From assembly GCA_030426475.1 (NCBI GenBank), contig JAUHYR010000025.1, positions 1-33,454 of the forward strand: DNA of 33,454 bases. Direction: 5' to 3'. A program made the position numbers and the translations under genes. This DNA comes from Bacteroidia bacterium. Its GTDB lineage: Bacteria; Bacteroidota; Bacteroidia; Flavobacteriales_E; Vicingaceae. Below, piece by piece: positions 1 to 33,454 of the stretch. Within the stretch, counting starts at the first letter, position 1; every line of letters starts with the position of its first letter. The notes beneath the pieces are model-generated. The model was given only the letters and a program-made list of their open reading frames with translations. It was not told the origin of the DNA and did not search any database.

Positions 1-79
1 GGAACTGAACGCCAATAATCAGTTTTAAAAACCAACGGACAAAAAAGCTGTAAATTACGGTTAAAACTATCTTTTGCAT
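1..79 (-). CDS. Start of a probable lysophospholipid acyltransferase (partial, runs off the window)
   Basis: An ATG at 79-77 directly follows the stop codon of the cdsA-like gene (82-80), and the frame stays open to the window edge, giving 26 residues that begin MQKIVLTVIYSF and continue with a hydrophobic, basic-punctuated stretch (FVRWFLKLIIG). The zero-gap junction says it belongs to the same operon. The opening resembles the membrane-associated N-terminus of PlsC-type acyltransferases, which often sit beside cdsA and CDP-alcohol phosphatidyltransferase genes in Bacteroidota, but the catalytic HX4D motif lies outside the window. The product is inferred from context; the existence of the gene is better supported than its function. 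Confidence 0.5.
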   Translation of the reverse strand, partial: MQKIVLTVIYSFFVRWFLKLIIGVQF

Positions 80-1033
80 TTAGTACGCCAAATAATAAAC
101 AATGTGAAAAAAAGCGGGAGCAGAGTACGCCAGAGAATCTATTCTGTCTAATATTCCGCCATGCCCGGGTATGGTTTCTCCGGTATCTTTTACGCCCACA
201 TCTCTTTTTATGGAAGACATCACAATATCACCTACAAAGCCTGAAAAGGCAATCATAAAGCTTACAAATATTACCTGATAGTCTGTAAGCGGTGTTAAAA
301 AGCCCAGAAAGTAACCGATAATGGTGGTAGAAATTAATCCGCCTACAAATCCTTCCCATGTTTTGTTAGGGCTTACTTTCGGAATGATTTTGTGTCTGCC
401 CAGCAGCTTTCCCCAGGTAAATTGCATCACATCATTAATTTCGGTTAAGAAAACTAAAAACAAGAGTAAACCTCTGCCGCCTGAGTTAAAGCCTTCAAGG
501 GTTGGTAATGAAAGTAAATAAGCCATATGGCTGATACCAAAAACGGTAAGCATTAGTGTCCAGTGTAAGCTCGCCATAGATTTGGTAATGCCAATGGTAT
601 CGCCCTTTAATACCAAGCGCAAAGGCAATAACAAAAACATCACTACGGGAATAAAAATGATGTACGCACCGTACCAGCCAATGTATGCTAAATAATACTG
701 AATGGGAATGGAGAAGATGGCCCAAAAAATGGCTCGCCTGTCTGAATCTCTAAAGCCTAGCATGGAATATAATTCTCTAAAGGCAACAAACGATAAAAAG
801 GCAATGGCTACATACGAAATTTTAGTGCTGAAAATAGTGGCTCCGATAAACATAATGGCCATTATCCACCATGATTTGGTTCGGTCTTTTAGTTCTTTTA
901 CATTGGCGTTGGGCTTTACTTTTCCAATAACAAAAAAGAGGGTAGAGGCAAAAATCAAAATTCCAAAAATTAAGGCAACAACAATAAGAATATCGTTGTT
1001 TTCAAAAAACTTTAAATGGATGATGTCTTTCAT
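80..1033 (-). CDS. cdsA: Phosphatidate cytidylyltransferase (CdsA family, YnbB-like)
   Basis: This integral membrane enzyme would make CDP-diacylglycerol from CTP and phosphatidate, feeding phospholipid synthesis. The 317-residue protein has about eight hydrophobic segments and the complete C-terminal CDP-transferase signature: SSIKRDVGVKD, then GHGGILDRIDS. SPNKTWEGF earlier is also typical. Its long N-terminal part and its pairing with the upstream transferase resemble, as I recall them, the Escherichia coli paralogue YnbB and its partner YnbA more than housekeeping CdsA. Its ATG overlaps the stop of the upstream gene by 4 bp (ATGA), implying translational coupling. I cannot tell whether it is the cell's only CDP-diacylglycerol synthase. 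Confidence 0.93.
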   Translation of the reverse strand: MKDIIHLKFFENNDILIVVALIFGILIFASTLFFVIGKVKPNANVKELKDRTKSWWIMAIMFIGATIFSTKISYVAIAFLSFVAFRELYSMLGFRDSDRRAIFWAIFSIPIQYYLAYIGWYGAYIIFIPVVMFLLLPLRLVLKGDTIGITKSMASLHWTLMLTVFGISHMAYLLSLPTLEGFNSGGRGLLLFLVFLTEINDVMQFTWGKLLGRHKIIPKVSPNKTWEGFVGGLISTTIIGYFLGFLTPLTDYQVIFVSFMIAFSGFVGDIVMSSIKRDVGVKDTGETIPGHGGILDRIDSLAYSAPAFFHIVYYLAY

Positions 1034-1629
1034 TTGCTTAATGATTTTTTAACTCTTATTCCTGTACTGATTAGCAGCAATATATTAATCACCAAAAATA
1101 TCCAAAAAGAGGCTTGGCTTAAATCTACTTCAAAAAAGCAAAGTAAACCGTAAATGCTAATTACAAAAGCCCGGTCGCTTTTTCCCATCGGGCCGTCATA
1201 TCTTCTGTCATTACTAACTGCCTTGCCCAATATGCCTGCAAACTCGTTAATAATACTTAATCCTATAAAAATAACAACAAGCAACAACTGTTTAGCTTCA
1301 TGAATAATTAATGGAAGGAAAATGGCAAAGTCGGAAAAAATATCGCCCAACTCATTTAATACTTCACCGACTTTTGATTGTTGGTTGTAGGTACGTGCCA
1401 TCATACCGTCAAGCGCATTTAGTGCCATTCTGATAAGTAAACCGATAGGTAAAGCTAAAAATAGTATGGTGTAGTCTTTCGCATACCAAAAACAAATACT
1501 TATGGCAAACGATAACAAAATAGCCGAAACAGTAATTTGATTAGCAGTAACGCCTAGTTTGTGTAGTGCTTTCAGAACAGGGGAAAGTAACTGCTGAAAC
1601 TTAGGTTTTATCTTGTAGATAGAAATCAT
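1030..1629 (-). CDS. CDP-alcohol phosphatidyltransferase family protein (YnbA-like)
   Basis: A 199-residue membrane protein predicted to swap the CMP of a CDP-alcohol such as CDP-diacylglycerol for another alcohol. The core motif lies at residues 71-100: NALDGMMAR, eight residues, G88, then N92, D96 and D100. In the usual DxxDGxxAR(x8)GxxxDxxxD pattern, the first and third aspartates are replaced here by N71 and N92, and an extra aspartate follows at D100. As I recall it, E. coli YnbA has the same substitutions, so this is probably a subfamily trait and not decay. It is first in an operon with the cdsA-like gene (ATGA overlap). The polar head group made is unknown. Confidence 0.88.
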   Translation of the reverse strand: MISIYKIKPKFQQLLSPVLKALHKLGVTANQITVSAILLSFAISICFWYAKDYTILFLALPIGLLIRMALNALDGMMARTYNQQSKVGEVLNELGDIFSDFAIFLPLIIHEAKQLLLVVIFIGLSIINEFAGILGKAVSNDRRYDGPMGKSDRAFVISIYGLLCFFEVDLSQASFWIFLVINILLLISTGIRVKKSLSK

Positions 1630-1636
1630 TACAAGG

Positions 1637-1644
1637 TAAAGATA
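1637..1644 (-). promoter_or_regulatory. Weak -7 promoter element for the phosphatidyltransferase operon
   Basis: On the minus strand TATCTTTA lies 7 bp before the ATG at 1629. It fits TAnnTTTG except for the last base. No well-spaced TTG is present, so this is a weak call. If real, the mRNA leader would be only a few bases long. Confidence 0.3.
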
Positions 1645-1671
1645 GCAGAATTTGGAATTTAGGATAGAAAC

Positions 1672-1701
1672 AAAAAATCCCGCCTTGTGGAGCAGGATTT
1701 T
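1672..1701 (-). terminator. Rho-independent terminator of rplS
   Basis: Read on the minus strand, AAAATCCTGC pairs with GCGGGATTTT (10 bp with one G-U pair) around an 8-base loop, and the stem runs into extra T residues. It begins 21 bp after the rplS stop codon, the right place to end that transcript and separate it from the lipid operon. Confidence 0.8.
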
Positions 1702-1722
1702 GAGTGAAATTATTTGTAAAGA

Positions 1723-2094
1723 TTAAGCTTCTGCTTTTTCTTCTTTTTTTCTGTAATCTTCTTTAATTCTTGCAGCTTTACCTGATTTTTCTCTTAAGTA
1801 GAATAATCTTGCTCTTCTTACTTTACCTCTCTTCAATATCTTTATTTCTTCTAAGAAAGGAGAAGATAGAGGGAAAATTCTTTCCACACCTACACCGTTA
1901 GATATTTTTCTTACGGTAAATGTTTCATTAACACCGTTGCTTCTTCTTTGTAATACTACACCTTGAAATTGCTGAACTCTTTCCTTTTCACCTTCTTTAA
2001 TTTTGTAGCTTACGTTAACGGTATCACCGGCTTTAAACTCAGGAAACTGCTTTAGTTCCTTGATTTCGCTTTCTATTGTTTTAAATGCATCCAT
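1723..2094 (-). CDS. rplS: 50S ribosomal protein L19
   Basis: L19 sits at the interface between the large and small ribosomal subunits. The 123-residue protein is full length and has the family landmarks [38 protein letters not shown] and [14 protein letters not shown]. The C-terminus is a short lysine/glutamate-rich tail. It stands alone, not in the rpsP-rimM-trmD-rplS cluster common in other phyla, with its own promoter (34 bp from -7 element to ATG, longer than for other genes here) and its own terminator. Confidence 0.97.
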
Positions 2095-2128
2095 TGTGAA
2101 AATATTGTTATCCTAGTAATAAGGGCTG

Positions 2129-2160
2129 CAAATGTATGTAATCTCTTTTAAGTGGCAAAA
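2129..2160 (-). promoter_or_regulatory. Promoter of rplS
   Basis: On the minus strand TTTTG at 2160-2156 is followed after 19 bp by TACATTTG at 2136-2129, an exact match to the Bacteroidota -33/-7 consensus. The predicted 5' leader is about 30 bases. It lies back to back with the trxB promoter. Confidence 0.75.
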
Positions 2161-2202
2161 TTTCTTTTTTTATTTGTTGAAATCGTGAACAATTTTAATG
2201 CA

Positions 2203-2230
2203 TTGTTTTTTTAAAATAATAATACATTTG
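2203..2230 (+). promoter_or_regulatory. Promoter of trxB
   Basis: TTG at 2203-2205, a 17 bp spacer, then TACATTTG at 2223-2230. The element ends 19 bp before the trxB ATG, a spacing shared with five other promoters in the window, and the leader is A-rich. Confidence 0.75.
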
Positions 2231-2249
2231 AACTCCAAAATTAAGAATA

Positions 2250-3203
2250 ATGAGTGAAGAAATAGAAAAAGTAAAGTGTTTGATTATAGGCTCAGGTCCT
2301 GCGGGATATACTGCGGCTATTTATGCTGCCAGAGCAAATATGGAACCTGTTTTATACCAAGGAATGCAACCGGGAGGCCAATTAACTACAACTAATGAAG
2401 TAGAAAACTTTCCGGGTTACCCAAAGGGAATTACAGGCCCTGAAATGATGATAGAGCTTCAGCAACAGGCAGAACGTTTTGGAACTTCTGTAAGAAGCGG
2501 CTGGGTAACTAAGGTTGATTTTACAGGCCCTTTGCATAAAGTTTGGGTAGAAGACAAAAAAGAAATTCATGCTGAAACAGTAATTATTTCAACCGGAGCT
2601 TCTGCAAAATATTTAGGATTACCGTCTGAGCAACATTATTTACAAATGGGTGGCGGAGTTAGCGCATGTGCCATTTGTGATGGATTCTTCTATAAAGGGC
2701 AGGAAACGGTAATTGTGGGTGCAGGCGATTCGGCTTGTGAAGAGGCGCATTATCTTTCTAAATTATGTTCTAAAGTAACCATGTTGGTGAGAAGAGATGA
2801 GTTCAGAGCTTCTAAAATCATGGAAGAACGTGTAAAAAACACTCCAAACATTGAGATACTTTACAATACCGAAACAGTTGAAGTGTTGGGAGAAAATGAT
2901 TTGGTAACGGGTGTTAAAGCCAAAAGCAACAAAACAGGGGAAGAGATTATGATTCCTTGTACCGGATTTTTTGTGGCCATTGGTCATAAACCTAATACCG
3001 ACATTTTTAAAGGATGGATTGATTTAGATGAAGTAGGGTATATTAAATATGCTCAACCGGGAACAGCTAAAACAAACGTGCCGGGTGTTTTTGTAAGTGG
3101 TGACGCTGCTGATAAAACTTACCGACAAGCTATTACTGCAGCGGGAACAGGTTGTATGGCTGCTTTAGAGGCGGAAAGATATTTAGCTGCTTTAGGACAC
3201 TAA
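2250..3203 (+). CDS. trxB: Thioredoxin-disulfide reductase
   Basis: Cytosolic flavoenzyme that passes electrons from NADPH through FAD to thioredoxin. The 317 residues cover the whole family length: an N-terminal FAD-binding GSGPAGYTAAIYAARA, the redox-active pair Cys140-Cys143 in SACAICDG, the NADPH-binding GAGDSACEEA, and the C-terminal FAD contact GVFVSGDAADKTYRQAITAA. It is transcribed alone from a good promoter, divergently from rplS. Nothing suggests an unusual specificity. Confidence 0.97.
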   Translation: MSEEIEKVKCLIIGSGPAGYTAAIYAARANMEPVLYQGMQPGGQLTTTNEVENFPGYPKGITGPEMMIELQQQAERFGTSVRSGWVTKVDFTGPLHKVWVEDKKEIHAETVIISTGASAKYLGLPSEQHYLQMGGGVSACAICDGFFYKGQETVIVGAGDSACEEAHYLSKLCSKVTMLVRRDEFRASKIMEERVKNTPNIEILYNTETVEVLGENDLVTGVKAKSNKTGEEIMIPCTGFFVAIGHKPNTDIFKGWIDLDEVGYIKYAQPGTAKTNVPGVFVSGDAADKTYRQAITAAGTGCMAALEAERYLAALGH

Positions 3204-3248
3204 GTAGTTTGAAGTTTTGAATTATAAGTTTTAGATAAAAGTTTTTCT

Positions 3249-3266
3249 AACGACAAATAGGTCGTT
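3249..3266 (+). other. Small inverted repeat after trxB
   Basis: AACGAC and GTCGTT form a 6 bp stem with a 6-base loop 46 bp after the trxB stop, followed by only three T residues. It could be a weak trxB terminator or an operator for the next gene. Confidence 0.3.
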
Positions 3267-3282
3267 TAAGGCATAAAATGCT

Positions 3283-3290
3283 TACTTTTA
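3283..3290 (+). promoter_or_regulatory. Candidate -7 element of the OmpA-domain gene
   Basis: TACTTTTA ends 4 bp before the ATG at 3295, the same spacing as for the TPR-CHAT, lolD and rarA genes. No clear -33 element is present, so the call rests on the -7 match and the spacing. Confidence 0.35.
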
Positions 3291-3294
3291 GTTA

Positions 3295-3849
3295 ATGAAA
3301 CAAGCATTTCTTTTACTTGTATTTTGTTCTGTTGGACTTGTTTGTTATTCTCAAACACACCGAAAAGATTCTATTTTAAGGGTTAATAAAATTGATTCTT
3401 TAATAGAAACTAAAACTAAAGAGCATTACAATAACAAGTTTTTTACTTTAGAAGATACCGCTTTTGAAGTGGGAAGTGTTTTGATAAAACATATTATCTA
3501 TAATTACAATAACGGCCTGGTTGATATGAAGGCTAATAAAGAGTTTCTTGACAGTTTATATAAGTTTTTATCAAACAATTCAATTTATATTAAGATTGAA
3601 GCAAATACAGATTATAGAGGTTCAGAAAAGTTTAATTTAAAGTTGTCAGAGCATAGAGCTAATAGCATTAAGTATGCTTTAGTTAATTACGGACTGATAA
3701 AAGAAGATAGAGTTTCGTACATAGGGTATGGAGAAACCGAACCTATTATTGAACCAAGCATTATAGATAGTTATTTTGAGCAATGGATTAGAGAAAAGTT
3801 TCATTTAGCAAATAGGAGAACAGTTTTTAGAATAACAAAAGTTAACTAA
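3295..3849 (+). CDS. Small OmpA-family peptidoglycan-binding protein
   Basis: A 184-residue exported protein. Residues 1-20 form a signal peptide ending near CYSQ. From about residue 60 an OmpA C-terminal domain follows, with the peptidoglycan-contact residues visible in ANTDYRGS (Asp) and LSEHRANSIKYAL (Arg), then YIGYGETEP. There is no beta-barrel segment, TPR or lipobox, so it is a near-minimal periplasmic OmpA domain with a short linker. It is transcribed alone and meets tsaC end to end with two bases between the stop codons. A role in anchoring the envelope to the cell wall is inferred from the family. Confidence 0.85.
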   Translation: MKQAFLLLVFCSVGLVCYSQTHRKDSILRVNKIDSLIETKTKEHYNNKFFTLEDTAFEVGSVLIKHIIYNYNNGLVDMKANKEFLDSLYKFLSNNSIYIKIEANTDYRGSEKFNLKLSEHRANSIKYALVNYGLIKEDRVSYIGYGETEPIIEPSIIDSYFEQWIREKFHLANRRTVFRITKVN

Positions 3850-3870
3850 GCTTATTTACGAATAACTTTT
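3837..3870. terminator. Candidate bidirectional terminator over two convergent stop codons
   Basis: AAAAGTTA at 3837-3844 pairs perfectly with TAACTTTT at 3863-3870. The 18-base loop holds both stop codons inside the palindrome TAAGCTTA (3847-3854). The stem serves either strand, but the downstream T tract is short. Confidence 0.42.
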
Positions 3871-4433
3871 ATTTGACCGTCAAGCTCTATTTTTATAATG
3901 GAGCTTGATTGGTTTTGTACCGAACTGTTATACTTTTCAGGAATAATAAAGTCTATCTTCTGCTTTAACTCTTCACTAATTTTTGAAAAATGAGTGGGAG
4001 AGTGTTCTCCGCTAAAATTTGCTGAAGTAGAAACTATAGGTTTTCTATATTTTCTTAGTAATTCATAACAAAAGCCTTCTTTTATCATTCTAATTCCTAT
4101 GCTACCATCTTTACCGATAAGGTTCTTAGCTAAGTTTTTAGCCTTTGGATAAATAATGGTGGTTGGTTTAGTTGCTAAATCAATGATGTCCCAAGCCATC
4201 TCGGGAACTTCATCTACATACTTATTTAACATGGCATCATCACAAACCAAAACAAGCATGGGTTTGTCTTCTTCTCTTGCTTTAATCGAATAGATTTTCT
4301 TGATTGCTTCTTCATTGGTGGCATCGCAACCAATACCCCAAATAGTATCGGTAGGGTAAAGCATTGTTTTTCCCATTTCTAATTTCGAAATGGTTTCTTT
4401 TAAAAAATCAGGGTTAATTATCGGGTGCGCCAT
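3852..4433 (-). CDS. tsaC: L-threonylcarbamoyladenylate synthase (TsaC/YrdC family)
   Basis: Makes threonylcarbamoyl-AMP from threonine, bicarbonate and ATP, the first step of the t6A37 modification of ANN-decoding tRNAs. The 193-residue protein is the short YrdC form without the Sua5 C-terminal domain. Family motifs are YPTDTIWGIGCDA near the start, SIKAREEDKPM (the K/R nucleotide contacts), GSIGIRM, and PIVSTSANFSG. Its ATG lies 20 bp inside the end of the preceding lipoprotein gene, so it is the last cistron of an operon with that gene and the TPR-CHAT gene. No functional link to them is evident. Confidence 0.93.
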   Translation of the reverse strand: MAHPIINPDFLKETISKLEMGKTMLYPTDTIWGIGCDATNEEAIKKIYSIKAREEDKPMLVLVCDDAMLNKYVDEVPEMAWDIIDLATKPTTIIYPKAKNLAKNLIGKDGSIGIRMIKEGFCYELLRKYRKPIVSTSANFSGEHSPTHFSKISEELKQKIDFIIPEKYNSSVQNQSSSIIKIELDGQIKVIRK

Positions 4434-4782
4434 TATCTATCCAACAAACAAACATGTCTATTTCTTCTTGAGTCATTTCTATTATTCCAAAGTTATTTGG
4501 TATTTCAGGCATTCTTCTACTGACTACTTCAGCTTTGATGTACTTCACTTGCGGTTTAACTCCTTCATAGGTTAATATCCATGCATCGTGACACCCTGTT
4601 CCCGGACCTGTTCCTGTTATGCAATAAGTTCTAATCAATGGGTCAATATCTTTTGTATAAGAAATAGTTGTGTCGCAGACTTTTTGAGGAGCAATCAACT
4701 CTTCTGATTTGTCGTAGCTACAGGCATTAAAACTTAGCAAGCCAATAACTACTAAAGATATTATACCAATTGATTTTATCAT
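4414..4782 (-). CDS. Cytochrome c-like lipoprotein with an expanded Cys-CH motif
   Basis: A 122-residue lipoprotein: signal peptide with lipobox FNAC (Cys21). It resembles short Bacteroidota proteins related to c-type cytochromes: KDIDPLIRTYC, then CHDAW, a YEGVKP stretch, RMPEIPNN, and the helix EEIDMFVCWIDNGAPDN at the end. The heme attachment motif CxxCH is not normal, since the two cysteines are nine residues apart (C-ITGTGPGTG-CH). Heme binding is therefore doubtful; RMP could supply an axial methionine if heme is bound. Its ATG overlaps the stop of the TPR-CHAT gene (ATGA), so the two are translationally coupled. Confidence 0.72.
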   Translation of the reverse strand: MIKSIGIISLVVIGLLSFNACSYDKSEELIAPQKVCDTTISYTKDIDPLIRTYCITGTGPGTGCHDAWILTYEGVKPQVKYIKAEVVSRRMPEIPNNFGIIEMTQEEIDMFVCWIDNGAPDN

Positions 4783-7595
4783 TCTCCTATAAGTACAAAG
4801 GCTCCCCAGTAAAAAGGTTCAGGGTATTTTTCTTTTACTTTTTTCTGAGCTAAAGTTAAGGATTCTCTTTTATTATTTGTTTTTAAATAATTCTGGTAGA
4901 AGTTTTTCATCAACTCCATTGTAGCATCATCGCTAACTTGCCATAAACTCATAATAATAGATTTAGCTCCTGCAATTTGAAAGGAGCGTTGCAAACCATA
5001 AACTCCTTCGCCTGCTTTAATGTCTCCCAAGCCTGTTTCACATGCACTTAATACTACCAAATCGGTTTTTTCAAGATTAAGATTCATGGTTTCGTAAGCC
5101 GTTAAAATACCATTGTTTCCTGAATCATCAGTATTTTGATTATAAATAGTAGCTTCTGCATTGGCTAATAATAAACCTGAGCGGTGAAGCGGGTTATTTA
5201 CCATAGCTGATTTTTCTATTCCAAACACTTTGTCTGCCTTTACAAAGCTTACATCCGAAAAGAAGAACCCGTGAGTAGCAATATGTAATATTCTGGCATC
5301 AGCATTTTTTACTTTTGCTTCACTTGCTTCAGCTTGAAGGTATTCATTCACTTTATAACCTGATTTTTGAAGCATTGCTTTTAAGGTTTCAGCTTCCTTT
5401 TTTGTTCCCGGTAACGGTGGAATAGCATCTTTATCTCCGTAGTATGGAAAACCAAGTATAGTAGCATTTTTACTAAGTGTCTTTGGTTTTTGTTTTTTCA
5501 TGGAAATGATTTCTTTTCCGTTAGCAATCATCACAATATTATATTTATCTAAAAGGTATTGATTTCCACTTTTTAAGGTATTCAGGCTTATCATATTATA
5601 AATGCCGTCAGGAGATACATAGATGGTTTTTTTGTTTGCAAAACGCTCATCAATAGGTTTCCAAAAATAGGTATAGGACTCTTCATCCAATCTTGCATTT
5701 TGCATTCTTTTCCGATACTCAGGAAAGTAGATGGTATCCATTTTGTAACTATTGGTAAAGCTGACAAATTGTGGCTTTGGATTATCTTTTGTTAAAATAA
5801 TTGCTGCATATTTTGGCGTTTCGGTAATAATCTTGTCAAAGTAGTTGTAGTAGATTAAATCAACGTATGCTTCGTCTGTGTTTAAAGAATTGTAAATGTC
5901 TTTATAGTTTACATCTTTATTTGAGTAGGCAGAGCTAAATTGCTCCGAAGCAATAGTCATGTCTTTTTCCAACTTATTTACCACATCCTCTAGTGAGTCT
6001 AGATTAATGTTTTCCTCTTCTAGTTCAGATTTTGAAAGCGTGTAAAGGAAAGCTAAGTATTCTTTTTTTGTTAGCCAATAAGAATATTGTTCTATCAATT
6101 TTTTATCTCCGCTATTTAAAATGGCTTGTTTGGTTTTATTGGAAGAATTGAGAATTAGTGCTTTTGCATTTAATTGAAGGTCTAATGATTTCTCAACTAA
6201 ATCAGGGTTGGTCTGAGCGTTTTGAAATGCAAAGGAGTAGAACTTATAAAGCCTTGGTCTGGTTTTATCCCAGAATTTTGTTTTTTCTTTTTCACTCATG
6301 TATGGGAAATAGTCATCAATTACGCTAAGTGTTTTGTCCACCAAAAAACTAAATAAAAATTTAGCTGAGTCAATTTCATCTTTTTTCCATTTTACAATGG
6401 CATAATTTTCGACTGACTCAAGGTAATCAGGGTGGTTTTCTCCTAAAACTTTTTTTCGGGTTAGTAAAGCTTCCCTTCCATATTTTTCAGCTCTTTCTAT
6501 ATCGTCATCTAATCTGTAAAATGTACTTAAATCATTTATAGATGCTGCATAAGATGGATGATCTTCACCCAGTTGTTTTTTATAAATGGAAACTGCTTTC
6601 CATAAGTGGCCCTGTACTTTTCTTATTTCTCCCATTTCAAGATAGAGTAGGGCTATTCCTCTTTTTAAGTGTGCATAGTCCGGGTGATTAATTCCGTAAC
6701 GTGCTTCTTTAATCTTAATACATTCCAAGTAAATTTTTTCTGCTTCTTCATAGCGTTTAACCTCTTTATAAAGTATGGCAAGATTTATTTTAAGCTTGAT
6801 GTAATTGTTAGAGCGCTCGCCCATTTCTTTTGCTGCTGTTTCTAAGCATTCATGCATTAACTTTTCTGCTTCTTCATATCTTCCCAATGCTTGAAACAAC
6901 ATGGCTTTATTGTTTAAGCTTATAGCTAAAGCAGTTTTTTCCTCTTTTTCATATTTTCTGTTAATCTCAATAGCTTGGTTTATTAATTTTTCTGCCTCTC
7001 CGTAATTCCCCATGTCTTTATTCCAAACTCCAATGTTATTGATTGAAGCCGCATGTGGCAGCGAACCATTAGCCAGTTCTTCTCTAATTTTTAAAGCTTC
7101 CTGATTATATGTTTTTGCTTCAGAAAATCTACCTATACTCATGTAGAGTAAACCAAGGTTACTTAATACCTGTGAATATTCCAGCCCTTTATTATCTCCT
7201 TCTTCGTAAAGTTTTTTTGCTCGCAAGAATGAAAATTCTGCTAGTCTGAAATTGTTTGATGCGTAGGCAACTTCTCCGGTAATATTTGCATTGGAAGCTT
7301 TATTCTCGCCATTATCATCTTTTGTAAGATAATTCATTAGCACAGCTTTTTGTCGCTGTCCTTTTTCTATAGTTTCAAAAAGTGCGGTGTTATCAGAAAA
7401 CGAAATGGCATAGTTGAAGCTAGATTTTTCATATTCTTCTTTTGATGAACCCAGTAGTTTGTCAAAGCCCATTTCTTTTACCAATTCACCGGGCTTTGCA
7501 TTCCAAAGATCTTTAAGGGTTTTTAATCCCTTTTCCTGGGCTTTTGTAACTCCACACAATAATAAAATAGATAATATGAAAGCAGTAATTCTCAT
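4779..7595 (-). CDS. Exported TPR-CHAT protein (caspase-like fold)
   Basis: A 938-residue protein with a signal peptide (cleavage near VTKAQ, residue 20), at least six tetratricopeptide repeats over about residues 130-430 (for example GRFSEAKTYNQEALKIRE, RYEEAEKLMHECLE), a helical middle region, and a C-terminal CHAT domain from about residue 640. The caspase-like dyad is present: His775 in LHIATHGFFF and Cys852 in VLSACETGLG. CHAT domains are C14-clan protease-like; activity here is likely but unproven. TPRs usually bind a partner or substrate. It heads an operon with the cytochrome-like lipoprotein (ATGA overlap) and tsaC. A consensus promoter ends 4 bp before the ATG, so its mRNA may be leaderless. 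Confidence 0.9.
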   Translation of the reverse strand: MRITAFILSILLLCGVTKAQEKGLKTLKDLWNAKPGELVKEMGFDKLLGSSKEEYEKSSFNYAISFSDNTALFETIEKGQRQKAVLMNYLTKDDNGENKASNANITGEVAYASNNFRLAEFSFLRAKKLYEEGDNKGLEYSQVLSNLGLLYMSIGRFSEAKTYNQEALKIREELANGSLPHAASINNIGVWNKDMGNYGEAEKLINQAIEINRKYEKEEKTALAISLNNKAMLFQALGRYEEAEKLMHECLETAAKEMGERSNNYIKLKINLAILYKEVKRYEEAEKIYLECIKIKEARYGINHPDYAHLKRGIALLYLEMGEIRKVQGHLWKAVSIYKKQLGEDHPSYAASINDLSTFYRLDDDIERAEKYGREALLTRKKVLGENHPDYLESVENYAIVKWKKDEIDSAKFLFSFLVDKTLSVIDDYFPYMSEKEKTKFWDKTRPRLYKFYSFAFQNAQTNPDLVEKSLDLQLNAKALILNSSNKTKQAILNSGDKKLIEQYSYWLTKKEYLAFLYTLSKSELEEENINLDSLEDVVNKLEKDMTIASEQFSSAYSNKDVNYKDIYNSLNTDEAYVDLIYYNYFDKIITETPKYAAIILTKDNPKPQFVSFTNSYKMDTIYFPEYRKRMQNARLDEESYTYFWKPIDERFANKKTIYVSPDGIYNMISLNTLKSGNQYLLDKYNIVMIANGKEIISMKKQKPKTLSKNATILGFPYYGDKDAIPPLPGTKKEAETLKAMLQKSGYKVNEYLQAEASEAKVKNADARILHIATHGFFFSDVSFVKADKVFGIEKSAMVNNPLHRSGLLLANAEATIYNQNTDDSGNNGILTAYETMNLNLEKTDLVVLSACETGLGDIKAGEGVYGLQRSFQIAGAKSIIMSLWQVSDDATMELMKNFYQNYLKTNNKRESLTLAQKKVKEKYPEPFYWGAFVLIGE

Positions 7596-7599
7596 ATAG

Positions 7600-7627
7600 C
7601 AAAAATAGTAATTTGGAAATTAGTCAA
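7600..7627 (-). promoter_or_regulatory. Promoter of the TPR-CHAT operon, almost touching the ATG
   Basis: Minus strand: TTG at 7627-7625, 17 bp, TATTTTTG at 7607-7600, then four bases and the ATG. It overlaps the last codons of the glycosyltransferase gene. Transcription would start at or within a couple of bases of the start codon. Confidence 0.6.
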
Positions 7628-8306
7628 GTAAATCATTATACGTTGCTTTAATTTTATCAGGATGAATGCCTGATTGAAACATTTTAAAAGCAGTGTAATT
7701 AGCTTTTTGTACTCTCAGGTAGCTGTTGTTTTTATATTTTCTGGCAGATACAATAATATCTTTTTGAATAATTTTAAACTTTTGTTTCTCTTTAATTTTT
7801 TTGATAAGGTCGTATTCTTCCATTATGGTATAGTATTCATTATACATTCCAAGGTCAAAAAACAAATCTTTTGTAATAAACAAAGATTGGTCACCGCCTC
7901 TACATACTAAAAAAGGAAAGCGGGTCATAAAAGCATTAAGTTTTAATAATGTATTGCTTGAGTCGAACTGAAAACGATAACATCCTGCTTTATGTCCATT
8001 ATCTATTACATACTTTATATCTGAATAAAATGTTTTAGGAGGAAGCGTATCTGCATGTACAAAGTATAGGGTATCTCCTGTGGCTTTTTTTGCTCCGAAA
8101 TTCATTTGGGCAGCTCTCGACTGAACATTCGCACAAAAGAAATCTACTTTAAATGGTTGAGTAAGTTCTTTTGTTTTATCGGTACTACAGCCATCAACAA
8201 CGATAATTTCAATATTATCCTTTTGTTCAGATTGAGTTAATCTTTCTAACAACTGAGTAATATAATCTTCTTCGTTATAAGTAGGAATGATAACGGATAA
8301 CTTCAT
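7620..8306 (-). CDS. Family 2 glycosyltransferase, TIGR04283-like
   Basis: A soluble GT-A glycosyltransferase of 228 residues. It begins with MKLSVIIPTYNEEDYI, followed by the nucleotide-sugar site IEIIVVDGCSTDKT, the DXD-like FVHADT, the substrate loop CRGGDQSLF and IMEEYDLIKKI. The motifs SRAAQMNFGA, FVHADT and CRGGDQ are those I associate with TIGR04283, a family often found in arsenosugar or rSAM/selenodomain clusters. Only six bases separate it from the upstream DUF547 gene, a common companion of that family, so the two are probably co-transcribed. The radical SAM and methyltransferase partners are not in the window, and the sugar and acceptor are unknown. Confidence 0.88.
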   Translation of the reverse strand: MKLSVIIPTYNEEDYITQLLERLTQSEQKDNIEIIVVDGCSTDKTKELTQPFKVDFFCANVQSRAAQMNFGAKKATGDTLYFVHADTLPPKTFYSDIKYVIDNGHKAGCYRFQFDSSNTLLKLNAFMTRFPFLVCRGGDQSLFITKDLFFDLGMYNEYYTIMEEYDLIKKIKEKQKFKIIQKDIIVSARKYKNNSYLRVQKANYTAFKMFQSGIHPDKIKATYNDLLD

Positions 8307-8312
8307 GAACTC

Positions 8313-9050
8313 TTACTCATTTAATCCCCAGTCGTAATCTAAGTATTCAATTTTTGCTTTCTCATCTATTTTAACAGGAGAATACTGGTTAATGTATTGG
8401 ATAAGAGTCATGTCTTTAGATTTAAAATCCATTCCATACCAGTCAAATATTTTAGAAAGTTTTGGGTTGGTTTTATCTACTTTATTTCTGAATGGGTCTT
8501 TTAAGAAATTTTCTGCCTGGTCTTTGAGTTGAGCATCAAGTTTGTTTCCAACATAGGCTTCATTTCTTAAGATTGGGCATGATTTGGAGGCACAAACCAA
8601 TGCAAAATGAACTCTGGCATCTTTATATTGTTTTCTAAGTTTACCGTGTTCAATATTATTTAAGTCCATTTCTTCACCGTCAATAGTAATGAACTTTATA
8701 TCCCAAGTGCTATTTACAAAAGGTATTTTTCCGCCAATTTCTTTAATACTTTTTACAGGATAGTTGTCACAAATTAATCTTACCGTATAAGCATTGTAGG
8801 CATTAATCCAATAGGCCATGGTCTCATTTTTTTTCCAATCGTTTTTTGGCGGATTTTTTTCTAATTTTCTTAAATAAGTATTTAGTTTTTCAGAGTCTTT
8901 GATAAATCCTTTATAGTTTACTTTTCCTGATGGAGTTACATGTTTTTTTAATAATTCACTCCATTCCTTATGCAAGTCGGTAGGAGGGGATTGAACAAAA
9001 GAAAACAAGACTATTGTTGAAAGTAAAATAGCGGCAAGTAATTTTTTCAT
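8313..9050 (-). CDS. Exported DUF547 protein
   Basis: A 245-residue protein with an N-terminal signal peptide (hydrophobic residues 5-18, cleavage near FVQS). It has DUF547 landmarks: ETMAYWINAYNAYTVRLI, VNSTWDIKFI, LNNIEHGKLR, RVHFALVCASKSCPIL and FLKDPFRN, ending with IFDWYGMDF and LDYDWGLNE. The conserved Cys in VCAS and the Cys in KSCP, with the HFALVCAS histidine, look like a thiol-type active site, but the biochemical function of DUF547 is unknown to me. It precedes the glycosyltransferase by six bases. I see no clear promoter in the 100 bp upstream. Confidence 0.85.
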   Translation of the reverse strand: MKKLLAAILLSTIVLFSFVQSPPTDLHKEWSELLKKHVTPSGKVNYKGFIKDSEKLNTYLRKLEKNPPKNDWKKNETMAYWINAYNAYTVRLICDNYPVKSIKEIGGKIPFVNSTWDIKFITIDGEEMDLNNIEHGKLRKQYKDARVHFALVCASKSCPILRNEAYVGNKLDAQLKDQAENFLKDPFRNKVDKTNPKLSKIFDWYGMDFKSKDMTLIQYINQYSPVKIDEKAKIEYLDYDWGLNE

Positions 9051-9068
9051 GATGTTATGTTTTTATTT

Positions 9069-9102
9069 AAAAGAAAAAATGCTTTGATTTCTCTCAGCAT
9101 TT
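9069..9102 (-). terminator. Rho-independent terminator after sucC and its small gene
   Basis: Minus strand: AAATGCT, a 12-base loop, AGCATTT, then TTTCTTTT. The stem is 7 bp with a good T tract, 53 bp after the small open frame that follows sucC. Confidence 0.6.
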
Positions 9103-9130
9103 AATCCTATAATGTTAAAACAATAAACGT

Positions 9131-9148
9131 TCCAAAAAGAATTTTGGA
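9131..9148. other. Compact hairpin between the sucC small gene and the terminator
   Basis: TCCAAAA and TTTTGGA form a perfect 7 bp stem with loop AGAA. It lacks a T tract on either strand, so it is more likely an mRNA 3'-end structure than a terminator. Confidence 0.35.
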
Positions 9149-9154
9149 TTTGAA

Positions 9155-9238
9155 CTACTGTTTTTTGTTTGTCTTTAAATAATAAACAATTACTCCTACT
9201 AGAGCTCCCACAAGTGCTCCTATAATTATAATTCTCAT
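9155..9238 (-). CDS. Predicted 27-residue single-span membrane peptide behind sucC
   Basis: A short frame starts with ATG at 9238, four bases after the sucC stop codon, and ends in TAG at 9157-9155. The peptide opens with MRIIIIGALVGALVGVIV, one hydrophobic span of about 19 residues carrying a GxxxGxxxG glycine zipper, then YYLKTNKKQ, a positively charged tail that would stay in the cytoplasm. The spacing implies co-transcription and translational coupling with sucC, and a terminator follows. Such small hydrophobic proteins are easily missed. A chance frame is possible, but the membrane span, charged tail and tight spacing together argue for a real gene. Confidence 0.6.
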   Translation of the reverse strand: MRIIIIGALVGALVGVIVYYLKTNKKQ

Positions 9239-9242
9239 AAAC

Positions 9243-10433
9243 CTATGCTAAAACTTCTTTTACTCTGTCAGCCGCTTCTTGTAACAATACCGCTGAGTGA
9301 ACCTGTAAGCCGCTATTGTCAATTAGTTCTTTTGCTTCTTCGGCATTTGTTCCTTGTAAACGAACGATAATAGGAACGTTTATTTCTCCAATGTTTTTAT
9401 AAGCATCTACCACTCCTTGTGCCACTCTGTCACATCTTACAATACCACCAAAAATATTAACCAATATAGCTTTTACATTCGGGTCTTTTAAAATTATCCT
9501 AAATGCCGTTTCTACTCTTTTAGCATCTGCGGTACCACCAACATCTAGAAAGTTAGCCGGGTCACCACCCGAAAGTTTAATGATATCCATGGTAGCCATA
9601 GCTAATCCGGCACCGTTTACCATACAGCCAACGTTTCCATCTAGTTTTACATAGCTTAATCCTGCCTCACCTGCTTCAACTTCCGTAGGGTCTTCTTCAT
9701 GAATATCTCTTAATGCAGCTAAATCTTTATGACGGAATAAGGCATTGTCATCTAAGTTAACTTTAGAGTCAACGGCAATTATCTTGTTGTCAGATGTTTT
9801 TAATACAGGATTAATTTCAAATAATGACGAATCAGTTCCTTCATAAGCTTTATATAAAGCGAAAACAAACTTTACCATTTGTTTGAAAGCATCACCGCTT
9901 AATCCTAAATTGTAAGCAATTTTACGAGCCTGAAAAGCTTGTAAGCCAACACTTGGATCTATCTCTTCTTTAAAAATTAAATGCGGAGTATCATGAGCAA
10001 CTGTTTCAATATCCATACCGCCTTCGGTAGAATACATAATGATGTTTTTGCCTGTAGAACGGTTTAATAAAACACTCATGTAAAATTCAGAAGTTTCACT
10101 TTCTCCCGGATAATAAACGTCTTGTGCTATCAATACTTTTCTAACTAGCTTTCCTTCCGGTCCGGTTTGAGGAGTTACCAGTTGCATACCTAGTATTTTG
10201 CCAGATATTTCTTTTACCTCATCTAACGATTTAGCCAGTTTTACACCACCGCCTTTTCCTCTTCCTCCGGCATGTATTTGGGCTTTAATTACCCACCATT
10301 GCGTTCCGGTTTGTTCTGTTAACTTTTTTGCAGCTTCTACCGCTTGTTCAGGGGTGTCTGCTACAATTCCTTCCTGAATGGCAACGCCATAACCTTTTAA
10401 AACTTCTTTCGCTTGATATTCGTGAATATTCAT
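9243..10433 (-). CDS. sucC: Succinate-CoA ligase (ADP-forming) beta subunit
   Basis: The beta subunit, with SucD, converts succinyl-CoA to succinate with ADP phosphorylation in the TCA cycle. The 396-residue protein is full length: [17 protein letters not shown] start, the ATP-grasp region with [22 protein letters not shown] (metal-binding loop), [27 protein letters not shown] and [11 protein letters not shown]. sucD is not adjacent, as is common in Bacteroidota. It has a strong promoter, an unannotated small gene directly behind it, and a terminator after that. Confidence 0.97.
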
Positions 10434-10453
10434 GTGTAAATTTTTAGTGGAAC

Positions 10454-10485
10454 CAAATGTATATTTTTATGATAGGAATGCCAAA
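10454..10485 (-). promoter_or_regulatory. Promoter of sucC
   Basis: Minus strand: TTTTTGG with TTTG at 10485-10482, 20 bp, TACATTTG at 10461-10454, ending 20 bp before the ATG. It faces away from the lolD promoter; the two -33 elements are about 30 bp apart. Confidence 0.75.
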
Positions 10486-10513
10486 AATTATTTTTAACAG
10501 AATAACAATTTGG

Positions 10514-10542
10514 TTTGAACTCTTCACTTTTTTATACATTTA
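10514..10542 (+). promoter_or_regulatory. Promoter of lolD, almost touching a GTG start
   Basis: TTTG at 10514-10517, 17 bp, TACATTTA at 10535-10542, then CGCT and the GTG start codon. Its position rules out the upstream ATG at 10457 as the normal start. Confidence 0.55.
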
Positions 10543-10546
10543 CGCT

Positions 10547-11197
10547 GTGCTAAAAGCAGAAAACATAAAGAAATCTTATCATGGACTAGATGTTCTGAAA
10601 GGTGTTACGCTTCATGCGAAAAAGGGAGAGATAATATCTATTGTAGGTGCTTCGGGAGCAGGAAAAACTACTTTATTGCAAATATTAGGAACTTTAGAAA
10701 AGCCTGATAGTGGCTCATTATTAATTAATGATACAGATGTTATTAGTTTAAAAGGTAAAAAAATTGCTGCTTTTAGAAACAAGCACATTGGTTTTATCTT
10801 TCAGTTTCATCAATTATTACCTGAATTTACCGCACTTGAAAATATTGCCATATCTGCTATGATAGGTGGAGTATCTAAAAAAGAAGCAGAAGCAAAAGCA
10901 ATGGTTTTACTTCAGGAATTGGGCTTGGAGAAAAGGGCTTCGCACAAGCCGAATGAATTAAGTGGCGGTGAGCAGCAAAGAGTGGCAGTAGCCAGAGCGC
11001 TAATGAATGACCCTGATGTGATTTTAGCTGACGAGCCTTCCGGTAACTTAGATTCTAATACGGCAAAAGAACTGCATGAACAATTTTTTAAACTAAGAGA
11101 AAAGCATCAACAAACGTTTATTATTGTTACTCATAATAACGAACTAGCAAACATGGCTGATAGAAAGCTGACTATATCAGACGGAAAAATTCTTTAA
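10547..11197 (+). CDS. lolD: LolD-like ABC transporter ATP-binding protein
   Basis: ATPase of the MacB/LolD type, which typically powers extraction of lipoproteins from the inner membrane or a related export step. Motifs: Walker [15 protein letters not shown]-loop [18 protein letters not shown] (the [12 protein letters not shown] form is LolD-like), signature [15 protein letters not shown], Walker [13 protein letters not shown], and the switch histidine in VTHN. I place the start at GTG 10547 ([12 protein letters not shown]..., 216 residues) because an in-frame ATG 90 bp upstream would add a non-homologous hydrophobic leader and would lie upstream of the promoter. No permease gene is adjacent, so its LolC/E partner is elsewhere. 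Confidence 0.88.
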
Positions 11198-11202
11198 CTT
11201 TA
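11195..11202 (+). promoter_or_regulatory. Candidate -7 element of the T9SS cargo gene
   Basis: TAACTTTA overlaps the lolD stop codon and ends 19 bp before the ATG at 11222, the spacing seen at five other genes here. No TTG is visible at the expected distance, so readthrough from lolD is an alternative. Confidence 0.4.
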
Positions 11203-11221
11203 CCTCTTTAAAATTCTAAAC

Positions 11222-12304
11222 ATGAGATATTTATTACCACTTTTTTGTTTTTTAGTGATTGGTGTTAATGCACAAATTACCATAGATAATACCGATATGC
11301 CTTCCGTTAATGATACTTTTAGATATAGTATCGACAATAGTCTTTCAGGAATAAACCCTTCTGCTACCGGAACTAATTTTACCTGGAATTTTTCTTCATT
11401 AGCCGCTGAACAACAACGACTAGATGAATACGTTCCTGTTTCTTCAACTCCTTTTGCTTATCAGTTTTATTTTAACAATAACTTTTCTTATCCAAACCAT
11501 AAGGCTGACTATGCTGTAAAGGGAAGAGATGTTTCGGCCGGAGTTATTAATGTAAAGGATGTTTACAATTACTATAAAAATTCTTCTGCTGAATATAGCT
11601 GGGTGGGCTATGGTGCTGAAGTTAACTCTGTTCCTACTTCTTCTCGTAATGTGCCTGTAGATATAAACTATACCTTTCCCTTAAACTATGGAAATACCTT
11701 ATATAACTATGCCGAAAACGGAGAAAATATTCCCGGTATAGGATATTATGGTCAAAAAATAAATAGATATGATACTGCCGATGGCTGGGGAAGTTTAACT
11801 ACTCCATTTGGTACTTTTAGTACACTAAGAGTAAAATCTACGCAATACATAACAGATACGGTTTATAGCAGTCAGTTTAATGCAGGGTTTCAATTTCCGA
11901 GACCGGCACAGATTCAATACAAGTGGTTGGCAAAAGGAGAGGGAGTTCCATTGCTAATATTTACTGAAGTAGCAGGTCAATTAACTTGTGAGTATAGAGA
12001 TACCTATCGAGCAGTTCCGGGAGTGGGTGTAAAAGAATATACTCCAATTTCTGAAGTGTCTGTTTATCCTAATCCCTCAGTTAATAAAGCGTTGTACGTT
12101 AATATAGATAGTGAAACCAGAGAGGAAATAGAAATTAAAATACTAGATTTTAGCGGAAAACTAATAGTTGGTGAAAGAGTCTCTTTAGAAAAAGGAAGAA
12201 ATACCACTCAGTTAAATATAGAACAATTAGCTTCCGGTGTTTATTTTGTTCAACTGCTAAATAATAAGGCTGTTTTTGTAACTGAAAAAGTAGTAGTAGA
12301 GTAA
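11222..12304 (+). CDS. T9SS type A sorting domain-containing secreted protein
   Basis: A 360-residue exported protein. Residues 1-18 are a signal peptide (GVNAQ). The body (about 20-270) is rich in Tyr, Asn, Ser and Thr and beta-strand-like, without a motif I recognise. The last 85 residues form a type A sorting domain for the type IX secretion system: VSVYPNPSVNKALYVNI, IKILDFSGKLI, QLASGVYFVQLLNN, ending VTEKVVVE. It should be translocated across the outer membrane and either released or attached to the cell surface. It follows lolD by 24 bp, and its stop codon directly abuts that of the convergent M23 gene. Confidence 0.85.
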   Translation: MRYLLPLFCFLVIGVNAQITIDNTDMPSVNDTFRYSIDNSLSGINPSATGTNFTWNFSSLAAEQQRLDEYVPVSSTPFAYQFYFNNNFSYPNHKADYAVKGRDVSAGVINVKDVYNYYKNSSAEYSWVGYGAEVNSVPTSSRNVPVDINYTFPLNYGNTLYNYAENGENIPGIGYYGQKINRYDTADGWGSLTTPFGTFSTLRVKSTQYITDTVYSSQFNAGFQFPRPAQIQYKWLAKGEGVPLLIFTEVAGQLTCEYRDTYRAVPGVGVKEYTPISEVSVYPNPSVNKALYVNIDSETREEIEIKILDFSGKLIVGERVSLEKGRNTTQLNIEQLASGVYFVQLLNNKAVFVTEKVVVE

Positions 12305-13996
12305 CTACCTGTTGAATTTTCCTTGCCAGATAGCGGTGTTTCCCACTGCATCCTCAATTTGAATGGTATAGCTGTGCTCTCCGCTGGCTAAATCGTCTTC
12401 AAAATAGTGTATATACCATGCTTTTGATGGATTATATTCTGTTAGTACCCATTTACCGTCAATAAATGAGTTGTATTTGAGTATGCCGCTAAGGTTGTCG
12501 GTTGCCTTAATAATAATACCTGAGTTTTTACTCATCCATTTACCATCAAAAATATTTACGGGTTCTATAACCGGAGCAACTGTATCTAGCATTAGTGCAA
12601 AATCTCCAAAGTCTTTTGTTTTTGCGGTAAACGTATTATTTTCCCATTCACCTTTCAAAGCATAATATTTTCCGTTGTCGCTGTATCTTGCCATAACAGT
12701 CTTTGGTTTTAAATTATCAGGAATGTTTTTATCTATTCCTATGTAAATGTACGATTGAAGAGGAGTAGTCTCTGAATGTACCTGATAAACTTCAGAAACA
12801 TTATTAGAATTAGCGGCCTTTTTTATCACATCTATTGGTGTTCTGCAATACAAAACTGAGTCGGGAATATGAACATGAATTCCATCTTTGTGAATATCAT
12901 TTTCTTTTAGACATTCTAAAGCTTCTTTTGGTTGAGGTAATATTTCAGTCATTGGTTTTGCAATTACGCTAAACTCAAGAGTAGATTGATTGCCATGAAA
13001 ATCCTTTACAATGTATTTGACCTTGTATTCTCCTTCCTTAGTGAAATTATAATAGCCGTCATTTTGAATATTTGAATAAGTGGGAAGTTTATTATTGGGA
13101 TGAATATGGCTACATTGAATCCGGTCTTTTGTCTTTTTGTAATATTCATAATCAATATGTGCATTAATATTTCTGGAACGATGAAACGGGACTTTCTCCA
13201 CTTCATGATGATATATTTTTTCATCATTCACCAATAAGTCTATACTATAAACCCCATTTCTGTTGTGAGCACCGTTTAGCTGGTCGTCCGTTTCTATTCC
13301 AAAACTCACATTTCCCCAGACTTCAATAGGAGCATCATACTTTCTTTTATATGCTCCATTGCTTCCGGTAATATCTACTTTATATCGGTCAAATTTATTG
13401 TTAACGCCATATTCGGTTGAAAAGACCATCGCCTGATTGATTCTGGGTTGGATGTTATCTTCTACCTTAAATCCAAAAAATAAAGGATTAATGGGAACTT
13501 CGGTTTTCGTTTCTCTTATTTCAAAGTGTAGGTGAGGGGCAGACGAACTTCCGCTATTTCCGGAGTAAGCCACAATATCTCCTTTCTTTACTCTAAATAA
13601 ATTAGAATCAGGTCTTAATTCTATTTCCCAGGTTTGTTTTTCATATTGCATTTTCTTTACATAGTCTGCAATTGGTTTTGAGTAGTTTTTTAAATGCGCA
13701 TAAACAGTAGTGTACCCATTAGGGTGATCAATATAAAGTGCGTAGCCATATCCCCAGGGTGAAACATTAATTCTGCTTACATAACCGTCTGCACAAGCAT
13801 AAATGTTTTTTCCTTCAACCCCCATGGTTTTAATATCTAAGCCTGTATGAAAATGATTAGGTCTTAACTCTCCAAAAGTTCCCGCTAAAAGGATAGGGAA
13901 ATCTATCGGTGAACGAAAAATATCTTGTGGGTATTTAAATTGAGAAAATGAATTTAATCCTATTAAAACTCCTATAACAGTCAACACTTTTTTCAT
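12305..13996 (-). CDS. Exported M23 (LytM) peptidase
   Basis: A zinc metallopeptidase predicted to cut peptidoglycan cross-links. The 563-residue protein has a signal peptide (cleavage near SFSQ, residue 19) and, unusually, the catalytic domain first: HFHTGLD gives zinc ligands His50 and Asp54, then YAHL (His101) and HLHFE (His155, His157), so the site is intact. About 380 residues of beta-rich C-terminal region follow, including immunoglobulin-like stretches (PVIEPVNIFDGKW, GEHSYTIQIEDAVGN). This arrangement is common for Bacteroidota M23 proteins, and the tail may bind cell wall or partners. A -7 element ends only 5 bp before the ATG. Confidence 0.92.
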   Translation of the reverse strand: MKKVLTVIGVLIGLNSFSQFKYPQDIFRSPIDFPILLAGTFGELRPNHFHTGLDIKTMGVEGKNIYACADGYVSRINVSPWGYGYALYIDHPNGYTTVYAHLKNYSKPIADYVKKMQYEKQTWEIELRPDSNLFRVKKGDIVAYSGNSGSSSAPHLHFEIRETKTEVPINPLFFGFKVEDNIQPRINQAMVFSTEYGVNNKFDRYKVDITGSNGAYKRKYDAPIEVWGNVSFGIETDDQLNGAHNRNGVYSIDLLVNDEKIYHHEVEKVPFHRSRNINAHIDYEYYKKTKDRIQCSHIHPNNKLPTYSNIQNDGYYNFTKEGEYKVKYIVKDFHGNQSTLEFSVIAKPMTEILPQPKEALECLKENDIHKDGIHVHIPDSVLYCRTPIDVIKKAANSNNVSEVYQVHSETTPLQSYIYIGIDKNIPDNLKPKTVMARYSDNGKYYALKGEWENNTFTAKTKDFGDFALMLDTVAPVIEPVNIFDGKWMSKNSGIIIKATDNLSGILKYNSFIDGKWVLTEYNPSKAWYIHYFEDDLASGEHSYTIQIEDAVGNTAIWQGKFNR

Positions 13997-14001
13997 GACT
14001 G

Positions 14002-14009
14002 CAAAACTA
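14002..14009 (-). promoter_or_regulatory. -7 element of the M23 peptidase gene, next to the ATG
   Basis: Minus strand TAGTTTTG, five bases, then the ATG at 13996. The -7 match is exact, but no -33 TTG lies at the usual distance. A nearly leaderless mRNA is implied. Confidence 0.4.
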
Positions 14010-14061
14010 AAGCGAATACAATGCCATTTTTAAGGAGAGAAATTCAATTATTAAAATAGGC

Positions 14062-14095
14062 TTGTTGAAAGCTGTTTATTGTTTACTTACTTTTG
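14062..14095 (+). promoter_or_regulatory. Promoter of the 296-residue lipoprotein gene
   Basis: TTGTTG at 14062-14067, 20 bp, TACTTTTG at 14088-14095, ending 19 bp before the ATG at 14115. The upstream in-frame ATG at 14079 lies within this promoter and would not be transcribed. Confidence 0.7.
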
Positions 14096-14114
14096 TACCA
14101 AAGAAATTAAATCC

Positions 14115-15005
14115 ATGAAGCGTATGTTCTTAGTTATTTCAGTTTTATTTAGTGTCATCTCTTGTACTAGCCCTATGGCAGAAAAAAAAGAGACTAATGG
14201 AGTGACCGAAGAGCAAAAGCAGTACTGGTATAATAATGAAGCGGAAATTTCTAGCTATCAATTGACTCAGGCAAGATATGGTGAGTTAAGAGAAGGAAAA
14301 GCTGTTTTGGTATTTGTAACGGAACCTTTTTCCTTAAAATCTAATACCAAGTCAGACAATCCAACACAAGAAGATGTTTCTGTTTTAAAATTAAACTACA
14401 CCAAAAAATTTAATACGGGTATTTATCCCTACAGCATGATGAATAGTACTTTTTTCCCTTTTGAAAACGGACAACATTCTTTAAAGGTGAGCTCTTCATC
14501 ACAAGAGTGGTGTGGGCATACCTACATGGAATTAGTGAATAAAGATAAATTTGAGATAGAGATAAATTCATACTTTGAAGGAGAAACTGCTGAGGTGACT
14601 CTAGATAAAACTCTATTAGAAGATGATATCTATAGCATGATTCGTTTGCAGCCGGAGGATTTACCTCAGGGCAAACAAAAAGTTATTCCGTCCTTCTTTT
14701 ATCTACGACTATTGCACAAAGAACTAAAAGCTTACGAGTGTAATGTAAGCCATTCGAAAGTAAACGATTCACTTTTAACAATTACACTTAACTATCCTGA
14801 ATTAGAAAGAAGTTTATCTATTTCATATCAGGCCAATTTCCCTTATAAAATAATAAGCTGGCAAGAAGAATATTATAGTGGTTGGGGAGAGGGAAGAAAA
14901 AAACTAACCACTAAAGCAACACTACTAAAAACTATTAAAATAGATTATTGGAATAAGAACAGTAATGCAGATGCTTACTATCGAAACACCCTCAAACTAG
15001 ATTAA
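14115..15005 (+). CDS. Lipoprotein of unknown function (sometimes mislabelled septum formation inhibitor Maf)
   Basis: A 296-residue predicted lipoprotein: MKRMFLVISVLFSVISC with lipobox VISC (Cys17). The mature part carries YWYNNEAEISSYQLTQARYG, a run of beta-strand-like segments, NTGIYPYSMMNSTFFP, SSSQEWCGHTYMEL and YFEGETAEV. I remember this combination from Bacteroidota proteins sometimes annotated as Maf septum inhibitors, but it does not look like the cytosolic Maf nucleotide pyrophosphatase, so that name should not be carried over. The start is set by the lipobox and by a promoter ending at 14095. Its stop codon lies two bases from that of the next, convergent gene. Confidence 0.75.
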   Translation: MKRMFLVISVLFSVISCTSPMAEKKETNGVTEEQKQYWYNNEAEISSYQLTQARYGELREGKAVLVFVTEPFSLKSNTKSDNPTQEDVSVLKLNYTKKFNTGIYPYSMMNSTFFPFENGQHSLKVSSSSQEWCGHTYMELVNKDKFEIEINSYFEGETAEVTLDKTLLEDDIYSMIRLQPEDLPQGKQKVIPSFFYLRLLHKELKAYECNVSHSKVNDSLLTITLNYPELERSLSISYQANFPYKIISWQEEYYSGWGEGRKKLTTKATLLKTIKIDYWNKNSNADAYYRNTLKLD

Positions 15006-15025
15006 GCTTAGTAATTAAAGTCTAG
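14997..15025. terminator. Weak hairpin over a convergent gene junction
   Basis: CTAGA (14997-15001) and TCTAG (15021-15025) flank both stop codons, which lie in the palindrome TAAGCTTA (15003-15010). On the plus strand the stem is followed by CTTTATCTTTTTT. The five-base stem and 19-base loop make this only a possible terminator. Confidence 0.28.
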
Positions 15026-15976
15026 CTTTATCTTTTTTCCTTTTTCGTTGTAAATCTTTTTGTCAATCGTTACTCCGTCATTAAATTTAGACTCTTCTGC
15101 TACTTTTCCGTTAGGGTGATATTTTATGTAGTCTCCATGTCTGTTATGGGTATAACCTATAGCATGATACTTCTCTTTTAACTGTCCGGTTGGGTAATAG
15201 GTAGTAACATCAAAAGTAGCTTGATAAGTAACGGTATCTGTTTTTTGAACAGAAATTTCAGCCACTTGCCCGTTAAAGAAATAAGAAGTTTGTGTTAAAG
15301 TAGCTTGTTCGTAGTAAGAACGATAATAGCCGTTTGGATTATCTTCTGGAAAAAAGCCTTCAGTAGAAATAAGTCTGCCTTTTACAAAGTTGGTTCTGGA
15401 AGAAAGTCTTCCGTCTCTGTAGTAAGACATAGACTGGTAGTCCTCAGGAGGAAAACCATTCTCAAAAGGACGTGAACTCATTATGTTTCCATTGTCATAC
15501 AACACCACCATTGTTCCTGTAAAGGGAACCCCATCATATAAATGTTGCCCACTTTTATTCGTAATTAGTTGGTCCATAGTAACTACCGTTGGAGCTTTTT
15601 TTTCCTTAAATACTTCAGCACCATAATTATTTACAAAGTCAGCTAAAGTCATGTTACCACTGCATGAATTAGTCGAATTATCAGCAGCAAATACTAGGTA
15701 AGAAGTTCCTTTCTCAAAATTATAACCACAGGCAGCAGAGCTTACTCTGGTAGTAATAACTACTTCTTCAGAAAAATCTCCTTTAAATGTTTTAAGCACT
15801 TTAAAAGTTACCGAATAGTTTGTCTTTTCCTTATCCATAGTTACTTTTAATACCTTTCCAGTAAATGCAGTTTGACTAAGCGATAAAGCCTCACTGGGGC
15901 TAAGCTGTTTGCATTTGCATGCTAGCACGGATAACTGAATTATACAAGCAACAATTAATAAACCTATTCTCTTCAT
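15008..15976 (-). CDS. Exported protein with TIMP-like N-terminal domain and YwqK-type repeats
   Basis: A 322-residue protein in two parts. After a signal peptide (residues 1-19) the mature chain begins Cys-Lys-Cys. About 100 residues follow with the pattern of a TIMP/NTR OB-fold domain: TAFTGKVLKV, YSVTFKVLKTFKGD, SSAACGYNFEKGTSYLVFA, and a late Cys in NSCSGN. From residue about 145 come YwqK/MORN-like repeats (LYDNGNIMSSRPFENG, YYRDGRLSSRTNFVKG, YYPTGQLKEKY, YHPNGKVAEESKFNDG). A VLAC lipobox is conceivable but weak. Protease inhibition is known for animal TIMPs, not shown for this type. It is monocistronic. Confidence 0.75.
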   Translation of the reverse strand: MKRIGLLIVACIIQLSVLACKCKQLSPSEALSLSQTAFTGKVLKVTMDKEKTNYSVTFKVLKTFKGDFSEEVVITTRVSSAACGYNFEKGTSYLVFAADNSTNSCSGNMTLADFVNNYGAEVFKEKKAPTVVTMDQLITNKSGQHLYDGVPFTGTMVVLYDNGNIMSSRPFENGFPPEDYQSMSYYRDGRLSSRTNFVKGRLISTEGFFPEDNPNGYYRSYYEQATLTQTSYFFNGQVAEISVQKTDTVTYQATFDVTTYYPTGQLKEKYHAIGYTHNRHGDYIKYHPNGKVAEESKFNDGVTIDKKIYNEKGKKIKLDFNY

Positions 15977-15995
15977 AATACCTTTATTTAGTACC

Positions 15996-16003
15996 CAAAA
16001 ATA
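15996..16003 (-). promoter_or_regulatory. -7 element of the TIMP-like/YwqK gene
   Basis: Minus strand TATTTTTG, ending 19 bp before the ATG at 15976. The -33 side is AT-rich without a clear TTG. Confidence 0.5.
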
Positions 16004-16061
16004 GCAATAAACTCTAAAACTAGCTGATAAATATCACCTTACCGTTTATGTATTATTAGGA

Positions 16062-16088
16062 TTTTGCAGTATTCCTTTTATACCTTTG
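16062..16088 (+). promoter_or_regulatory. Promoter of the TerB-like gene pair
   Basis: TTTTG at 16062-16066 and TACCTTTG at 16081-16088, with a 14 bp spacer that is shorter than usual. It ends 31 bp before the ATG at 16120. Confidence 0.45.
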
Positions 16089-16119
16089 TAGTGTAAAAGT
16101 TCATTTTAAAACAGGTGAT

Positions 16120-16521
16120 ATGATTATACCTAATAGCATGAAAAAAGAAATGTATGACAAACTAGGAAACTTGTTTTATGCTATTGCAGTGGCAGATGGT
16201 AAGGTTAAGAGAGAAGAGTATTTTAAAATGCAAGAGGTGTTTTCAAAAGAAGCAGCCTTAGATACTGATGAAAACCAATTAATTGACGTTACTGCTATTG
16301 AAGCTGTTTCGGAAGTTTTTAAAAGGTTGGCAACGGATGATAAAGAGTCACAAGAATGCTTCAAAGAATTTGAGAAGTTTTATCAGGTAAAACAACAGTT
16401 GTTCGGTAAAGAATTAAAATTACTTATCTGGAAAGTAGCCAATGCAATAGCGGCATCATTTTCAGGGAAAAACAAATCTGAGTTAGTTATACTGGCTCAG
16501 TTATATGCATTATTAAAATAA
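16120..16521 (+). CDS. TerB-like small cytosolic protein
   Basis: A 133-residue all-helical protein with the TerB-like pattern YDKLGNLFYAIAVADGKVKR followed by EEYFKMQEVFSKEA, in which AVADGKVK matches the acidic-loop motif of tellurite-resistance TerB domains. There is no signal peptide. TerB-like domains occur in stress-related complexes, often with metal binding, but no other ter gene is nearby, so tellurite resistance should not be assumed. The start could be ATG 16120 or ATG 16138; the later one places MKKEMYDKLG first. A gene for a 134-residue protein follows after seven bases and is probably co-transcribed. Confidence 0.7.
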   Translation: MIIPNSMKKEMYDKLGNLFYAIAVADGKVKREEYFKMQEVFSKEAALDTDENQLIDVTAIEAVSEVFKRLATDDKESQECFKEFEKFYQVKQQLFGKELKLLIWKVANAIAASFSGKNKSELVILAQLYALLK

Positions 16522-16528
16522 AAAGAAT

Positions 16529-16933
16529 ATGAAACAAACAGGAATTTGGATTGATACTTCTAAAGCCATTGTGGTAGATTTGGAAAACGGAAAGGAAAAA
16601 GTAACCGAACTTCAATCTAATGTTGAAACCAAACCAAAAGATGACGGTGAATATGCAGGTAGCTTTATGGGGAGTCAGCATATTAGTAATGAAAACACTA
16701 TAGAAGAAAAGCAAAAACACCAGTTACATGATTACTTTGGAGAGGTGATGAATCATTTAAAATCTTCTGATGAGGTGTTTGTTTTTGGTCCTGCTGAGGT
16801 GAAAAACAAACTGGCTAATGCCATCAAAGAAAATACTTTGCTTAACAAAGTACATTTAATTGGTGTTGAAACAGCTGATAGTATGACGGACAATCAAGTG
16901 GTGGCTAAGGTAAAAGAAGCCTTTAAAGACTAA
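16529..16933 (+). CDS. Small release-factor-like (eRF1 domain-like) protein
   Basis: A 134-residue soluble protein. It starts with MKQTGIWIDTSKAIVVDL, passes through a polar middle (KPKDDGEYAGSFMG), then EEKQKHQLHDYFGEVM and DEVFVFGPAEVKNKLANAI, and ends with VETADSMTDNQVVAKVKEAF. The order KAIVVDL / VFVFGPAEVKN / VETADSMTDNQ recalls small bacterial relatives of archaeal and eukaryotic release factors (BaeRF-type, domain 3), proposed to act on ribosomes. This is pattern recognition only and could be wrong. Its TAA overlaps the convergent rarA TAG by two bases. Confidence 0.5.
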   Translation: MKQTGIWIDTSKAIVVDLENGKEKVTELQSNVETKPKDDGEYAGSFMGSQHISNENTIEEKQKHQLHDYFGEVMNHLKSSDEVFVFGPAEVKNKLANAIKENTLLNKVHLIGVETADSMTDNQVVAKVKEAFKD

Positions 16934-18204
16934 TACCCATACTTATCCTTCCACAGATTTTTTAAATACCTTCTCAATTCTTCCTCTCTGGGGTTTTTAG
17001 AAGGCTCGTACAATTTGGTATTCTTTATCTCTTCAGGTAAATATTCCTGATTAATAAAGTTGTTTTCATGGCTGTGGGCATATTGATAATCTTTGCCATA
17101 GTTCAATTGCTTCATTAATTTAGTGGGAGCATTTCTTAAATGTAGCGGTACCGAAAGATTACCCGTTTTCTGAACCAGTTGCTGTGCCTCATTAATAGCC
17201 ATATAACTGGCATTGCTTTTAGGACTGCTTGCTAAATAAATAGCTGTTTGTGATAAAATAATTCTTCCTTCCGGCCAGCCAATTACATTCAATGCTTGAA
17301 AGCAGTTGTTAGCCATTACCAATGCCGTAGGGTTCGCATTACCAATATCTTCACTGGCTAAAATCAACATTCTTCTAGCTATGAATTTAGGGTCTTCGCC
17401 TCCTTCAATCATTCTGGCTAGCCAATATACCGCACCATTTGGGTCGCTGCCTCTCAACGATTTAATAAAAGCCGAAATAATATCATAATGCTGTTCACCT
17501 GTTTTATCGTAGCGGGCAATGTTTTTTTGCAGTTGTTCTTGCACCAAATCATTTGTAATTACCACATCATCACTCTCCACACTTTCTACAATAATGTCTA
17601 AAAAGTTGAGGAGCTTTCTTCCGTCACCACCCGAAACCTGCATCAGCAAATCCGTTTCTTTGAGCTGAATGTTTTTCTTTTTTAAAAACTCATCCGTGCT
17701 AATGGCAATTTGCAGCATCTTTTCCAATTGCTCTTTACCCAATTCCTCCAGCACATATACCTGACATCTGCTAAGCAAGGCGTTAATCACTTCAAAAGAA
17801 GGATTTTCAGTAGTAGCTCCAATCAAGGTTACCGTGCCGTTCTCTACCGCACCTAGTAAACTATCCTGTTGCGATTTACTAAAACGATGAATCTCATCAA
17901 TAAACAAAATGGGTTGCCCGCCAATCGGTCCGCTTTTCTTGGCGGACTCAATCACCTCTCGAACTTCTTTAACACCTGAATTAATCGCACTCAAGGCATA
18001 AAAAGGTCGGTCTAAAGTTTTGGAAATAATATGCGCCAAAGTAGTTTTTCCCACACCCGGAGGGCCCCACAAAATCATGGAAGGCACATTACCTTTTGCT
18101 ATCAGTTTCCTTAGCGGCTTGTCCTTTCCCAATATATGTTCTTGCCCAATGTATTCATCAAGCGTATTGGGGCGAAGTCTTTCTGCTAACGGAATTTGCT
18201 GCAT
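16930..18204 (-). CDS. rarA: Replication-associated recombination protein A (AAA+ ATPase)
   Basis: RarA/MgsA, the bacterial relative of WRNIP1 and Mgs1, acts at stalled replication forks and single-strand gaps. The 424-residue protein is full length: MQQIPLAERLRPNTLDEYIG start, Walker A GPPGVGKTT (residues 47-55), Walker B ILFIDEIHR (Asp103-Glu104), sensor 1 IGATTENPSFEVI, arginine-finger region LLSRCQVY, and the C-terminal tetramerisation region with RGSDPNGAVYWLARM and LASEDIGNANPTAL. It is transcribed alone. Its promoter ends four bases before the ATG, and its stop overlaps that of the facing gene. Confidence 0.97.
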   Translation of the reverse strand: MQQIPLAERLRPNTLDEYIGQEHILGKDKPLRKLIAKGNVPSMILWGPPGVGKTTLAHIISKTLDRPFYALSAINSGVKEVREVIESAKKSGPIGGQPILFIDEIHRFSKSQQDSLLGAVENGTVTLIGATTENPSFEVINALLSRCQVYVLEELGKEQLEKMLQIAISTDEFLKKKNIQLKETDLLMQVSGGDGRKLLNFLDIIVESVESDDVVITNDLVQEQLQKNIARYDKTGEQHYDIISAFIKSLRGSDPNGAVYWLARMIEGGEDPKFIARRMLILASEDIGNANPTALVMANNCFQALNVIGWPEGRIILSQTAIYLASSPKSNASYMAINEAQQLVQKTGNLSVPLHLRNAPTKLMKQLNYGKDYQYAHSHENNFINQEYLPEEIKNTKLYEPSKNPREEELRRYLKNLWKDKYGY

Positions 18205-18208
18205 GCTT

Positions 18209-18242
18209 CAAAGGTAAAAAAGCAATCTTAAAATGCGCACAA
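18209..18242 (-). promoter_or_regulatory. Promoter of rarA, almost touching the ATG
   Basis: Minus strand: TTG at 18242-18240, 23 bp, TACCTTTG at 18216-18209, four bases (AAGC), then the ATG. The -7 match is exact and the rarA start is fixed by homology, so this is a good candidate for a leaderless mRNA. Confidence 0.6.
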
Positions 18243-18261
18243 CCCCTTAGCTAAAAAGTTA

Positions 18262-18269
18262 TATATTTG
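18262..18269 (+). promoter_or_regulatory. -7 element of the two-span membrane protein gene
   Basis: TATATTTG, exact to TAnnTTTG, 26 bp before the TTG start at 18296. No TTG lies at the -33 distance. Confidence 0.4.
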
Positions 18270-18295
18270 GGATTATTACCCCTAATAAATTAATT

Positions 18296-18754
18296 TTGAC
18301 TAGGCGAAAAAAGATATTATTAGTTGGTTTATTTATACTAGTTGGACAAACTTTTATATTCCGAGATTATATATCACCTGTGCAATGGGGGCAGATAAAA
18401 GTAAATGGACTTGCATGTACTTGTCCAGATGAAACTGTGGTTAATGGACAGACTTACTTAAAATTTATTACTCCTGATAGTTTGAAAGAATATGATTTAG
18501 ACTTTTCTGAGATTTATGTAACAGAAAGACCATCCACAGAATTAGATCCCATGGGTACTGGATTATATATTATAAAAGGGCAAGTTATTGGGAAAGACAG
18601 AGTAAGTGAATATGACCCTTGGAATCCAAAAATAAAAATTGAGAGTTGGAGCCAGCTTAATTTCTTTTATGATTTGGGAGTTAAAGTATTAATGGTGGTT
18701 GAACTATTAATATTTGTTATATTGTTGAAGAATAAAAAAGCTGATAGTAAATAG
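18296..18754 (+). CDS. Small membrane protein of unknown function with a TTG start
   Basis: A 152-residue protein that I do not recognise. It starts with a basic segment (TRRKK) and a membrane span (ILLVGLFILVG), has a soluble central domain of about 95 residues with CTCPDETVVNG, YDLDFSEIYVTER and GTGLYIIKGQVIGK, and ends with a second span (VLMVVELLIFVILL) and NKKADSK. The beta-rich middle would face the periplasm, with both ends in the cytoplasm. No ATG or GTG lies in frame near the front, so TTG at 18296 is the likely start. It stands between rarA and the M28 peptidase with its own -7 element. Confidence 0.6.
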   Translation: MTRRKKILLVGLFILVGQTFIFRDYISPVQWGQIKVNGLACTCPDETVVNGQTYLKFITPDSLKEYDLDFSEIYVTERPSTELDPMGTGLYIIKGQVIGKDRVSEYDPWNPKIKIESWSQLNFFYDLGVKVLMVVELLIFVILLKNKKADSK

Positions 18755-18811
18755 AAATGTTAGGGTTTTATAAAGAAACTTCTAAACTAATATTTTAATA
18801 AATCACAAACT

Positions 18812-20263
18812 ATGTTCAAAAAAATATTCATTCCAATTATTGCCATCGCTATTTTGTTTTCATGTAGCCAAGAAGAAACTCCAAAGCAACTTACTTCATT
18901 AGAAACTTTTGAGTTGATTAACACCGAAGTAAAAAGCTTTTCCGAAGCTTACATGAACTTACAAAACGCTACTTCTACCATCGGGCATCGTTTAACGGGC
19001 ACAGAAAACGGAGCAAAAGCAGAACAATTAGCCTTTGACTTATTTACCAAATACGGTTTGCAAAATGTTCGCTTTTTTGATTTTGAAGCCCGTAGCTGGC
19101 TAAGAGGCGATGTAAAGTTGGAAGTAGATGGCAACGATTTAGCCTGCGTAAGCTTGGCGCACTCACCTGTAATGATAGATACTACGGCAGAAATCATTGA
19201 TTTAGGAGACGGTTTACAGCAAGATTTTGATAGTCTTAAAGATCAAATTGTGGGTAAAATAGTGCTGATGAATATCGGCAAAGAAAGTGGGAGAGAAGAC
19301 GTAGATAACCTACACCGTTCCGAAAAATCATTGTTGGCAATAGATAACGGTGCGGCAGGCATCATCTTTAAAAACCAAGTAACAGGCGAAATATTGCTAA
19401 CGGGAACAGCTTCCGTTACCGGAGATTTAATTCCTATTCCTGCGGTATGTGTTTCCTTTGAAACAGGAGAGAAGCTAAGAGAAAGCCTTAAAACCAAACC
19501 CGATGCACAGGCGCATATTCAAATGACCAACAAAAGCGAAATCATTAAAGCACGTAATGTCATTGCCGAACACATAGGCACTGAATTACCAAACGAATAC
19601 ATTGTAGTAGGCGGACACCTTGATTCCTGGGATTTAGCAACCGGAGCCATTGACAACGGCATTGGCTCGTTTTCTATCATAGACATTGCCCGAACCTTTG
19701 CCAAGCTAAAACTCAACACCAAAAGAAGCATTCGCTTTGTCATGTTTATGGGAGAAGAAGAAGGCTTGCTCGGCTCACGTGCCTATGTAAAACACCTTAA
19801 AGAGACCAACAAACTGGTAGAAGTAAAATACATGGTAAACCTAGACATGACCGGAAACACCAAAGGATTTAATGCCTTTGGAAGAGAAGAAATGGTGAGC
19901 TGGATGGACAGCATTGGCAAACTCATTGCACAAGCCGACACCTTTTTTGCCAATGAAAACACCAACTCTGCCGGACTGCATAGCGACCACCAACCCTTTA
20001 TGATGGAAGGTATACCCGTTACCTGGCCCAATAGCAACATGAACAAAGGCGTGTACGGTTGCTATCACTCTTCTTGTGACCATTTTGATTTGGTAAAAGA
20101 AAGCGACATGATAAACAACGTACGCTTTACAGGTATGTTTTTGTATGAACTGGCTAATGCACCACAACTGCCACAACACCTGCCAAGCGAAGAAGTAAGA
20201 GCCTTTTTAGAAAAGCACAATCTCAAAGAAAAACTCATCTTAGGAAAAGACTGGAGATGGTAG
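18812..20263 (+). CDS. M28 family metallopeptidase lipoprotein (carboxypeptidase Q-like)
   Basis: A 483-residue lipoprotein (lipobox LFSC, Cys18) with a PA-type domain at about 110-245 inserted before the M28 zinc peptidase domain. Zinc ligands and catalytic residues are all visible: His269 (GGHLDSWD), Asp281 (GAIDNG), Glu315-317 (GEEEGLLGS), Asp345 (VNLDMTG) and His419 (CYHSSCDHFD). The layout matches plasma glutamate carboxypeptidase/carboxypeptidase Q relatives, which release amino acids from peptides; exact specificity is unknown. Synonymous codons are visibly richer in C and G than in the flanking genes, which is why long antisense frames appear across it. I found no clear promoter. Confidence 0.93.
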   Translation: MFKKIFIPIIAIAILFSCSQEETPKQLTSLETFELINTEVKSFSEAYMNLQNATSTIGHRLTGTENGAKAEQLAFDLFTKYGLQNVRFFDFEARSWLRGDVKLEVDGNDLACVSLAHSPVMIDTTAEIIDLGDGLQQDFDSLKDQIVGKIVLMNIGKESGREDVDNLHRSEKSLLAIDNGAAGIIFKNQVTGEILLTGTASVTGDLIPIPAVCVSFETGEKLRESLKTKPDAQAHIQMTNKSEIIKARNVIAEHIGTELPNEYIVVGGHLDSWDLATGAIDNGIGSFSIIDIARTFAKLKLNTKRSIRFVMFMGEEEGLLGSRAYVKHLKETNKLVEVKYMVNLDMTGNTKGFNAFGREEMVSWMDSIGKLIAQADTFFANENTNSAGLHSDHQPFMMEGIPVTWPNSNMNKGVYGCYHSSCDHFDLVKESDMINNVRFTGMFLYELANAPQLPQHLPSEEVRAFLEKHNLKEKLILGKDWRW

Positions 20264-20295
20264 GTTTGGTTAAGCGGATACTTGTAAAAAGAGGG

Positions 20296-20934
20296 TTATT
20301 TCCCAATTTTATAAGTTATTAATGTTTTTTTATATGTAGTATCTTTTGTAACTGTATCTATCACACAGTGAAATGTTAAACCAATATTTTTTGCATAGTG
20401 TTCGTATGTTTCTTTTGTGATGTTTTGGCCATAACTATAATTTCCTTTTAATGAAATTATTGAGTCGCTACCAAGAATAAATTTATTGGAAACAACCAAA
20501 TGTTCTCTGAAATTACCAAATCTAGTATCACTCCAACTTCTATCAAACTTATATCCTATCTCTTCTGACAAAACTGGCCATAAAATATAATGTACTCCAA
20601 AAGGATGTTCTAATTTTTCAAGTTTATTATATCCATAAATTGGCTGATTTTCTAAAAATGGAACATAAACATATTTTGAGTAAGTAGAAGGATAAGTTTG
20701 ATTCATATAATTATGAAGAATATAATTGCTACTAGTGGATATAGTATCAAAAATGGAATCATTTATTAAATAAACCCAATGTGAATTAGGAAATACAGGA
20801 AAATAGTTATTTGGATAAATAGTGTCAATTTTACTATATAAGTCATAGTTTGAATTATTATTTGGCTGATTTTTATCTTTTTTACAGCTAAGAAAAATGG
20901 CCAGGCTTAGAAGTATTGTGTTAAGAATTTTCAT
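20296..20934 (-). CDS. Lipoprotein of unknown function
   Basis: A 212-residue predicted lipoprotein starting MKILNTILLSLAIFLSCKKDK (lipobox IFLSC, Cys17), followed by a low-complexity Asn linker and a Tyr- and Ser-rich body, for example NYFPVFPNSHWVYLINDSIFD, EEIGYKFDRSW and ETYEHYAKNIGLTFH. The segment FPVFPNSHWVYL recalls Bacteroidota lipoproteins with a beta-sandwich or lipocalin-like body, but I cannot assign a family. An in-frame ATG 51 bp upstream exists; the lipobox decides for 20934. It is convergent with the M28 gene, 32 bp away. Confidence 0.65.
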   Translation of the reverse strand: MKILNTILLSLAIFLSCKKDKNQPNNNSNYDLYSKIDTIYPNNYFPVFPNSHWVYLINDSIFDTISTSSNYILHNYMNQTYPSTYSKYVYVPFLENQPIYGYNKLEKLEHPFGVHYILWPVLSEEIGYKFDRSWSDTRFGNFREHLVVSNKFILGSDSIISLKGNYSYGQNITKETYEHYAKNIGLTFHCVIDTVTKDTTYKKTLITYKIGK

Positions 20935-21045
20935 TTCTATTGCGCTAAAATTAATAAAAATAATTACTTTGCTTTGGAAACTCAAACGTAACTTAAGAAG
21001 CTATAAATAGGAAGCAATTGCTAATTCTTCTGATAAAAGGCGGGT

Positions 21046-21804
21046 TTACTTCCTTCTTTTCTTGGAGTTGGGCGCTACTTTGTTCCTTACAAACACCAAA
21101 CGGTTCTTTCCTTTAGGGTTTTCTCGGTGTTCCAGCTCAAAATCCGCCAATGATTTAATCAAAAGCGTCAGTTTTTGAAAACCGTAGTTTCTAGAGTCAA
21201 AGTTGGGTTGTTTCTTTTGTATTAAGTTACCCACATCAGCCATATATGCCCAGCCTTCTTCATCAGAAAGGTCTTCAATGGAAGTGGCAATCAGCGTAAT
21301 TTCTTTTTGGGTAATCTTATCTATACTGTCTTTCACGGTTTGCTTTTCGGCATCGCTTTCCTTTTTACCCGATTGTTGTTTTAGTATTTCTACATAAATA
21401 AACTTGTCGCAAGCCACTATAAATGGAGTAGGCGTTTTACGCTCTCCAATACCTATTACCTGCATTCCGGCTTCACGTAATCGGGTAGCTAGTCGGGTAA
21501 AATCACTATCACTGGAAACCAGGCAAAAACCGTTTACCTTACCGGAATATAAAATATCCATGGCATCAATAATCATGGCAGAATCGGTAGCATTTTTACC
21601 GGGAGTGTAGCCATATTGTTGTATGGGAGTTATCGCATTTTCAAGCAATAGGTTTTTCCATTTCGAAAGGTGAGGTTTGGTCCAATCGCCATAAATACGC
21701 TTAATAGTAGGGTTTCCGTACTTGGCTATTTCTTCCATCATTTCTTTTACATGAGCGGAAGGTATGTTGTCGCCATCAATCAAGACGGCTATATTCAAAT
21801 TCAT
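21046..21804 (-). CDS. NYN-domain (LabA/DUF88) protein with OST-HTH/LOTUS domain
   Basis: A 252-residue soluble protein. The N-terminal NYN domain (about 1-150) has the PIN-like acidic residues in VLIDGDN, TDSAMIIDAMD and VSSDSDFTRLATRLR. After a charged linker (QQSGKKESDAEKQTV), residues 170-245 form a winged-helix OST-HTH/LOTUS domain (EEGWAYMADVGNLIQKK, SRNYGFQKLTLLIKSL), followed by a basic tail. NYN domains are RNase-like and LOTUS domains bind RNA, often G-quadruplexes, so an RNA-processing role is likely; the target is unknown. It is apparently transcribed alone, perhaps from a weak TATCTTTA element at 21839-21832. Confidence 0.9.
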   Translation of the reverse strand: MNLNIAVLIDGDNIPSAHVKEMMEEIAKYGNPTIKRIYGDWTKPHLSKWKNLLLENAITPIQQYGYTPGKNATDSAMIIDAMDILYSGKVNGFCLVSSDSDFTRLATRLREAGMQVIGIGERKTPTPFIVACDKFIYVEILKQQSGKKESDAEKQTVKDSIDKITQKEITLIATSIEDLSDEEGWAYMADVGNLIQKKQPNFDSRNYGFQKLTLLIKSLADFELEHRENPKGKNRLVFVRNKVAPNSKKRRK

Positions 21805-21831
21805 AAAGTTTGTTGTTGTATTAAATTACTC

Positions 21832-21839
21832 TAAAGATA
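21832..21839 (-). promoter_or_regulatory. Weak -7 element of the NYN-domain gene
   Basis: Minus strand TATCTTTA, 27 bp before the ATG at 21804, with the last base off consensus. No TTG at the -33 position was identified. Confidence 0.25.
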
Positions 21840-21846
21840 GCTAAAT

Positions 21847-22452
21847 TTACTTAGTAGTAAGGAATAAGCCAATGTGCAGCCCTAAATCTTCCGCCATATC
21901 AGTGGCTACATCCACATTACTCTCGTCCATTCGTGCCTCATCATTGGGTTTCATCAACCAAAACTCTTTCGATTCAATCAAATTAGCATTTCGTTTCGTA
22001 ATGGCTTGGTCCAGCAATCGCTTAGCCCTTCCCGTTGAGCCTGAACCCAGCGTAATGGCTACCACATTTTTGTCGGTCAGCTCAGGATAAGTGGCAATAA
22101 ATTCAGTCGTTTTCCAGTCGGGCGCCCAATTGTAGGTATTGGCACAAAAAACGATTAAATCATACTCTTTTTGGGTGTCAATGTCTTCATAATCTAGGCT
22201 TGCTACTTGGCTGTAAAAGCCCGTTTCTTTTAAACCTTGAGCAAATGCGGTACATACTTGTTCGTCTAAATTGTAAATAGGGTCTGGGTTGTAAACAATT
22301 AAGGCGCTATACTTTGCATCTTCATCACCAACAGTCAATAATTGTTTGTTGCCGCTGTTATTCGCCCAAATGGTAAGTACCATCCAAAACAGGATAATTC
22401 CAATAAAAATATATCCCCATTTTTTAAGCCTTTTGTTCATTTGCTTTATCAA
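21847..22452 (-). CDS. Membrane-anchored flavodoxin-fold protein coupled to mscS
   Basis: A 201-residue protein with one N-terminal membrane span (WGYIFIGIILFWMVLTIW) and a flavodoxin-like alpha/beta domain: KYSALIVYNPDPIYN, YDLIVFCANTYNWAPDW, VVAITLGSGSTGRAKRLL. The FMN phosphate loop of true flavodoxins (T/SxTGxT) is absent at the first strand, where NPDPIYN stands, so flavin binding is uncertain. It starts 29 bp (ATG 22452) or 17 bp (ATG 22440) inside the end of the MscS gene, so the two are translationally coupled and probably act at the same membrane. No function is known to me. Confidence 0.7.
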   Translation of the reverse strand: MIKQMNKRLKKWGYIFIGIILFWMVLTIWANNSGNKQLLTVGDEDAKYSALIVYNPDPIYNLDEQVCTAFAQGLKETGFYSQVASLDYEDIDTQKEYDLIVFCANTYNWAPDWKTTEFIATYPELTDKNVVAITLGSGSTGRAKRLLDQAITKRNANLIESKEFWLMKPNDEARMDESNVDVATDMAEDLGLHIGLFLTTK

Positions 22453-23344
22453 TATTAAGATGTGGTATTCTCACAATTTCAAAGGTGGCAGAAGCAAGAG
22501 TCACCTTGCCGTTTGTTTTCATAAACTCTTGTCCTATGCGTTCGTTTAAGAGGTGTTTGGTGGCTCTTCTTTTCTTGTAATCTACAATGTAGCGTAAGTT
22601 TAGCTGAATCCAATTATCCGTCATGGTAATGGCCAATGTTGGGTCAACTACGGCATCTTCAATGTAATATTTGTTTACCACTTCTTTCCATTGTGCAATA
22701 GATTCTCTTACGTATTCCGATAAAATTTCTTGAGCAACATCAATTACTATTTTTTTAGCTAACTCCACATCAGAGCCATACCTTATGGGCAAGTTAAATT
22801 CATCCCATACAAAAGGAAAATCTTTCGAATAGTTATAAATAGGCCCTTTAAACACAAACGAATTACTAATTTTTACAATTCGTCCGCTGTAATTATCGCT
22901 TGATACCCATTCTCCAATTTCCATCATAGTAGTATAAATGCTATCTATGTCTATTACATCTCCTTTAATGCCGTTTAGCTGAATACGGTCTCCGGGTTTA
23001 TATACTTTAACAAAGAAGATGTAAAACGAACCTGCTACACTTAAAATCAACTCTTGTAAAGTAATAGTAATGCCCGCAGTAAGTAGGCCAATAGCTAGTG
23101 CAAAATCTTTAATGTTTCCTGTAAAATAGGAAATAGACATTAAAACGATTAATATATATCCAAAAACCTCAATTCCTTTCTGAGATTTATAACGGATATT
23201 ATTATCGGGTAGGCTTTTTCTAAGAAATACTCTAACAATAGATATAACTGAAAAGATAACAATCACCCAAGTGATATACTTTATTACAGATGTTGCAGTG
23301 GGGTGTAGGGTAGTCCATTGACTAATTGACTCAAGTATATCCAT
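22424..23344 (-). CDS. MscS-family mechanosensitive ion channel
   Basis: A 306-residue channel-type protein. About four hydrophobic spans lie in residues 18-125; the pore-lining region LAIGLLTAGITITLQELILSVAGSFYIF leads straight into the beta domain (YKPGDRIQLNGIKGDVIDIDSIYT), the classic MscS layout. A cytoplasmic vestibule with VKISNSFVF and a C-terminal mixed region follow. Unlike the standard pore helix, Gly/Ala packing is reduced, so gating may differ. Members of the family release solutes on osmotic downshock. The flavodoxin-fold gene overlaps its 3' end. A -7 element lies eight bases before the ATG. Confidence 0.9.
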   Translation of the reverse strand: MDILESISQWTTLHPTATSVIKYITWVIVIFSVISIVRVFLRKSLPDNNIRYKSQKGIEVFGYILIVLMSISYFTGNIKDFALAIGLLTAGITITLQELILSVAGSFYIFFVKVYKPGDRIQLNGIKGDVIDIDSIYTTMMEIGEWVSSDNYSGRIVKISNSFVFKGPIYNYSKDFPFVWDEFNLPIRYGSDVELAKKIVIDVAQEILSEYVRESIAQWKEVVNKYYIEDAVVDPTLAITMTDNWIQLNLRYIVDYKKRRATKHLLNERIGQEFMKTNGKVTLASATFEIVRIPHLNIDKANEQKA

Positions 23345-23352
23345 AATTGAAG

Positions 23353-23360
23353 CAAATCTA
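23353..23360 (-). promoter_or_regulatory. -7 element of the mscS operon
   Basis: Minus strand TAGATTTG, exact to consensus, eight bases before the ATG at 23344. The -33 region lacks TTG at the usual distance. The leader would be about four bases. Confidence 0.4.
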
Positions 23361-23421
23361 TTACTAATAGAATGCTTAAAGGATGATGATTATCATGAGA
23401 AGACCTGATTTAGTACAAAAC

Positions 23422-23946
23422 TTAGCTTTTAAGCAAACCAAAATACAAGACGTCAATATAATTTCCTGAGCTGGTCTTAAAGTCTTCCCTTAGCTTTCCT
23501 TCTAATTGAAAATTATTCTTTTCAGCTACTCTTTTACTAGCTATGTTTTCTTCTGCAATCCTCAAATAGAGTTTATTTAAACCTACTTCATTAAAAGCAA
23601 AATCAGTGATAAACTTTAACGCCTTTGAAGTAATTCCCTTGCCTTCATACTCATGGTCAATAAAATATCCACACTCTGATTTAAGTACTTTCCAGTCAAT
23701 ATTCTTTAAAAATATAGTGCCGATAACCCTACTTTTGTCTTTAATCAAAAAGGAGTAAAATGCTTTGGCTTTTCGCATTTTAATTTTCTCTTTTACAAAC
23801 TTTCTGGTCTTTTTGCAATCGGTGGTAGAGCTTGTGGTTAAAGGGAAATACTCGGCAATTCGTTTTCTGTTTTCGTTAACAAACAAGTAATAATGCTGCA
23901 CATCTTTAATAGAAATAGGAGATATGGTAAAATCGTTAAAATCCAT
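23422..23946 (-). CDS. GNAT-family acetyltransferase (RimJ/RimL-like)
   Basis: A 174-residue N-acetyltransferase. Core GNAT motifs: AFYSFLIKDKSRVIGTIFL (beta 2-3), ECGYFIDHEYEGKGITSKALK (beta 4 and the acetyl-CoA pyrophosphate loop, here EGKGIT), LNKLYLRIAEENIASKRVAEKNNF (the NxxSxxVxEKxxF motif of RimJ/RimL enzymes), and a C-terminal YIDVLYFGL. The substrate is unknown; ribosomal proteins, free amino acids or antibiotics are all targets in the family. I start at ATG 23946, because longer in-frame starts run into the terminator of the previous gene; ATGs at 23955 and 23958 are alternatives. Confidence 0.9.
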   Translation of the reverse strand: MDFNDFTISPISIKDVQHYYLFVNENRKRIAEYFPLTTSSTTDCKKTRKFVKEKIKMRKAKAFYSFLIKDKSRVIGTIFLKNIDWKVLKSECGYFIDHEYEGKGITSKALKFITDFAFNEVGLNKLYLRIAEENIASKRVAEKNNFQLEGKLREDFKTSSGNYIDVLYFGLLKS

Positions 23947-23962
23947 GAATGACATCATCAGT

Positions 23963-23996
23963 ATAAAAAGCAAACCCCCCAGTTACACTGAGGGTT
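23963..23996 (-). terminator. Rho-independent terminator of the BNR-repeat gene
   Basis: Minus strand: AACCC(T)CAGT, loop GTA, ACTG(GG)GGGTT with small bulges, followed by TTGCTTTTTAT. It begins 14 bp after the stop codon at 24010 and ends just before the acetyltransferase start. Confidence 0.65.
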
Positions 23997-24009
23997 AATG
24001 CCAAAAGAA

Positions 24010-27000
24010 TTATTCTTCTTTAAAATCGGTTCGGTTAGGCGTATAAGGTACTTTGTTATCGTTCAATACCTTTTCCAGTTCTTTCACACCTTTGGCTATT
24101 TCTTCCAATTTGGTTTTTGCACTTGTCATTTCATCTTTGGCAATGGCTAAATTGGTTTTTGCAGAACCGGTAGGGGCAGAGCGGCTTCCCCATAAATACC
24201 ATACCGAAGTTTCTACACGCTCAAACAAGCTAGGATAAGTTTCCACTTCTTGCTTTCCTAGTTCGCTATTTCCGTAAAGTTCAACGCCCACATCATACAA
24301 TTTATCTTTCAGCTCTTTTACTTTTCCGTAAAGCTCTACATTAAGTGTAGGGTATTCAATAATTGCTTGCTCAATGTATTTCAGCTTATTTTGATTTTCC
24401 TCTTTCAACGAACTTAACGCTCTTAGTTGTCTTCTGGCTTCGCCTAAATCATCAATAAATAGTTTTTGTGAGGCTCTGTCGGCAGCAGGTAAAGTAGCAT
24501 TGTTCAGCATTTCAATTTCAAACGGAACGGCATCGGTTAGTTTCGTTACCTCTTTTCCGTCAATTTTATATACCATAGCGGTATATTTTCCCGGTAAAGC
24601 CAAATAACCCTCATCAGCCGATTCATATCTTCCCGGTTCTTTTTTGTTTAGATAAATAGCGGTGGTAGTAACCTCTCTAAAGTCCCAGGTAACTTTATTA
24701 ATTCCCGGAGAAGCACCCATTTCAATTTTCTTTACCGTTTCTCCTTTATCATTATTAATCACTAATAATAACTTAGGTTTTTCATCTCTTGCTTCCGCAA
24801 TTAACTCTTCTCTGCTTGGATATTTTATTTGCTGATTGGCTTCTTTCGCCTTTTTCTCCGCTTCTTGTCGTTTCTCTTTCAGCGTTTTGTAATCTGCCGT
24901 TAAGTAAACGTAAAAGTTAGCGCCCACTGGCGGGTTGTCAGCCGTGTAATACGATTCCCCTTGGTTAGATTTCTTTCTTCCACCCAACGGACTGGATTCA
25001 ATAAACATCAATGATTTCTTTACAGGGAAAATGTGTGCTTCTTTAGCCAATACTTCATCGCTTACATTTCTCAATGGAGAATAATCATCCAGTACATAAA
25101 AACCTCTACCGAAAGAAGCCAGTACCAAATCATTTTCTCTTTGCTGAATTTCCATGTCTCTGATACCGATGGTTGGTAATCCTGCTTTCAGTTGAATCCA
25201 TTTATTGCCGCCATCTTTCGTAAAGAACACACCAAATTCAGTTCCCGCAAAAAGCAAGTCAGGGTTTACATGGTCTTGCTCAATACAATAAACCGTTCCT
25301 TTAGCAGGTAGGTTTCCGCTGATAGAAGTCCAGCTACTTCCTTTGTCCGAACTCTTTAAAATGTAAGGTTTAAAATCTCCGTTTTTATGATTGTTGAATA
25401 CGGCAAACACTACACTCGCATCATGCTTAGATGCTTTTAATTGATTAACATATGTTTTATCAGGAATTCCCGGAAACGAACTTATTTTTTTCCATGTTCC
25501 ACCTGCATTTTCAGTTACATGAACCAAGCCATCATCCGTTCCTACATACAATAAATTTTCTTGCTTTGGAGATTCATCAAGCGCAACAATATTTCCGTAA
25601 ATAGTAGTCGATTTATTCTTCATTACCACATCAGGGCTTTGTATTTTACCCATCACAGGAATTAAGTTTCTATCAATTTGGCGAGTCATATCACCGCTAA
25701 TCACTTTCCATGAATCACCCATATCATCACTTCTGAATACTTGGTTGGCACAGAAGTAAAGTCGTTTATGGTTATGCGGACTTATCAATAATGGAGCATC
25801 CCAGTTCCATCGGTAAGCAGGCTCACCTTTGCCCGGCATGGGTTGTATTCCCACAGATTCACCACTTTTCTTGTCATATCTTACAATCCAACCGTATTGT
25901 GCTTGTGCATAAACAATGTTAGGGTCAACAGGGTCAATTTGAGATTCAAATCCGTCACCGCCATTGGTAATATACCAGTCAGAGTTTACAATACCTGCAG
26001 CATTAGTTGTTCTTGAAGGTCCGCCCATACTGTTGTTGTCTTGCGTTCCCCCATAAATATTATAGAAAGGTGTAGCCTGATCTACAGCTACTTTATAAAA
26101 CTGCGTAAGAGGTAAATTAGCTTTATATTGCCAGTTTTTGGCTCCATCCCAAGTTTCATATAGTCCTCCGTCACACCCAACTAGCCAGTGGTTACCATCA
26201 GTAGGGTCTTGCCACATACAATGGTTGTCCACATGCTTGCTCTTTTCTCCTGTCATTTTAAAAGTCTTACCACCATCTTCCGTATGGTGCAGCCATGTAT
26301 CCATAGAGTAAACTTTGTTTACGTCAAACAAATCACAATACAATTCCTGGTAATAATTTCCGCTGGTAGAGTGGTCGCTTTGCTTCACCCAACTGGCTCC
26401 TCTATCTGTAGATTTGTAAAAACCGTCTTTATTGTCCGATGCTTCCACAATAGCGTAAAGCACATCAGAGTCGACAGGAGAAATGGCTAAGCCAATTCTT
26501 CCTAAATCGGTTTTTGGTAAGCCGTTATTGATTTTTTTCCATGTTTTTCCACCGTCAGTAGATTTATGTAAGCCTGAGCCCGGGCCACCGCCAACGTAAG
26601 TAAATACATGTCTTCTTCTTTGGTGAGCCGAAGCATAAAGAACATCATCATTTTTAGGATCCATAATCAAATCTGCAAAACCGGTATGTTCATCTACATA
26701 TAAAATCTTCTTCCATGTTTCACCACCATCAGTAGTTTGGTAAATTCCTCTGTCACCGCCTTCTTTCCAAAGTGGTCCGTAAGCCGCAACATAAACTATA
26801 TCAGAATTATGAGGATGAACAATGATTTTAGAAATGTGTTCCGATTCTTTTAAGCCCATATTTTTCCAGCTTTTTCCGCCATCTTCAGATTTATATACTC
26901 CGTCACCGTAAGCAACACTTCTTTGGTTGTTGTTTTCTCCCGAACCTACCCATACAATATTGGTATTACTTGGGTCAATGGTTACACAACCTGTTGAATA

Positions 27001-27291
27001 AGAACCTTCACCGTCAAAAATAGGAGAGAAGGTAGTTCCGGCATTTTCTGTTTTCCATACACCACCCGATGCAACTGCTAAATAATACTCCGAATGATTA
27101 TTAGGGTTAACGGCAATGTCTGCTATTCTTCCTGACATTAATGCAGGACCAACACTTCTAAATGCTAAGCCAGAAAATGTTCCGCTGTTCCATTTATCGT
27201 CTTTTCCGTTGTCAGATGATTTCTTTTTTTGTGCACTTAATGAAAGCGTACTGATAATAATAACTGACAGTAAAAGTTTAATTTTTTTCAT
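24010..27291 (-). CDS. Large exported VPS10/sortilin-like BNR-repeat protein
   Basis: A 1093-residue protein with a signal peptide (LSLSAQ, residue about 20). From residue about 40 to 730 it is a beta propeller built from BNR/Asp-box repeats, visible as SEDGGKSW, TTDGGETW, STDGGKTW, STDRGASW, TEDGGKTF, SSDKGSSW and TKDGGNKW. The first blade has FRSVGPALMSGRIADIAVNP, typical of Bacteroidota proteins labelled glycosyl hydrolase or WD40/YVTN/BNR-like. A lysine- and glutamate-rich region and a C-terminal coiled-coil-like part (LGEARRQLRALSSLKEENQNK) follow. No glycosidase catalytic residues can be assigned, so the glycosyl hydrolase name is not justified. There is no T9SS tail. It is monocistronic. 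Confidence 0.9.
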   Translation of the reverse strand: MKKIKLLLSVIIISTLSLSAQKKKSSDNGKDDKWNSGTFSGLAFRSVGPALMSGRIADIAVNPNNHSEYYLAVASGGVWKTENAGTTFSPIFDGEGSYSTGCVTIDPSNTNIVWVGSGENNNQRSVAYGDGVYKSEDGGKSWKNMGLKESEHISKIIVHPHNSDIVYVAAYGPLWKEGGDRGIYQTTDGGETWKKILYVDEHTGFADLIMDPKNDDVLYASAHQRRRHVFTYVGGGPGSGLHKSTDGGKTWKKINNGLPKTDLGRIGLAISPVDSDVLYAIVEASDNKDGFYKSTDRGASWVKQSDHSTSGNYYQELYCDLFDVNKVYSMDTWLHHTEDGGKTFKMTGEKSKHVDNHCMWQDPTDGNHWLVGCDGGLYETWDGAKNWQYKANLPLTQFYKVAVDQATPFYNIYGGTQDNNSMGGPSRTTNAAGIVNSDWYITNGGDGFESQIDPVDPNIVYAQAQYGWIVRYDKKSGESVGIQPMPGKGEPAYRWNWDAPLLISPHNHKRLYFCANQVFRSDDMGDSWKVISGDMTRQIDRNLIPVMGKIQSPDVVMKNKSTTIYGNIVALDESPKQENLLYVGTDDGLVHVTENAGGTWKKISSFPGIPDKTYVNQLKASKHDASVVFAVFNNHKNGDFKPYILKSSDKGSSWTSISGNLPAKGTVYCIEQDHVNPDLLFAGTEFGVFFTKDGGNKWIQLKAGLPTIGIRDMEIQQRENDLVLASFGRGFYVLDDYSPLRNVSDEVLAKEAHIFPVKKSLMFIESSPLGGRKKSNQGESYYTADNPPVGANFYVYLTADYKTLKEKRQEAEKKAKEANQQIKYPSREELIAEARDEKPKLLLVINNDKGETVKKIEMGASPGINKVTWDFREVTTTAIYLNKKEPGRYESADEGYLALPGKYTAMVYKIDGKEVTKLTDAVPFEIEMLNNATLPAADRASQKLFIDDLGEARRQLRALSSLKEENQNKLKYIEQAIIEYPTLNVELYGKVKELKDKLYDVGVELYGNSELGKQEVETYPSLFERVETSVWYLWGSRSAPTGSAKTNLAIAKDEMTSAKTKLEEIAKGVKELEKVLNDNKVPYTPNRTDFKEE

Positions 27292-27310
27292 GATTTAATT
27301 TTAAAGAAGA

Positions 27311-27341
27311 TAAATGTAATAAATACTCATAATGCTCAAAA
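27311..27341 (-). promoter_or_regulatory. Promoter of the BNR-repeat gene
   Basis: Minus strand: TTTTG at 27341-27337, 18 bp, TACATTTA at 27318-27311, ending 19 bp before the ATG. Confidence 0.6.
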
Positions 27342-27421
27342 GAATATAGTGGCATTTTACATAAGCGGTAATTTAATCGAAACAAAATATGGATAGATGA
27401 GTATAATTAATTTAAAATACC

Positions 27422-27429
27422 TAACTTTG
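27422..27429 (+). promoter_or_regulatory. -7 element of the 52-residue lipoprotein gene
   Basis: TAACTTTG, exact to consensus, ends 19 bp before the ATG at 27449. The -33 region is AT-rich with no clear TTG. Confidence 0.5.
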
Positions 27430-27448
27430 TAGGTACAAACCAAAGATT

Positions 27449-27607
27449 ATGAAAAAGATTGTTATAAATTTTCTTTTTTCTGTGTTAGTATTAGCGGGTG
27501 TGGCTTTAGTGTTTGATGCTTGTTCTTCTAGTAAGGGTGCAAAAATAAACTCTACGGGAAAAATTGGTAATCAAAAACACAAAAACAGCCATGTTTGGGG
27601 AAAATAG
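27449..27607 (+). CDS. 52-residue lipoprotein of unknown function
   Basis: A complete short gene, ATG 27449 to TAG 27607. The peptide begins MKKIVINFLFSVLVLAGVAL and continues VFDACSSSKGAK, a lipoprotein signal peptide with the cysteine at residue 25. The mature part is only 28 residues, basic and polar (STGKIGNQKHKNSHVWGK), ending in a His-Val-Trp-Gly-Lys motif. It has its own -7 element at the standard spacing and a terminator that starts at its stop codon, so it is an independent transcription unit. It could be a small envelope factor; no family is recognised. Confidence 0.78.
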   Translation: MKKIVINFLFSVLVLAGVALVFDACSSSKGAKINSTGKIGNQKHKNSHVWGK

Positions 27608-27629
27608 TTAGTGTTTAACTAACTTTTTT
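27606..27629. terminator. Terminator starting inside the stop codon, usable in both directions
   Basis: AGTTAGT, loop GTTTA, ACTAACT, then TTTTT on the plus strand. The 7 bp perfect stem begins at the second base of the TAG stop at 27605-27607. On the minus strand the same hairpin spans the last codons of the serine protease gene and is followed by ATTTT. Confidence 0.7.
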
Positions 27630-30052
27630 ACTACACTTTGTTTACTGTTACTTAGTTTTAACAGATATATTCCTTTATTCAAGTTTCCAACTTCTATTTC
27701 TATTATCTCTTTGTTGAAAGTAATAACTCTATCTTCTATACATTGACCTAAAAGGCTGTGTAGCCTTAGATGATAGCTACCAACTAAATCACTTTGTATA
27801 TAAAGTACATCATTAAATGGGTTTGGATATACGGAAATCTGGCTATCATGTAGCTCGTGTATACTATTTCCAAAACTAACGGTAAAACTTATAGTATCAC
27901 TACACCCTAAAGAGTCTGTTACAATTAAGGTATAGACTCCCGGAGCTAAACCTGAAATATCTTCAGTAGTATCGCTGGTTGACCAGTTATACGTTACAGG
28001 ACCTTTATTACCGTTTACTGTAACATTAATACTTCCGTCATTACTGGTAGAGGTTGTGCTATGGGTAATTTGGCTGGTAATAAAGAATTTGCAAGTGTCT
28101 AAACAGAATAATTGCGTGTCTGTAGTTGTTGTAAAGTTGGTGTCAAAAGCCAAGGTATCTCCATTTAAGTTATTGGTAAGTAAGTAATACCCTTTTCCGT
28201 ATGCACAACACATTCCGTCACCAACAGCGTCTTTAATAATAAACTGATAACACTCATTAGCCAAACAAATGGAATTTGTTATTAATTGCCCTCCCGGTTT
28301 GTTTTCATAAGGACCGCCCGAATGAACTACTTGATTTTGATTATCAATAATAGCCCATGAGGTTTCGGAGCCGTAATCATCTGTTCGAATAGTTAAGGTT
28401 AAATTATTGGGTTGGTCATTGGTAAAGAATAATTTTATGATAGTATCATTAAAGTTATTTTGGTCAGAACTGCCATTAGGATTTGATGTGTAAACTTTTA
28501 AAGAGTGATTACCCCCAGAAGTAGCAATTTTCGGGAGTGATAAAGTATTTACTCCGAAAGAAGGTAAAATTCCTGTCCAAGGTATTGATTGTAAAGGGCT
28601 GTTATCTAACTGATAGAAAATAGTAAGTGTTTTTAGTGTATCAGCACCAGAATTTCTAAAAGAAATAATCGGTAAAATGGAGTCCTTACAAGAGTAAGCT
28701 TCAATATTGGTAAGCGTTAACATAGCAGCATCTCTTAATTTAGAAGGTACTGTTGGACTATACGGGTCAAGTATTTTTGTTCCACTTGAATCAGGATCTA
28801 GCCAATATTTTAATTGTCTGGTAGTATCATTGGCAACTAAGTCCCATGAAAGGGTAAACTTTCCGTAGTAATCTTGAAAGTCATTTCCACAAGCTGCATT
28901 CCCGCCATGTAATTGCCCAATGATTCTATGGTTGTGATCAAACAAAGGCGAACCGGATGAAACGGGCTCTGTGGTTCCCAAGTCCCAGTCTTTTATTTTC
29001 CAATGGTCATTTCCCGCATTATAATAACCCGAAGAAACAGCAGGGTCGTAATCATGCGATATTTTTTTTACATCCCCTCTGGGATGGTGAATTCCTGTAG
29101 AAGAATAAGAGGCTAATGTATCGGCATTCCATCCCGCATAGAATGGTTTATAGGCCAATGGGGGAGTGGAATTGAGTTTTACCAAGATAAAATCAGAAGT
29201 AGTATTAGATGCTTTAATTTGACATCCGCTAATGGTTTGAGTGGTGTTGCCATCTATACTTGTTCCACATTGTGGAGAGAAGTAATTAAACATAAAAATG
29301 GAGTTTGCTCCAACAGAACAATGAAATGCAGAAAGTACATAAGGTGTACCGTCATTTTTAGTGTTATTAACCAGTGCGCCTGAACAATATCTTGTGTTAC
29401 CAGAGGTTAAAAGCATCACCACAGACCTTGCGTCATCTTGCCATAAAGTAGAATCACAGATTACATTTCTGTTACACAAGCCTGAAGCACCAAAATTTTT
29501 AAGCCCTGATTTGAGTGAACGATATCCATGAACAATACCACTAATTACTATTTCAGAAACTTCTTTACTATCAATAGGCACTTCATATTGAAGAATAATT
29601 TTGTTGCTATAAATCAGATTGGTAGCAAAAGTTCCGTCTTTAGAGTTATTTTCAGAGGTAAAAGCACCTAAAACCTCTGTTTTCTTCTCATCGAAAATAA
29701 ACAGTTTTGCTTTCGGTACAAGCTTAAATACACTATAGTTTAGATTAATAGAAACGGCATTTGGAGAACTGATTTCTAATTTGCAAATAGCGGTATTTCC
29801 AATAATATCCCATCTTCCTGTCGATAAAAAATCTATGTTGGCAGGAATTTCAACACCAAATCGCCAGGGTATATCTTTTTGAGTATCCGTTATGGCATCT
29901 TCTGCAACTAATTCGCTGAGATTATCTATTCCTCCGCTATTATATTGGTTGGGGTAAAATGAATTATTTAAGGGTTGACCACCTTGACTAATTTGTCCAA
30001 ATCCGGTAAAAGAGAGAATAAGAAAACTACATACAGAAAGAAACTTCATCAT
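27608..30052 (-). CDS. T9SS-secreted trypsin-like serine protease (lysyl endopeptidase-like)
   Basis: An 814-residue secreted protease. A signal peptide (TGFGQ, residue 20) and a propeptide-like region of about 170 residues precede an S1-fold catalytic domain with the triad His244 (LSAFHC), Asp287 (TSDFILVKL) and Ser368 (SSGSPLFD), in the style of Achromobacter/Lysobacter lysyl endopeptidase; Cys193, Cys199, Cys223, Cys245, Cys262 and Cys277 could form disulfides. A CARDB-like segment, a region with CCAYGKGYYLL, a SprB-type repeat (GVYTLIVTDSLGCSDT) and a type A T9SS sorting domain (ISVYPNPFNDVLYI to KKLVKH) follow. It is last in a four-gene operon (ATGA overlap with the preceding lipoprotein). 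Confidence 0.9.
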   Translation of the reverse strand: MMKFLSVCSFLILSFTGFGQISQGGQPLNNSFYPNQYNSGGIDNLSELVAEDAITDTQKDIPWRFGVEIPANIDFLSTGRWDIIGNTAICKLEISSPNAVSINLNYSVFKLVPKAKLFIFDEKKTEVLGAFTSENNSKDGTFATNLIYSNKIILQYEVPIDSKEVSEIVISGIVHGYRSLKSGLKNFGASGLCNRNVICDSTLWQDDARSVVMLLTSGNTRYCSGALVNNTKNDGTPYVLSAFHCSVGANSIFMFNYFSPQCGTSIDGNTTQTISGCQIKASNTTSDFILVKLNSTPPLAYKPFYAGWNADTLASYSSTGIHHPRGDVKKISHDYDPAVSSGYYNAGNDHWKIKDWDLGTTEPVSSGSPLFDHNHRIIGQLHGGNAACGNDFQDYYGKFTLSWDLVANDTTRQLKYWLDPDSSGTKILDPYSPTVPSKLRDAAMLTLTNIEAYSCKDSILPIISFRNSGADTLKTLTIFYQLDNSPLQSIPWTGILPSFGVNTLSLPKIATSGGNHSLKVYTSNPNGSSDQNNFNDTIIKLFFTNDQPNNLTLTIRTDDYGSETSWAIIDNQNQVVHSGGPYENKPGGQLITNSICLANECYQFIIKDAVGDGMCCAYGKGYYLLTNNLNGDTLAFDTNFTTTTDTQLFCLDTCKFFITSQITHSTTSTSNDGSINVTVNGNKGPVTYNWSTSDTTEDISGLAPGVYTLIVTDSLGCSDTISFTVSFGNSIHELHDSQISVYPNPFNDVLYIQSDLVGSYHLRLHSLLGQCIEDRVITFNKEIIEIEVGNLNKGIYLLKLSNSKQSVVKKLVKH

Positions 30053-30627
30053 TTGTTATACATCAAAGTATTCTCAAAGTTACTTAATTGTAGTTTAATT
30101 TGTTTCAATTCAGGAAAATCTTTTTCTAAAGTTGAAACATCAAAAATTATTTCTTTAGTAATGTACTGCTCGCATTCGTCTCCATTATTCTCGTGTGTTA
30201 AGAATATATTTAGAATAGGCGGCATACTTTTACTTATCATTTTGTTATGGTAAAGATTAAACTCATGCTCTTTGCATCCGCCACTATAAGAAATAGTTAT
30301 ATGAAGTTGATTTCCGGACAATTCGGCATTTTCAATGTCGTAATGCGCTCCCAACATATCCGGCACTATTTTCGGATTGTAGCTTAATGGTTTAATTTCT
30401 GCTTGATTAGCCTTTTTTTCTTCAGGCTCCGGCTCAAAAACTTCTTCGGGTTTACTTTCATTTAAAAATACCTCATTAATTTCTTGCGGATTACTTTCCT
30501 CTTTTTTGGTAGTGGTATTCTCATTTTCAGAAATCTCTTTGCTTCCATTACATGATGAGATTACTGTTATAATAATAAGGCTAAGTAAGCCTTTTACCAC
30601 ATTCGCTACAATATTTTGCATGTTCAT
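30049..30627 (-). CDS. Lipoprotein of unknown function with a YSGGC motif
   Basis: A 192-residue lipoprotein (MNMQNIVANVVKGLLSLI, lipobox VISSC, Cys26). A long Glu/Lys/Pro-rich linker (residues 28-85) probably reaches away from the membrane. The C-terminal domain has the pattern LHITISYSGGCKEHEFNLYHN, SMPPILNIFLTHENNGDECE and EIIFDVSTLEKDFPELK, which I recognise from Bacteroidota lipoproteins without known function. Two cysteines (YSGGC and DEC) may pair. Its start lies 47 bp inside the K+ channel gene (30621 is an alternative ATG), and its stop overlaps the protease start (ATGA), so it is coupled on both sides. Confidence 0.72.
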   Translation of the reverse strand: MNMQNIVANVVKGLLSLIIITVISSCNGSKEISENENTTTKKEESNPQEINEVFLNESKPEEVFEPEPEEKKANQAEIKPLSYNPKIVPDMLGAHYDIENAELSGNQLHITISYSGGCKEHEFNLYHNKMISKSMPPILNIFLTHENNGDECEQYITKEIIFDVSTLEKDFPELKQIKLQLSNFENTLMYNK

Positions 30628-31441
30628 CTTTTATTTCGTTGTTACAATTTTCACAATTTTTGTTTTTTCTGTTTTTGGATTTCTCTATAGCAATATCTGC
30701 AGTAATTAAACCCGTAGGTACAGCAATTATGCCATAACCTACAATCATCATTAATGCGGCTATTAACTGCCCAATAGCAGTTTGTGGGGCGATATCTCCA
30801 TATCCAACGGTTGTTATGGTAACAATAGCCCAATACACAGCTCTTGGAATGCTATGAAATCCTGCAGAAGGACCTTCAATGACATACATAATTGAACCGA
30901 CAATGATGGTAAGAATAAATACAAATCCGAGAAATACAAATATCTTAACTCTACTTGATAAAACTGCCCTTAGAAGAGTATTGGCTTCACCCATATATCT
31001 TACCAGTTTAAGTATTCTGAATATTCTAATCAGCCGAATGGCTCGTATCACTGATAAACTTTGTGAGCCTACTATAAAAAGGCTTAGGTAAGTCGGTAAT
31101 ATGGAAAGTAAGTCAACTATTCCGAAAAAGGAAAGAATATACTTTTTTGGTTTGGTCAGTACATAAATTCTGACAATATATTCTATCGTAAAAAGAATAG
31201 TAATACTCCAGTCAAGCAAACGCAAAATAAAACCATATTGTTGTTTAAATTCTTTAACGCTTTCAAGCATTACATCTGCAACGCTTATTAAAATTAAAAT
31301 GAGTAATAAAACGTCAAAAAGCTTTCCGGCAGGAGTGTCAGCTTCATAAATAATGTTATATAGCCTTAGCTTGTTTGGCTTAACATCATCTTTTTCAGAA
31401 ATGTAGTTTTGTTTGTATGACTGAATGAACTTTTTAGCCAT
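30581..31441 (-). CDS. Voltage-gated potassium channel with C-terminal zinc ribbon
   Basis: A 286-residue six-span channel. Spans S1-S3 lie at about 41-58, 75-95 and 103-124; the voltage sensor S4 has Arg133, Arg136, Arg139, Arg142, Lys145 and Arg148 at every third position; the pore helix YWAIVTITTVGYGD holds the selectivity filter TVGYG at 211-215. After S6 a short basic linker leads to a zinc ribbon, CENC (263, 266) and CSEC (278, 281), ending KRLT. A zinc ribbon tail is unusual for such channels and might sense redox or bind a partner. It follows the YwqK lipoprotein gene by five bases and overlaps the next lipoprotein gene. Confidence 0.92.
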   Translation of the reverse strand: MAKKFIQSYKQNYISEKDDVKPNKLRLYNIIYEADTPAGKLFDVLLLILILISVADVMLESVKEFKQQYGFILRLLDWSITILFTIEYIVRIYVLTKPKKYILSFFGIVDLLSILPTYLSLFIVGSQSLSVIRAIRLIRIFRILKLVRYMGEANTLLRAVLSSRVKIFVFLGFVFILTIIVGSIMYVIEGPSAGFHSIPRAVYWAIVTITTVGYGDIAPQTAIGQLIAALMMIVGYGIIAVPTGLITADIAIEKSKNRKNKNCENCNNEIKDEHAKYCSECGKRLT

Positions 31442-31446
31442 TTAAC

Positions 31447-31938
31447 TTAGCAGTCTCTTTCTTCTACCAGTTTGCCATTTTGGTCATAGTACTTCCACCT
31501 TCCTTCTTTAATTCCGTGCTCATAACTTCCCTCTGACTCTAATTGTCTCGAAACATCGTTATAGTAAAATCTCCATGTTCCGTCTCGTTGACAATCTTGG
31601 TAATCTCCTTCTTCTTTGGTTAATCCGTTATCATAATAGAGCTTCCAAAATCCGGTTATTTTCCCGTTGGCAAAATTGCCTTCTTTTAGAATGTTGCCAT
31701 TCTCGTAGTAAAACTTCCAAAAACCTTTTTGAACTCCTTTTTCGTAACTTCCTTCACTTTCTTTTGTTTTCCCGTCATCATGGTAATTAATCACAAAGCC
31801 ATTAATACTGTCATTTACATTTTTACTATAGCATTGTATAGAAGCAGGGTCAATTTCTTTCGTGCATTGAATTTTCTTGTCTTTTTTACAAGAGAGAAAT
31901 AAAAAGAATAAAATAATAGTAAATAGTAGCTGTTTCAT
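31447..31938 (-). CDS. YwqK/MORN-repeat lipoprotein
   Basis: A 163-residue lipoprotein starting MKQLLFTIILFFLFLSCKKDK (lipobox LFLSC, Cys17). The mature part holds four or five repeats of the form GxWKxYYxNGxxxxEGxY: KGFWKFYYENGNILKEGNF, TGFWKLYYDNGLTKEEGDY, DGTWRFYYNDVSRQLESEG and EGRWKYYDQNGKLVEE. These YwqK-type repeats form beta-hairpin arrays and are common in Bacteroidota; the role is unknown. It is first in an operon with the K+ channel, a second lipoprotein and the serine protease. A TTG start nine bases upstream is possible, but ATG 31938 fits the signal peptide better. Confidence 0.82.
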   Translation of the reverse strand: MKQLLFTIILFFLFLSCKKDKKIQCTKEIDPASIQCYSKNVNDSINGFVINYHDDGKTKESEGSYEKGVQKGFWKFYYENGNILKEGNFANGKITGFWKLYYDNGLTKEEGDYQDCQRDGTWRFYYNDVSRQLESEGSYEHGIKEGRWKYYDQNGKLVEERDC

Positions 31939-31944
31939 TTTAGA

Positions 31945-31952
31945 CAAATTTA
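31945..31952 (-). promoter_or_regulatory. -7 element of the YwqK-channel-protease operon
   Basis: Minus strand TAAATTTG, exact to consensus, six bases before the ATG at 31938. The best TTG upstream is 26 bp away, outside the usual range. Confidence 0.4.
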
Positions 31953-31981
31953 CACAATAACTATTAATTAGATTAATTCAA

Positions 31982-32020
31982 CTATTTCTTAGCTTTTAAA
32001 AGCTTTTGTAGTTCATACAT
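31982..32020 (-). pseudogene. Relic copy of the last UvrB codons
   Basis: Minus-strand ATG at 32020 begins a 12-residue frame MYELQKLLKAKK that ends in TAG. UvrB itself ends MYELQKLMEKKK. The relic is out of frame with uvrB and sits 47 bp after its stop codon. It is a duplicated fragment, not an expected gene. Confidence 0.6.
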
Positions 32021-32022
32021 TT
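32000..32022. repeat. 23 bp direct repeat, copy 1 (downstream of uvrB)
   Basis: Exact 23 bp copy of 32085-32107, which lies inside the uvrB 3' end, at an offset of 85 bp. Similarity continues beyond the exact block with one-base gaps (TTATCTCACTT here, TTCATCTCTTA in uvrB). Confidence 0.85.
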
Positions 32023-32066
32023 ATCTCACTTGTAATATTTTGTTGTGTTCGTGAATGTATGAAGTA

Positions 32067-33454
32067 TTATTTTTTCTTCTCCATAAGCTTTTGTAGTTCA
32101 TACATTTCATCTCTTAGTCTGGCAGCTTCAATAAAGTCTAATTCTTTTGCAGCTTTTTCCATTTGTTTTTTTGTTTGTTCAATGGCCTTTTCTAGTTGTG
32201 GAGCATTCATATATTGAAGTACCGGTTCTGCTGCTATATTTATGTCAGAAGGTTCGCTATATGCTTTACTTCCTCCTGCGCTTGTGGCTACTCTTGTTTG
32301 TTCAAGTATTTGTTGTTTGCTCTTTTTTAATGCCTGTGGAGAAAGATTATGCTTGGTGTTATATTCTATTTGTTTTGTTCGTTTTTTCTCATTATCCTCA
32401 ATGGTTTTTTTCATGGAATCAGTCATTTTATCAGCGTATAATATAGCTTTTCCTTCAATGTGTCTTGCTGCTCTTCCTATGGTTTGTGTGAGTGATTTAA
32501 CGTTTCTTAAAAATCCTTCTTTGTCCGCATCTAAGATTGCAACTAAGGAAACTTCAGGCAAGTCAAGCCCTTCTCTAAGTAAATTAACTCCAATTAAAAC
32601 ATCAAATAAGCCCAATCTTAAATCTCTTAAAATTTCTACTCGCTCAAGCGTGTCAACTTCAGAGTGAATATATCTACATCTTACTCCGGCTTTTTCCAAG
32701 AACTTGGTAAGTTCTTCCGCCATTCTTTTAGTAAGGGTGGTCACTAAAACTCTTTCATCTACTTCTGCTCTCTTGGTTATTTCTTCTAATAAATCATCGA
32801 TTTGATTTAGGCTCGGACGAACTTCTATCACCGGGTCAAGTAAGCCGGTAGGGCGAATAACTTGCTCTACAATTACACCTCCACTCATTTGTAACTCATA
32901 TTCGGAAGGAGTTGCGCTTACATAAAGTACTTTGTCTTGTAAGCCTAAAAATTCTTCAAATTTTAGAGGTCTATTGTCTAATGCTGCAGGCAATCTAAAT
33001 CCATACTCTACCAGATTTTCTTTTCTTGAACGGTCACCACCATACATTGCCCTCACTTGAGGAACAGTTACATGACTTTCATCAATTACCATCAAATAAT
33101 CTTCCGGAAAATAGTCCAACAAACAGTAGGGTCTGGAGCCTGCCGGACGTCCGTCAAAATATCTTGAGTAATTCTCTATTCCCGAACAATAGCCAAGTTC
33201 TCTTATCATTTCAAGGTCATAAGTTACTCTATCTTCTAATCGTTTTGCTTCAAGGTGTTTTCCTATTTCTTTCAAATAATCTACTTGTTTAACCATATCC
33301 TGCTGTATTTCAAAAATGGCTTCATGCATGGTTTGTTGGTTGGTGACAAAAATATTTGCGGGATAAATAGTTAAAGCATTAAGATTGTTCATTTTGTTTC
33401 CGTTCAACGGGTCAAATGAATAGATTTCCTCTATCTCATCTCCCCAAAATACAA
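32067..33454 (-). CDS. uvrB: UvrABC system protein B (5' part outside the window)
   Basis: UvrB is the damage-verifying helicase of nucleotide excision repair, acting with UvrA and UvrC. The frame is open to the window edge; the visible part runs from VFWGDEIEEIYSFDPLNG, near residue 210 of the roughly 670-residue family, to the normal C-terminus. Motifs: YLMVIDESHVTVPQ (DESH box), VLYVSATPSEYEL (motif III), RPTGLLDP, LVTTLTKRMAEELT, GVNLLREGLDLPEV, ILDADKEGFLR, QTIGRAARH (motif VI) and the C-terminal UVR motif ELDFIEAARLRDEMYELQ, which contacts UvrA and UvrC. The real start lies beyond 33454. A relic duplicate of its last codons lies 47 bp downstream. Confidence 0.97.
   Translation of the reverse strand, partial: VFWGDEIEEIYSFDPLNGNKMNNLNALTIYPANIFVTNQQTMHEAIFEIQQDMVKQVDYLKEIGKHLEAKRLEDRVTYDLEMIRELGYCSGIENYSRYFDGRPAGSRPYCLLDYFPEDYLMVIDESHVTVPQVRAMYGGDRSRKENLVEYGFRLPAALDNRPLKFEEFLGLQDKVLYVSATPSEYELQMSGGVIVEQVIRPTGLLDPVIEVRPSLNQIDDLLEEITKRAEVDERVLVTTLTKRMAEELTKFLEKAGVRCRYIHSEVDTLERVEILRDLRLGLFDVLIGVNLLREGLDLPEVSLVAILDADKEGFLRNVKSLTQTIGRAARHIEGKAILYADKMTDSMKKTIEDNEKKRTKQIEYNTKHNLSPQALKKSKQQILEQTRVATSAGGSKAYSEPSDINIAAEPVLQYMNAPQLEKAIEQTKKQMEKAAKELDFIEAARLRDEMYELQKLMEKKK
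32085..32107. repeat. 23 bp direct repeat, copy 2 (inside uvrB)
   Basis: Same 23 bp as 32000-32022. Here it encodes EMYELQKL near the UvrB C-terminus. Confidence 0.85.

Follow-up and report, generated by a model that had tools for sequence, protein, structure and literature searches.

Four bases behind the stop codon of sucC, the gene for the beta subunit of succinyl-CoA synthetase, the minus strand carries a reading frame of 27 codons which is best explained, with a probability of roughly 0.45, as a young, lineage-restricted orphan encoding a small membrane protein or as a passenger. The frame (9238-9155) is real as a feature of the window, by which the whole analysed stretch of 33,454 nucleotides is meant; that it is a small protein is possible, but not proven. 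Among the loci read, the frame appears to occupy a remodelled sucC junction peculiar to this lineage. The features discussed below are the following.

9243 to 10433, minus strand: sucC, succinyl-CoA synthetase beta subunit, 396 amino acids (Pfam ATP-grasp_2, 3.9e-67; Ligase_CoA, 6.4e-32).
9155 to 9238, minus strand: 27-codon open reading frame (ORF) with ATG start at 9238 and TAG stop ending at 9155; one predicted membrane span, a GxxxGxxxG pattern and a basic tail.
9185 to 9220, minus strand: imperfect triple repeat of 12 nt, GGAGCACTTGTG / GGAGCTCTAGTA / GGAGTAATTGTT, encoding GALV, GALV and GVIV.
9120 to 9150, minus strand: 31-nt element, consisting of the dyad TCCAAAA-TTCT-TTTTGGA and then ACGTTTATTGT, with a counterpart of 90% identity upstream of a second DUF547 gene.
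9073 to 9102, minus strand: A/U-rich hairpin followed by a U tract, folding at -10.4 kcal/mol (z -2.8) and here the probable terminator of the sucC transcript.
8313 to 9050, minus strand: DUF547 gene, 245 amino acids, the downstream neighbour (Pfam DUF547, 7.4e-28).
C6:5903-6598, same genome: second DUF547 gene, a 48% identical paralogue.

The anatomy described in the initial annotation, namely an ATG four bases past the sucC stop, a single membrane span with glycine zipper and basic tail, and a terminator beyond the ORF, is found as described. The sucC TAG (9243-9245) is followed by the spacer GTTT and the ATG of the ORF, and the encoded peptide, MRIIIIGALVGALVGVIVYYLKTNKKQ, contains one hydrophobic stretch (best 17-residue Kyte-Doolittle (KD) mean 2.82), within which the glycines are spaced as G7-x3-G11-x3-G15 ahead of the basic tail. 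The U-tailed hairpin starts at 9102, 52 nt past the ORF stop, with a seven-pair stem, mostly A/U (AAATGCT/AGCATTT), and a U-rich tail; a scan for consensus terminators does not report it. The C-terminus of sucC itself is complete, as alignments with the relatives' proteins extend as far as residue 395 or 396 out of 396. In the triple repeat the codon list depicts three differences between copies 1 and 2, each at a synonymous third position, an outcome reached by 126 of 5,940 random triple changes upon enumeration.

No relative of the peptide is found. At E<=0.01 the searches return the own genome alone, both among 46 genomes of the family, which include no second genome of the own genus (g1), and among 395 genomes of the class. 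In 395 genomes of the phylum, matches at E<=0.5 occur in 41, the own genome included; the best of them beyond the ORF itself has an E value of 0.0128, and almost all fall inside longer frames, in membrane spans of other proteins. Taken over the own, family, class and phylum genomes, the peptide searches otherwise yield weak matches in spans of mostly long proteins, and NCBIfam gives 13-bit matches at most. A similar frame after sucC is present at none of the 104 other parsed loci. These derive from a set of 110 sucC loci, 30 of them from whole-genome searches (own genome included) and 80 being those listed out of 588 confirmed matches; of the 110 loci, 105 were parsed and L076, L093, L096, L111 and L127 left out. 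The expectation that the frame is conserved in relatives is thus not borne out in the genomes and loci covered, and, seen in this one genome, the frame can be no more than a small protein specific to the lineage that shares the transcript of sucC. In the literature, the searches turned up no description of such a peptide behind sucC, a negative weakened in part by the fact that sucC as a term also matched 'succinate' and similar words.

This distribution bears on the proposal of the initial annotation that the peptide tethers SucC to the membrane or regulates succinyl-CoA synthetase. Small subunits are encoded at the operon ends of membrane enzymes, CydX being an example, and position alone, directly past the sucC stop, would speak for such a role. 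SucC, however, is a soluble enzyme, the peptide is absent from all other parsed sucC loci, and family relatives whose SucC proteins are 83-87% identical occur without it. In the family loci examined, a terminator-like hairpin directly follows sucC. Because such similar enzymes do without the peptide, a need of the enzyme for it is not credible, and a tethering or regulatory function is regarded as extremely unlikely. Of the broader suggestion that a small membrane protein is made together with sucC, the anatomy and the protein-like codons discussed below are retained, while a link to SucC is not supported. The weaker alternative given there, a peptide that simply makes use of the sucC transcript, may hold.

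The DNA 3' of sucC does not align with that of relatives. Of 35 family genomes with a match, the own one not counted, 22 were read downstream of sucC, and in all 22 a terminator-like hairpin with four or more consecutive T starts 3-43 nt past the sucC stop. The count took T tracts starting up to 110 nt from the stop, and within 110 nt of the own sucC stop no such hairpin is present. In its place the own junction harbors the ORF, the 31-nt element (9150-9120) and the A/U-rich hairpin, in this order, so that the ORF takes up the space from the sucC stop to the element associated with DUF547. The loss of the usual hairpin together with this replacement suggests a remodelled junction peculiar to the lineage. 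The neighbourhood differs as well: in 9 of the 22 family loci the hairpin is followed by a gene of about 190 codons, by eye apparently the same one (L006, L007, L013, L014, L015, L017, L018, L022 and L023, with the frame broken in L022). A 140-aa stretch of its product gives no match at E<=0.001 in the own genome, an empty answer which on its own shows little. The product is a probable membrane protein; its 140 aa, taken from one member, have no Pfam match.

A rearranged junction is also what would be expected if the frame were an amputated N-terminal membrane anchor, that is the 5' end of a larger gene left behind by a deletion and running into a stop after 27 codons. Protein-like codons are in keeping with such an origin, and the weak matches include the N-terminal anchors of long proteins, for instance a 519-aa protein of the own genome on C84 as well as L250 and L255 (about 355 aa), whose anchors share a GLIVYR...NK tail. 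Against it, nothing outside the own frame matches better than E 0.01, and as only 4 nt separate the ORF stop from the 31-nt element, no further remnant of a gene is seen. An anchor of this kind is therefore considered unlikely.

The 31-nt element connects the junction to the DUF547 genes. Its second copy, at C6:6663-6693 (L166, minus strand), precedes the second DUF547 gene by about 65 nt. Each copy comes immediately after a stop, that of a different frame in each case, and ahead of a hairpin with a U tract. Exact TTGGAACGTTTATTG occurs in the genome solely at the two DUF547 loci. The element could serve the DUF547 genes as a promoter or operator combined with a leader terminator; by eye, it is not seen in those upstream regions of the family relatives' DUF547 genes that were listed. 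The pattern TTGG..CG-N4-TTG, which we take to be a sigma-54 promoter motif, was tried on the element. In the own genome its exact form is confined to the two DUF547 loci; with up to one mismatch 41 sites are found vs 59 for the reversed control, and the stricter form, likewise assumed, has no site in a 652-kb sample of the genome. On these counts no sigma-54 regulon is visible.

The folding of this region raises the further alternative that the two-hairpin 3' end of sucC acts as RNA, in the manner of a 3'-derived regulatory RNA in which the ORF would be incidental. Positions 9055-9160 fold better than shuffled sequences (-22.2 kcal/mol, z -3.8), and there is an enteric precedent in SdhX, which the accessible part of its report (PMC6393394) describes as an sRNA derived from the sdhCDAB-sucABCD mRNA at its 3' end. 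The terminator and the dyad nevertheless account for the folding, and conservation does not reach beyond the 31-nt element at one other locus, making a regulatory RNA very unlikely.

Whether the frame could have arisen by chance was judged from a first-order Markov model of the own intergenic DNA with 20,000 simulated 3' ends. Among these simulated ends, 0.235% have an ATG within 10 nt whose frame runs for at least 20 aa and includes a span reaching KD>=1.6; for KD>=2.5, a threshold set after the ORF had been seen, the share is 0.005%. The genome has about 380 such gene ends, a number scaled from 87 in the 652-kb sample, in which gene ends were taken from a simple longest-ORF caller (at least 100 aa) that misses some short genes. 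Per genome, chance is accordingly expected to supply about one TM-like frame at the lower threshold (KD>=1.6) and about 0.02 at the higher one (KD>=2.5). In the sucC loci themselves, a TM-like ATG frame of 20-60 aa within 10 nt of the sucC end is found at 1 of the 104 other parsed loci, namely L022, where an unrelated 46-aa frame starts 9 nt past sucC.

Further short TM-like frames of the same genome are observed 0-8 nt past gene stops at L186 (15525 and 18502) and L170 (5360), all on the minus strand. Judged by eye, one of 54 aa and a glycine-rich one of 57 aa look like real genes, and a 30-aa frame 2 nt past a stop in L186 looks like chance.

The codon composition of the ORF is protein-like, much of this stemming from the short GALV-type repeat. 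Its codon log-odds amount to 0.297 bits per codon, where the two remaining sense frames of the stretch give -0.78 and -0.21 and the three antisense frames -0.34 to -0.67, and the value for the ORF is the top score among the 14 TM-like intergenic frames listed for the genome sample. Of 103,673 simulated chance ORFs, 0.06% attain 0.297, and of the 6,593 simulated TM-like ones none does, but 4.9% of real non-coding open windows, which overlap one another, attain it as well. With the repeat counted once the score drops to 0.145, and without the repeat to 0.018. High GC as a sign of coding is ruled out, as the ORF has a GC content of 29.8%, below the intergenic mean of the genome.

The frame of sucC itself stays open for 59 codons past its TAG (9066-9242, minus strand). 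Readthrough of the TAG was rejected as an explanation for the region, since the score of the sucC frame over the ORF (the value of -0.21 given above) resembles that of non-coding DNA and makes readthrough seem unlikely.

In its initiation context the ORF does not surpass random ATGs. Of the intergenic ATGs, 63% match or exceed its start-context PWM score of -1.38; genes score this low less often, 12.6% of those standing alone and 15.8% of those that are coupled. In F. johnsoniae, A at positions -3, -6, -12 and -13 is reported to favour initiation, according to the accessible part of the study (PMC6847099); from this set the ORF start has A at -6 alone.

A chance ORF in a newly formed 3' untranslated region, with a product of no consequence, would agree with this random-like start context, with the lack of the frame in every relative, with the unrelated frame behind sucC in L022 and with the roughly one such frame expected per genome at the lower KD threshold. 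The protein-like codon content argues against it, as does the strong hydrophobicity at this spacing, for which the expectation is far below one per genome, albeit at the threshold chosen afterwards. On balance, a mere chance frame appears somewhat unlikely.

The preferred reading, a young and lineage-restricted small membrane protein or passenger, would proceed as follows. The frame would have arisen in, or been carried into, the remodelled 3' end of sucC, where the usual terminator and the downstream neighbour were presumably lost and the DUF547 gene with its 31-nt element now adjoins sucC. With the terminator gone, the sucC mRNA would extend across the ORF as far as the hairpin (9102-9073), and ribosomes that have finished sucC at its TAG may reinitiate at the ATG four bases further along. 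We infer that this would yield modest amounts of a 27-residue single-span peptide, which would insert into the membrane probably with its C-terminus inside, given the K-rich end, and could self-associate via its glycine face. Any function would be exerted at the membrane independently of SucC and may be dispensable.

A more demanding variant holds that the membrane peptide was born de novo in the rearranged 3' end of sucC, in that loss of the ancestral terminator allowed the sucC message to reach new DNA, duplications of 12 nt (GALV-GALV-GVIV) grew the glycine zipper, reinitiation provided translation and selection kept the product. This full sequence of events is decidedly unlikely; if true, it would offer a snapshot of the birth of a small protein at the end of a TCA-cycle transcript.

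If translated, the ORF adds one more orphan small membrane protein and would illustrate fairly well how an existing transcript becomes open to a new frame once a terminator is lost. It tells nothing about how succinyl-CoA synthetase works. A start near a stop, one span and a glycine zipper do not make a conserved coupled gene, and this calls for caution.

Among protein families, Gly-zipper_Omp (PF13488), FeoB_associated (PF12669) and YtxH (PF12732) match the glycine-rich span weakly (E 0.014-0.047), below the curated Pfam cut-offs in each case (15.7 vs 25, 15.8 vs 27 and 14.6 vs 37.5 bits, respectively). In length and in having one hydrophobic span, the peptide resembles YohP of E. coli (27 residues), as far as the accessible part of the source describes it (PMC7549839). 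YohP, however, is an established protein, whereas the peptide reported here has no relative and is known from its reading frame alone. SdhX, as portrayed in the part of the paper cited above, is similar in that a second product is obtained downstream of a suc gene from one transcript, but it is enteric and an RNA rather than a peptide.
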